Assembly (NCBI GenBank): GCA_023663945.1 | Contig: JAMPGL010000036.1 | Location: forward strand, 1-41,736 | From: Lachnospiraceae bacterium | GTDB lineage: Bacteria; Bacillota; Clostridia; Lachnospirales; Lachnospiraceae | Direction of reading: 5' to 3' | DNA length: 41,736 bases | Shown: positions 1 through 41,736 of the stretch, piece by piece | Numbering within the stretch: the stretch's first letter is position 1 | Layout: every line of letters starts with the position of its first letter | The notes under the pieces: model-generated | Seen by the model: the letters and a program-made list of their open reading frames with translations, nothing else | Told to the model about the DNA's origin: nothing | Database searches by the model: none | Made by a program: the position numbers and the translations under genes

Positions 1-15
1 TAATATTGTTTGTGC

Positions 16-88
16 TTGTCAATCCTCGAAAATTCCATTACAATAAATTATATTCGTTATTAGGGGCTTTCCGATTCGCGGAAAGGAG
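16..88 (+). promoter_or_regulatory. Candidate promoter and leader hairpin of comEA
   Basis: TTGTCA (16-21) is separated by 17 bases from TACAAT (39-44), a plausible sigma-A promoter. In the leader, CTTTCCG (67-73) and CGGAAAG (79-85) form a perfect 7-bp hairpin with a 5-base loop. Its 3' arm contains the first part of the Shine-Dalgarno sequence GGAAAGGAG (80-88), so the hairpin could mask the ribosome binding site. This is read from sequence; the effect is inferred. Confidence 0.45.
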
Positions 89-94
89 ATAGCG

Positions 95-742
95 ATGAAT
101 AAATTTCTTAAGCCGGCAGCAGGCTTTCTGGTCATTTCTTTCTGTATTTTCATGGGATGTGAGAGAAAGGAAGAACAAGGAGAATTATTAGAGCCGGTTT
201 CATTTGCGGAGACAGGGGAAGAGCTAAGCGGCGTGTCTTCGGAGCCTGATGCAGTAGAAAGTGGGACTGCGGCAGACGGGCGCGCGGAGATTCCTGCCGA
301 AAAGGAAATGTGCGTGGTGCATGTCTGCGGGGCAGTGCACAGTCCGGGGGTCTATACGCTGGAAGAGGGAAGCCGGATTTATCAGGCGGTAGAAGCGGCG
401 GGAGGATTTACCGAAGATGCCGGAGCCGATTATTTGAATCAGGCGGACCGGATCAGCGACGGAATGAAAATTTACGTGCCTGACATCGAGGAGCTGTCTG
501 ATACGGCGTGGCAGGAGATTTCCGGGGGCACTTCGGAGGATAAGGGCGACGGGCTGATTAACATTAATACGGCAGATGAGGAACTTTTGTGCACATTATC
601 GGGAGTGGGAAGCAGCAGGGCAAAAAGCATTATTGCCTACCGGGAGGAACATGGGGCATACCAGAAGATAGAAGACATTATGAACGTTGAGGGGATTAAG
701 GAAGGATTGTTCCAAAAGATCAGGGATAACATTACAGTATAA
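95..742 (+). CDS. comEA: ComEA-like DNA receptor, lipoprotein form
   Basis: Competence-type DNA-binding protein of 215 residues, expected on the outer face of the membrane, where it would hand DNA to the ComEC channel. Residues 1-22 look like a lipoprotein signal ending in FMGC, so Cys22 may be the lipidated residue; many ComEA proteins use a plain TM anchor instead. A low-complexity acidic linker follows, then an SLBB domain (about 72-130, with GAVHSPGVY) and a C-terminal helix-hairpin-helix DNA-binding domain (about 154-215, ININTADEELL...SGVGSSRAKSII). ATG at 95 follows a GGAAAGGAG ribosome binding site. comEC lies four genes downstream on the same strand, which supports the role. Whether this organism is transformable cannot be judged here. 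Confidence 0.9.
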   Translation: MNKFLKPAAGFLVISFCIFMGCERKEEQGELLEPVSFAETGEELSGVSSEPDAVESGTAADGRAEIPAEKEMCVVHVCGAVHSPGVYTLEEGSRIYQAVEAAGGFTEDAGADYLNQADRISDGMKIYVPDIEELSDTAWQEISGGTSEDKGDGLININTADEELLCTLSGVGSSRAKSIIAYREEHGAYQKIEDIMNVEGIKEGLFQKIRDNITV

Positions 743-779
743 GTAATGCAGCAGATATAGGAAAGGCGTGAATGGTCAA

Positions 780-1460
780 ATGGCAAAAAAAGTGCTTGTA
801 GTGGATGATGAAAAGCTGATTGTGAAGGGGATTCGTTTTAGCTTAGAGCAGGATGGAATGGAAGTGGACAGTGCCTACGATGGCGAGGAGGCGCTTGAGA
901 TGATACGCAAGAAGGAGTATGACATTATACTTTTGGATGTGATGCTCCCGAAGATCACCGGATTTGAAGTATGCCAGCAGGTACGGGAATTTTCTGCGGT
1001 TCCTATTGTTATGTTAACCGCCAAGGGGGAGGACATGGACAAAATCCTGGGGCTTGAATACGGCGCGGACGATTATATCACCAAGCCTTTTAACATCTTA
1101 GAGGTAAAAGCCAGAATCAAAGCGATTATCCGGCGAACTTCTCCGAAGCCCAAGGAATCTGCAAAGGTTATCGAGAGCGGAGACATGAAGCTGGACTGCG
1201 AGGGAAGAAGAGTTTACGCGGCTGGAAAGGAAATCAACCTGACCGCTAAAGAGTTTGAACTGCTGGAGCTTTTGGTCGTGAACGCCAATAAAGTATACAG
1301 CAGGGAAAAGCTTTTGAAACTGGTGTGGGGGGCTGACTATCCGGGAGATGTGCGCACCGTTGATGTGCATATCAGACGGCTTCGCGAAAAGATTGAAACC
1401 ACTCCCTCAGAACCGAAATATGTGCACACGAAATGGGGCGTGGGGTATTATTTTGCCTGA
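780..1460 (+). CDS. OmpR/PhoB-family response regulator
   Basis: DNA-binding response regulator of about 226 residues. The receiver domain (about 3-118) has the acidic pair Asp9/Asp10, the phosphorylation site Asp53 in LLDVMLP, Thr80 and Lys102 in YITKPF. A winged-helix output domain (about 130-226) ends with the usual RRLREKIE...WGVGYYF. A GTG at 768 would extend the protein by four residues but sits one base after the GAAAGG ribosome binding site. The ATG at 780, beginning MAKKVLVVDD, is the likelier start. The sensor kinase follows directly, so they form a two-component pair, of the WalR/PhoP/ResD type by overall look. The regulated genes are unknown. Confidence 0.93.
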   Translation: MAKKVLVVDDEKLIVKGIRFSLEQDGMEVDSAYDGEEALEMIRKKEYDIILLDVMLPKITGFEVCQQVREFSAVPIVMLTAKGEDMDKILGLEYGADDYITKPFNILEVKARIKAIIRRTSPKPKESAKVIESGDMKLDCEGRRVYAAGKEINLTAKEFELLELLVVNANKVYSREKLLKLVWGADYPGDVRTVDVHIRRLREKIETTPSEPKYVHTKWGVGYYFA

Positions 1461-1486
1461 ATACTGTATGAAAGGCTGTGCCGGTT

Positions 1487-2968
1487 ATGGCTGAAAAAAT
1501 ATTTAAATTTCTTAAAAATCTGAGAATAGGGCGGAGCCTTAAGGTCCGCCTGTTTGTCATTATCTTTCTAATGGGCATCCTTCCCAGCATTGTTATCCGG
1601 GCGGGTATTTTGGAGAACTATGAGGATCGTGCGGTGGAAGTGCGCATTTCCGATGTGCAGACTCAGCTGAGGATCATTGCAAACCATCTGATCACTTACA
1701 ATTATCTTCAGGACAATTCATCGGAAGTGATTGGAGCGGAACTGGAACAGCTTTCCAATTTGTACAACGGACGGGTGCTCATTATTAACGGAAATTTGAG
1801 GGTAGTGAAGGACACTTACGGAATCAGCGAAGGAAAAACCATCATTTCGGAGGAAGTGATCCGCTGTATGAAAGGGCTTAACACGGCAAATTATGATGCG
1901 GTGAACGGATTCATTGAAATTACAATCCCCATCATAGAGACGGTTTCCGACAAGATGGCAACGGAGGAGCTTCCGGAGGGAACCGAGGTGGTTCGCGGAG
2001 TTATGTTAACCAGCGTTTCCACGGACAGCATTGCCATGACCTTGGAAATCCTTAACCGGAAAGCACTGATTATTGAAATTATTATGATTTTTATCATCTT
2101 TGCCATAGCGCTGCTGCTGGCGCAGGTGCTAATCCGCCCCTTTGACCGGGTATCAAAGGCAATCAGTGAGATTCGGGAGGGCTACACGGACGACCCCATT
2201 TCCGTGCCGGATTATCTGGAGACGGAGCATATTGTAGATGCGTTTAACAGTCTTCTCGGCAGGATGAAAGCACTGGATGATTCCAGACAGGAATTTGTGG
2301 CAAATGTGTCCCATGAGCTGAAAACGCCGATTACATCGGTTAAGGTGCTGGCGGAGTCCCTTATGGTGCAGAAGGATGCGCCGGCGGAACTGTATCAGGA
2401 ATTTATGAAAGATATAGCGGAAGAAATCGAGCGGGAGGATAAGATTATCAATGACCTGCTTGCGCTGGTTAAGCTGGATAAGTCCGCGGCGGAACTGAAA
2501 ATCAGCGCGGTAAACTTAAATGAACTGACAGAAATTATTTTAAAGAGGCTGCGTCCGATTGCAAGAAAAAATAATGTGGAGGTAGTTTTAGTCAGTAAGC
2601 GCGAGGTCATTGCAGAGGTGGATGAGGTTAAAATTTCGCTGATTCTCACGAATCTGGTGGAAAATGCCATCAAATATAATGTGGAACAGGGAACGGTGGA
2701 AGTGACGCTGGATGCGGATCATCAGTTTTTTACCGTTCAGGTGTCGGATACTGGAATCGGGATACCGGAGGAATGCATGGAGCAGATTTATGAGCGGTTT
2801 TACCGGGTAGACAAATCCCATTCCCGGGAAATCGGCGGTACAGGATTGGGGCTGGCGATTACCAGAAATGCTGTGCTTCTTCACAGAGGCTCCATCAAGG
2901 CGGAGAGTAAAGAGGGGGAGGGAACCACCTTTACCGTTAAGATTCCTCTTACCCGGACACTGATGTAG
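1487..2968 (+). CDS. Membrane sensor histidine kinase (WalK/PhoR-like)
   Basis: Partner kinase of the preceding regulator, about 493 residues. It has a first TM segment (about 20-38), an extracytoplasmic sensor region of about 150 residues, a second TM (about 194-215), a HAMP linker, a HisKA domain with the phospho-acceptor His276 in ANVSHELKTP, and an HATPase_c domain with N box (NLVENAIKYN), G1 (DTGIGIP), F box (FYRVDKS) and G2 (GGTGLGLAI). The kinase core is complete. GTG at 1478 is only two bases from the AAAGG ribosome binding site, so ATG at 1487 is preferred. It lies 26 bases after the regulator and 11 bases before the GerMN gene, which suggests one operon. Confidence 0.93.
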   Translation: MAEKIFKFLKNLRIGRSLKVRLFVIIFLMGILPSIVIRAGILENYEDRAVEVRISDVQTQLRIIANHLITYNYLQDNSSEVIGAELEQLSNLYNGRVLIINGNLRVVKDTYGISEGKTIISEEVIRCMKGLNTANYDAVNGFIEITIPIIETVSDKMATEELPEGTEVVRGVMLTSVSTDSIAMTLEILNRKALIIEIIMIFIIFAIALLLAQVLIRPFDRVSKAISEIREGYTDDPISVPDYLETEHIVDAFNSLLGRMKALDDSRQEFVANVSHELKTPITSVKVLAESLMVQKDAPAELYQEFMKDIAEEIEREDKIINDLLALVKLDKSAAELKISAVNLNELTEIILKRLRPIARKNNVEVVLVSKREVIAEVDEVKISLILTNLVENAIKYNVEQGTVEVTLDADHQFFTVQVSDTGIGIPEECMEQIYERFYRVDKSHSREIGGTGLGLAITRNAVLLHRGSIKAESKEGEGTTFTVKIPLTRTLM

Positions 2969-2979
2969 GGAGACAGAGT

Positions 2980-3906
2980 ATGTTTATCAAAAAGAAATGG
3001 ATGCTTTTACCCATAATCGGGGCGCTGCTGTTGCTGTGTGCCTGTGGGCGGCAGGGCAAAAAGCCCGAAGGAAAAATATACAAGGTATATTATGTAAACC
3101 ATGACGATACCGGGGTAATTTACCGCGAATATGCCACGGAGACAACAGACCGTGAACAGCTTCTTGCAGAACTATTAGAGCAGTTGGAGACGGGCTCGGA
3201 GAAGTTGGAATATAAAGCGCCTCTCTCCGGAACTTTTCAGCTGTTGGAGACGACGTTTTCAGAAGATCAGCTGATTCTCAATTTTGATGAAGGCTACCGG
3301 CGTCAGCCGGTGCTCTCCGAAATTCTGGTGCGCGCGGCGATAGTCAGAACCCTGACACAGATTGACGGTGTCTCTTATCTGTCTTTCCAAGTGGGCGCGG
3401 AGCCGCTTTTGGACGCCTCCGGCGCACTGGTGGGGGTCATGAATGCAGAGCAGTTTATCGACAATGCGGGCAATGAGATTAATACCTATGAAAAGGTGAA
3501 GCTGACGCTTTATCTGGCGGATGAAGAGGGGGACAGCCTGCGTGCCGTTACAAGGACGATAGTTTATAACAGCAATATTTCCATGGAGCGGCTGGTGGTT
3601 GACCAGTTGATTGCCGGTCCTTCGGAAAATGAGGCGGCGTTTCCAACGATTAATCCGGACACCAGAGTAGTAAGCGTGAATGTTCAGGATGGGATATGTT
3701 ATGTAAACCTAGACAACACTTTTTTGACACAAATTTATAACGTAACTTCGGATGTTACCATTTATTCCATCACCAATTCGCTGGTGGAGCTTGCCAATGT
3801 GAACAAGGTGCAGATTTCCATTAATGGTGACACCAATATCAACTATAAAGAAAATATCAGTCTCTCCACGGTATTTGAGAGAAATCTGGAAGTAGTGGAG
3901 CAGTAG
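2980..3906 (+). CDS. GerMN-domain lipoprotein
   Basis: Lipoprotein of 308 residues with a clear signal and lipobox LCAC (Cys22). Two GerMN-type domains follow: about 60-150, with APLSGTFQLLETTF and LILNFDEGYR, and about 190-290, with VVDQLIAGPSENE and CYVNLDNTF. GerMN domains occur in the sporulation/germination protein GerM and in lipoproteins paired with sensor kinases. Here it is 11 bases after the kinase and 12 before comEC. As an inference, it may be an extracytoplasmic partner that tunes the neighbouring kinase, like the LpqB-MtrB pair in actinobacteria. The exact function is unproven. Confidence 0.85.
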   Translation: MFIKKKWMLLPIIGALLLLCACGRQGKKPEGKIYKVYYVNHDDTGVIYREYATETTDREQLLAELLEQLETGSEKLEYKAPLSGTFQLLETTFSEDQLILNFDEGYRRQPVLSEILVRAAIVRTLTQIDGVSYLSFQVGAEPLLDASGALVGVMNAEQFIDNAGNEINTYEKVKLTLYLADEEGDSLRAVTRTIVYNSNISMERLVVDQLIAGPSENEAAFPTINPDTRVVSVNVQDGICYVNLDNTFLTQIYNVTSDVTIYSITNSLVELANVNKVQISINGDTNINYKENISLSTVFERNLEVVEQ

Positions 3907-3918
3907 AAAGGCGGTCTT

Positions 3919-6165
3919 ATGAGAAAACGCCCATTGGCGTGTGCCTGCCTGTTACTTACCCTGCTGTTTTATCTGGCGGTAAATCTTTTTTCACCGCCGG
4001 TGCAAGGGCAGGATATGGAAGGGAAGGTCCGTGTTACAGGCAGAATATATCAAAAAGAGCTTCGGATGCAGGCAGAGAGCCCTGTGCTGGTCTTATATTT
4101 GAAAGACCTTTCCGGAGTCTCCCCGCCCGGAAAGGCAGTAATCTGTTATTTAAAAAGCGGGCAAAAGGAACCTGAAATGGGGAGCAGGGTCACGGTGGAA
4201 GGCAGTTACAGAACTTTTGAAAGAGCTTCTAATCCGGGGCAGTTTGATTCATATTCATATTATCTGGCATCTGGAATTTCTTATCGCCTGAATCAGGCAA
4301 TTATTCTGGAGAAAACAGTAACATACAGCAAGGTGGGAGAAGGACTTTACCGTATTCGAAAATTTCTTTCTGACAAGCTTTCGGAAAGTCTTGCAGAAGA
4401 GGAAAGCGCACTTATGAGGACAATCCTTCTTGGGGAAAAGTGGGAGCTTGACCGGGAAGTAAAGGAATTATATCAAAGAAACGGGATTGCACATATTCTG
4501 GCAATCTCCGGTCTGCATGTATCCATGCTTGGAATGGGATTGTATCATCTGCTTAGAAAAAGCGGAATTTCCATGAAGCTGTCGGCGGTTCTTGCCTCCG
4601 TTCTTTTGGTTTTGTACGGCGTGATGACCGGATTTTCCGTATCCGCCGTCAGGGCAATTTTGATGTTTTCCCTGCACATGCTGGCGATAGTCACAGAGAG
4701 AACCTATGACTTGCTGACTGCTCTGTCCGTATCGGCGGTTATTTTGCTTGTCACCCAGCCGCTCTATGTCAATTACAGCGGATTTGTGTTTTCTTTTGGA
4801 TGTGTGCTGGGAATCGCTTTGCTGACCCCTGCCTTGACCGAGGGGGAAGGCGGAATTTTTGAGAGGAAAAAGAGTATTTTGACGGCCGGGGTGAAGGGGA
4901 TTCTTTCTGCATGTTCTATGGGCGTGGTCACGCTGCCCATTTATCTGTGGTATTATTACCAGTTCCCACTGTGGTCCGTGCTTTTAAACCTGTTAGTAAT
5001 TCCACTGATGAGCTATTTGATGGCGGCGGGGATTCTCCTGCTGGCAGTAAGCATAATCTGTCCTTCGGCTGTCGGTCCTCTGACCGTTTTAATCCGGGGA
5101 ATATTTAGGATTTTTGAATCGGCATGTGCGGTCAGTGAAAAGCTTCCCGCTCATTTGGTGAATTTTGGACGGCCGCAGGCTTGGCAGATGTTTCTTTATC
5201 TTGCGGTGCTTCTTTTGGTCATTCGGATGAAAAAGAAGGTGACTTTGCCGGTAAGGTGGCTTGCCGCCGCCTTTGGGGTTCTAATCCTGCTTGTGCGTCC
5301 GGGAGGGGAGCTTGAGATTACCTTTTTGGATGTAGGGCAGGGGGACGGAATTTATGTGGAGACGGCAGAAGGAGAAAGATTTCTTGTGGATGGAGGAAGC
5401 TCGTCGGTGGGCAGCGTAGGGAAATACCGGCTGATCCCCTTTTTGCAGTTTCAGGGGACACGCAGGCTGGATGCGGTTTTTGTGACCCATCCGGATACCG
5501 ACCACTGCAACGGAATCAAGGAAATTCTGGAACAGGGAGAAGACAGCGGAATCTATGTGGACTGGCTGGTTCTGCCGGATATTGAGGAGGAAAGCAAGAG
5601 CGACGAGTATAAGAGTCTGGTGGAGGCGGCAAAGCAGAACCATGTTCCGGTAACTTACATCAGCCGGGGACAGAAACTGCAGAGGGGAGAATTAACCATA
5701 ACCTGCCTGCATCCGCAAAAGGGCTATGAAACGGAAGATGCAAATGCTTATTCTATGGTTCTGGAGCTGGATTATGGAAATTTCAGCGCCCTGCTTACCG
5801 GAGACTTGGAAGGGACAGGAGAACAAAGCTTTTTGGAATATCAGAAGAAAAGAGAGGAAAATCAGGAAAGCAGGAGCCTGACTGTTTTAAAGGCGGCGCA
5901 CCACGGATCCAAGTATTCTACAACCAAAGAATTTCTGGAAATGATGAATCCGTCCATAGCAGTCATCTCTGCCGGCAAGGGTAACAGCTATGGGCATCCC
6001 CACGAGGAGCTTCTAAAGCGGCTGCAGGAGCAGGGCTGCCTTATTTATCAGACTTCCGAGAGCGGCGCAGTTACGGTGCGGGTGAAGAATGACAGGGTGG
6101 AAGTGGAGGAGTTTTTGGGGAGTAAAATTGAACTTGACAAAAAAGAGAATGGAGGTAAAATGTAA
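3919..6165 (+). CDS. comEC: ComEC/Rec2 DNA-uptake channel with C-terminal metallo-beta-lactamase-like domain
   Basis: Integral membrane protein of 748 residues that passes single-stranded DNA into the cell during transformation. It has an N-terminal TM pair, a DUF4131-like extracellular region (about 30-150), the polytopic Competence domain (about 160-430, with HILAISGLHVSMLG near 195), and a metallo-beta-lactamase-like domain (about 455-720) with FLDVGQGDG, THPDTDHCNG, LLTGDLEGTGE, LKAAHHGSKYS and SYGHPHEELL. Metal-ligand positions look intact. The length is normal. The last codons include a good internal GGAGG (6151-6155) followed by ATG then TAA, which looks like a ribosome binding site left over from a former next gene. 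In many Clostridia holA comes soon after comEC; here it is 28 kb away. Confidence 0.95.
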   Translation: MRKRPLACACLLLTLLFYLAVNLFSPPVQGQDMEGKVRVTGRIYQKELRMQAESPVLVLYLKDLSGVSPPGKAVICYLKSGQKEPEMGSRVTVEGSYRTFERASNPGQFDSYSYYLASGISYRLNQAIILEKTVTYSKVGEGLYRIRKFLSDKLSESLAEEESALMRTILLGEKWELDREVKELYQRNGIAHILAISGLHVSMLGMGLYHLLRKSGISMKLSAVLASVLLVLYGVMTGFSVSAVRAILMFSLHMLAIVTERTYDLLTALSVSAVILLVTQPLYVNYSGFVFSFGCVLGIALLTPALTEGEGGIFERKKSILTAGVKGILSACSMGVVTLPIYLWYYYQFPLWSVLLNLLVIPLMSYLMAAGILLLAVSIICPSAVGPLTVLIRGIFRIFESACAVSEKLPAHLVNFGRPQAWQMFLYLAVLLLVIRMKKKVTLPVRWLAAAFGVLILLVRPGGELEITFLDVGQGDGIYVETAEGERFLVDGGSSSVGSVGKYRLIPFLQFQGTRRLDAVFVTHPDTDHCNGIKEILEQGEDSGIYVDWLVLPDIEEESKSDEYKSLVEAAKQNHVPVTYISRGQKLQRGELTITCLHPQKGYETEDANAYSMVLELDYGNFSALLTGDLEGTGEQSFLEYQKKREENQESRSLTVLKAAHHGSKYSTTKEFLEMMNPSIAVISAGKGNSYGHPHEELLKRLQEQGCLIYQTSESGAVTVRVKNDRVEVEEFLGSKIELDKKENGGKM

Positions 6166-6180
6166 CTAAATAATAGTTAC
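6162..6180. repeat. Short palindrome over the comEC stop codon
   Basis: GTAACTA, five bases, TAGTTAC: a perfect 7-bp inverted repeat that contains the comEC stop. The same arm sequence (GTAACTA/TAGTTAC) is found at the right end of the long palindrome at 17547-17657. It may therefore be the collapsed ends of that repeat. It could also be a weak terminator or operator; the sequence does not decide. Confidence 0.35.
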
Positions 6181-6189
6181 ATAAAATAG

Positions 6190-6255
6190 ATGAGCAAATT
6201 TACAAAAGCAAAGCAAAAATTGGCGCGAAAACTTAAAGAGTGGGAGGCGTTATGA
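6190..6255 (+). pseudogene. 21-codon peptide before hicB, possible HicA remnant
   Basis: A short frame from ATG 6190 encodes MSKFTKAKQKLARKLKEWEA plus Leu and stops at TGA 6253-6255, overlapping the start of the HicB-type gene. It has the basic, lysine-rich look of the first residues of some HicA toxins. HicA genes normally sit directly upstream of hicB and are 60-80 codons long. The catalytic G-S-H-H-type region of HicA is absent. I read it as a possible truncated toxin or leader peptide. The similarity is weak and was judged by eye. Confidence 0.3.
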
Positions 6256-6626
6256 TGAAAGATAATATTTTGGAGTATAAAGGTTATCACACCAGCATAA
6301 CCTATGATGCACATGCAGGACGGCTTAGGGGCGTAATAAGCGGTATTGATGACCATGTAGATTTTTCCAGTGACAAACTAGAAGAAATCGAACAGGAATT
6401 TCACTCGGCAGTAGATGATTATCTGGAATTTTGTAAAGAGATAGGAAAGGCACCCTGCAAAGAGTATAAAGGTGTTTTTAACATCAGAATTAAGCCGTCA
6501 CTTCACAGAGAATTAGTCCAAATCTCAGAAAAGGATGGGGAAACGTTGAATGCTGTGGTGGAACGGGCATTGCAGTTATTTGTAAAAAGCATAAATCAGC
6601 GCCGTATGGACGAAGCCATACGGTGA
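6252..6626 (+). CDS. HicB-family antitoxin-like protein with ribbon-helix-helix domain
   Basis: Protein of about 124 residues. The N-terminal part has the HicB partial RNase-H-like fold signature (YKGYHTSITYDAHAGRLRGV near residue 9). The C-terminal part is an Arc/MetJ ribbon-helix-helix DNA-binding segment (about 78-112, FNIRIKPSLHRELVQISEKD, then LNAVVERALQLF). HicB normally neutralises the mRNA-cleaving toxin HicA and represses its own operon. GTG at 6240 overlaps the GGGAGG ribosome binding site (6242-6247), so ATG 6252 or 6255 is the start. No full hicA is next to it, making it an orphan antitoxin or a stand-alone regulator. Its 3' end overlaps the convergent gene by about 30 bases. Confidence 0.85.
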   Translation: MMKDNILEYKGYHTSITYDAHAGRLRGVISGIDDHVDFSSDKLEEIEQEFHSAVDDYLEFCKEIGKAPCKEYKGVFNIRIKPSLHRELVQISEKDGETLNAVVERALQLFVKSINQRRMDEAIR

Positions 6627-7519
6627 TAAGTGTGCCGGATTCCGCGTATGGCAATGGAATATGCCTGTATATTTTCGGGCAGTGCCATTCCTGCGTAACC
6701 GGTATCGCCGAGATGATGAATATCTGTTCCGGTCATTTTGCACATCAGTGCAATCTGACGGATGGTGTCCGCGTCCGCGCCTTCCTGAGAAGTACCGATT
6801 GACGTGATGGTTAAGGCTCCCAAGGAGTGTGCATAACTTACAAGCTCCCGAACCGATTCCATGGTAATGCCCGGAACGGTGGCAGGTGCAGGGAATAAAA
6901 GAATATCTGCGCCGGCATCCCGGAACCGTTTCACATCGTCTTTCGTCATGATTTGTCCGGCTGATTCTGTCAGGATTCCGGAAGCATGCATTTTACCGGC
7001 GGCTAAAATAACCTGACCGCCGAGAGCAGATTTATATGTTCTTAAGGTTTTTTCAATAGCATCATTGGACACGCCCGTGCCCGGATTGCCTGTTAACAGG
7101 ATCATGTCAACTCCCATCCGGCATGCCTTTTGGGCGTTTTCTAAGGTGGCACGCCTGCCGTCAGACATTTTCCAGAGAGAGCCGGTTTCGGTTCCGCTGT
7201 TCTCTGATACCGGCTCCAAATTGATTCCTACCGGCCGTCCCGTAAGCTGTTTAATCATGCGAATGGTATCGTCCGGAGCTGTATCGGGAAGCCCCTGAAT
7301 TTCAGGGTTATTTACGTCAAACAGATTCAGGAGCAGAAAGTCGGCGCCCATTGCGGATACAAATTCCGCATTGGTAATATCTCCGAGCATAGGGCGGACG
7401 GTGCCGATAGTCTCACAGGCAATCACGCGCCCTTCGCTTTGGGCGATGGATTCCAAAAGTTCCTCTTTAGAAAAGCTTTGGAAATCAGATGCGAAACAGT
7501 CTAACAGTCTTTTGGTCAT
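6596..7519 (-). CDS. TIM-barrel enzyme-like protein (PEP phosphonomutase/HAD-annotated family, DUF7916-like)
   Basis: Cytoplasmic protein of about 307 residues. The sequence has regularly spaced beta-strand/Gly motifs typical of an (alpha/beta)8 barrel: ADFLLLNLFDVNNPEIQG, GRPVGINLEPVS, GVDMILLTGNPGTGVS, GGQVILAAGKMH, GADILLFPAPATVPGI, GALTITSIGTSQEGAD and TGTDIHHLGDTGYAGM. Relatives are often labelled haloacid-dehalogenase-like or phosphonomutase-like without proof of activity. The longest frame starts at 7537, but its ATG AAA AGG AGA contains the ribosome binding site. The ATG at 7519 (MTKRLLDCF) sits correctly after it. It converges on and overlaps the hicB-like gene. Substrate unknown. 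Confidence 0.75.
   Translation of the reverse strand: MTKRLLDCFASDFQSFSKEELLESIAQSEGRVIACETIGTVRPMLGDITNAEFVSAMGADFLLLNLFDVNNPEIQGLPDTAPDDTIRMIKQLTGRPVGINLEPVSENSGTETGSLWKMSDGRRATLENAQKACRMGVDMILLTGNPGTGVSNDAIEKTLRTYKSALGGQVILAAGKMHASGILTESAGQIMTKDDVKRFRDAGADILLFPAPATVPGITMESVRELVSYAHSLGALTITSIGTSQEGADADTIRQIALMCKMTGTDIHHLGDTGYAGMALPENIQAYSIAIRGIRHTYHRMASSIRR
6602..6623. terminator. Perfect hairpin in the overlap of two convergent genes
   Basis: CCGTATGG (6602-6609), six bases, CCATACGG (6616-6623) form a perfect 8-bp stem inside the overlapping 3' ends of the HicB-like gene and the convergent TIM-barrel gene. There is no U-run on either side, so it is at best a weak or factor-assisted bidirectional terminator or an RNA 3' end. 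Confidence 0.3.
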
Positions 7520-7595
7520 AGGAAGTCTCCTTTTCATTTTTCTGTAAAAAATATTTTAGCATTCTAATGATGGTACGGCAAGAAGTTTGAAAATA

Positions 7596-7650
7596 TTGAC
7601 AAAAGAAAGGTGCATGGAGTATACTATGACATATGTTAGCCTTAACTAAC
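7596..7650 (+). promoter_or_regulatory. Promoter 1 with GTTAG-N6-CTAAC operator
   Basis: TTGACA (7596-7601), 18 bases, TATACT (7620-7625), then nine bases to the palindrome GTTAG-CCTTAA-CTAAC (7635-7650). The operator lies where transcription starts, so a bound protein would block initiation. The same layout recurs at 12.25, 15.9 and 20.9 kb. Downstream genes: 7693 to about 10715. Confidence 0.75.
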
Positions 7651-7692
7651 CAGAACGGGCGCATAAATATTACATAGTTTGTGAGGGAAAAT

Positions 7693-8310
7693 ATGGTAAC
7701 CAAAGCATTGCTGTTTACAGCTTTTATCGGACATATGATCTGCTGGGTATGCGATTTGCTTTTGATATACGCTCCCGGTGGGAAATTTCGTTTTGAATAT
7801 ATGAAGGATAATGAAAAAATGTCGAAGGTCTTTGACGGGATGCCGTTAAAAAAACCGCTGGCATCCTCGCTGCTTGGAGTGCCTGCAATGATAATGTTTT
7901 TTGGCGGTTATCTCGGCTTATACGAGTGGATGAAGCAGTTTTCCATGACTTATGCAGTAATCATAATAGCATCGGAGCTGGTATGCGCGATTTCAGGCGT
8001 TGCGCACCATGTATTTTGCGGTATGGTGGAATGGTTTTATATCCGTCTTGGCAGAACCGAAGAGGCGCGAAATGTGGTAGTGGAGTTTTTCAAGGAAACA
8101 TCAGTGACAATGTATATCTGCTACTTAGGACAAATGATTTTTGCGGTAACCCTTTTTACGGCGGTTGTTATGGGAGAGACTTCTCTTCCGCAGTGGAGCT
8201 GCATTTTTACGATTATCCCTCTTTATGTTGTATTTATGCTGTTGAAAGCCCCGGGAGCAGGAAATCTGGCGGGAGCGGTTATGTTTTTCAGTCTTTTTTG
8301 GCTGATATAA
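7693..8310 (+). CDS. Six-TM membrane protein, H-x-x-C family A (DUF6796-like), member 1
   Basis: Hydrophobic protein of about 205 residues with about six predicted TM segments. It shares with the proteins at 15951 and 21087 an N-terminal TM, a loop, then a leucine/glycine-rich second TM, and a third TM near an H-x-x-C motif (HHVFCG here, about residue 102). This resembles the uncharacterised DUF6796 family; the assignment is from memory. GTG 7681 lies before the GAGGG ribosome binding site (7683-7687), so ATG 7693 is the start. It is the first gene after operator promoter 1, followed by the ATC-hydrolase-like gene. The His and Cys could bind metal or haem, but this is speculation. Confidence 0.75.
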   Translation: MVTKALLFTAFIGHMICWVCDLLLIYAPGGKFRFEYMKDNEKMSKVFDGMPLKKPLASSLLGVPAMIMFFGGYLGLYEWMKQFSMTYAVIIIASELVCAISGVAHHVFCGMVEWFYIRLGRTEEARNVVVEFFKETSVTMYICYLGQMIFAVTLFTAVVMGETSLPQWSCIFTIIPLYVVFMLLKAPGAGNLAGAVMFFSLFWLI

Positions 8311-8320
8311 AGATAGTAAG

Positions 8321-8363
8321 TGACATAACAAATTACACTTTCCGGCTCTTGCAAAAGCATATT
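8321..8363. repeat. Half copy of dispersed palindromic repeat R1
   Basis: About 42 bases from TGACATAAC to GGCTCTTGCAAAAGC match the left half of the large palindrome at 15561-15649 with roughly 83 percent identity by eye. The right half is missing here. It sits between two genes of the first cassette. Confidence 0.55.
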
Positions 8364-8407
8364 ATCAAAGAGGCATGTTGTGGAAAAGAGGAAAGGAAGA
8401 ACGGATT

Positions 8408-9070
8408 ATGGATAAAACGCTGAAAAAGTTTAGACCTGCAATGCTGAAATTCATTCGGGCGCATTACGGCGAAGAAGAGACAGCAAAACGCTGGCAAAAG
8501 ATTGAGGAGCTCTATGCAAAATGGCTTCAGGAAGAGGGAGACCTTGGAGGCAGTAAGAATATGATGTCCGATAATATGCTGCTGTGTTATGCAATGTGCG
8601 CATTTTATGAGGCGGTTGACCGTAATTTTACAAGAGATGATTTTGATGCGCTGTTCCATGACGTGATGGATAAAAAGTTTGTGATGCTGAAGCATTTTGA
8701 TATGAATAAGCTGGAACGGAAAAAGCGGCTGATGAAAGCGGTGTATTCGATTATAAACAGTTATAAGAAAAAGGCGGATGAAAGGCGCTTTAAGCAGTGG
8801 GGCAACACATGGAAAATGCGGGTTAATCCCGATAATCGGCAAACAGGGGTTGCGTTTGTGCTGGACAGCTGTCCGCTGTATGATTTTGCCAGAAAATACG
8901 GGTATATGGATCTTCTGCCATATATGTGCGGATCGGATCAGATTGTTGCAAAACAGTTCCACGCACATTTGATCCGCCACAGCACGCTTTCCGACGGTGA
9001 CGGCAAATGTGAATACTGGTATGTGGGGGATAAGTCGCCGGAAGCGTTAAGTGATAAAGGGTCGAAATAG
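8408..9070 (+). CDS. L-2-amino-thiazoline-4-carboxylic acid hydrolase-like protein
   Basis: Soluble protein of about 220 residues that fits the ATC_hydrolase family. The diagnostic C-terminal region is present: CPLYDFARKYGYMDLLPYMC followed by GSDQIVAKQFHAHLIRHSTL and SDGDGKCEYWY (about residues 157-205), with several conserved Cys. The named family enzyme opens a thiazoline ring on the route to L-cysteine in Pseudomonas, but most clostridial members are untested. ATG 8408 follows GAAAGGAAG (8391-8399). The longer frame from 8375 has no good ribosome binding site. It lies between a family A and a family B membrane gene, under promoter 1. Confidence 0.8.
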   Translation: MDKTLKKFRPAMLKFIRAHYGEEETAKRWQKIEELYAKWLQEEGDLGGSKNMMSDNMLLCYAMCAFYEAVDRNFTRDDFDALFHDVMDKKFVMLKHFDMNKLERKKRLMKAVYSIINSYKKKADERRFKQWGNTWKMRVNPDNRQTGVAFVLDSCPLYDFARKYGYMDLLPYMCGSDQIVAKQFHAHLIRHSTLSDGDGKCEYWYVGDKSPEALSDKGSK

Positions 9071-9101
9071 CTGACCTGCATGTTTGAGGAGGAAAAGTAT
9101 T

Positions 9102-9590
9102 ATGATTTTTATTTTTCAAATAGTTCTTTATCTTATTTTTTTCACGGCATCGATAAAGCTGTTGGTTTTGAATGACCCGGTGAGGGGGATTTTCTTTTAT
9201 CCCAAACAGGTTCAGCGGCGGGTCTTTGAAATGGGACTGACTACAGTGGAAGAAGCCAAAAAGCGCAAAGTTATATTCTTCACCATATTGTGTTTGGGCA
9301 TTGTTATCCTGCCGATAATATTTATTGGCGGATGGAGCGGCATTTCGGATTTTAAGACGGCATTTATCCAAGCGGTCGTGTTTCTTGAAGTGATGAATTG
9401 GTACGATGGCATTTTGATAGATGAAGTATGGGTAAGATTTAGCAAATTCTGGGTAATAAAAGGCGCGGAAGATATTCCCCACGTAAAGAAGTTAAGCTTT
9501 GTTTTATTGGAAAGAGGGATCATGACGTTAGTTTACATTCCGGTGGCGGCGGCAATCGCGAAGATTGCGGTTATGATGTATGGAAAATAG
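9102..9590 (+). CDS. Four-TM membrane protein, family B, member 1
   Basis: About 162 residues with about four TM segments. It is one of four related proteins in this window (others at 15038, 22866 and 24106). The shared region is an aromatic-rich TM ending in a D, a short loop, and a G-T/A-E signature: here NWYDGILIDEVWVRFSKFWV then IKGAE. It is the most divergent of the four. The frame opens at TTG 9084, but the AGGAGG ribosome binding site is inside it and ATG 9102 is the likely start. No function is known; the family is always next to enzymes or family A genes in this region. Confidence 0.75.
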   Translation: MIFIFQIVLYLIFFTASIKLLVLNDPVRGIFFYPKQVQRRVFEMGLTTVEEAKKRKVIFFTILCLGIVILPIIFIGGWSGISDFKTAFIQAVVFLEVMNWYDGILIDEVWVRFSKFWVIKGAEDIPHVKKLSFVLLERGIMTLVYIPVAAAIAKIAVMMYGK

Positions 9591-9609
9591 TATAAGAAAG
9601 GAAACAGGC

Positions 9610-10053
9610 ATGAAAGTAATTTTACACGATTTGGATACACAATATCACGAAATGCTCAGCGGAAAATGTGATGAGATTATCCATGCGGACGGGAAATATG
9701 CGCCCTGCCAGGGCTATTTTGGCTGTTGGACGAAGCATCCGGCGGAATGCTTTATGAAAGACCGTTTGAAGCAGACCGCCCGTGTGGTTGGACAGGCGGA
9801 CGAATTTGTCATTATCACGGAAAACCTATACGGTACATACAGCCCTGCGGTTAAAAACGTTCTTGACAGAAGCATTGGCATTTCAACGCCGTTATCTACT
9901 TACCGCGGAAAGCAGATGCACCATACCCTGCGCTATGGAAAGCACCATTTATTCAAGGTAATTGTGCATGGTGACGCCGCGCAGCAGGAAAAGGAAACCT
10001 TTACCTATATGGCAGAAAGAAATGCAATAAATAACGGATTTGTTTATTTGTAA
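9610..10053 (+). pseudogene. NADPH-dependent FMN reductase/flavodoxin-like protein, C-terminus lost
   Basis: A 147-residue flavodoxin-fold reductase piece (ATG 9610 after AAAGGAAA). It contains the family's cysteine motif in the FMN region (CQGYFGCWTKHPAECFMKD, about residue 37) and the FMN-binding strand ITENLYGTYSPAVKNVLDRS. It ends abruptly at NNGFVYL, whereas relatives as I recall them continue for about 30-50 residues. The next frame starts 12 bases later and lacks its own N-terminus, so a single deletion probably removed the end of this gene and the start of the next. It could still be translated, but is probably inactive. Confidence 0.7.
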
Positions 10054-10064
10054 AAGGTACAAAA

Positions 10065-10715
10065 GTGACGGAAAGGCTGCGGAATCAAAGCGGCCATCAA
10101 CGGATTTTGAATGAATTGACGGATGCAGACAGGGTTGTATTTTGTCTTCCGCTGTATGTGGACAGTGTGCCGTCGCATGTGCTTTCCTTTCTGAAAGAGA
10201 TGGAGCTTTTTTGCAGAGAAAACAGTATCCGGCTGACCCTTTACAGCATTTCAAACAGCGGATTTATTGAAGGGAAGCAAAGCGAACCGCTGTTGCGGGT
10301 TTTTCAAAATTTTTGTGAGAAAAGCAATTTGGAATGGGGCGGCGGAATCGGAATTGGCGGCGGAGTTATGCTGAATGTTTACCGGATTGTGTTTATGGTA
10401 CAAATCGGATTATTATTTTTGAATATCCTGTTAAATGGCATTCAGAACGGTAATTTCCTGCCTGTAAGCGCGTTTAAAAATTTTGCTGAACAGGCGGGCA
10501 TCTTCATTTTCCTGAATTTGGGAGTGTTTTTCTATACCATAAGGATGGGCAGAGCCATCAACAAAGGCAGATTTTTCGGTAAAAAGTATACCCGTATCAT
10601 GGTGCCGTCCTTTGTGTTTATCCTTTTCGCGGACATTTTTTTCACCATTATTTCAGTCTTTCAGGGCGGTATTTTTAAAGGGTGGCTTGCGAAGAAACAG
10701 CCTAATAGCAACTGA
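10065..10715 (+). pseudogene. NAD(P)H-dependent oxidoreductase-like membrane protein, N-terminus lost
   Basis: The 216-residue frame begins in the middle of a flavodoxin-like domain. VVFCLPLYVDSVPSHVLSFL (about residue 25) is normally near residue 70-80 in the family, and the INGSPK-type FMN loop is missing. The domain continues through ISNSGFIEGKQSE and GGGIGIGGG, then about three TM segments (about 108-195) that are normal for this family. The only start is a GTG without a ribosome binding site, and an in-frame stop lies upstream at 10032. Together with the truncated gene before it, this looks like a deletion scar of two adjacent reductase genes. Confidence 0.65.
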
Positions 10716-10847
10716 TACAAAATATTTGTAAGTTGCGCAAAGGGTTATGTTAAGAGAAAAAGACTCCGATATATATGATATATGCTCTTGCAAAAATCTT
10801 TATTTAAGGATGATAAAAGTTTTTAGAAGGATGAGAGGATACGGTTT

Positions 10848-11423
10848 ATGCAGGTAACAAGGGACAATTATTCGCAGTATGCGGACATGGTACGGCAGAT
10901 GTTCGGCAGTAAGAAAAATTTCAGCAGTCCGTTGGCTCAATGCGACTATGGCAATTTTGCGCTTCGTTTCAAGCCTGTTGATATTTCATTCCCCAAGCCC
11001 AATTGGGATAATATTATGACAAAGCGTGATAAGCCTGCAATGTCGGAGGAAGAATTTGATGCGGCTATCAGAGAACTTGCAAGGAAAGAATTTTCTACCG
11101 GAAAACGAGACGATGCCGCTTATAGAAAGCTGTGTATGCAGCACGGTGAGACGGTATCTCCGGACAGAAAAGCCATTTACGATGCAAGTATGAGAAAAAC
11201 AGGTGGTAAGATGAATGCGGCGTGCATGTTTTGGGATTCTTACGGAAACAAAACATTGTCTTATAATCCTGAATCCCGAAACTGGAAGGCTATAAGCACG
11301 GATGAAGAGTTTGCAAGAGCAAGGGTGTTTACTTCCATTTATAATGACGAACTGGCTCGTCTGAAAAATGAGTGCGGAGGAAATGCAAAGGGAGCCGGAG
11401 GCTCGTTGGATTTGCAGATATAG
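10848..11423 (+). CDS. Hypothetical protein, partner of the DUF6033-like gene
   Basis: Soluble, charged protein of 191 residues. No catalytic motif or domain was recognised. It has a patterned N-terminus (MQVTRDNYSQYADMVRQMFG), a central charged helix-rich part (SEEEFDAAIRELARKEF), and a conserved-looking SYGNKTLSYNPESRNWKAI segment. ATG 10848 follows a weak AGGATGAGAGGA stretch. Its end is 11 bases before the start of the DUF6033-like gene and the next ribosome binding site overlaps the stop. This suggests a two-gene operon separate from the promoter 1 cassette. The function is unknown. Confidence 0.7.
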   Translation: MQVTRDNYSQYADMVRQMFGSKKNFSSPLAQCDYGNFALRFKPVDISFPKPNWDNIMTKRDKPAMSEEEFDAAIRELARKEFSTGKRDDAAYRKLCMQHGETVSPDRKAIYDASMRKTGGKMNAACMFWDSYGNKTLSYNPESRNWKAISTDEEFARARVFTSIYNDELARLKNECGGNAKGAGGSLDLQI

Positions 11424-11434
11424 GAGGAAAAAAT

Positions 11435-12166
11435 ATGTCAATGTCAGCGATAGGCGGTTTGTATAACAATTATGCAGCGCAGAATGTAAACGATAAGACC
11501 AAAAAGAAAGAAGTAGAAAATTCAAAGAGAACGGATTCAAAGGCGCAAAGCGGTGAGGTTAAAAAGCCTCAGCTTTCAACGGCGGCGCAGAAGCTTTTGG
11601 AAAAGCTGCAGAAAACGTATCGTAACATGGATTTTATGGTGTATGAGGACGGACAGGATGCGAAAGAGCTTCTCTCTCAGGGCACAAAAGAAATCTCTGT
11701 TTTATTTTCCAGCGATGAACTGGAGAAAATGGCTTCTGATGAAAAATGTGAAAAGGAATATATGGACAGACTGCAGGGCGCGCTCCGCATGTCAGATGAA
11801 ATCAACCAAAAGTTTGGCTTCAAGTCGGCGTTTGGAGAGGACGGGGCACAGATTAGCAAAATCGGCTTTGTCTTTGAAGCAGATGGTAAGATGACTATTT
11901 TTGCGGAATTGGAGAAGTCCTCCGCCATGCAGAGTGAGCGTATTGAAAGAGCAAGAGAAGAAAAGCGTGCAGAACGCAGGGAAAACGAGAAAAAGGCAGA
12001 GAAGGAAATTCAAAGTTATTCCCAAATCAGCGCAGATACTAAGCGTGCCAGCGTTCAAGCAGACAGTCTGGAGGAACTGCTTAAAAAGATAACAGAAATA
12101 GACTGGGATGCCATCAAAGCGGAGAAAACACCGGAGAGCGGCGGGAAATTTGATTTTAGTGTTTAG
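11435..12166 (+). CDS. DUF6033-family-like protein
   Basis: 243-residue soluble protein. It begins with a Gly/Asn/Tyr-rich start (MSAIGGLYNNYAAQNVND), then a lysine-rich linker, a globular middle (about 45-155: LLEKLQKTYRNMDFMVYEDG ... IGFVFEADGKMTIFAELEKS), and a long charged coiled-coil stretch (about 160-215, RAREEKRAERRENEKKAEKE). This matches my memory of DUF6033, a family of unknown role in Firmicutes. The start is ATG 11435 after AGGAGG (11422-11427). The longer frame from 11372 overlaps the previous gene. A strong terminator follows at 12187-12230. Confidence 0.75.
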   Translation: MSMSAIGGLYNNYAAQNVNDKTKKKEVENSKRTDSKAQSGEVKKPQLSTAAQKLLEKLQKTYRNMDFMVYEDGQDAKELLSQGTKEISVLFSSDELEKMASDEKCEKEYMDRLQGALRMSDEINQKFGFKSAFGEDGAQISKIGFVFEADGKMTIFAELEKSSAMQSERIERAREEKRAERRENEKKAEKEIQSYSQISADTKRASVQADSLEELLKKITEIDWDAIKAEKTPESGGKFDFSV

Positions 12167-12186
12167 GCTTGGATAGAGACCAAGGT

Positions 12187-12230
12187 AAAAAACGCATGGA
12201 ACAGCCTCGGCTGTAAACCATGCGTTTTTT
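12187..12230 (+). terminator. Strong bidirectional Rho-independent terminator
   Basis: AAAAAACGCATGG (12187-12199) pairs with CCATGCGTTTTTT (12218-12230), and the inner ACAGCC/GGCTGT extends the stem. A T-run is present on both strands. It closes the DUF6033-like operon immediately before promoter 2. Confidence 0.9.
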
Positions 12231-12236
12231 GGGGCA

Positions 12237-12346
12237 TTGACAAAAACAAAGTGCAAGAGGTATACTTGATAAGGAGTTAGTGACTGCTAACGGTCAAATA
12301 CCCTGCAGCCACATTTATTAAAAACCGAGGTTAGATTTTGCTAATC
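12237..12346 (+). promoter_or_regulatory. Promoter 2 with two GTTAG-N6-CTAAC-type operators
   Basis: TTGACA (12237-12242), 18 bases, TATACT (12261-12266), nine bases, then GTTAG-TGACTG-CTAAC (12276-12291). A second, nearly matching site GTTAG-ATTTTG-CTAAT begins at 12330. The spacing matches promoter 1 exactly. Downstream cassette: 12411-14906. Confidence 0.75.
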
Positions 12347-12410
12347 TAAGTTAGCTGGTGTAATAGAAGCTTTGCCGCTAAAAAAACTTTTTAAGAAAAG
12401 GATAGAATTT

Positions 12411-12902
12411 ATGGAAAATAAAAAGCATCTCCCGATGATGGGAGTGGGACCAATTTATGTTGCGGTGATTGTTGTGGTAACGGCAGCAGCCGTTATTGTA
12501 GGGAGAAGCGCGGTCTTTGAAGCGGGCAGGGTTCATTTTTGGAAAATTCCGTTACTTGTGATAGGGATATTGCTGATTGGATTGGGAGTCTATCTTTGGG
12601 TGGGTGCGATGTTCCAATCAAAGATAGACTGTCATATTGCAGAAAATAAGCTGGCAGTCACCGGCGTTTACGGGCTGGTGCGGAATCCGATTTATTCGGC
12701 GTTTATGTTCCTTTGCACAGGCGCGCTTATGATTGCGGGGAATTTATTTACCCTGCCCCTATTCTTTTTCTATTGGATATTCATGACTGTGCTGATGAAA
12801 TGTACGGAGGAGCGGTGGCTGAAAAATCTGTACGGAAGGGAATATGAAGAATATTGCAGGCGGGTAAACCGCTGTATTCCGTGGCGTGGGAAAAGCGGAT
12901 AA
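12411..12902 (+). CDS. Isoprenylcysteine carboxyl methyltransferase-family membrane protein
   Basis: Membrane methyltransferase-like protein of 163 residues with four to five TM segments. The diagnostic SAM-binding motif of the ICMT/PEMT-type family is present: TGVYGLVRNPIYSAF (about residues 85-99) and, near the C-terminus, EERWLKNLYGREYEEYCRRV, then NRCIP. These enzymes methylate small molecules, lipids or terminal carboxylates; the substrate of this one is unknown. TTG 12372 is a poor start. ATG 12411 is preceded by AAAAGGAT and gives a normal-length protein. It is the first gene of the promoter 2 cassette, before a second methyltransferase. Confidence 0.85.
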   Translation: MENKKHLPMMGVGPIYVAVIVVVTAAAVIVGRSAVFEAGRVHFWKIPLLVIGILLIGLGVYLWVGAMFQSKIDCHIAENKLAVTGVYGLVRNPIYSAFMFLCTGALMIAGNLFTLPLFFFYWIFMTVLMKCTEERWLKNLYGREYEEYCRRVNRCIPWRGKSG

Positions 12903-12970
12903 GCGCCGCAGGCAAAAGAGGGTCAAAGGGCGCTGCGAATTGTTACAGAAGAGGTTAGGAGGTATTTGAG

Positions 12971-13768
12971 ATGGAAAAGATACAAATGCGGGGCGTGCCG
13001 GAAACGATGCTGCAGACACTGTACGCCCGCGCCTCGTATTCCAGACAAAAGGGTGCAAAGTTTCATGACGACAAAGCGGTAGAGATTGTGTCCCGCATGG
13101 ATTACGATTTTTCTTTTGCAGAAAAGGATGCCATGATGTCTAAGGGAGTGATAGCAAGAACAATACTTCTTGACCGCATGGCAGGCAGCTTTCTCAGGGA
13201 AAATCCCTCGGGAACGGTGGTCAACATTGCCTGTGGGCTGGACACAAGGGCGTATCGATTGAAAATTGCTCCTTCCGTCCGCTGGTACAACATTGACCTT
13301 CCGGAAACCATAGAGGTGCGGAGGCTCTTTTTGCAGGAAGAGGGGCATATTTCCATGATTGCAAAGTCTGCAATGGACGAAAGCTGGGCGGAGCTGATTG
13401 AACAGCCGAAGGGAAGGGTGCTGGTTCTCATAGAGGGGCTGGTCATGTATTTGTCGGAGCTGGATGTGAAAAGGATACTATCAATCATCAGCAGGCGGTT
13501 TGAATCTGCGGAGGTCATTATGGAAGTCATGAATCCGTGGATTGTGAAACATGTAAAAGAAAAATCTATCGAGAGAACAAAGGCAAAATTTATGTGGGGC
13601 ATTAAATCAGGAAAAGAGTTGCAGCGCATGGCACCGGAATATACATGGGTAAAAGATGTGAGCCTGGCGGAGGGCATGAAAATCATTATGCCGGTGTACC
13701 ACTTGTTTGGCTGGATACCGGCAGTCAAAAATATTTCAAACAAATTGGTCGTGCTGAAAAAGGGCTGA
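12971..13768 (+). CDS. Leucine-carboxyl-methyltransferase-type (LCM) class I SAM methyltransferase
   Basis: 265-residue cytosolic methyltransferase. The LCM family motifs are present: GTVVNIACGLDTRAYRLK (about 77-94, SAM site), YNIDLPETIEVRR (about 108-120), and IEGLVMYLSELDVKRIL (about 155-171). The family includes PpmI/LCMT1 and polyketide O-methyltransferases such as TcmP. In bacteria it usually acts on small-molecule carboxylates or hydroxyls. The start has a good GAGGTATTTGAG-type spacing after the previous gene. It sits between the ICMT-like gene and the metal-binding HMA protein under promoter 2. Confidence 0.85.
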   Translation: MEKIQMRGVPETMLQTLYARASYSRQKGAKFHDDKAVEIVSRMDYDFSFAEKDAMMSKGVIARTILLDRMAGSFLRENPSGTVVNIACGLDTRAYRLKIAPSVRWYNIDLPETIEVRRLFLQEEGHISMIAKSAMDESWAELIEQPKGRVLVLIEGLVMYLSELDVKRILSIISRRFESAEVIMEVMNPWIVKHVKEKSIERTKAKFMWGIKSGKELQRMAPEYTWVKDVSLAEGMKIIMPVYHLFGWIPAVKNISNKLVVLKKG

Positions 13769-13787
13769 AATGACGGCGCTTCATGGC

Positions 13788-13828
13788 CGCATTGAAGATG
13801 TGCTGTGCTTTGCATCGGGGTCGTTGAC
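13788..13828. repeat. Direct repeat R2, copy a
   Basis: 41 bases starting CGCATTGAAGATGTG and ending TCGGGGTCGTTGAC. A 40-base copy in the same orientation lies at 14984-15023 (37 matches, one gap, by eye), and an 18-base piece lies at 21022-21039. Copies a and b flank the HMA and hydrolase genes. Confidence 0.7.
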
Positions 13829-13856
13829 TTAGTGAAAAATGAAGGAGGGATTTTAG

Positions 13857-14114
13857 ATGGTCAAAATGATAGTAGGAGTAGAGGGAATGGCGTGCGGTAT
13901 GTGTGAAGCGCATATTAATGAGGCGGTACGGAATGCTTTTCCGGTCAAAAAAGTCACGAGCTCGCACACAAAGAAGCAGACGGTTATTGTCTCAGAGCAG
14001 GACATTCCGGAGCAGGAACTAAAGGACGTGATAGCCAAAGCAGGTTATGATGCCGTGTCGGTGGACAGAGAGCCTTATGAGAAAAAGGGGCTTTTTTCTG
14101 CGTTTGGAAAATAG
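13857..14114 (+). CDS. Heavy-metal-associated (HMA) domain protein
   Basis: Small 85-residue protein consisting of one ferredoxin-like HMA domain. It carries the paired-cysteine metal motif GMACGMCEAHI (Cys13 and Cys16, about residues 11-21), and KAGYDAVSV marks the last strand. These bind Cu(I), Zn or similar ions as chaperones or are domains of P-type ATPases. No ATPase is nearby, so it is a free-standing chaperone or a small regulator. ATG 13857 follows GGAGGG. It is 18 bases before the hydrolase gene and sits between R2 repeats, so the pair may have moved as a unit. Confidence 0.85.
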   Translation: MVKMIVGVEGMACGMCEAHINEAVRNAFPVKKVTSSHTKKQTVIVSEQDIPEQELKDVIAKAGYDAVSVDREPYEKKGLFSAFGK

Positions 14115-14132
14115 GGAGAAAAGAGGTAAAAT

Positions 14133-14906
14133 ATGAAATTTTATGAATTTGGGGACAAGAACAGCCCGGTAATCCTTTTGCTGCCGGGAACGTGCTGTCA
14201 TTGGAAATCAAATTTTGGGGCGGTTATCCCGCTTCTTGCAAAGGATTTCCGCGTGGTCTGCGTATCTTATGACGGTTTTGACGAGACGGAAGATGCTGTT
14301 TTTCCGGATATGCTGGCGGAGACGGAAAGGATAGAGGAGTATATTAGGAATAATTACGGCGGTAATATCCATTGCGCTTACGGCTGTTCTCTGGGAGGAA
14401 GCTTTGTGGGACTGCTGGTACAGCGTAAGAATGTGCATATCAGCCACGGAATACTGGGCAGCTCGGATTTGGATCAGGATACCGGACTGTCGGCAAAGTT
14501 TAAAGCGTGGCTGATCGGCAAAGTGCTTTACGGTATGTTCCAAAAAGGCAGGCTTCCGGGATTTATGCAGAAAAGATTGGATAAGATGACCGGAGAGGAA
14601 CGGGAGTACAATGAGAAAATGCTGGACATGTTCGGCATGAGAAGCACCCGCATGTCCTTTGTAAAACGGGAAAGTATCCGCAATCAATTTTATTATGATT
14701 TAATCACGCCCCTTGACGATGGAATTTTGGTTTCCGGCACAAGGGTACATATTTTTTATGCAGTCAAGATGGGAGAGAACTATTTGGAACGGTATCGAAA
14801 ACATTTTCAAAATCCGGATATCCGGCGGCATGAGATGCAGCATGAGGAATTGCTGATCTGCTATCCGGAGATGTGGGCGGAAGAGGTCAAAAAATGCTGT
14901 GAATAA
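14133..14906 (+). CDS. Alpha/beta hydrolase-fold protein
   Basis: 257-residue soluble hydrolase with the classical nucleophile elbow GCSLGG (Ser89, near residue 87-92), an oxyanion-type loop LLPGTCCHWKSNF (about 14-26) and a DGFDETED loop that resembles family lids. A catalytic His is plausible in MQHEELL (about 232-239), and the acid residue is not certain. It may be an esterase/lipase-like enzyme; the substrate is unknown. It follows the HMA protein closely (18 bases) and ends the promoter 2 cassette before an 11-bp inverted repeat (14936-14978). A second, unrelated-looking alpha/beta hydrolase lies at 16643. Confidence 0.8.
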   Translation: MKFYEFGDKNSPVILLLPGTCCHWKSNFGAVIPLLAKDFRVVCVSYDGFDETEDAVFPDMLAETERIEEYIRNNYGGNIHCAYGCSLGGSFVGLLVQRKNVHISHGILGSSDLDQDTGLSAKFKAWLIGKVLYGMFQKGRLPGFMQKRLDKMTGEEREYNEKMLDMFGMRSTRMSFVKRESIRNQFYYDLITPLDDGILVSGTRVHIFYAVKMGENYLERYRKHFQNPDIRRHEMQHEELLICYPEMWAEEVKKCCE

Positions 14907-14935
14907 GCCGGCAGGACTGCCGATTTACTGCTCGT

Positions 14936-14978
14936 TCAGGAAAGGGATTGTTTATGGGATAAAGTGACCCTTTCCTGA
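14936..14978 (+). terminator. 11-bp inverted repeat after the hydrolase gene
   Basis: TCAGGAAAGGG (14936-14946) and CCCTTTCCTGA (14968-14978) are perfect arms with a 21-base loop. A smaller hairpin CGGCAG-GA-CTGCCG lies just before (14909-14922). There is no long T-run, so termination is uncertain. Confidence 0.45.
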
Positions 14979-14983
14979 TTCCC

Positions 14984-15023
14984 CGCATTAAAGATGTGTT
15001 ATGCTTTGCATCGGGGTGTTGAC
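14984..15023. repeat. Direct repeat R2, copy b
   Basis: 40 bases closely matching copy a at 13788-13828, in the same orientation. Recombination between a and b would remove 1.2 kb containing the HMA and hydrolase genes. Confidence 0.7.
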
Positions 15024-15037
15024 TGGCAGACAGTAAA

Positions 15038-15532
15038 CTACCGGATAAGCATTCCGATTCCGGCGCAGACCAAGCTTAGCAGTGCGCACAAAATAGGGCC
15101 TTTTACCCAATGGTCGAAAATTCCGAATTTTTTCATCCAGGGTCCGGTTTTCCACATTTCGTTATTCTCCGTGCCCGGGACCATAATCCGGTCAGTGTAT
15201 TTGGCGCGGAGCAGCCAGTCGAGCAGAAAGAAATCTCCGAAATTCCAGCAAAGGTTTTCTATGTATGCAGTAAGAAACAGATTCCAGAATCCGCTCACAC
15301 CAGCGTCATAGGCGCTGAGAATAATGTACGCCAGCAAGATTGGATATAAAATAAATTCCATGAGCCTGAGCGGCTTAAGCTGTGCTTTGGTGAGCTTGTC
15401 CGGCGGCGTATTGATGCCCTTCGGAAGCATGACGGAAAACCCAATAGGCTCTAACAGCCAGACGAAGGCAGCTACGCCGTTAAAAGCAATACACACGATA
15501 ATGCTGTCTAATATAGTTCGTAACCAGTTCAT
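15038..15532 (-). CDS. Four-TM membrane protein, family B, member 2
   Basis: 164-residue membrane protein on the minus strand, the only family B gene pointing left. It is clearly similar to the protein at 22866: both begin with a RTILD-I-VCI-FN-type TM, share GFWNLF...YIE/YVE, NFGDFF-x-LDW and a PGTE/QGTE signature (here MVPGTENNEMW), and end CAGIG-LI. About four TM segments. The start at 15532 has an AAAAGGAG ribosome binding site; the frame open to 15568 has no better start. The upstream side holds the R1 palindrome rather than a GTTAG-type operator, so its control differs from the other cassettes. Confidence 0.78.
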   Translation of the reverse strand: MNWLRTILDSIIVCIAFNGVAAFVWLLEPIGFSVMLPKGINTPPDKLTKAQLKPLRLMEFILYPILLAYIILSAYDAGVSGFWNLFLTAYIENLCWNFGDFFLLDWLLRAKYTDRIMVPGTENNEMWKTGPWMKKFGIFDHWVKGPILCALLSLVCAGIGMLIR

Positions 15533-15560
15533 AATAATTCTCCTTTTTGTATGTATAATA

Positions 15561-15649
15561 AACGACATAACTAATTGCTCATTCTGGCTCTTGCAAAAGC
15601 CATATGCGCAAGCTTTTACAAGAACGAAATGGCAATTATTAATGTCGTT
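15561..15649. repeat. Large imperfect palindrome R1, full copy (MITE-like)
   Basis: An outer arm of 18 bases (AACGACATAACTAATTGC, 15561-15578) pairs with GCAATTATTAATGTCGTT (15632-15649), with two mismatches. An inner arm CTTGCAAAAGC (15590-15600) pairs with GCTTTTACAAG (15612-15622), with one mismatch. The total is about 89 bases with no coding content. Related copies are at 8321-8363 (left half) and about 18141-18262 (diverged). The layout is typical of a non-coding mobile palindrome. It occupies part of the 418-base gap 15533-15950. Confidence 0.65.
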
Positions 15650-15716
15650 AACTATATATTTCCAGTGCCCGCAGCACAGCTTTTAGATAAAAGGGGCAGA
15701 CAGATGGATTTTACTT

Positions 15717-15747
15717 CAATGACCATTTTTGATAAAAACGGTCATTG
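15717..15747 (+). terminator. Hairpin in the 15.5-15.9 kb gap
   Basis: CAATGACC (15717-15724) pairs with GGTCATTG (15740-15747), and TTTTT (15726-15730) pairs with AAAAA (15734-15738) around a three-base loop, with one A-C mismatch. It is a strong stem that could stop transcription from either side, although there is no free T-run after it. Confidence 0.45.
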
Positions 15748-15775
15748 ATATGTTACTCCATATTTTGAAGATTGT

Positions 15776-15879
15776 CAATAGATGACTTTCAGGCATAGTA
15801 AAGCCGATAGATGATTTCTTCGGGCATAAGGAAGATTTAAAGGGTTTCTGTCATAAGGAATGCTTAAAGGGTTTCTTGA
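15776..15879. repeat. Degenerate tandem repeats leading into promoter 3
   Basis: About four imperfect units of 27-30 bases, each with CATA near the junction and a GATGA...TTTC or TTAAAGGGTTTC core. The clearest pair is 15825-15851 and 15852-15879 (both CATAAGGAA, then TTAAAGGGTTTCT). The last unit contributes the -35 box TTGACA (15876-15881). Together with R1 and the hairpin, this accounts for most of the 15533-15950 gap. Confidence 0.5.
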
Positions 15880-15933
15880 CATACGGGGAAGCCCGTGATA
15901 GACTTAATTTTAGTTAGCCATAGCTAACTAAAA
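15876..15933 (+). promoter_or_regulatory. Promoter 3 with the most perfect operator
   Basis: TTGACA (15876-15881), 17 bases, TAGACT (15899-15904), eight bases, then GTTAG-CCATAG-CTAAC (15913-15928). The palindrome extends to 11 perfect bases per arm: TTTTAGTTAGC, CATA, GCTAACTAAAA (15908-15933). The ribosome binding site GGAGGAGG of the next gene lies only a few bases after it. Confidence 0.8.
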
Positions 15934-15950
15934 TTTGGAGGAGGAAACTT

Positions 15951-16646
15951 ATGATGACAATACGAAAAAGAATGCTGTTTATTATCCCGGGCACGATCTG
16001 CTTTATAATTGGCGACTATTGTATGGGAATTGAACCGCGCGGCAGCTATGTCGTTTCAGGGATGATTTCATCCGGCTGGCTTGCAATTGCGGATTGGAGA
16101 ATTGCGGTTTCTAATATCGGAGGCGTGATTGGCGCTGTGTTTTACACCGCCGCGGCACTGCCTTTTGTGAATTATTTAAATGACCGGCTTTCGGATTTGC
16201 AGAATAAATGGGACAGACGAATTTTGAAGATTTACATAGCGGGATTGCTTCTGGGGTGTATCTCCTTTATGTACTTTCATCTTGCCTGTGGTACGCTGAT
16301 TCACAATTATAATGTTATTTATGGCGCGGCGGATGGAAATACGGAACTGGCGGTGCAAATGTACAATCGGTCATACATGGTGCAGGCTGTGCCGTATTGG
16401 CTCTCTTTTCTTGCTCTTGGCGTTACGGTTACGGGAGGGTGGATTGCTCTGATTTTGAAGGGCATCCTTCCCCTAAAAAAGGCGTGGCTGTTTGCGGCTC
16501 CGCTTCTAATCGCGGGAATGGGTTTCCTTTTGGAGGCGCTGCTCCCGCTGCCGTTTAATGGATTTGCTTCCGGATTTGAGAGCTTTGGCTGGATTGTCAT
16601 GTTTCTTGGCGGGATAAAATGCGTGAAGGAAGGAGAAAAACGATGA
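15951..16646 (+). CDS. Six-TM membrane protein, H-x-x-C family A (DUF6796-like), member 2
   Basis: 231-residue membrane protein with about six to seven TM segments. The N-terminus RMLFIIPGTICFIIGDYCMG resembles the IGDMILGYG start region of the protein at 21087, and FHLACGTLI (about residues 105-113) matches the family's H-x-x-C motif. The C-terminal LLPLPFNGFASGFESFGWI matches the LPLTNALATGWISIG region of the 21087 protein. The ATG pair at 15951/15954 is preceded by GGAGGAGG. The last codon overlaps the start of the hydrolase gene as ATGA, so the two are likely translationally coupled. The function is unknown. Confidence 0.77.
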   Translation: MMTIRKRMLFIIPGTICFIIGDYCMGIEPRGSYVVSGMISSGWLAIADWRIAVSNIGGVIGAVFYTAAALPFVNYLNDRLSDLQNKWDRRILKIYIAGLLLGCISFMYFHLACGTLIHNYNVIYGAADGNTELAVQMYNRSYMVQAVPYWLSFLALGVTVTGGWIALILKGILPLKKAWLFAAPLLIAGMGFLLEALLPLPFNGFASGFESFGWIVMFLGGIKCVKEGEKR

Positions 16647-17545
16647 ACTTTGAATCTGTAGATATGAAAAAGGAATTTGAGCATTATAACAAGGCGGCTC
16701 CGGTTAAGACGGAGCGGATTTTGGGTGGGGAGTTTAAGTATCGTTATTACCAAAATCCGTCTCCGGAGGTTCATGCGACTATCGTGATGCTTGCCGGAGG
16801 TTCAGGGCTGGGGGACGCTTTCGCGGCGTTTGCAAAACGGTTTATGGACAGATATTCGCTCATCAACTTTAATTACCCGATGGCGTATGAGGACAATGAA
16901 CGGTTGGCGGATGCCGTTGCAGAGTTAATTAGAACCCTGAAAGCGGAAAATGTATACCTTTGGGGACAATCCTACGGAGGCGTGCTTGCTCAGATTATTG
17001 CCAAAAAGCATCCGGATGCGGTGAAGGGGCTTATCCTTACCTCCACGGCAGGCATGACGCCGAATCTCCGCTTTGAGGGAATGCAGTGTCTTGTGCGGAT
17101 GTTTGGTGAGGAGAAGGAGAAGAAAAACATCAAAAAATTCAAAAAGATGCCGCTTTCTCTTCTGCCTGTTCTTATGAATCTTGCTTTTAAAAAGCATTTG
17201 AAGGATAATCCGGGAGGCCAGAACGCCATTAAGGAGATATTAAACCAAGTGAAGCCTGACCTGACAAATGAGTATCTCTGCCATATGGGGCATCTGCTGG
17301 GAGACTTGCGGAACCATGCGGGGACGCATTCCAAGGAAGATTTTGCTTATCTGAAGGGGAGAGTATTGATTATCGAGCCGGATGATGACAAAACATTTAC
17401 AGCGGACATTAAGGAAGCGTTAATTGAATCCATGACAAATCCTACGGTCGTGCGGGAGCTTCCCGGAGGGCATCTTGCTATGATGCTGGATACGGACGGT
17501 TTTATGGAGATTATAGACAATTTTATGGACGGACAGGAGTTGTAA
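16643..17545 (+). CDS. Alpha/beta hydrolase
   Basis: 300-residue hydrolase with a canonical alpha/beta fold: an early strand and oxyanion loop MLAGGSGLGDAF (about 50-61), the nucleophile elbow GQSYGG (about residues 106-111, Ser108), an acid loop IIEPDDDKTF (about 243-252) and the catalytic His in LPGGHLAMML (about 271-280). A complete Ser-Asp-His triad is therefore likely. ATG 16643 overlaps the stop of the preceding membrane protein by ATGA; ATG 16619 is inside that gene. It may act with the membrane partner on a lipid-like or exported substrate, but that is inference. A large palindrome follows at once (17547-17657). Confidence 0.88.
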   Translation: MNFESVDMKKEFEHYNKAAPVKTERILGGEFKYRYYQNPSPEVHATIVMLAGGSGLGDAFAAFAKRFMDRYSLINFNYPMAYEDNERLADAVAELIRTLKAENVYLWGQSYGGVLAQIIAKKHPDAVKGLILTSTAGMTPNLRFEGMQCLVRMFGEEKEKKNIKKFKKMPLSLLPVLMNLAFKKHLKDNPGGQNAIKEILNQVKPDLTNEYLCHMGHLLGDLRNHAGTHSKEDFAYLKGRVLIIEPDDDKTFTADIKEALIESMTNPTVVRELPGGHLAMMLDTDGFMEIIDNFMDGQEL

Positions 17546-17546
17546 G

Positions 17547-17657
17547 GTAACAGTTCAGCCTTGCAGTCCCGGATTCCGGAAAGCCCCGTGTCATGTTCCT
17601 TTTTGACATGACACGGGAAACTTTCCTGCATCCGGGACTGCAAGGCTGAATAGTTAC
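17547..17657. repeat. 111-base near-perfect palindrome (MITE- or REP-like)
   Basis: Two arms of about 50 bases, from GTAACAGTTCAGCCTTGCAG on the left to its reverse complement CTGCAAGGCTGAATAGTTAC on the right. The central arms CGTGTCATG/CATGACACG surround a loop of about ten bases (TTCCTTTTTG). The arms have only a few mismatches, so RNA from either strand would fold into one very long hairpin. It has no open frame. It lies between the hydrolase gene and the Rrf2 promoter and may both separate transcription units and be mobile. See also the 19-base palindrome at 6162-6180. Confidence 0.75.
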
Positions 17658-17686
17658 TTTGAAGGAAATGCGGACGTATGTAACCA

Positions 17687-17715
17687 TTGACATTACAATA
17701 GAGAAAGCGTAATAT
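17687..17715 (+). promoter_or_regulatory. Promoter of the rrf2-uvrA-like pair
   Basis: TTGACA (17687-17692), 17 bases, TAATAT (17710-17715): a near-consensus sigma-A promoter. ATTAC (17693-17697 region) and GTAATATTAC (from 17709) give partial dyad symmetry that the Rrf2 protein might recognise for autoregulation. Confidence 0.7.
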
Positions 17716-17735
17716 TACTTTCAGAGGTGATTAAG

Positions 17736-18164
17736 ATGCAGATTTCAAGTAGATTTACCATTGCAATTCATATGTTTACCTGTATTGATACGTTTGGAGC
17801 AGACACCAAAATTACAAGTGATTTTATGGCGGGAAGCATCAACACAAATCCGGTGATTATAAGAAAAATCCTGTCGCAGTTAAAAGGAGCCGGACTAGTC
17901 AAAGTGAAAAGAGGCACCGGAGGGGTAGAAATCACAAGACCGCTTAATGAGATTTCATTTTTAGATATATACAGGGCGGTGGAATGCATTGAAGATGAGA
18001 CTCTATTTCATTTCCATGAGAATCCAAACCAAGATTGTCCGGTAGGTAAAAACATTCATTTCATTTTGGATGATAAGCTTAAGCAGGTTCAGGACGCTAT
18101 GGAAAAGGAACTTGCGTCCATAACGCTTGCGGATGTAAAAAACGACATGTCAAATTATTTATAA
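17736..18164 (+). CDS. Rrf2-family transcriptional regulator
   Basis: 142-residue winged-helix repressor-type protein. The N-terminus MQISSRFTIAIHMFTCIDTF and the wing KILSQLKGAGLVKVKRGTGGVEITRP (split here: residues about 47-72) are typical of Rrf2 proteins. The family includes the [Fe-S] sensors IscR and NsrR, which use three clustered Cys. Here only two Cys remain in that region (VECIEDE and QDCPVG), so a normal cluster is unlikely and a YwnA-like or other sensor is more probable. The start at ATG 17736 follows AGAGGTG. It is transcribed towards a UvrA-like gene, suggesting control of that gene. Confidence 0.85.
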   Translation: MQISSRFTIAIHMFTCIDTFGADTKITSDFMAGSINTNPVIIRKILSQLKGAGLVKVKRGTGGVEITRPLNEISFLDIYRAVECIEDETLFHFHENPNQDCPVGKNIHFILDDKLKQVQDAMEKELASITLADVKNDMSNYL

Positions 18165-18262
18165 GCGGCTGAGCTGTTTGACTTTGCGGACAAGACCCTG
18201 CAAAATTTATATGCGTAAGCTTTTGCCGGGGCGAAAAGGACATTTCTGATGTGGTTAACTAT
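18141..18262. repeat. Diverged copy of palindromic repeat R1
   Basis: Segments resemble the full copy at 15561: AACGACAT near 18141, TGCAAAA near 18199, TATGCGTAAGCTTTT (compare TATGCGCAAGCTTTT), GCGAAA, and a final GTTAACTATA (compare GTTAACTATA at 15647). The inverted-repeat structure is partly lost. It overlaps the last codons of the Rrf2 gene and runs up to the leader of the UvrA-like gene. Confidence 0.45.
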
Positions 18263-18301
18263 AAGTGTAAAATGATAATGAAAAAGAATGGAGATAACAA
18301 G

Positions 18302-20827
18302 TTGGAGCGTAATATAGGCAAAGCACCCGAACACATCAAGGTACGCGGCGCAAGGGTACATAATCTGAAGAATGTTGACGTAGATATCCCTCTGCATAAG
18401 ATTGTGGGGATAGCGGGGGTGTCCGGTTCCGGGAAATCTTCTCTGGCGCTGGGCATTTTGTATGCAGAGGGTTCCAGACGGTATTTGGAGGCACTCTCAA
18501 CTTATACAAGAAGGCGCATGACACAGGCGGAAAAGGCACAGGTAGATGAAGTACTGTATGTTCCCGCGGCTCTTGCGCTGCGGCAGCGTCCCGGCATTCC
18601 CGGAATACGCAGCACTTTTGGCACGGGAACAGAACTTTTGAACAGTCTGCGGTTAATGTATTCGAGACTTGCAGAGCACCGCTGTCCCAACGGGCATTAT
18701 GTAAGGCCGTCTTTGAATGTAGCTGCCGGTCTGGAGCTTATATGTCCGGAGTGCGGCGCACATTTTTTTGCGCCAAGTGCGGAGGAGCTGGCATTTAACA
18801 GTCAAGGTGCGTGCAGGCACTGTGACGGAACTGGGATCGTCCGGACTGTGGATGAATCAACGCTGGTGCCGGATGAATCTCTTTCCATCGATGAGGGCGC
18901 TGTCGCTCCGTGGCAGACATTGATGTGGTCACTGATGAAAGATATTGCCCGTGAGATGGGCGTCCGGACTGATGTGCCATTTCGGGAACTGACAGAGAAA
19001 GAACGGGATATTGTATTTCACGGGCCTGCCGTTAAGAAAAATATTATTTATCAGAATAAGACCAGCGGTGCGGCGGGAGACATGGATTTTACCTATTTCA
19101 ATGCAACCTACACGGTGGAAAACGCGCTGTCCAAGGTAAAAGATGAAAAAGGCATGAAGCGGGTAGAGAAATTTTTAAGGCAGGGGATTTGTCCAGACTG
19201 TGGAGGAACCAGACTCTCGGAGGAGGCACGGGCGCCGCGGCTCCGCGGAATTTCTCTTGCGGAAGCCTGCGGTATGACGCTGTCTGAATTATCCGTGTGG
19301 GTGGAAGGCGTACCTGATTCCCTGCCGGAGGAAATGCGTCCCATGGCAGTCAGTATTTGTGAATCATTTCAGAGTACGGCAAAACGGCTGACAGATCTGG
19401 GGCTTTCTTATCTGACGCTGGATCGTGCGGCGTCTACGCTGTCTACAGGGGAACGGCAGCGGATGCAGCTTGCAAGGGCGGTGAGAAACCGGACAACGGG
19501 CGTGCTGTATGTGCTTGATGAGCCATCCATTGGTCTGCATCCCTCTAATATGGAGGGACTTGCGGGGGTGATGCAGGATCTTTTACAGGATGGAAATACG
19601 ATTATTCTCGTGGATCACGATCCCCATGTGCTTTCCGAAGCAGACTGGCTGATAGAGCTTGGACCGGAGGCAGGTGCAGGCGGCGGCACAATTATTGCGC
19701 AGGGAACCCTTGATGAGATAGGGGAGAATCCGGATTCTAAGATTGGCGGGTTCCTTACGGGAAGGGCAGTGATTGAGCTGGGCAGGAATATCCCTCAGGA
19801 ACAGATATTTGATCTTGGCAGAATCCGTCTGTCTACTTCTGAAATCCATACGGTAAAACCACTGGAAGTGGATTTCCCCAAGGGACGCCTGATTGCCGTG
19901 ACAGGAGTTTCCGGTTCCGGTAAGACAACGATGGTATTGGAAAGCCTGATTCCTGCGCTGGAGTCACTCATGAAAGGCGCAAAGCTTCCGGAGCATGTAC
20001 GCTTGGTGTCGGCAGAGGGTATCCGTCAAGTTAAGCTGATTGATGCAACCCCGATTGGCGTGAATATCCGCTCTACGGTGGCAACTTACGCCGACGTGCA
20101 TGATGAACTGCGCAAAATATATGCGCGGACTCCCGATGCAAAAGAAAGAGGATATAAAGCAGGCGATTTTTCATACAATACGGGAAAACTCCGGTGTCCG
20201 GTCTGCGACGGCACAGGCGCCATCAGTCTGGATGTACAGTTTTTACCGGATGTGGAAATCACCTGTCCGGAATGCGGCGGTTCGCGGTATGCAAAGGAAG
20301 CAGGGCTGATCCGGCGGATTTCCCAAAAGAAAAACGGGGAGTATGCGCTTCCAGAGCTGATGGACATGAGCATTGACGAGGCCTTGGCGGCATGCTCGGA
20401 CATTCCGACGGTAGAACGGAAGCTCCGGGTGCTGCACGAGCTGGGACTTGGATACCTGACGCTTGGGGAAGAGACGCCGAGCCTGTCCGGCGGAGAGGCG
20501 CAGAGGCTGAAATTGGCAAGTGAGATGGGAAAAGGGCAGTCAGATTCCGTTTTTGTCTTTGACGAGCCGACTATTGGACTGCATCCTTTGGATGTAGAAA
20601 CGCTTTTATGCGTATTTCAAAAACTGATTGAAAATGGCGCGACTGTCATTGTGGTTGAGCATGATTTGGATATTATCCGGAATGCTGATTATGTGATCGA
20701 TATGGGACCGGGAGGCGGTGTGCATGGCGGAAGAATTATCGCGCAGGGAACACCGCAGGAGATATGCAATAATAAGGATAGTCTGACTGGAAAATATCTA
20801 AAATCGTATATCGGGAATGGCTTATAA
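18302..20827 (+). CDS. UvrA-like ABC ATPase, short class II type without the UvrB-binding domain
   Basis: About 841 residues against about 940 for housekeeping UvrA. It has two ABC halves: Walker A GVSGSGKSSL (about 36-45) with signature LSTGERQRMQLARA, and Walker A GVSGSGKTTM with signature LSGGEAQRLKLASEMG and Walker B FDEPTIGLHP. Zinc-type CPECG and CRHCDG, CPDCG, CPVCDG and CPECG clusters are all present. The stretch after MYSRLAEHRCPNG is much shorter than in UvrA, so the UvrB-interaction region looks missing. Such class II UvrA paralogs include DrrC-type drug-resistance proteins. TTG 18302 with GGAG eight bases before it is preferred over GTG 18251. It is probably regulated by the Rrf2 protein. 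Not expected to replace uvrA. Confidence 0.88.
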   Translation: MERNIGKAPEHIKVRGARVHNLKNVDVDIPLHKIVGIAGVSGSGKSSLALGILYAEGSRRYLEALSTYTRRRMTQAEKAQVDEVLYVPAALALRQRPGIPGIRSTFGTGTELLNSLRLMYSRLAEHRCPNGHYVRPSLNVAAGLELICPECGAHFFAPSAEELAFNSQGACRHCDGTGIVRTVDESTLVPDESLSIDEGAVAPWQTLMWSLMKDIAREMGVRTDVPFRELTEKERDIVFHGPAVKKNIIYQNKTSGAAGDMDFTYFNATYTVENALSKVKDEKGMKRVEKFLRQGICPDCGGTRLSEEARAPRLRGISLAEACGMTLSELSVWVEGVPDSLPEEMRPMAVSICESFQSTAKRLTDLGLSYLTLDRAASTLSTGERQRMQLARAVRNRTTGVLYVLDEPSIGLHPSNMEGLAGVMQDLLQDGNTIILVDHDPHVLSEADWLIELGPEAGAGGGTIIAQGTLDEIGENPDSKIGGFLTGRAVIELGRNIPQEQIFDLGRIRLSTSEIHTVKPLEVDFPKGRLIAVTGVSGSGKTTMVLESLIPALESLMKGAKLPEHVRLVSAEGIRQVKLIDATPIGVNIRSTVATYADVHDELRKIYARTPDAKERGYKAGDFSYNTGKLRCPVCDGTGAISLDVQFLPDVEITCPECGGSRYAKEAGLIRRISQKKNGEYALPELMDMSIDEALAACSDIPTVERKLRVLHELGLGYLTLGEETPSLSGGEAQRLKLASEMGKGQSDSVFVFDEPTIGLHPLDVETLLCVFQKLIENGATVIVVEHDLDIIRNADYVIDMGPGGGVHGGRIIAQGTPQEICNNKDSLTGKYLKSYIGNGL

Positions 20828-20870
20828 AGAAGATAATGGTAATGAATTGTAATGACTAGCGATATTCTTA

Positions 20871-20968
20871 TTGACAAGACCTTGATGCCGGGAGTATACT
20901 AAAAGCAGTTAGCGACTACTAACATAAGGTAGTCGTAATTGTTTAGCAAATGGTTAGTTGTAACTAAC
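20871..20968 (+). promoter_or_regulatory. Promoter 4 with two GTTAG-N6-CTAAC operators
   Basis: TTGACA (20871-20876), 18 bases, TATACT (20895-20900), seven bases, then GTTAG-CGACTA-CTAAC (20908-20923). A second site GTTAG-TTGTAA-CTAAC (20953-20968) is embedded in a longer near-palindrome with GCAAAT...ATTTGC flanks (about 20946-20978). Downstream cassette: 21087-24606. Confidence 0.78.
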
Positions 20969-21021
20969 CAAATTTGCAAATCCTTTTTTATTCCCATGGG
21001 CAGTGAGTCAAGCGGCTTGCC

Positions 21022-21039
21022 TGCATCGGGGTCGTTGAC
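21022..21039. repeat. Short piece of direct repeat R2, copy c
   Basis: TGCATCGGGGTCGTTGAC, identical to the 3' part of copy a at 13811-13828. It lies between the promoter 4 operators and the next gene. Confidence 0.55.
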
Positions 21040-21086
21040 GGAAAAGGGGCAGTTATCCGGATAATTGAAAACGAGGAGGAAGAACG

Positions 21087-21806
21087 ATGAAAAACAAAAA
21101 AAGCCATTATAACAATATCGGCATCAGCAGCGAATTGGATATACCGCGAATCAAGCATCTTATGAAAATCGGGCTTGCCGCAGGGGTCATGGTGCTGATT
21201 GGAGATATGATACTGGGGTATGGCGCGGCGGATGCCGAAGTATCCGGCATTCCGGTGACATTTGCAAGGTATCTGACGGTATCGGATAGGAGGCTGTTCT
21301 GGGCGGCTCTTCTTGGAATGATAGGGATTCCGCTGGAATGCCTCTGCTTTTTCGCAATTTACCGGCTGATAGCGCATGAAAGTGAAAAGTATGCGCATGT
21401 ATACCGGACGGGGATTTTTGGTTGTTTGATCTTTGGCGGATGCGGAGTCCATGTTCCCTGCTGTGCCATGGTTTTCTTTCTGAAAAAAATATATGAGTAC
21501 AATCCGGGTGCGGCGCTTGAAATGACAGAGAAATATCTGCTTTATTTTTTGGCACCAGCGACGGTTCTGTTTTTGGTTTTCTTCTTTCTGATGATAGTGA
21601 CGCAGATAAGAGCTTTTGCAAAAGGGCTTACGCCGCTTCCGAAATGGACATGGATATTTTCGCTTTTGTTTGGCCTGCTGGCGGCGGCTCTGTTTAAGAT
21701 TCCCAATCTGCCTTTGACAAATGCCCTTGCGACGGGCTGGATCAGCATTGGGAATATCTGGATGTTCGGCGGACTGCTTTTGGCGATGAAAAAGATAAAG
21801 GAATGA
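21087..21806 (+). CDS. Six-TM membrane protein, H-x-x-C family A (DUF6796-like), member 3
   Basis: 239-residue membrane protein with a charged N-terminal 30-residue tail and about six TM segments. Key shared features with the other two members are VLIGDMILGYG at the first TM (about 35-45), LLGMIGIPLECLCFF (second TM) and GCGVHVPCCAMVFF (about 118-131), which contains the H-x-x-C motif. This matches my memory of the DUF6796 family. Its ATG 21087 follows GAGGAGGAAG. It is the first gene of a five-gene cassette (a ketopantoate-reductase-like enzyme, two family B proteins and a methyltransferase). Confidence 0.8.
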   Translation: MKNKKSHYNNIGISSELDIPRIKHLMKIGLAAGVMVLIGDMILGYGAADAEVSGIPVTFARYLTVSDRRLFWAALLGMIGIPLECLCFFAIYRLIAHESEKYAHVYRTGIFGCLIFGGCGVHVPCCAMVFFLKKIYEYNPGAALEMTEKYLLYFLAPATVLFLVFFFLMIVTQIRAFAKGLTPLPKWTWIFSLLFGLLAAALFKIPNLPLTNALATGWISIGNIWMFGGLLLAMKKIKE

Positions 21807-21821
21807 CAGGGGGAGTGCAGG

Positions 21822-22793
21822 ATGAGGCTATTGGTTTATGGTGCAGGCGTAATCGGATGTGAGCTGGCACATGTGCTGAAAGCGGGTGGAAATGATGTGA
21901 CTCTGCTTGCAAGAGGAAAGTGGAAGGATACTCTTGAAAAAAACGGGCTTATAATCCGCCATTATCTGCAAAGGAAAACGACAACAGACAAAGTGAAGGT
22001 GATTGGCACGCTGGAGCCTGATGATGAATACGATATTATTTTTGCCGCCATGCAGGCGGATCAGGTTCCGGACATTCTACAGGCAATCTCCGCAAATGTA
22101 AGCCGTTATGTTCTTTTTATAGGCAACAACCCATGGGCGAAGGAAACGGAAGCGGCGGCGTGTGCCGATTCTCCTGTCCCCAAGGAAGCCGCATTCGGTT
22201 TTATGATGGCAGGAGGCAGGCGTGAGAATGGAAAGGTTATCAGCATTCATGCGCGCACGCATCTGACGGCAGGGGGAAGAGACGGAGAACTGTCTTTGGC
22301 ATTCCGAGAATGTCTGGGCAGGGCGTTTTCCAAAACCGGATGCGGCCTGACGTGGGAAAATCAAATGGATGCATGGCTGAAATGCCATATGGCAGAGATT
22401 CTTCCGCTGGGATATGTATCCTATGCGGTTGACTGCAGACTGCCGAAAGCGTCAAAAGCCCAGAGAAGGGCGATGGTGGATGCCACCGCTGAGGGATTTG
22501 CATTCTTGAAAGCATTGGGATACCCCATAAAGCCCGAAGAGGACGAGGGATTATATACAGGCGGAGCAAAGCGGATGCTGTGGCGGACGGCTATGTTTAT
22601 AATATGTAAAACGTCCTTAGGACGCCTGATGGTCACCGACCACTGCGCCCATGCGGTCAGCGAGATGACTATGCTTGACAGGGCGTGGGAGGAACTGCGC
22701 GCGGGAGAGACGGCTCTATCCGTGAAGAAACCCATGCCGGTATGGGATTCCATAAGAAATCCCATAGAGAACTTCCATAGAGAACTTCTCTGA
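21822..22793 (+). CDS. Ketopantoate reductase-family oxidoreductase (ApbA/PanE-like)
   Basis: 323-residue NAD(P)-dependent 2-hydroxyacid reductase-like enzyme. The N-terminal Rossmann domain has GAGVIGCELAHVL (about 6-18) and the LLARGKW region that may bind the NADP phosphate. The all-alpha C-terminal domain is present, with conserved-looking segments WLKCHMAEILPLGY (about 185-198) and GGAKRMLWRTAMF (about 247-259). Divergence from true panE and its context (between family A and B genes) suggest a role other than pantothenate synthesis. A short run of AGAGAACTTC/AGAATTTC near-repeats follows its end (22765-22815). Confidence 0.85.
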   Translation: MRLLVYGAGVIGCELAHVLKAGGNDVTLLARGKWKDTLEKNGLIIRHYLQRKTTTDKVKVIGTLEPDDEYDIIFAAMQADQVPDILQAISANVSRYVLFIGNNPWAKETEAAACADSPVPKEAAFGFMMAGGRRENGKVISIHARTHLTAGGRDGELSLAFRECLGRAFSKTGCGLTWENQMDAWLKCHMAEILPLGYVSYAVDCRLPKASKAQRRAMVDATAEGFAFLKALGYPIKPEEDEGLYTGGAKRMLWRTAMFIICKTSLGRLMVTDHCAHAVSEMTMLDRAWEELRAGETALSVKKPMPVWDSIRNPIENFHRELL

Positions 22794-22865
22794 GAATTTC
22801 TCTGAGAATTTCTGAGAAAACATGCATGTGCAGGAGGAAAACAGATAGAAGGAGGCAGAATAGTT

Positions 22866-23366
22866 ATGGTCTGGGAAAGAACGATATTGGACGGTATTGC
22901 AGTATGCATCATATTTAACGTGACGGCAGCCCTGTTATGGATGCTCGTGCCAAACGCATTTTCCAAAATGCTGCCCGCGGAAATCCGGAAGGCGGCTCCC
23001 CAAAGAGAAAAGAAGGAAATTGCCATATTGGCAGGCGTACTTTATCCAATGTATATTTTGATATTTATATATATGGCTGTCAGTGCAAGACAGGCTGGCG
23101 TGGAGGGCTTTTGGAATCTGTTCTGGACGGGATACGTGGAGATGCTTTTGGTCAATTTTGGAGACTTTTTCGGTCTTGACTGGTTTTTCAGAGGGCTTGT
23201 AATAAAGAAAGGACTTATGATTCAGGGAACGGAACATTGTGAAGCATGGAATTTGAAAAAGTGGATGATAACATTGGCAATACCGGAACACTGCATTCTG
23301 TGGCCTCTGACTGCGTGTCCCCTTACCGGGCTGATCTGCGCGGGGATTGGAGTGCTTATTTCTTGA
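22866..23366 (+). CDS. Four-TM membrane protein, family B, member 3
   Basis: 166-residue membrane protein, the closest relative of the gene at 15038: shared RTILDG-AVCI-FN start, GFWNLFWTGYVEM, NFGDFFGLDWFFRG, IQGTEHCEAWNLKKW and CAGIGVLIS end. About four TM segments. ATG 22866 has GAAGGAGG before it. It lies between the reductase-like gene and the class I methyltransferase. The conserved D-W and G-T-E residues in the loop after the third TM may form an active or binding site, but no function is known. Confidence 0.78.
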   Translation: MVWERTILDGIAVCIIFNVTAALLWMLVPNAFSKMLPAEIRKAAPQREKKEIAILAGVLYPMYILIFIYMAVSARQAGVEGFWNLFWTGYVEMLLVNFGDFFGLDWFFRGLVIKKGLMIQGTEHCEAWNLKKWMITLAIPEHCILWPLTACPLTGLICAGIGVLIS

Positions 23367-23414
23367 CACTTTTTACAGACATGACAGATTTTTGAAAAAA
23401 TGAGGAGGATTAGG

Positions 23415-24089
23415 ATGACAAGCGAAGAATACAAGAAGCTGTCGCTGAAAGAATTTGACCAGGCGGCTGAAAAATTCGATGATAATGACCCAAGCGTCTA
23501 CAATATGTGCCGTAAGGACTATCCTGACGTAGTGGCGGAGGCAGTCAGGGAGCCCTTTTCTGATTTGTTAGATGCAGGCTGCGGCACAGGGGCAATGCTG
23601 GGCATGTTTAAAAAGGATCATCCGGATAAAAATTACATCGGCGTGGACTTGTCGAAAAAAATGATAGAGACTGCCAATAAAAAACAATTGGAAGGGGTGC
23701 GCTTTGTCGCCGGGGACTGTGAGAACCTGCCTTTTAAGGACAACAGCTTTGACGTGGTCACCTGTTCCATGAGCTTCCACCATTACCCGAACCCGGAAAA
23801 GTTTTTTATGAGCCTTAAACGGGTACTGCGTCCGGGGGGAAGGCTCATTTTAAGAGATATGGCGTCAAGCAGCGGCTTGTTGATGTGGTTTTTTAACTGT
23901 ATTGAAATACCGGTGATCAACAAGGTTCTGCGCAAAGGGGATGTTCATGTTTACACAAGAGCGGATATACAGAAGCTTTGTGATGGAAGCGGGCTGAAGC
24001 TGGAACGGTATGAGGTGAGAAAAGGATTCCGCCTGCATTGCGTTGTACGGAAAGAGGACGGCGCGCAGGCTTTCAGGCATGATTTTTAA
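23415..24089 (+). CDS. Class I SAM-dependent methyltransferase
   Basis: 224-residue methyltransferase_11/25-type enzyme. SAM motif I is LDAGCGTGAMLGMF (about 46-59), motif II GVDLSKKMIETA (about 73-84), and motif III/post-I VTCSMSFHHYPNPEKF (about 112-127), with LRPGGRLILRDMA after it (about 135-147). Substrate unknown; it resembles small-molecule or lipid methyltransferases. The frame opens at 23400, but the AGGAGG ribosome binding site lies inside, making ATG 23415 the start. The downstream family B gene is 16 bases away. Confidence 0.9.
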   Translation: MTSEEYKKLSLKEFDQAAEKFDDNDPSVYNMCRKDYPDVVAEAVREPFSDLLDAGCGTGAMLGMFKKDHPDKNYIGVDLSKKMIETANKKQLEGVRFVAGDCENLPFKDNSFDVVTCSMSFHHYPNPEKFFMSLKRVLRPGGRLILRDMASSSGLLMWFFNCIEIPVINKVLRKGDVHVYTRADIQKLCDGSGLKLERYEVRKGFRLHCVVRKEDGAQAFRHDF

Positions 24090-24105
24090 ATTGAGGTGAA
24101 ACAAA

Positions 24106-24606
24106 ATGAGCATTGATATTGTAATTATGGAAATGGTAATATTCAGTATTTTATTTACAGTTATGGGTTTTGCGACAACAGGGAAGAAATCCAAGCTGCA
24201 GGTACATAACTATCCGCCCGAAATACAGGAAGAATATTTTAAGACGCATAAGCGGATAGAGGTACAGCCGTTGAGCGGCAGGGTGATTGCAATAAAAGCA
24301 GTCGGGATTCTGATATTTACGGGAATTCTTGCGGTATGCGCTTATGCAGCAGGAGCGAAAAAGTTCGTGGAGGGATTTGGAATTGCCTTTGGATTGATGG
24401 TATGGATCGGCATTTATGACACGTTTTTTCTGGATTGGGTACTCTTTGCCAACATGAGACGCTTCAGACTGGAAGGGACGGAACACATGGATAAGGAATA
24501 CCATCAAAAGTGGTTCCATGTGAAAGGGATGCTGTTCCCCGGCATTATTTTTGCTTTGATTCCGGCTGTGCTGGTTGGAGCGATTGTTTCATTTTTGCTA
24601 AAGTAA
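24106..24606 (+). CDS. Four-TM membrane protein, family B, member 4
   Basis: 166-residue membrane protein with about four TM segments. It shares with the other three the aromatic stretch and signature: WIGIYDTFFLDWVLFANMRR followed by LEGTEHMDKEY (about residues 101-130). It has an extra cytoplasmic-looking segment after the first TM (GKKSKLQVHNYPPEIQEEYF). ATG 24106 is preceded by GAGGTG. It is the last gene of the promoter 4 cassette, before the ABC pair with its own operator. Confidence 0.78.
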   Translation: MSIDIVIMEMVIFSILFTVMGFATTGKKSKLQVHNYPPEIQEEYFKTHKRIEVQPLSGRVIAIKAVGILIFTGILAVCAYAAGAKKFVEGFGIAFGLMVWIGIYDTFFLDWVLFANMRRFRLEGTEHMDKEYHQKWFHVKGMLFPGIIFALIPAVLVGAIVSFLLK

Positions 24607-24619
24607 ATATTTTAGGGTA

Positions 24620-24677
24620 TTGAAATAAGCAGCAGGCTTCACGATATTTTTTTAACTAATAGTTAGTTTACGCTAAC
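24620..24677 (+). promoter_or_regulatory. Promoter 5 with GTTAG-N6-CTAAC operator
   Basis: A weaker promoter, TTGAAA (24620-24625), 17 bases, GATATT (24643-24648). The operator GTTAG-TTTACG-CTAAC (24662-24677) is preceded by an overlapping AACTA/TAGTT half-site pair (24654-24664). It lies just before the ABC transporter pair. The ribosome binding site AAGGAGG follows at 24698. Confidence 0.65.
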
Positions 24678-24711
24678 CAATATATTTTTCACTAATTAAG
24701 GAGGTCATTTG

Positions 24712-26550
24712 ATGAAACAAGAAAAAAAGAACAATGTGGCTGTCCTGCTGGAATATGCGGGAAGCCGCAGGAGCCTGACCTTTTTAGGGCTGGCGCTATC
24801 GGCAGTGTCCATGCTCCTTAGCATGGCTCCCTACATTTGCATCTGGCTGGTGGCTCGTGATCTGATTAAGGCAGCTCCGGAGTGGACACTGGCACAGAAT
24901 GTTTCCAGATATGGCTGGATAGCCTTTGGGTTCGCAGTAGGCGGTATTATCCTGTATTTTGCGGGTTTGATGTGCACCCATCTGGCGGCTTTCCGTACAG
25001 CTTCCAACATACGAAAACAAGGAGTTGCCCATGTGATGAAGGCTCCGCTGGGATATTTTGATTCCAATGCCTCCGGCTTGATCCGAGGGCGGCTTGACGC
25101 GGCGGCGGCCGACACCGAAACACTGCTGGCACATAATCTGGCTGACATCGTAGGCACTATCGTATTGTTTTTGTCGATGCTGGTCATGATGTTTCTTTTT
25201 GATTGGCGGATGGGGGCGGCATGCCTGTTGGCGGCAGTCATTTCGGTAATCGCTATGTTCTCCATGATGGGAGGCAAAAATGCTAAGCTCATGGCGGAAT
25301 ATCAGGCGGCTCAGGACCGCATAGCGAAAGCGGGAACGGAATATGTGAGGGGGATTCCCGTAGTTAAAATATTCCAGCAGACAGTCTACTCGTTCAAGGC
25401 ATTTCAGGAGGCTATCGAGGATTACAGCAACAAAGCGGAACATTATCAGGTGGATGTATGCCGCATAGCCCAGTCTGTCAATTTAACCTTTACCGAAGGC
25501 GCTTTCCTGTTTCTGGTTCCAGCGGCGCTGTTCCTTGCCCCGGGCGCATTGGCAGACGGCAGTTTTGCAGGATTTGTTACGGATTTCGTCTTTTATGCCG
25601 TATTTTCAGCGATTATTTCTACCGCGCTTGCGAAAATAATGTTTGCTTCCTCCGGCATGATGCTTGCAGGCACCGCCTTAGGACGTATCAGTCAGGTAAT
25701 GGAGGCGCCTGCCTTGGAAGTACCCAGTCATCTGCAGATGCCTCACAGTAACAAAGTAGAATTTAAGGATGTGAGTTTTATCTATAACGGAGCGGAAAGT
25801 CCGGCGCTCTCCCATGTGACGTTTACAGCAGAACCGGGGCAGACCGTAGCTTTGGTGGGACCGTCCGGCGGCGGAAAGACAACGGCAGCCAGCCTGATTC
25901 CGCGTTTTTGGGATGTAACGTCCGGTACGGTGGAAGTCGGCGGAGTAAATGTGGCACAGATCGATCCGCATATCCTCATGGATCAGGTGGCTTTCGTATT
26001 TCAGAATAACCGTTTGTTCAAAGCATCTATTCTGGAAAATGTCCGGGCCGCCCGTCCGGAAGCGACTAAGGAGCAGGTGATGGCAGCGCTGATGGCTGCC
26101 CAGTGTAAGGATATTCTTGATAAACTGCCGGATGGTCTTGATACACAGATTGGCACCGAAGGAACCTATCTTTCCGGCGGTGAACAGCAGCGCATTGCAC
26201 TGGCAAGAGCCATTTTGAAGGACGCTCCTATTGTGGTGCTGGACGAGGCTACTGCTTTTGCCGATCCTGAGAATGAAGTGCTGATTCAGAAAGCCTTTGC
26301 CACACTGACGAAAGGCCGCACTGTTATTATGATCGCCCACCGTCTTTCCACCGTTGTGGATGCAGATAAGATTATTGTTCTGGAAGAAGGGCACATTGTC
26401 GAGCAGGGCACCCACGCGGAGCTGACTGCTTCCGGAGGTCTGTATGCCCGGATGTGGACGGACTATAACAAGGCGGTCCAATGGAAAATTTCCAGGAAGA
26501 TTTCCAGAAAAATTTCCAGAAAAAACACCAGCGAAAAGGAGGCGGAGTAA
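24712..26550 (+). CDS. ABC transporter, fused TM and ATPase domains (half 1 of heterodimer)
   Basis: 612-residue exporter-fold ABC half-transporter. TM domain about 1-330, with six segments and LRxxVxxxVLxxPLGYFD-type coupling sequence VAHVMKAPLGYFDSN. The ATPase has Walker A GPSGGGKTTA, Q-loop VFQNNRLF, signature LSGGEQQR, Walker B VVLDEATAFADPENE and H-loop AHRLST. All catalytic motifs look intact. The D-loop FADPE is unusual compared with SALD. The tail contains a 12-base repeat encoding KISR three times (26485-26520). The start is ATG 24712, not TTG 24709. The partner starts one base after its stop. The overall type recalls YbtPQ/IrtAB iron-siderophore transporters, but a drug or lipid substrate is equally possible. 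Confidence 0.9.
   Translation: MKQEKKNNVAVLLEYAGSRRSLTFLGLALSAVSMLLSMAPYICIWLVARDLIKAAPEWTLAQNVSRYGWIAFGFAVGGIILYFAGLMCTHLAAFRTASNIRKQGVAHVMKAPLGYFDSNASGLIRGRLDAAAADTETLLAHNLADIVGTIVLFLSMLVMMFLFDWRMGAACLLAAVISVIAMFSMMGGKNAKLMAEYQAAQDRIAKAGTEYVRGIPVVKIFQQTVYSFKAFQEAIEDYSNKAEHYQVDVCRIAQSVNLTFTEGAFLFLVPAALFLAPGALADGSFAGFVTDFVFYAVFSAIISTALAKIMFASSGMMLAGTALGRISQVMEAPALEVPSHLQMPHSNKVEFKDVSFIYNGAESPALSHVTFTAEPGQTVALVGPSGGGKTTAASLIPRFWDVTSGTVEVGGVNVAQIDPHILMDQVAFVFQNNRLFKASILENVRAARPEATKEQVMAALMAAQCKDILDKLPDGLDTQIGTEGTYLSGGEQQRIALARAILKDAPIVVLDEATAFADPENEVLIQKAFATLTKGRTVIMIAHRLSTVVDADKIIVLEEGHIVEQGTHAELTASGGLYARMWTDYNKAVQWKISRKISRKISRKNTSEKEAE
26485..26520 (+). repeat. Three 12-base repeats inside the ABC gene
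   Basis: AAAATTTCCAGG, AAGATTTCCAGA, AAAATTTCCAGA in tandem, encoding K-I-S-R three times. Because the unit is 12 bases, changes in copy number stay in frame and would lengthen or shorten the cytoplasmic tail. Confidence 0.8.
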
Positions 26551-28293
26551 ATGTTTGGAGAAAAGTTTCAGCGAAAATATGCCCTGACCGATCAGGGTGT
26601 CCGGAACACAAAGAAAGGCACCTTCTGGACGGTTATCGTTAATCTGGTTGTTATGGGCGGTGCCGGTATCCTGTATCTTGTAATGTCCTGTTTTATGGGA
26701 ACCCTGACGGAAGGAAGACCGCTGGCAGATCCAGTGCCTGTTATCCTGTTGCTGGTTCTCTTTGCCCTCCTGTCCTTCGTGACCCATCTTCAGCAATATA
26801 AAGCTACCTATGGGCTGGTATATAATGAGGTCAAGAACATACGCCTTGGTCTGGCGGAACGGCTCCGCAAACTGCCGCTGGGGTATTTTGGCAAGCGGGA
26901 TTTGGCGGATCTGACCGAGACCCTTATGGGGGATGTTAATCGGATGGAACATGTCTGGTCTCATGTGCTGGGGTATCTGTACGGCGCTTACATCTCTACG
27001 GCAGTCATTGCTGTGTGCTTGTTTGTTTACGACTGGCGGCTGGCGATTGCCTGCCTGTGGGGGGTACCGGCAGCCTTTGGTCTGCTGTTTGGCAGCCGTA
27101 AGTTTGCCGCCCGGAGTGCGGAAAGGACGAAAAAAGCTGCCGTCCGGGTATCAGATGGCATTCAGGAAGCACTAGAAAATGTCAGAGAGATTCGTGCCAC
27201 AAATCAGGTGGAACGGTATCTGAACGGACTGAATCAGAAAATTGACGAACATGAACGGGTTACGATTCAGGGCGAACTGGGAACCGGTCTTTTTGTCAAT
27301 GCCGCCAGCGTTATCATGCGGCTGGGCGTGGCGACGACCATTCTTGTGGGTGCAGATTTGATATTATCCGGCAGCATCGATTTCATGCTTTTGTTCCTGT
27401 TTCTGCTTGTAATTACCCGTGTCTATGCTCCATTTGACCAAAGCTTGGCGATCATTGCGGAAATGTTTGTTTCTCAGGTGTCGGCTGACCGTATGAATGA
27501 AATTTATGACACGCCTACCGCGGAGGGCGCGGAAAAATTTGAGCCAAAGGGGCATGATATTATTTTTGAACATGTGGGCTTTTCTTATGATGAAAAAGAA
27601 GTCCTGCATGATGTGAGCTTTACCGCGAAAGAGGGCGAAGTCACGGCGTTAGTAGGTCCTTCCGGTTCCGGTAAAAGCACCTGCGCCCGGCTTGCCGCAA
27701 GGCTGTGGGACATTTCGGGGGGCGTGATCCGCGTAGGCGGCGTGGATATTTCTACCGTAGACCCGGAGGTACTGATGAGGGATTATTCCATGGTGTTTCA
27801 GGATGTGGTATTGTTTGATGATACGGTGATGGAAAACATCCGTCTTGGCAAGCGCGGCGCAACAGATGAAGAGGTGCAGGCTGCGGCAAAAGCGGCAAAC
27901 TGCGATGAGTTTGTCCATCGGCTCCCTCAGGGCTATAATACCCCCATCGGAGAGAATGGCGCGAAGCTCTCCGGCGGGGAACGGCAGCGGATCTCTATTG
28001 CCAGAGCCTTGCTGAAAGATGCGCCTATCGTCCTCCTTGACGAGGCAACTGCCAGTCTGGATGTGGAAAACGAGACAAAGGTTCAAGGGGCGCTCTCCCG
28101 CCTGCTGGCTGGAAAGACCGTATTGGTGATCGCCCACCGGATGCGTACTGTGGAGGCTGCCGATAAAATCATCGTTTTGGAAGATGGCAGGGTGGCGGAA
28201 GAAGGGACGCCTGTAGAACTGATGAACCAAAACGGTCTTTACCACCGCATGGTGGAGCTGCAGCGGCAAAGTGCCGGATGGCGTTTACTATAA
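26551..28293 (+). CDS. ABC transporter, fused TM and ATPase domains (half 2 of heterodimer)
   Basis: 580-residue partner of the previous protein. TM domain about 1-320 with six segments, coupling-region motif RKLPLGYFGKRDLADLTETL, then an ATPase with Walker A GPSGSGKSTC, Q-loop VFQDVVLFDDTV, signature LSGGERQR, Walker B IVLLDEATASLD and H-loop AHRMRT. This half has a standard D-loop. Directly adjacent start codons indicate translational coupling and heterodimer assembly. Both are controlled by the GTTAG-N6-CTAAC operator at 24662, and a strong terminator follows at 28301-28339. The transported molecule could be a product of the enzyme cassettes, which is inference. Confidence 0.92.
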   Translation: MFGEKFQRKYALTDQGVRNTKKGTFWTVIVNLVVMGGAGILYLVMSCFMGTLTEGRPLADPVPVILLLVLFALLSFVTHLQQYKATYGLVYNEVKNIRLGLAERLRKLPLGYFGKRDLADLTETLMGDVNRMEHVWSHVLGYLYGAYISTAVIAVCLFVYDWRLAIACLWGVPAAFGLLFGSRKFAARSAERTKKAAVRVSDGIQEALENVREIRATNQVERYLNGLNQKIDEHERVTIQGELGTGLFVNAASVIMRLGVATTILVGADLILSGSIDFMLLFLFLLVITRVYAPFDQSLAIIAEMFVSQVSADRMNEIYDTPTAEGAEKFEPKGHDIIFEHVGFSYDEKEVLHDVSFTAKEGEVTALVGPSGSGKSTCARLAARLWDISGGVIRVGGVDISTVDPEVLMRDYSMVFQDVVLFDDTVMENIRLGKRGATDEEVQAAAKAANCDEFVHRLPQGYNTPIGENGAKLSGGERQRISIARALLKDAPIVLLDEATASLDVENETKVQGALSRLLAGKTVLVIAHRMRTVEAADKIIVLEDGRVAEEGTPVELMNQNGLYHRMVELQRQSAGWRLL

Positions 28294-28300
28294 GCGGTTT

Positions 28301-28339
28301 GGCCTGAGAGTTCTTTAAAAGTCCTCTCAGGCTTTTTTT
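28301..28339 (+). terminator. Rho-independent terminator after the ABC pair
   Basis: GCCTGAGAG (28302-28310) pairs with CTCTCAGGC (28324-28332) and is followed by seven T residues. It closes the promoter 5 operon. Confidence 0.92.
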
Positions 28340-28468
28340 GCAGGAAAATATTGAAAATTTCAGGGATGCAACGGAAAGTAGCATAAAAAAATCAAATGTA
28401 TACAACTGTTGGTGGCATAATCAGAGATTTTTCTTTATGGTGGTCACAAAGAGAAAGGCGGTTGTATT

Positions 28469-29230
28469 ATGAACAAACAAACAGTTATATCGGCAAAGCA
28501 TTTGAAAAAAGCCTTTGGCAAAGGCGAAAGTATTCAGGTCATTTATTCAGATTTGAATATTGACATTTACAAGGGGGACTTTACGGTAATCATGGGCTCG
28601 TCGGGAGCAGGCAAGTCTACCCTGATGTATTCCCTTTCGGGGATGGATAAGCCGGACGGCGGAGAGATTGATTTTGACGGAACGGACATAACGAAGCTGA
28701 ACAACGACAAACTAGCGGTGTTCCGGCGCAGGGAGTGCGGATTCGTATTCCAGCAGATTTATCTGATTGATAAGATGAACCTTATGGATAATGTGGTTAC
28801 TGCCGGAGTGCTGACGAGCAAAGACAAAGAAGACATCAAAAATCGTGCCAAGGAGTTGTTTTCATTGGTAAATATTCCCGAAAAAACATGGAAAAAAACA
28901 TCTTCCCAGATTTCGGGAGGCGAAGCCCAGAGGGCAGGCATTGTCAGGGCGGTTATCAACAATCCTAACGTCCTTTTTGCAGATGAGCCGACAGGAGCGT
29001 TAAATTCAGCAAATTCGGCGGCAGTTCTGGATGTGTTTACGTCCCTTCATGAGAAAGGGCAGAGCATCGTCATGGTCACGCACGACAAAAAATCGGCTCT
29101 GCGGGGAAACCGCATCATTTATATTAAGGATGGAAAGATTTTTGGCGAATGCGATCTGGGTAAATTTGAGCAGGACAATCCTGAGAGAACTGAAAAACTT
29201 GACAAATTTATTAAAGAAATGGGGTGGTAA
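28469..29230 (+). CDS. ABC transporter ATPase (MacB/BceA/LolD type)
   Basis: 253-residue ATP-binding subunit. Walker A GSSGAGKSTL (about 44-53), Q-loop FVFQQIYLID, signature ISGGEAQRAGI (LSGGQ variant), Walker B VLFADEPTGALNS, and H-loop MVTHDKK. ADEPTGALN is the typical hallmark of this exporter-like family. It partners with the large permease that begins three bases after its stop. Such pairs expel or sense antimicrobial peptides, or move lipoproteins. No clear operator is visible in its upstream gap (28340-28468), and no strong promoter could be named. Confidence 0.93.
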   Translation: MNKQTVISAKHLKKAFGKGESIQVIYSDLNIDIYKGDFTVIMGSSGAGKSTLMYSLSGMDKPDGGEIDFDGTDITKLNNDKLAVFRRRECGFVFQQIYLIDKMNLMDNVVTAGVLTSKDKEDIKNRAKELFSLVNIPEKTWKKTSSQISGGEAQRAGIVRAVINNPNVLFADEPTGALNSANSAAVLDVFTSLHEKGQSIVMVTHDKKSALRGNRIIYIKDGKIFGECDLGKFEQDNPERTEKLDKFIKEMGW

Positions 29231-29233
29231 TAA

Positions 29234-31483
29234 ATGAAGCTTCGCATCATGGAGAAAACATCCACCCTTACCCTGCACAATTTAAAGAAGGCAAAGGGGC
29301 AATATCTATCCTTCGGGGTGTTTATCTGCCTGACAGCATTTATTATTAATATTGCCCTTGTGCTTGCTTTTCAGACATTTAACGCGTATGATGATTTATT
29401 TGAACAGCTTAATACGGCAGACATTAATTTTCTTATTCCCCAGATTCAGGATAATGAAGAACTGCTCGCGGAAATAGAAGAAATTGACGGGGTATCCCTT
29501 GTTGAAAAGCATGAGGGGGTATTTACTCCCGTGACAGTCCGCGAATTTGCCGGGTCCGATTTTGACATGAATACAGTTTTTTACAATATTGATGAACAAA
29601 GGACGCTGAATTTACTTACCGTTGCCAAAGATTCCGGGAAAAGCGATAATCCTGTTTATATTCCCATGTATATGCGGGAATTAGGCGGTTTTGTGGAAGG
29701 CGGCAGCATTGTTTATTCCATAGACGGCAAGGAGCATACTTATGATATTGGCGGAATTGTATCGGAAATGCAGTATGGGAATTACGGCACTGGGATGATT
29801 GGCGGATATTTTCCGGAAGATGTTTACGAGGATTTTGCAGAGGAGTACAGCAGTCAGGTTGTTGCAGAATATTCCTTAAAAACAACCGAGAGCACCGATT
29901 TGGGTGAAATGAAAAATACAATATCGGAGCTGTTAAAAGAAAAAGGGACTGCGCTGTTAAGCATCAATGACAGGGAAACCTCGAAGCAGACCCGGACAAT
30001 GGTCTGCACCCTGCTTATCGTTATCTTTTTGGCGCTTGCCGCGATTATACTTGTGGTGAGTATTTTCTTAAGCAACTTCAGGATAAAGAGCGCAATTGAA
30101 GACGAACTGGCACAGATGGGAGTATTAAAGGCTGTCGGTTATACAAGCCGTTTGATCATTGCTTCGGCAGTTCTGCCCTATGTGCTTGTAGGAACCGCTT
30201 CTACATTGATTGGAATAACCTTATCTTATGCGGTTCTGCCTTCCGTGGCAGGCATTTTGGCAATCCAGTCGGGCTTTTCCTATACGCCTGTTTTTGACAG
30301 TATGGCTATGCTTATGGTAATGTTGGTGTTGATACTGGCAATATCGCTTTTTTCCTATCTTTCGGCAGGAAAAATACATAAATTGGAGCCGATTGATGCC
30401 CTGAGAGGCGTCACCGGAAAGGAATCGGCGGGGCAGAATATATTATTATTTATCGTCTCGTTTGGCATTATGGTACTTTTGTCCTTTGCGGGAACGCTCC
30501 TGTACAATGTCAGCATTAAGCCGGACAATTTTATGAATACGCTTTCGGAGGAATTACCGTCCGTCATTTTTACGGCGGAGGAAGGGAAAATTTCGGAGCT
30601 GAAAAAACTGCTTCAGGACGATGACCGGGTCGGGCTTTTTATGGAATATGCCTCCGTGCCGGTGAGTTACGCCGATGGAAGCCTCACTGCTTTTGTGTGC
30701 GAAGACTTTTCAAAAATAACAAATGATATTTGTTATGAAGGCAGCAGTCCTGTCAAGGATAATGAAATTGCAGTGGGAAACGCGCTTGCGGATTACTATC
30801 CTATCGGCGGGACAATTGAGATAACAGTTGGTTCTGAATCGGAAACTTACACGGTAACCGGCTATATTCAAAGCGTGAATAACGCCGGAGCCGTATGCCA
30901 GATGACAAAGGAAGGATACGAAAAAATCGGTGAAAAAACGGATTCCGTCAATGTTTACTTATATGAGAAAAACGCCGGAGAGTTTATAGATGAGTATGAA
31001 GAAGACCACGATGCAGTCATTAAATCTTCCGTAAATTTTGAACAGATGAGCGAAAATGGTCAAATGATGTATGCGGGCATTGTCTCTGTCATAGTGGCGG
31101 TTTTGTTTGTGATTTCGGTCTTGATGGTACTGCTTGTAATGTATGTGATCATAAATTCCATGATCAGCAGGCGCAGACAGGAATTTGGCATTTACAAGGC
31201 AATCGGATACACAAACAGACAGCTTACGATCAAGACTGCGATGGAGTTTATCTCTGTTGTGGCTGTGGCGTCAATCATTTCGGCAATAGCCGGGCTGTGG
31301 TATCTTCCCGCAATCGACAACACCATTTTTTCCCTGATTGGAGCTGTCAAAAATCATTTTGAGGTATCCATTTGGATATTGGTCGTATTTGCCCTTTTGT
31401 TTACTGCCGCGGCATTTGCAATCAGCGTGCTCCTTTCGGCGCCGATTAAAAAAATTACTGCATATTCACTTTTAAAAGATTAA
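29234..31483 (+). CDS. FtsX-type ABC permease
   Basis: 749-residue permease with about eight to ten TM segments: TM1 (about 26-46), a large extracytoplasmic domain (about 50-255), a first FtsX-like block of three TMs (about 260-390), a second extracytoplasmic stretch (about 425-600) and a second FtsX block of three TMs (about 615-745). QMGVLKAVGYTSRLI (about 293-307) and EFGIYKAIGYTNRQLTIK (about 648-665) are the typical coupling segments. This is the duplicated layout of clostridial peptide-resistance or peptide-export permeases. It follows its ATPase and precedes an XRE regulator. Confidence 0.9.
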   Translation: MKLRIMEKTSTLTLHNLKKAKGQYLSFGVFICLTAFIINIALVLAFQTFNAYDDLFEQLNTADINFLIPQIQDNEELLAEIEEIDGVSLVEKHEGVFTPVTVREFAGSDFDMNTVFYNIDEQRTLNLLTVAKDSGKSDNPVYIPMYMRELGGFVEGGSIVYSIDGKEHTYDIGGIVSEMQYGNYGTGMIGGYFPEDVYEDFAEEYSSQVVAEYSLKTTESTDLGEMKNTISELLKEKGTALLSINDRETSKQTRTMVCTLLIVIFLALAAIILVVSIFLSNFRIKSAIEDELAQMGVLKAVGYTSRLIIASAVLPYVLVGTASTLIGITLSYAVLPSVAGILAIQSGFSYTPVFDSMAMLMVMLVLILAISLFSYLSAGKIHKLEPIDALRGVTGKESAGQNILLFIVSFGIMVLLSFAGTLLYNVSIKPDNFMNTLSEELPSVIFTAEEGKISELKKLLQDDDRVGLFMEYASVPVSYADGSLTAFVCEDFSKITNDICYEGSSPVKDNEIAVGNALADYYPIGGTIEITVGSESETYTVTGYIQSVNNAGAVCQMTKEGYEKIGEKTDSVNVYLYEKNAGEFIDEYEEDHDAVIKSSVNFEQMSENGQMMYAGIVSVIVAVLFVISVLMVLLVMYVIINSMISRRRQEFGIYKAIGYTNRQLTIKTAMEFISVVAVASIISAIAGLWYLPAIDNTIFSLIGAVKNHFEVSIWILVVFALLFTAAAFAISVLLSAPIKKITAYSLLKD

Positions 31484-31504
31484 AAAGAAAGGTATGGTAT
31501 CAGC

Positions 31505-32386
31505 ATGAATTTTTCAGAAAAATTAAAAGAAATACGAAGAAAAGAAGGTATCTCCCAAGAGCAGCTTGCCGAAAGAATCGGCGTTTCACGACAGGCTATC
31601 ACCAAATGGGAAACCGGAAAAGGCCTGCCGGATGTTGAAAATATGGTAATCATAGCAGAAATTTTTAAGACTACTATTGATGAACTGCTTATGGATTCGG
31701 TCGCAAAAGCTGTTCCGGAAACATTTGTGTATACCAGCGAAACAATTTATGACATTGATTGTGAGAAGCATTTTGACGTCAATATTGGCAATGCGTCCGC
31801 GGTCATGCTGTCATCCGGCGAGGATGAGAAGCTGCACATCAAGCTGTCCTCCGAAACCCTTGAAAATTTAGGCTCCATGTTTAAAATCAAGCTGGATGAC
31901 AGAAAAAACAGGCTTGATGTATTTTGCCTTAACACGAATAAACTGAGCCGCTTTGAAGCGGAAGAGGCGCTGACCGTTGAGATTATCCTTCCCAATAAAT
32001 ATTCCGACACCTGTGAGATTACAGCCAGCGTGAAGCTTCTCGCAATAAGGAATCTTCATTTGAACCGTCTGGAATATGACGGCGATGCGGAGCAGGTCTT
32101 GATTTCAGACAGCAGCGGAAGCTTGGAATTAACGGCAAAGACGGATTATGAAATCACGGTTGATAAGGTTACGGGAAGATTGGACGTCAATCAGTGGAAG
32201 GCAAAAGCAGTCATTCATATTCCGGAAGAAAATATGGTAAAGGTTGTAAACAAAGGCAGAAAATGTAATGTCTATTATGTAAAAGAAGGGAAGACCGTGG
32301 AGAGTGGGAATGTTGCTGACAGCGAGAATGAAATCAGCATTTCGGGAATCTTCTCGGAGCTGGTTGTGGATTTGAATAATAAATAG
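31505..32386 (+). CDS. XRE-family regulator with DUF4097-like C-terminal domain
   Basis: 293-residue protein. The N-terminal helix-turn-helix (about 5-60, LKEIRRKEGISQEQLAERIG, VSRQAITKWETGKGLPD) is a classic Cro/C1-type domain. The rest (about 75-290) is beta-strand-rich with repeated short strands (LELTAKTDYEITVDKVTG, LDVNQWKAKAVIHIP) and resembles the DUF4097/adhesin-like beta-helix found in ABC-linked regulators. It has no TM segment. It lies 21 bases after the permease and probably controls the ABC pair, perhaps through the beta domain as a sensor. This is inference. Confidence 0.87.
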   Translation: MNFSEKLKEIRRKEGISQEQLAERIGVSRQAITKWETGKGLPDVENMVIIAEIFKTTIDELLMDSVAKAVPETFVYTSETIYDIDCEKHFDVNIGNASAVMLSSGEDEKLHIKLSSETLENLGSMFKIKLDDRKNRLDVFCLNTNKLSRFEAEEALTVEIILPNKYSDTCEITASVKLLAIRNLHLNRLEYDGDAEQVLISDSSGSLELTAKTDYEITVDKVTGRLDVNQWKAKAVIHIPEENMVKVVNKGRKCNVYYVKEGKTVESGNVADSENEISISGIFSELVVDLNNK

Positions 32387-32400
32387 ACCGTGAAAAGTTT

Positions 32401-32432
32401 TTAAGCCTCTTGCCAGAAAGGCAGGGGGCTTA
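32401..32432. terminator. Hairpin between convergent transcription units
   Basis: TTAAGCC-T-CTTGCC (32401-32414) pairs with GGCAGGGGGCTTAA (32419-32432) around a short AGAAA loop. It lies between the XRE gene and the minus-strand HEPN remnant, whose stop overlaps its end. There is no good T-run, so it is a probable but weak terminator. Confidence 0.5.
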
Positions 32433-32537
32433 ACTATAGAAAATATCCCGCATCCACATGATTATTTTCCACGGTACCATACTATATTTATCTAAAAATT
32501 CCTCAGAAAATAATCCCGTATCTTTTCCAGTATTGTT
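32430..32537 (-). pseudogene. Remnant of a HEPN (DUF86-type) toxin gene
   Basis: Directly after the MNT stop, in the same frame, 35 codons read to a stop at 32430. The peptide contains SEEFLDKYSMVPWKIIMWMR then DIFYS, which resembles the segment before the active site in DUF86 HEPN proteins (typically S-EF-x-KYP-x-IPW-x-IIGMRN, followed by the RNase His). The N-terminal two thirds and the part with the Rx4-6H motif are gone. There is no start codon of its own. Assignment is by eye from family memory. In typical systems HEPN follows MNT exactly here, which supports the reading. Confidence 0.6.
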
Positions 32538-32834
32538 TTATCTCTGTGCTTCATAAACAACAACCTCATCTTTTTTAATCCGGTCAAGAAACCCTGCATC
32601 ACTTGATGTATCCGTGATTACATCTACCGCTCCGCCAAATGCCTTTTCAAGTTCATCAATAAAAGCTGCCAGCTGAAATAATGATTGTATCTTTCCTTTT
32701 GATATTATAAAATCATAATCACTTGTTTCGTTTGCCGTGTTTCTTGCTCTGGAGCCAAACAGCGCCACTCTGTCCGCACCATATTTTTGCGCGATAGGAG
32801 TAACTATATTTGATATATTTGATATATTTTCCAC
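32538..32834 (-). CDS. MNT-type minimal nucleotidyltransferase (antitoxin of HEPN-MNT systems)
   Basis: 98-residue nucleotidyltransferase. The active-site signature is ALFGSRARNTANETSDYDFI (about residues 24-43), with GSRAR and the two catalytic Asp (SDYD), and a third acidic residue in VDVITD (about 70-75). MNT proteins AMPylate and silence HEPN RNase toxins. GTG 32834 has a GGGAGG ribosome binding site eight bases ahead. The toxin that should follow is only a stub (32430-32537), so this is an orphaned antitoxin. It may persist through a regulatory role or by chance. Confidence 0.88.
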   Translation of the reverse strand: MENISNISNIVTPIAQKYGADRVALFGSRARNTANETSDYDFIISKGKIQSLFQLAAFIDELEKAFGGAVDVITDTSSDAGFLDRIKKDEVVVYEAQR

Positions 32835-33002
32835 TATTAACCTCCCGGATTTAAATTTATCCTTTTAAAAACAAATTCCTGCCCAAAATCATCTGCCTTT
32901 TTGCCTCATCAATCAGGATTTTTGAAGATAAATTTTAATACATCATACTATACTTTACTGTCCATTTCAAGGCATGGAAAATATTCTTTTGCACTCCAAG
33001 TA

Positions 33003-33031
33003 TTCAATTTTTCCCCGATTTCGTGTATAAT
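33003..33031 (+). promoter_or_regulatory. Promoter candidate of the REC-alarmone synthetase gene
   Basis: TATAAT (33026-33031) is a perfect -10; 17 bases earlier TTCAAT (33003-33008) is a weak -35. AGAGGAGAG before ATG 33070 is the ribosome binding site. The rest of the 32835-33069 gap shows no clear structure. Confidence 0.6.
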
Positions 33032-33069
33032 AGAAGACAGCACAGCATAAGAGGAGAGCGGGGATAGAA

Positions 33070-34161
33070 ATGCAAAGGATATTAGTAGTGGATGATGCGG
33101 AATTAAACCGTGAATTACTGCGTAATATACTGAAAGATGAGTACATAATCGAGATGGCGGAAGACGGGGAACAGGCGCTGATTAAATTTCAAGAGTATCA
33201 GGAGGAGATAGGAGCCATCCTGCTGGATTTGCAAATGCCCAATAAGAACGGCTTTGCGGTGATTGCGGAGATGAAAGCGGCGGGCTGGATGCAGAAGGTT
33301 CCAATCCTTATCATAAGCGGTGAGAACTCCGTAGAAATCGAAAATAAATGCCTTGAACTGGGAGCGGCGGATTTTATTCATAAGCCTTTTGAAGATTCCA
33401 TTGTCAGGAACCGGATTAGAAATACCATCGACCTGTTTGCAGGCAAAAACCGCCTTGAACAGAAGATTGAGGAACAAAGGGAAGCACTGAAAAAGCGGGA
33501 CCGCATCATACAGATACAGGCGGAAAAGCTGCAGGAGGCGGAGCCCTTTAACCGGCTGATGATGGAATACAGCTCAGCCATTATGGAAGTGGAGACAAGG
33601 CTGAGGGTGCTGAATGGAGAGTTTTCGCTGGAATACAATCGGAATCCTTTTGAGTCCATCAAAAGCAGGCTGAAATCGCCGGCAAGCATCTACGAAAAGC
33701 TGGCGCGCAAGGGTTATCCGGTCACGGTGGAGAGCATCAAAGAGCATTTAAAGGATGTTGCGGGACTGCGTGTAATCTGTTCTTTCCCGGATGACATTTA
33801 CCGGCTGGCGGAACTGCTGATTAAGCAGGACAATATTACCCTTCTTGGGAAAAAGGACTATATTAAAAGTCCCAAAGCCAATGGCTATAGGAGCCTTCAT
33901 TTGATTTTAAACGTGCCAATCTTTTTATCCAATGAAAAGAAATATATGAAGGTGGAAGTGCAGTTCCGGACTATCGCAATGGATTTTTGGGCAAGCTTAG
34001 AGCACAAGCTGAAATATAAGAAGGATATTGACAATACCGAGGAGATAGTGGGACAGTTGAAGCTTTGCGCCGATTCTATCGGGGCGCTGGATTACCAGAT
34101 GCAGGAGATACGGGACAAGATTGACAGCTCCAAGGAAGATAAGCTGTCCAATGACAGTTAG
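33070..34161 (+). CDS. Response regulator fused to a small alarmone ((p)ppGpp) synthetase
   Basis: 363 residues. The receiver domain (1-120) has Asp8/Asp9, phospho-acceptor Asp53 (LLDLQMPN), Ser83 (IISGEN) and Lys105 (IHKPFED). A charged coiled coil follows (about 125-160). The C-terminal part (about 165-345) is a RelA/SpoT synthetase domain of the RelQ/YjbM kind: SIKSRLKSPASIYEKLARKG (Arg200), KDVAGLRV (Asp229, Arg234), KKDYIKSPKANGYRSLH (Lys262, Tyr273, Arg274), and VEVQFRTIAMDFWASLEHKL (Glu296, Arg300). The residues needed for Mg and for pyrophosphate transfer look present, and no hydrolase domain exists. It should make alarmone from ATP and GTP/GDP under control of phosphorylation. No kinase adjoins it. 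It is 12 bases before holA. Confidence 0.88.
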   Translation: MQRILVVDDAELNRELLRNILKDEYIIEMAEDGEQALIKFQEYQEEIGAILLDLQMPNKNGFAVIAEMKAAGWMQKVPILIISGENSVEIENKCLELGAADFIHKPFEDSIVRNRIRNTIDLFAGKNRLEQKIEEQREALKKRDRIIQIQAEKLQEAEPFNRLMMEYSSAIMEVETRLRVLNGEFSLEYNRNPFESIKSRLKSPASIYEKLARKGYPVTVESIKEHLKDVAGLRVICSFPDDIYRLAELLIKQDNITLLGKKDYIKSPKANGYRSLHLILNVPIFLSNEKKYMKVEVQFRTIAMDFWASLEHKLKYKKDIDNTEEIVGQLKLCADSIGALDYQMQEIRDKIDSSKEDKLSNDS

Positions 34162-34173
34162 GAGGAGGCAGGA

Positions 34174-35151
34174 TTGCAGCGGCTGAATCAGGATATAAAA
34201 ACCGGACAACTGAATCACGTTTACCTTCTCTACGGAGAGGAGGCGTATCTGCGAAAGCAGTACAAGGACAGGCTGAAAGAGGCTGTCATCGGTGATGATA
34301 CTATGAATTATCATTACTATGAAGGGAAAAATATTTCCTTGGGGGAGATTATTGACCAAGCGGAGACCATGCCCTTTTTTGCGGATAAAAGGCTGATTAT
34401 TCTGGAAAACAGCGGACTTTTTAAAGGCGGAGGCGAAGAGCTGGCGGAATATTTGAAAGCACCTGCCGACACCGTTTACTTTCTTTTTGTGGAGACGGAG
34501 GTGGACAAGCGGAGCAGGCTGTATAAGGCAGTCGCCTCAAAGGGATGCGCCGTAGAATTTGGCGTGCAGGATGAGAGCACCCTAAAACGCTGGATTTTGG
34601 GAATGATGAAAAAAGAAAATAAGAAGATTTCCAGTTCTGCGCTTGATTATCTGTTGGAGATGACCGGCACGGATATGGAGAATATCCGGAGAGAAACGGA
34701 AAAGCTTTTTTCCTATTGTCTGGATAAAGAGACTGTCACGGAAAGGGATATTGAGCAGATCTGTACCAGAAGGATTTCCAGTCATATTTTTGATATGATA
34801 AACGCCATTGCAGACAGACAGCAAAAGAAGGCGCTGGACTTATACTATGAGCTGTTGGCGCTGAAGGAACCGCCCATGAGGATTCTGGTTTTGATTACCA
34901 GACAGTTCAATCTTTTATTGCAGGTAAAGGAGCTTGCCGGAAAGGGATATCAGGGCAGGGCAATTGGTGAAAAGGTGGGGCTGCCGGGATTTGTTGCAGG
35001 CAAGTATGTCACTCAGGCTTCCCGTTTTAAGAAGGAGGAACTGCGGGAAACCGTGGAGGCGTGCGTGGAGGCGGAAGAGGCAATCAAGACCGGCAGGATG
35101 AATGACCTTATGAGCGTGGAGCTGTTAATTATCAAGTATAGTACCAAATAA
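34174..35151 (+). CDS. holA: DNA polymerase III delta subunit
   Basis: 325-residue clamp-loader delta subunit. The N-terminal domain has VYLLYGEEAYLRKQYKDRL (about 12-30), then ILENSGLFKGGGEELAEYL (about 85-103); the middle has TGTDMENIRRETEKLFSY (about 162-179) and the C-terminal part DLMSVELLIIKYS. This part of HolA interacts with the tau/delta-prime complex and opens the beta clamp. TTG 34174 follows AGGAGGAGG. It is the core gene that normally marks the end of the comEC neighbourhood in Clostridia. Here it is co-directional with and 12 bases after the alarmone synthetase fusion. Confidence 0.93.
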   Translation: MQRLNQDIKTGQLNHVYLLYGEEAYLRKQYKDRLKEAVIGDDTMNYHYYEGKNISLGEIIDQAETMPFFADKRLIILENSGLFKGGGEELAEYLKAPADTVYFLFVETEVDKRSRLYKAVASKGCAVEFGVQDESTLKRWILGMMKKENKKISSSALDYLLEMTGTDMENIRRETEKLFSYCLDKETVTERDIEQICTRRISSHIFDMINAIADRQQKKALDLYYELLALKEPPMRILVLITRQFNLLLQVKELAGKGYQGRAIGEKVGLPGFVAGKYVTQASRFKKEELRETVEACVEAEEAIKTGRMNDLMSVELLIIKYSTK

Positions 35152-35186
35152 GCGGAGCGTATCAATAAGAAAGGAAGGAAACCAAA

Positions 35187-35633
35187 ATGAGCATGATTGA
35201 TGAAGTGAGAAGCCAGATGATGGAGGCTATGAAGAGCAAGGATAAGGCAAGGAAGGATGCCCTTTCCATGCTGCTTTCCGCGTTAAAGAATAAGGCGATT
35301 GACAAGCGGGAGGATTTGACGGAAGCGGAAGAGTTTGAAGTGGTCAAAAAGGAAATGAAGCAGACTAAGGAGACTATGGAGCTTGCCCCTGACGACAGGG
35401 AAGATATCAAAGAGGCGTGCCGTGTGCGCCTTAGCGTGTATCAGGAATTTGCTCCGGAGGAGATGAGCGAGGAGGCAATCCGCGCGGCAGTGGCGGAGAC
35501 GCTTGAAAGTCTTGGGATTACGGAACCCTCCGGCAAAGATAAAGGAAAGGTCATGAAGGAACTGATGCCGAAGGTAAAAGGAAGAGCGGACGGCGGACTG
35601 GTAAACAAAATCGTTGGAGAGATGCTGAGTTAG
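35187..35633 (+). CDS. GatB/YqeY-domain protein
   Basis: 148-residue YqeY-like protein: helix-rich domain related to the tRNA-binding tail of GatB. Motifs DEVRSQMMEAMKSKDKARKD (about 5-24), KREDLTEAEEFEVVKKEMKQ (about 43-62), RLSVYQEFAPEEMSEE (about 81-96) and MKELMPKVKGRADGGLVNKI (about 122-141) are typical. It often appears near rpsU or primase in other bacteria; the role is unclear, possibly linked to tRNA amidation. ATG 35187 follows AGGAAGG. The next gene starts one base after its stop. Confidence 0.9.
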   Translation: MSMIDEVRSQMMEAMKSKDKARKDALSMLLSALKNKAIDKREDLTEAEEFEVVKKEMKQTKETMELAPDDREDIKEACRVRLSVYQEFAPEEMSEEAIRAAVAETLESLGITEPSGKDKGKVMKELMPKVKGRADGGLVNKIVGEMLS

Positions 35634-35634
35634 G

Positions 35635-36120
35635 ATGAAAAGTGCACTGACTACCCTGTGCTACATCGAAAAAGACGGAAAATACCTGATGCTGCACAGG
35701 GTTTCTAAGAAAAATGATGTAAATAAAGACAAATGGATTGGCGTGGGCGGACATTTTGAACCGGGAGAGAGCCCGGAAGAATGCCTGCTCCGTGAGGTGA
35801 AGGAGGAGACGGGACTGGTGCTGACAAGCTGGAGGTTCCGCGGAATCGTGACCTTCTGTTACAAGGATGACCCGGCGGAGTATATGTGCCTTTATACCGC
35901 GGACGGATACCAGGGAACCCTTACGAGCTGTGCGGAAGGCGTTCTGGAATGGGTGGAAAAGGAACGTGTGAGGGAGCTGAATCTGTGGAAGGGCGACCTT
36001 TTATTCTTTGATCTGATAGAAAAAGATGTTCCATTCTTTTCCATGAAGCTCTGCTACCGCGGGGACGGTGTGCTGTATCGTGCCGTCCTTGACGGAAAAG
36101 AGCTGGAAATCCCGGATTAA
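35635..36120 (+). CDS. Nudix hydrolase (8-oxo-dGTP diphosphatase-like)
   Basis: 161-residue Nudix enzyme with a complete Nudix box, GGHFEPGESPEECLLREVKE followed by ETGL (about residues 38-61, matching G-x5-E-x7-REU-x-EE-x-G-U). It hydrolyses a nucleoside diphosphate linked to X; MutT-like sanitation of oxidised nucleotides is the usual guess for this length. Translation is likely coupled to the YqeY-like gene (one-base gap). Directly after its stop comes the response-regulator scar at 36136-36192, so the end of its original transcription unit is rearranged. Confidence 0.92.
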   Translation: MKSALTTLCYIEKDGKYLMLHRVSKKNDVNKDKWIGVGGHFEPGESPEECLLREVKEETGLVLTSWRFRGIVTFCYKDDPAEYMCLYTADGYQGTLTSCAEGVLEWVEKERVRELNLWKGDLLFFDLIEKDVPFFSMKLCYRGDGVLYRAVLDGKELEIPD

Positions 36121-36135
36121 ATCCTGCGTGACTTC

Positions 36136-36192
36136 GAGCTTGAAGGGGCACCCATCAAGGCGGTTTACAGGATTGGTTATGTTTGGGAAGTT
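36136..36192 (+). pseudogene. 3' scar of an OmpR-type response regulator gene
   Basis: In one frame this stretch reads ELEGAPIKAVYRIGYVWEV, nearly the end of the regulator at 39486 (KLEGAPIKTVYGIGYVWGL). Over about 52 bases the two DNA segments differ at only about seven positions by eye. No other part of a regulator is present. It is therefore a fragment of a related gene left by deletion or insertion. The minus-strand AbiF-like gene ends inside it: its last four residues and its stop codon (36177-36192) lie on the opposite strand of the scar. Confidence 0.75.
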
Positions 36193-37055
36193 AATATATC
36201 CATCCAATCAATTGGAAAGCCCATGGTAGATTTGTCAACATGAGGATATTTTTCAAAAAGCAGCTGGATCGTATCGACAAATTCAATCCAATGCCTGTCC
36301 GTTGGAAGAATGTATTTTAAGCAGATTAGAGTGCTGAACACACGAATATTTGTAATACCAAGATTTCTGTCTTTTGGATATAATTTTGGTGTTTTTGTGA
36401 GCTTGGCATTGTATAAACGCCCATAATGGGCGCAGAGATTGCGGACATATGCGATGCTTTCAATCCAGCTCTCAAAGTATATGTAACTAATACCATAAGT
36501 ATGAGAAACTATTTTTTTATCGGTGCTTTTCATATTTTTAAAAAATTTTGACAAAGTGCCAAAGCTGAAGACTTCAACTAAAGCGTAAAAAGGAATATCA
36601 CCATTTTCATAGTTGCTTTGAAAATTTTTAATAAAAGGCGCTCTTTTATTACGATTGATTTCCTTTTGGATTTCATTGAGAAATGCAAAGTGAAAATTCT
36701 CATTGGAAAAATTTGCACTGTCTTTATAACCTAAAATTCCATAAGCTGATGAAAAATGGTTGGATATACGACATCGTAAATTGATTTCGACTTTTTCAAT
36801 CTGAGCGAACAATAATTGACGGAAATTTGCGTTAAATAAGTATAATTCAACAAGCTGTTCAAAAGTGATACCATCATAATAGAAACCATTCCTTGGTTTG
36901 AGACCAAGGCTATAAGCTTTAATAAATCTAAAATAAGAAACATCATTTAAAAAATGTGCGGCATAAGCTTCGTCTTTTATTATCAGATTAAGGGATTTTA
37001 AATTTTCTATTTGTTCTTCAACTGATAAAGCTTTTTGGCTCTTCTTTTTCTCCAT
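36177..37055 (-). CDS. Abi_2-family (AbiD/AbiF-like) HEPN ribonuclease, abortive-infection type
   Basis: 292-residue Abi_2 protein. The N-terminal motif SYFRFIKAYSLGLKPRNGFY (about 40-59), middle YLFNANFRQLLFAQIEKVEI NLR, and the C-terminal HEPN signature RNLCAHYGRLYN (residues 205-216, Arg205-x4-His210) are diagnostic. An earlier basic cluster LRCRISNHF (residues 93-101) is the usual second conserved part. HEPN proteins of this group cleave RNA and stop phage growth by halting the host. It is AT-richer than its neighbours, stands alone on the minus strand, and ends inside a foreign scar, so it is probably recently acquired. A structured leader RNA precedes it (37066-37127). Confidence 0.88.
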   Translation of the reverse strand: MEKKKSQKALSVEEQIENLKSLNLIIKDEAYAAHFLNDVSYFRFIKAYSLGLKPRNGFYYDGITFEQLVELYLFNANFRQLLFAQIEKVEINLRCRISNHFSSAYGILGYKDSANFSNENFHFAFLNEIQKEINRNKRAPFIKNFQSNYENGDIPFYALVEVFSFGTLSKFFKNMKSTDKKIVSHTYGISYIYFESWIESIAYVRNLCAHYGRLYNAKLTKTPKLYPKDRNLGITNIRVFSTLICLKYILPTDRHWIEFVDTIQLLFEKYPHVDKSTMGFPIDWMDILTSQT

Positions 37056-37065
37056 ATATTCCTCA

Positions 37066-37156
37066 CAAAATTAAACGACCCGACGTGGTACGCATCGTTG
37101 AGAGGCGTGTCGGGTTCTGTTGCTAATATTATATGTGAAAAAAAGGAGAAATGCAA
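37066..37156 (-). ncRNA. Promoter and structured leader RNA upstream of the AbiF-like gene
   Basis: On the minus strand, TTGCAT (37156-37151), 17 bases and TATAAT (37133-37128) form a good promoter. The transcript would begin near 37121. It folds into a stem of CCCGAC (37114-37109) with GTCGGG (37084-37079), extended inward by ACGC (37108-37105) with GCGT (37093-37090) around the loop CTCTCAACGAT. The loop side carries CCTC, which could pair with the GAGG of the abiF ribosome binding site (37064-37061) as a pseudoknot. A conserved structured RNA, called the abiF motif, is known upstream of Abi_2 genes; this is a candidate member. Matching has not been tested with a covariance model. Confidence 0.6.
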
Positions 37157-37210
37157 TAAAAATTTCTCTATCTATGCTGAAATTGTATTTTGCAATAACT
37201 CAAGTAAAAA

Positions 37211-37266
37211 ATGATGCAAAAATGATGCAATTATGATGCAGAAATGATGCATAGCAGGGTTATAAT
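37211..37266 (+). promoter_or_regulatory. Four 11-bp direct repeats before the promoter of the secreted-protein gene
   Basis: ATGATGCA occurs at 37211, 37222, 37233 and 37244, each exactly 11 bases apart (unit roughly AAAATGATGCA). A perfect -10 TATAAT lies at 37261-37266, so the last repeats cover the -35 region and no TTGACA is visible. One repeat per helical turn is the pattern of OmpR-type regulator binding sites. The two-component genes at 39486 and 40151 are downstream candidates. Confidence 0.65.
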
Positions 37267-37302
37267 GAGCCTGTTAAGGGAAGAACAGGAGGTAGTTTGA
37301 AA

Positions 37303-39342
37303 ATGAAAAAAGTGATGACAATTTTGGCTGCCTGCTTTATGCTGATGAACAATTTGATAGAGGGTGAATGCGACAGGCAGGAAAATTACAGCGAGAATGC
37401 TGAAAAAATTGAATTTCTGCCATTTCAGTGTTCATACAGTGAGCAGGAGGAGAATGGAATGGCGATTGTTTCCCTTGGAAGTCTGGACATCTACATTCCT
37501 GATGGGTGGCAAATGGAGACCAGACAGGAGGAAGTGATGACGCAGCATGTCCTTGTGGATGTCCATACCCAGCATGAGGGATGCTATGAGCATGAAATTG
37601 TTATCACGCCATATACAATTTCACATATGCCGGAAAATACTCTGCAGCTGGCAGGGGCAATGAAAGAGTATTTTCCTGTCCCGGTTCTGTATGGTCTTAA
37701 AGGAACGGGAAAAACGGAGGAAATCGAGGGATGCTGGATGTACGGAGAAAATCATGAGACAGAAGAGCAGGAGTATTTTCTCTTTTTGCGGGAAAATTCT
37801 TCAAGGAAAAGCCCTCGGGGAGAGGGCAATGAGATGGAATTATTTCACGTCAGGGAAAGAGGCACTTATGATTATGAGAATCTTGTTAGAAATTTTCAAG
37901 ATTTTATGCGGTATATATATACAACTGACAATAGCGCAGGAGAGGAATATTATTATTGGTTTAACAGACAGTCGGCAGCTCCTCTGTTTGTTGTGATGCA
38001 ATCTTTGGGCAGGGACAGGGAAGGTGAGGTTAAAGTGTATCAGCAGGGGAATTATGATACACCAATTGCCTGCGTGCAGGTACAAAACCTGACTCCGGGC
38101 TGGATAGAAATTATGGACATTAATGGGGATGGAAATGAGGATTTTATACGTGATTACCAATTGGCAGATCCTCCGTATTCCGCCGCGTATGCGATAGAGG
38201 AGGATTTTGATGGATATTTATGGGATGAGGAGCAGAATACATTTATTTATACTCCCGGGAAGGTGATGCTGGAGGAATATAGTTACCTGTGGGATGAGAG
38301 CATTAATTTGGATTCCCCAAAGGAGGAGGAATTGATTCCGGAAGGACTTATTGAATACCTGAAAGCACCCCTTTTGGAAAGCAAGGAGAAAATACAGGAT
38401 GTGATGCTTCCGATGGAATCAGACTATGAGCTGACTTTGGAGGAAGTACAAGAGCTTGCGGGGGATAATGAGGACATAGCAAATGAGATACGGGAAATTG
38501 AGATATATAGCGGTTCTGGAACATGGCTCTGGGTGGATGTCGACAACGATGGGATAAAGGACATTTATCTCAGCGAATATTTGGGTGGGAGTTTAGGGAG
38601 CATTTATTATTATCTTTTTGCGGGCAGAGAGGATGGAAGCTATGAACTGACGGATAAAATGGAAGAGCTTAGGCAGGAGTTTAGTTTTATCAAATGGAAA
38701 GGCAAAAATTATTTGGCGAAGATCACATGGGGGTTAGCCAAGAAGGTTAATAACGGAATTTCACTGGAATGTTATGAAGACGGCGCTTATCAGGGCGGAG
38801 TCTGGCTCGCTATTACCCCAAAAGAAGGGGGAAGAGAAATTGGGACTTCTTATTTGAAGGAGGAAAAATATCGCAGTGTGGAAGAAAATTTATTGGAATT
38901 TGCGAAGCAATACCAGATAGGGGAAGAAATGGGACCGGGAACGGCGGAGGCAGAGGATGCGGATGTTGAATATAACCGAAGCAGCGATCTTGATAATGAC
39001 GGGAAAGAGGAAAGATATACTTTAAGGATTTGGAAATCTACCACTTATCATTCGGTGGATGGGATTGTTTTCAATGTGGAAGACGAGGAGATTGATGCCC
39101 GGATTAAGGAAATATCCGATAGAGAAGAGATACCGGGACTCTTGTTAAATATGTGGGTCGATAAAACGGAATGTGGAAATATGATTTTCTTCTTATATGA
39201 AGAGGGGCTGTATGATTTTCATATCTGCGGCTGGCTGTTGTCAGAGGATACGGAGGAAAAAGTGGTACAAGTAGACTGCCTGAGTCAGGTGGAGGTAACA
39301 AAAAATATTATAGATGTAAATCTAGGGTGCATAAGGCATTAA
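37303..39342 (+). CDS. Secreted protein with three calcium-binding-like D-x-D-x-D-G motifs
   Basis: About 679 residues. The N-terminal signal-like stretch MKKVMTILAACFMLMNNLIEG (split: residues 1-21) lacks a clean lipobox, so secretion or a membrane anchor is uncertain. Three repeats match EF-hand/FG-GAP calcium loops: DINGDGNEDFI, DVDNDGIKDIY and DLDNDGKEERY (about residues 270, 408 and 562). The family is not recognised. ATG 37303 is ten bases after AGGAGG and preferred over TTG 37297. Its promoter has 11-bp repeats, and a response regulator and kinase follow it, so it could be the sensed or regulated envelope component. Acidic composition is high. Confidence 0.75.
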   Translation: MKKVMTILAACFMLMNNLIEGECDRQENYSENAEKIEFLPFQCSYSEQEENGMAIVSLGSLDIYIPDGWQMETRQEEVMTQHVLVDVHTQHEGCYEHEIVITPYTISHMPENTLQLAGAMKEYFPVPVLYGLKGTGKTEEIEGCWMYGENHETEEQEYFLFLRENSSRKSPRGEGNEMELFHVRERGTYDYENLVRNFQDFMRYIYTTDNSAGEEYYYWFNRQSAAPLFVVMQSLGRDREGEVKVYQQGNYDTPIACVQVQNLTPGWIEIMDINGDGNEDFIRDYQLADPPYSAAYAIEEDFDGYLWDEEQNTFIYTPGKVMLEEYSYLWDESINLDSPKEEELIPEGLIEYLKAPLLESKEKIQDVMLPMESDYELTLEEVQELAGDNEDIANEIREIEIYSGSGTWLWVDVDNDGIKDIYLSEYLGGSLGSIYYYLFAGREDGSYELTDKMEELRQEFSFIKWKGKNYLAKITWGLAKKVNNGISLECYEDGAYQGGVWLAITPKEGGREIGTSYLKEEKYRSVEENLLEFAKQYQIGEEMGPGTAEAEDADVEYNRSSDLDNDGKEERYTLRIWKSTTYHSVDGIVFNVEDEEIDARIKEISDREEIPGLLLNMWVDKTECGNMIFFLYEEGLYDFHICGWLLSEDTEEKVVQVDCLSQVEVTKNIIDVNLGCIRH

Positions 39343-39485
39343 TTTTAATAAATAATTGCAAATCGGGATGTTTTATTTATCCTTTACCCATGATAAAATT
39401 AGGGAAATTAAGACAGCTTGGAAATTTGTGACGCATACCGATATGGGATACAAATTTGCAGGGCGGTGGGAATGGGGGCTTTGAT

Positions 39486-40133
39486 ATGATGACAATCCTG
39501 ATTGTGGAAGATGATAAGCCGCTGAATGACGGCATTGCATTATCGCTGAATGGGACGAAAATTCTTCAGGCATATAACTTGAGGGAAGCCCGCGCTTTGC
39601 TGGATGAGACAGTCGATTTGATGATTCTTGATGTGAATCTTCCAGACGGAAGCGGGCTTGACTTTTGCCGGGAAGTCCGCGCATCCTGCCAGATGCCAGT
39701 TATCTTTCTCACCGCTAATGACATGGAGCTTGACATTGTGGCGGGTCTGGCATCGGGAGCAGACGATTATATTACAAAGCCTTTTTCGCTTGCAGTGCTC
39801 CGGGCGCGGATTGACGCCGTGATGAGACGGCGGATGCCTGCATCCGAGGTATATGAGCAGGGGGGCTTTTTCTTTGATTTCGGAAATATGGTTTTTCGCG
39901 TGGGTGAGACGGCTGTGAACCTGAGCAGGACAGAGCAAAAGCTGTTAAAGCTTCTGGTATCCAATCGGGGCATCACACTCTCACGGGATAAGCTGATTGA
40001 CCGCATCTGGTCTGACGGAGCAGAGTTTGTGGAGGAGAACGCTCTTTCCGTGGCGGTGGGACGGCTCCGGCAGAAGCTTGAAGGAGCGCCCATCAAGACG
40101 GTTTACGGGATTGGCTATGTCTGGGGTCTTTGA
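39486..40133 (+). CDS. OmpR-family response regulator
   Basis: About 215 residues. The receiver domain has EDD at residues 8-10, phospho-acceptor Asp52 in LILDVNLPDGSG (approximately), Thr in FLTAND, and Lys in YITKPF. The winged-helix domain (about 125-215) ends EGAPIKTVYGIGYVWGL, the sequence duplicated as the scar at 36136. ATG 39486 (or 39489) gives a normal start MMTILIVEDD; the longer frame from 39456 has a glycine-rich extension without support. An 8-bp inverted repeat AAATTTGT/ACAAATTT lies just upstream (39422-39457) and may be an operator or leader hairpin. The partner kinase follows, overlapping only through an alternative start. Confidence 0.92.
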   Translation: MMTILIVEDDKPLNDGIALSLNGTKILQAYNLREARALLDETVDLMILDVNLPDGSGLDFCREVRASCQMPVIFLTANDMELDIVAGLASGADDYITKPFSLAVLRARIDAVMRRRMPASEVYEQGGFFFDFGNMVFRVGETAVNLSRTEQKLLKLLVSNRGITLSRDKLIDRIWSDGAEFVEENALSVAVGRLRQKLEGAPIKTVYGIGYVWGL

Positions 40134-40150
40134 CCCTTAGGAGGATGAAG

Positions 40151-41035
40151 ATGATTACGGCATGTGTAGTGTGTATCGGCGTTTTAATTATCCTGCTTGC
40201 AGCAATGTATAAAAAAACATCGACAATTTTAGACCGGATTGACAGAATGATTGACTGCGCAATTGAAAATACGCTGGCGGAAAATGAGTTCTCCGAACAA
40301 AAGCTGTCCAAGATTGAGGCAAAGCTGTATCGTTTTTTGAGCATAGGGAAGATGGAACGGCAGCAGGCGTCACAGGAAAGGGATTCCATTAAGGGACTGA
40401 TCAGCGACATTTCCCATCAGACCAAAACGCCGGTGGCTAATATCATGCTTTACACCCAGCTGCTTAGTGAGAAAGATTTGGGGGTAAAGGAGCGGGAGCT
40501 TCTCGCGCATATCTCTTCCCAGACGGAGAAGCTGGACTTTTTGATTCAGGCGCTGGTTAAGCTTTCCCGGCTGGAAAACGGGATTATAACAGTTAATCCA
40601 AAGCAGGCGGACGTGGAGGAATTGCTTGCAGAGATTGATTTCGGAGCGGCGAAAGCCAAGGGGATTTCCTTTTCCTTGGAAAACACGCCGGGGCTTAGGG
40701 CTGTGTTTGATCGGAAATGGACGGCGGAAGCTTTGGGAAATCTTGTGGACAATGCGGTGAAATATACCCCGCCCGGAGGTGAGATCCGTGTAAGCTCCAA
40801 AGCTTACGAAATGTTTGTCTGCATCGGAGTGGCGGACAATGGCATGGGAATCGCCCCGGAGGAGATTACGAAAGTTTTCCAGCGGTTTTACCGCTCCCAG
40901 CAGGCAGAAGATGAAAAGGGCGTGGGGATCGGGCTTTATCTGACAAGGGAAATCCTGCGCAAGCAAGGCGGTTACATTAAGGTATCATCAAGAGTTGGAG
41001 AGGGATCTGTATTTTCTGTCTTTCTGCCGAGGTAA
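40151..41035 (+). CDS. Sensor histidine kinase with a single N-terminal TM segment
   Basis: 294-residue kinase. One N-terminal TM (about 2-22), no extracytoplasmic sensor domain, a coiled linker, HisKA with His in DISHQTKTPVANI (about residue 93), and HATPase_c with NLVDNAVKYT, DNGMGI, FQRFYR and GVGIGLYL. A kinase this short in its sensor part usually reads a partner membrane protein or the membrane itself, as BceS-type kinases do. The frame opens at 40130, but the AGGAGG (40139-40144) makes ATG 40151 the likely start. It is 6 bases before the next gene, which is a phage/ICE-type protein rather than a transporter. Confidence 0.92.
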   Translation: MITACVVCIGVLIILLAAMYKKTSTILDRIDRMIDCAIENTLAENEFSEQKLSKIEAKLYRFLSIGKMERQQASQERDSIKGLISDISHQTKTPVANIMLYTQLLSEKDLGVKERELLAHISSQTEKLDFLIQALVKLSRLENGIITVNPKQADVEELLAEIDFGAAKAKGISFSLENTPGLRAVFDRKWTAEALGNLVDNAVKYTPPGGEIRVSSKAYEMFVCIGVADNGMGIAPEEITKVFQRFYRSQQAEDEKGVGIGLYLTREILRKQGGYIKVSSRVGEGSVFSVFLPR

Positions 41036-41041
41036 ATTCTT

Positions 41042-41572
41042 ATGAAAAAAATAAGGGGAGATACAAATTTGGCTGGTTTGGGAAGTGAAAATAATAAACA
41101 GATTGTGAGAATAAATGAAATTATCTTTAAAGGAAAACAGCATATTGATTGGAAGAGTGTAAAAGAATATGCATTGCGGTATATTGGTAAAATGTATATG
41201 ATTGCACATGACGGTGAACAAATTTACATAGATCAAAAATTTGCAGATGAATTTTCCGGTTCTATTGATACGAAAAGGCTTCGGGGAGCTTGTGCAAAAG
41301 CAAAGGCAAATGCTGTTCAAATAGTAAAAGAATTACTGGAGATTAGTGATAATCCGCGATATATTCCTAATTATGAAGAAAAGCATGGGCAGGATGCCAA
41401 GTTTGGCTGGTATAGATATGACAGCAGATTTTCTATGCCAATTTATGAAAATGAAAAAATAGTACGGTACAATGTGTTTAAAATTACTACGTTGATACGT
41501 CATGCCGATGATGGTAAAAAATATCTTTATGATATGGTAAACATAAAAAAAGAAACAGAGTATACCGCGTGA
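41042..41572 (+). CDS. LPD3/BECR-nuclease-like protein of phage or conjugative-element type
   Basis: 176-residue protein. The centre has YIDQKFADEFSGSIDTKRLR followed by GACAKAKANAVQIVKELLEI (about residues 60-100), then KHGQDAKFGWYRYDSRFSMP and YNVFKITTLIRHADDGKKYL (about 117-165). This pattern recalls domains inside very large polyvalent proteins of phages and integrative elements, some of which are nuclease-fold. It is a free-standing version. Whether it is active is unknown; no catalytic set was confirmed. It begins seven bases after the kinase stop, with GAGG before ATG. Codon use looks AT-richer than the kinase. Confidence 0.55.
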   Translation: MKKIRGDTNLAGLGSENNKQIVRINEIIFKGKQHIDWKSVKEYALRYIGKMYMIAHDGEQIYIDQKFADEFSGSIDTKRLRGACAKAKANAVQIVKELLEISDNPRYIPNYEEKHGQDAKFGWYRYDSRFSMPIYENEKIVRYNVFKITTLIRHADDGKKYLYDMVNIKKETEYTA

Positions 41573-41636
41573 GCCAAAGGCTGTACGGTCGCAAACCTGC
41601 TTCCTTTTAAAATATAATAATTCATTTAAAGAGAAA

Positions 41637-41736
41637 ATGCAAGGAGTTTTTACTTTTTTGAGAACATATAGAAAACATGAAAATCCCGTCTTCCGTCGAA
41701 GTACTATGAAAGTTCCGGAGTTTCTGACTGTTGTAT
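41637..41736 (+). CDS. Possible gene start running off the window
   Basis: From ATG 41637 the frame stays open to the edge (MQGVFTFLRTYRKHENPVFR, then about 13 more residues). AAAGAG precedes the ATG and AAGGAG lies just inside; TATAAT at 41613-41618 could be a -10. The piece is too short to recognise. It could also be a non-coding stretch. Confidence 0.25.
   Translation, partial: MQGVFTFLRTYRKHENPVFRRSTMKVPEFLTVV

Follow-up and report, generated by a model that had tools for sequence, protein, structure and literature searches.

Introduction

The PbAbiF-AbiFr pair, an AbiF protein and its noncoding RNA (PDB 8vz6), was reportedly described by Zilberzwige-Tal et al. (Cell 2025). Single-stranded bulge nucleotides of the PbAbiF RNA are stated, in the accessible text of PMC12737573, to inhibit the RNase, with C32 and U38 of PbAbiFr named, and the same text proposes that Cas13 is a descendant of AbiF. 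For the RCd22-AbiFCd pair of Clostridioides difficile phi027, the accessible part of PMC12373285 reports that AbiFCd is toxic, that toxicity is lost on substitution of R202/H207, that RCd22 neutralises AbiFCd in cis as well as in trans and binds it directly, and that most transcription terminates before the toxin gene. The type III systems ToxIN, AbiQ, TenpNI and CptNI, as treated in that part of PMC12373285, resemble the locus described below in setting an RNA antitoxin, a probable one in the present case, against an RNase encoded just downstream, but have another toxin structure, a repeat-array antitoxin and a terminator before the toxin gene.

The present locus lies in a Lachnospiraceae bacterium (assembly GCA_023663945.1, contig JAMPGL010000036.1) within a stretch of 41,736 nucleotides, referred to as the window. 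The kind of system is already known from AbiF-AbiFr and RCd22-AbiFCd, and the window holds a well-preserved, compact example of it, with the following parts.

37151..37156, minus strand: -35-like TTGCAT, 3 of 6 consensus
37128..37133, minus strand: -10 TATAAT, 17 nt from the -35-like TTGCAT
37067..37121, minus strand: leader RNA of 55 nt, made of the 5' tail AACAGA, a hairpin and a U-rich tail, directly upstream of the toxin
37078..37114, minus strand: match to the Rfam abiF RNA RF03085, 48 bits (gathering 37), E 5.6e-6
37095..37101, minus strand: apical helix of U-A and C-G, 37101-37100 with 37096-37095, outside the Rfam structure
37085..37090, minus strand: conserved 3' internal loop UACCAC, by analogy a candidate active-site-blocking element
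37067..37077, minus strand: U-rich tail CGUUUAAUUUU directly 3' of the stem, candidate weak intrinsic terminator
37061..37066, minus strand: Shine-Dalgarno region GUGAGG, 5 nt ahead of the ATG, recognised from sequence
36177..37055, minus strand: abiF/abiD toxin gene, 292 aa, by family an Abi_2 HEPN RNase, R205-x4-H210
36137..36192, plus strand: C-terminal remnant of a response regulator, bordering the insertion and overlapping the last toxin codons, translation LEGAPIKAVYRIGYVWEV

With PbAbiF-AbiFr the window unit shares the fold (TM 0.83), the R-x4-H motif and an ncRNA partner, at a protein identity of only 27%, the comparison being one of proteins. RCd22-AbiFCd, as far as the accessible text of PMC12373285 describes it, is alike in its Abi_2 toxin with the RNxCAH motif and in its abiF-motif RNA upstream under one promoter, co-transcription in the window being a prediction from sequence. 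It has two abiF motifs, a separate terminator and 168 nt between start site and ATG, against a single motif, no separate terminator and about 66 nt from the predicted start in the window; it also resides in a prophage, whereas the window unit has a nudix gene on one side and a lipoprotein-like gene on the other. Unlike the type III arrays described in the same text, the putative antitoxin of the window is a single motif with no room for a second terminator, and no RNA repeat array is present in the window. From the conserved offset of the -10, the toxin and the RNA immediately in front of it are predicted to share one promoter, as in type III systems. Cas13 (type VI CRISPR) likewise is a HEPN R-x4-H RNase, but the window protein is not a Cas13, which would carry two HEPN domains: it has a single Abi_2/HEPN domain per chain of 292 aa and no spacer, and no CRISPR-like repeat array was found beside the gene within the stretch examined, 35600-37700.

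Results

Membership of the toxin in the AbiF family

An Abi_2 protein with an R205-x4-H210 motif had been proposed from the sequence in a first-pass annotation, and the profile searches bear this out. The 292-aa protein matches PF07751 (Abi_2) with E 3.5e-50 and 171 bits (cut-off 25.6), residues 34-216 covering the profile in full (1-184), and PADLOC AbiD with E 2.1e-97. The catalytic motif is RNLCAH at residues 205-210, of which R205, N206 and H210 are unchanged throughout 32 aligned homologues. An AlphaFold2 model with 32 homologues as input reached a mean pLDDT of 94.6, and Foldseek returned 8vz6_A as the sole match to it at E <= 0.001 (E 6.2e-14, TM 0.83), the two folds being alike over the whole length; phmmer found the same chain with E 3e-33 and with R-x4-H aligned between both. 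PbAbiF bound to its ncRNA is the only close solved relative of the window toxin. By domain, motif and PbAbiF-like fold, the toxin is a member of the AbiF/AbiD (Abi_2) family, and it is the only match to the family profile in its genome at E <= 0.001. Relatives are present in phage records (77) and plasmid records (417), every one with less than 60% identity, and closer ones came from genome contigs in the scan of species genomes. Eight stretches of viral contigs fitted the search pattern and none encodes a toxin relative, by a method that detects close relatives only.

The leader is an abiF RNA with a covarying structure

The structured leader had been annotated as a hairpin between promoter and start codon for which a scan with the Rfam abiF covariance model would be informative. 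That scan gave 48 bits against a cut-off of 37 at 37078-37114 (minus strand), with all 37 model positions covered and an E-value that refers to the whole window; no other Rfam match in the window passed its gathering score, and no second abiF match was found in the genome at E <= 0.001. The hairpin itself is present, the 55-nt RNA folding with -16.4 kcal/mol (z -3.25) and none of 200 shuffles folding equally well, while the fold energy of a 101-nt stretch around the hairpin is ordinary (z -0.99, 37/200 shuffles as good).

Two alignments were built from the leaders of intact-toxin loci, A2 being gapless with 26 distinct RNAs that have an 11-nt loop and A3 containing all 33 distinct RNAs of these leaders; conserved blocks were seen in both. 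A refined covariance model, R1, was built from the 33 RNAs of A3 and gives the window RNA 82.4 bits, a score that is not independent because this RNA is among the 33 rows behind the model. Scans with RF03085 and R1 agree on a single abiF motif in the window. The RF03085 model is without the 5' tail, the U-tract and the apical pair that are found in the family of the window RNA.

All 12 proposed pairs are formed in all 26 RNAs of A2 (100% of cells), with double changes at 5 pairs, and 98.5% of cells are paired over the 33 RNAs of A3, with double changes at 6 pairs and with pair 7-44 broken in 5 RNAs. The pattern by which leaders were picked was loose but required the outer and inner stems, and the pairing percentages of these stems lean upward because both sat in the rule; the apical pairs and pair 7-44 were no part of it. 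Slid controls had 28-36% of cells paired (A2, A3). The covariation score was matched by 0/500 shuffles on A2 and on A3, so that the covariance support in homologous loci whose absence had been named beforehand as speaking against an RNA function was found. The number of further pair types was not unusual on A2, where 70/500 shuffles reached it, and was reached by 2/500 on A3. Rfam leaves the abiF loop unpaired, as did an RNAalifold run on 26 RNAs; the second apical pair is formed in 33/33 distinct RNAs, as CG in 14, UA in 12, GC in 3, AU in 2 and GU in 2. With the curated cut-off passed and covariation in homologues, the leader is an abiF RNA. In the internal loop, C35 and A36 are invariant and A33 and C34 conserved in at least 90% of the 26 rows of A2.

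Among the matches listed, three loci (L098, L033 and L042) have a much longer apical part, which indicates that the apex of the abiF RNA tolerates insertion. At some loci a second abiF-like RNA follows a few dozen bases 3' of the toxin stop, placing the toxin gene between two RNAs; such a 3' copy is absent from the window.

L033:1494-1548, second 3' RNA copy, R1 35.7 bits
L095:2414-2468, second 3' RNA copy, R1 24.8 bits
L097:2421-2475, second 3' RNA copy, R1 22.1 bits
L099:2421-2474, weak second 3' RNA copy, R1 15.9 bits, E 0.2

Co-occurrence of toxin and RNA

Relatives were taken from 30 loci of one scan of species genomes and from further whole-genome searches. The toxin is intact in 22 of the 30 loci, and the RNA is present in 22/22 of these and in 4/8 of those with a broken or cut toxin; two loci scored as broken, L021 and L027, are situated close to the end of a contig. 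In a second set of 30 toxin loci, from a whole-genome search, R1 finds the RNA in 26. Seen from the RNA, 48 distinct RF03085 matches adjoin an intact toxin in 25 cases, a frameshifted or stopped one in 2, a fragment in 5 (one of which, L056, amounts to 14 residues at E 0.007) and no trace of a toxin in 16; L068, probably a false Rfam match (R1 19.7 bits), was kept in this count. Frameshifted or stopped toxin genes behind an intact RNA were seen at L022, L023, L024, L028, L039 and L066.

Among 299 genomes of the window's family, R1 identified 53 RNAs in 44 genomes and Rfam was positive in 21 (E <= 0.001 each), 7 of the 21 lying above the Rfam cut-off; these two scans, and the further RF03085 scan behind the 48 matches, were run under tighter Infernal filters and could overlook weak RNAs. 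A toxin match follows 21 of the 53 RNAs (2 of these toxins are stopped and 1 match is partial), precedes 1 and is lacking from 31. Into this pairing 34 toxin matches were entered, including all with at least 200 bits, and the remaining ones, checked by eye, were beside none of the 53 RNAs. The RNA accompanies 18/19 toxins with at least 246 bits and 0/6 of those at 204-215 bits, both cut-offs having been set after the list was seen; one of the six, L177, scores 17.9 bits (E 0.014) once filters are switched off. No RNA was found in the leaders of L101, L105, L174-L176 and L200 even with filters off. An abiF RNA accompanying all Abi_2 proteins is ruled out, more distant Abi_2 proteins being without a clear RNA. 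At 14 toxin loci of the second set that the RF03085 scan had left unflagged, Rfam found 0/14 even at E 0.5, and R1 found a leader RNA at 10; the wider reach of the refined model in the window's family may be a new result.

Thus, among close relatives of the toxin, a toxin without the RNA is rare and the RNA without a toxin is common. This polarity of loss, in which the RNA outlasts the toxin and rarely the reverse, is the pattern expected of an antitoxin. The first-pass proposal of an RNA antitoxin is well supported because family membership and polarity of loss both point to it. We consider it probable (about 0.84) that this is an AbiF-family abortive-infection unit on the chromosome, a type III-like toxin-antitoxin pair in which the RNA binds and silences the RNase.

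Promoter, U-tract and the possibility of attenuation

A promoter TTGCAT-N17-TATAAT had been read on the minus strand and is there (37156-37151, 17 nt, 37133-37128), the -35 fitting the consensus at only 3/6 positions. For this reason it was omitted by a plain promoter scan; it was accepted all the same because the placement of the -10 is conserved among relatives. Leader statistics rest on 42 distinct leaders out of 47 intact-toxin loci, L026 and L055, which failed the pattern, and the duplicates L063-L065 having been left out. The best -10 hexamer occurs at the identical offset from the RNA in 32/42 leaders and at least 5/6 letters are present there in 34/42, while a -35 at a 17-nt spacer has at least 4 positions of TTGACA in 23/42 (mean 3.79 of 6). 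The order in relatives is TATAAT, 6 nt, AACAGA, stem, U-rich tail, Shine-Dalgarno and ATG, with 21-29 nt from stem to ATG in 39/42. The constant position of the -10 implies a transcription start approximately at the RNA's first base, in the window probably near 37121 (minus strand), from where the ATG is about 66 nt away; 23 nt separate it from the end of the hairpin. In the interval from RNA to ATG, the promoter scan shows nothing promoter-like on the minus strand.

Nor does it list a separate terminator between RNA and toxin, a function that the antitoxin hairpin and U-tract may serve. At least 5 T in an 8-nt stretch 0-3 nt past the stem are found in 41/42 leaders against 16% of background stretches, and this U-tract suggests that the RNA also attenuates transcription. 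Termination in the window may be weak, since its U-tract is interrupted (UUUAAUUUU). The RNA could then be mainly a transcription attenuator of the toxin gene, with protein binding secondary; besides the near-universal U-tract, the 17-fold rise in toxin mRNA on deletion of the C. difficile RNA, reported in the accessible text of PMC12373285, would agree with this. A terminator, however, needs no conserved unpaired letters, yet both the internal loop and the loop have them, and direct RNA-protein binding is reported in relatives, which together make a primarily attenuating RNA unlikely.

Origin of the unit

The best match to the region is found in a genome of the same genus (G707, 78% complete), in which the distance from the nudix gene to the region before the lipoprotein-like gene, measured between aligned blocks, is 92 bp, against 1091 bp in the window with the abiF unit. 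This empty site rests on that one genome; in six further regions the alignment was confined to the nudix side, besides a short remnant match in one of them (L120, genome G687), where 36137-36191 finds an 80% DNA match. There the nudix gene is followed by a response-regulator gene with the end DGAPIKTVYGIGYVWEV. Neither an integrase nor a terminal repeat was seen next to the unit. Since a relative has the site without the unit, acquisition would be the simplest reading, loss in G707 being the alternative. Across 37 genomes of this genus, R1 has 6 RNA matches, 2 of them directly before a toxin (in the window and in G703) and 4 without a toxin match.

An acquired, dispensable remnant that is no longer expressed or active would account for the single patchy copy, the weak -35, the gene remnant beside the insertion and the frequent loss of the toxin in relatives. 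The ORF is nevertheless full-length with its catalytic residues in place, and the RNA, the -10 and the ribosome binding site (RBS) are intact; a remnant is accordingly unlikely.

Elsewhere in the window, a tandem 11-bp unit with TGATGCA stands ahead of the lipoprotein-like gene (37207-37252) and is matched at many more places in the genome and genus. A response-regulator receiver domain is fused to a RelA/SpoT synthetase domain at 33070-34161 (plus strand). At 32538-32834 (minus strand) a small nucleotidyltransferase-domain protein is encoded, resembling MntA of HepT-MntA pairs, beside which no HEPN partner was recognised in the ORF list.

Loop and ribosome binding site

It had further been noted that the loop can pair with the ribosome binding site. 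For the window this holds, at -5.9 kcal/mol, a duplex that beats 87% of controls, but it does not extend to the family: own-RBS pairing averages -4.66 kcal/mol over 42 leaders against -4.58 for 55 control sites, which precede other ORFs of those loci and were chosen to hold a Shine-Dalgarno-like tetramer. The complementarity is generic because a pyrimidine-rich loop fits any Shine-Dalgarno sequence. Pairing equal to that with the ribosome sites of unrelated genes leaves it unsupported as the mechanism, and it was rejected.

The window duplex would be the argument for a leader that acts only as a cis switch, its loop pairing with the Shine-Dalgarno to stop translation without any protein binding. 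Across relatives the CUCU of the loop hardly changes while the RBS letters vary, the loop is partly a covarying apical helix, RNAs exist without any toxin alongside, and activity in trans is reported for a relative (accessible text of PMC12373285); a pure cis switch is therefore very unlikely. That the RNA is instead a guide that selects target transcripts for the RNase, a pre-CRISPR activity of the Cas13 type for which the proposed ancestry of Cas13 in AbiF (PMC12737573 and PMC12373285, as far as accessible) and the variable apical loop could be cited, is hardly credible, there being no spacer-like variable tail but flanks (AACAGA and CAUUUAAUUU) that are conserved among relatives, a whole loop of 11 nt in 26/33 RNAs that leaves just 3 apical bases unpaired, and near identity between RNAs of different genomes (mean column identity 89% in A2).

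Solitary abiF RNAs

The 31 of 53 R1 matches without a toxin match in the 299 genomes outnumber those beside a toxin. Examples are L130, L135, L136, L138, L140, L141, L186 and L203, and many have a well-placed -10. Inspection of the flanks of the 31, from 300 nt before the RNA to about 1.4 kb behind it, revealed toxin fragments in 6 and none in 25; among the latter, L130 is not a clean case because a run of unknown bases follows its RNA. Promoters were checked in 40 solitary RNAs, namely 30 of the 31 from the family, 8 RF03085 matches and 2 from the window's genus, with L194 (a cut match) and L068 left out. A -10 with at least 5/6 letters lies within one base of the usual offset in 27/40 solitary and 38/42 toxin-linked RNAs and at 4.5% of background positions; when a -35 of at least 4/6 is added, the counts are 18/40 and 31/42. 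The promoter is thus retained in most solitary RNAs, less well than beside a toxin.

In two genera (L201 in G009, L202 in G086), a solitary RNA together with a hairpin is 88% alike over 252 bp; the hairpin, 3' of the RNA, is terminator-like by eye, and the downstream genes differ. At L159 an abiF-type RNA and ribosome site form the leader of a peptide deformylase-like gene, with the ORF at +13. L196, L198 and L199 look decayed (29-33 bits). Solitary RNAs may be either maintained copies or recent remnants. Two main AbiF papers, the AbiF-Cas13 paper not among them, contain neither the word 'orphan' nor the word 'solitary', and these RNAs may be a new result.

Discussion

The evidence gathered here consists of the gene, the RNA, its covariation, the conserved geometry of promoter, RNA and RBS, family assignment by sequence and fold, and a relative with an empty site; toxicity, neutralisation and complex formation are reported for relatives in the accessible text of PMC12373285. 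Taken as a toxin-antitoxin unit, the locus could operate as follows. A single promoter would drive a transcript that begins approximately with the first base of the 55-nt RNA, and the hairpin RNA would bind a dimeric HEPN RNase and block its R-x4-H site, probably, by analogy with PbAbiFr, via the conserved 3' internal loop UACCAC (37090-37085). Most transcripts would probably end at the U-rich tail, or be cut behind it, giving an excess of RNA, while read-through transcripts would make toxin, and the antitoxin hairpin and U-tract would double as an attenuator. With the end of the hairpin only 23 nt from the ATG, an AbiF dimer bound to it would probably hinder ribosome loading as well and in this way limit translation of the toxin and hence its own synthesis. 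A cis-regulator role by attenuation or occlusion, the other function put forward for the leader at the outset, is plausible. Loss of the RNA, for example during phage shut-off, would free the RNase and lead to growth arrest.

The locus is minimal, with one hairpin and one gene in about 1 kb and no accessory genes seen. Its well-constrained RNA helps to picture an ancestral guide RNA of Cas13, which may have had a 5' end set by the promoter, a stem of two helices, an internal loop under conservation and a variable apical helix. The polarity of loss amounts to a natural-genetics argument for the RNA as antitoxin, and the refined RNA model makes more AbiF-RNA pairs findable.

This improved RNA model and the solitary RNAs are where most of the interest lies. 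We suggest tentatively, and with some doubt, that promoter, abiF RNA and terminator form an independent unit which outlives the toxin and spreads without it, the window locus representing its compact parent form. Solitary RNAs may supply extra antitoxin in trans, may be exapted leaders of other genes such as that for peptide deformylase, or may be anti-addiction antitoxins against incoming AbiF units. Should selection maintain them, they would represent a directly testable form of anti-addiction.
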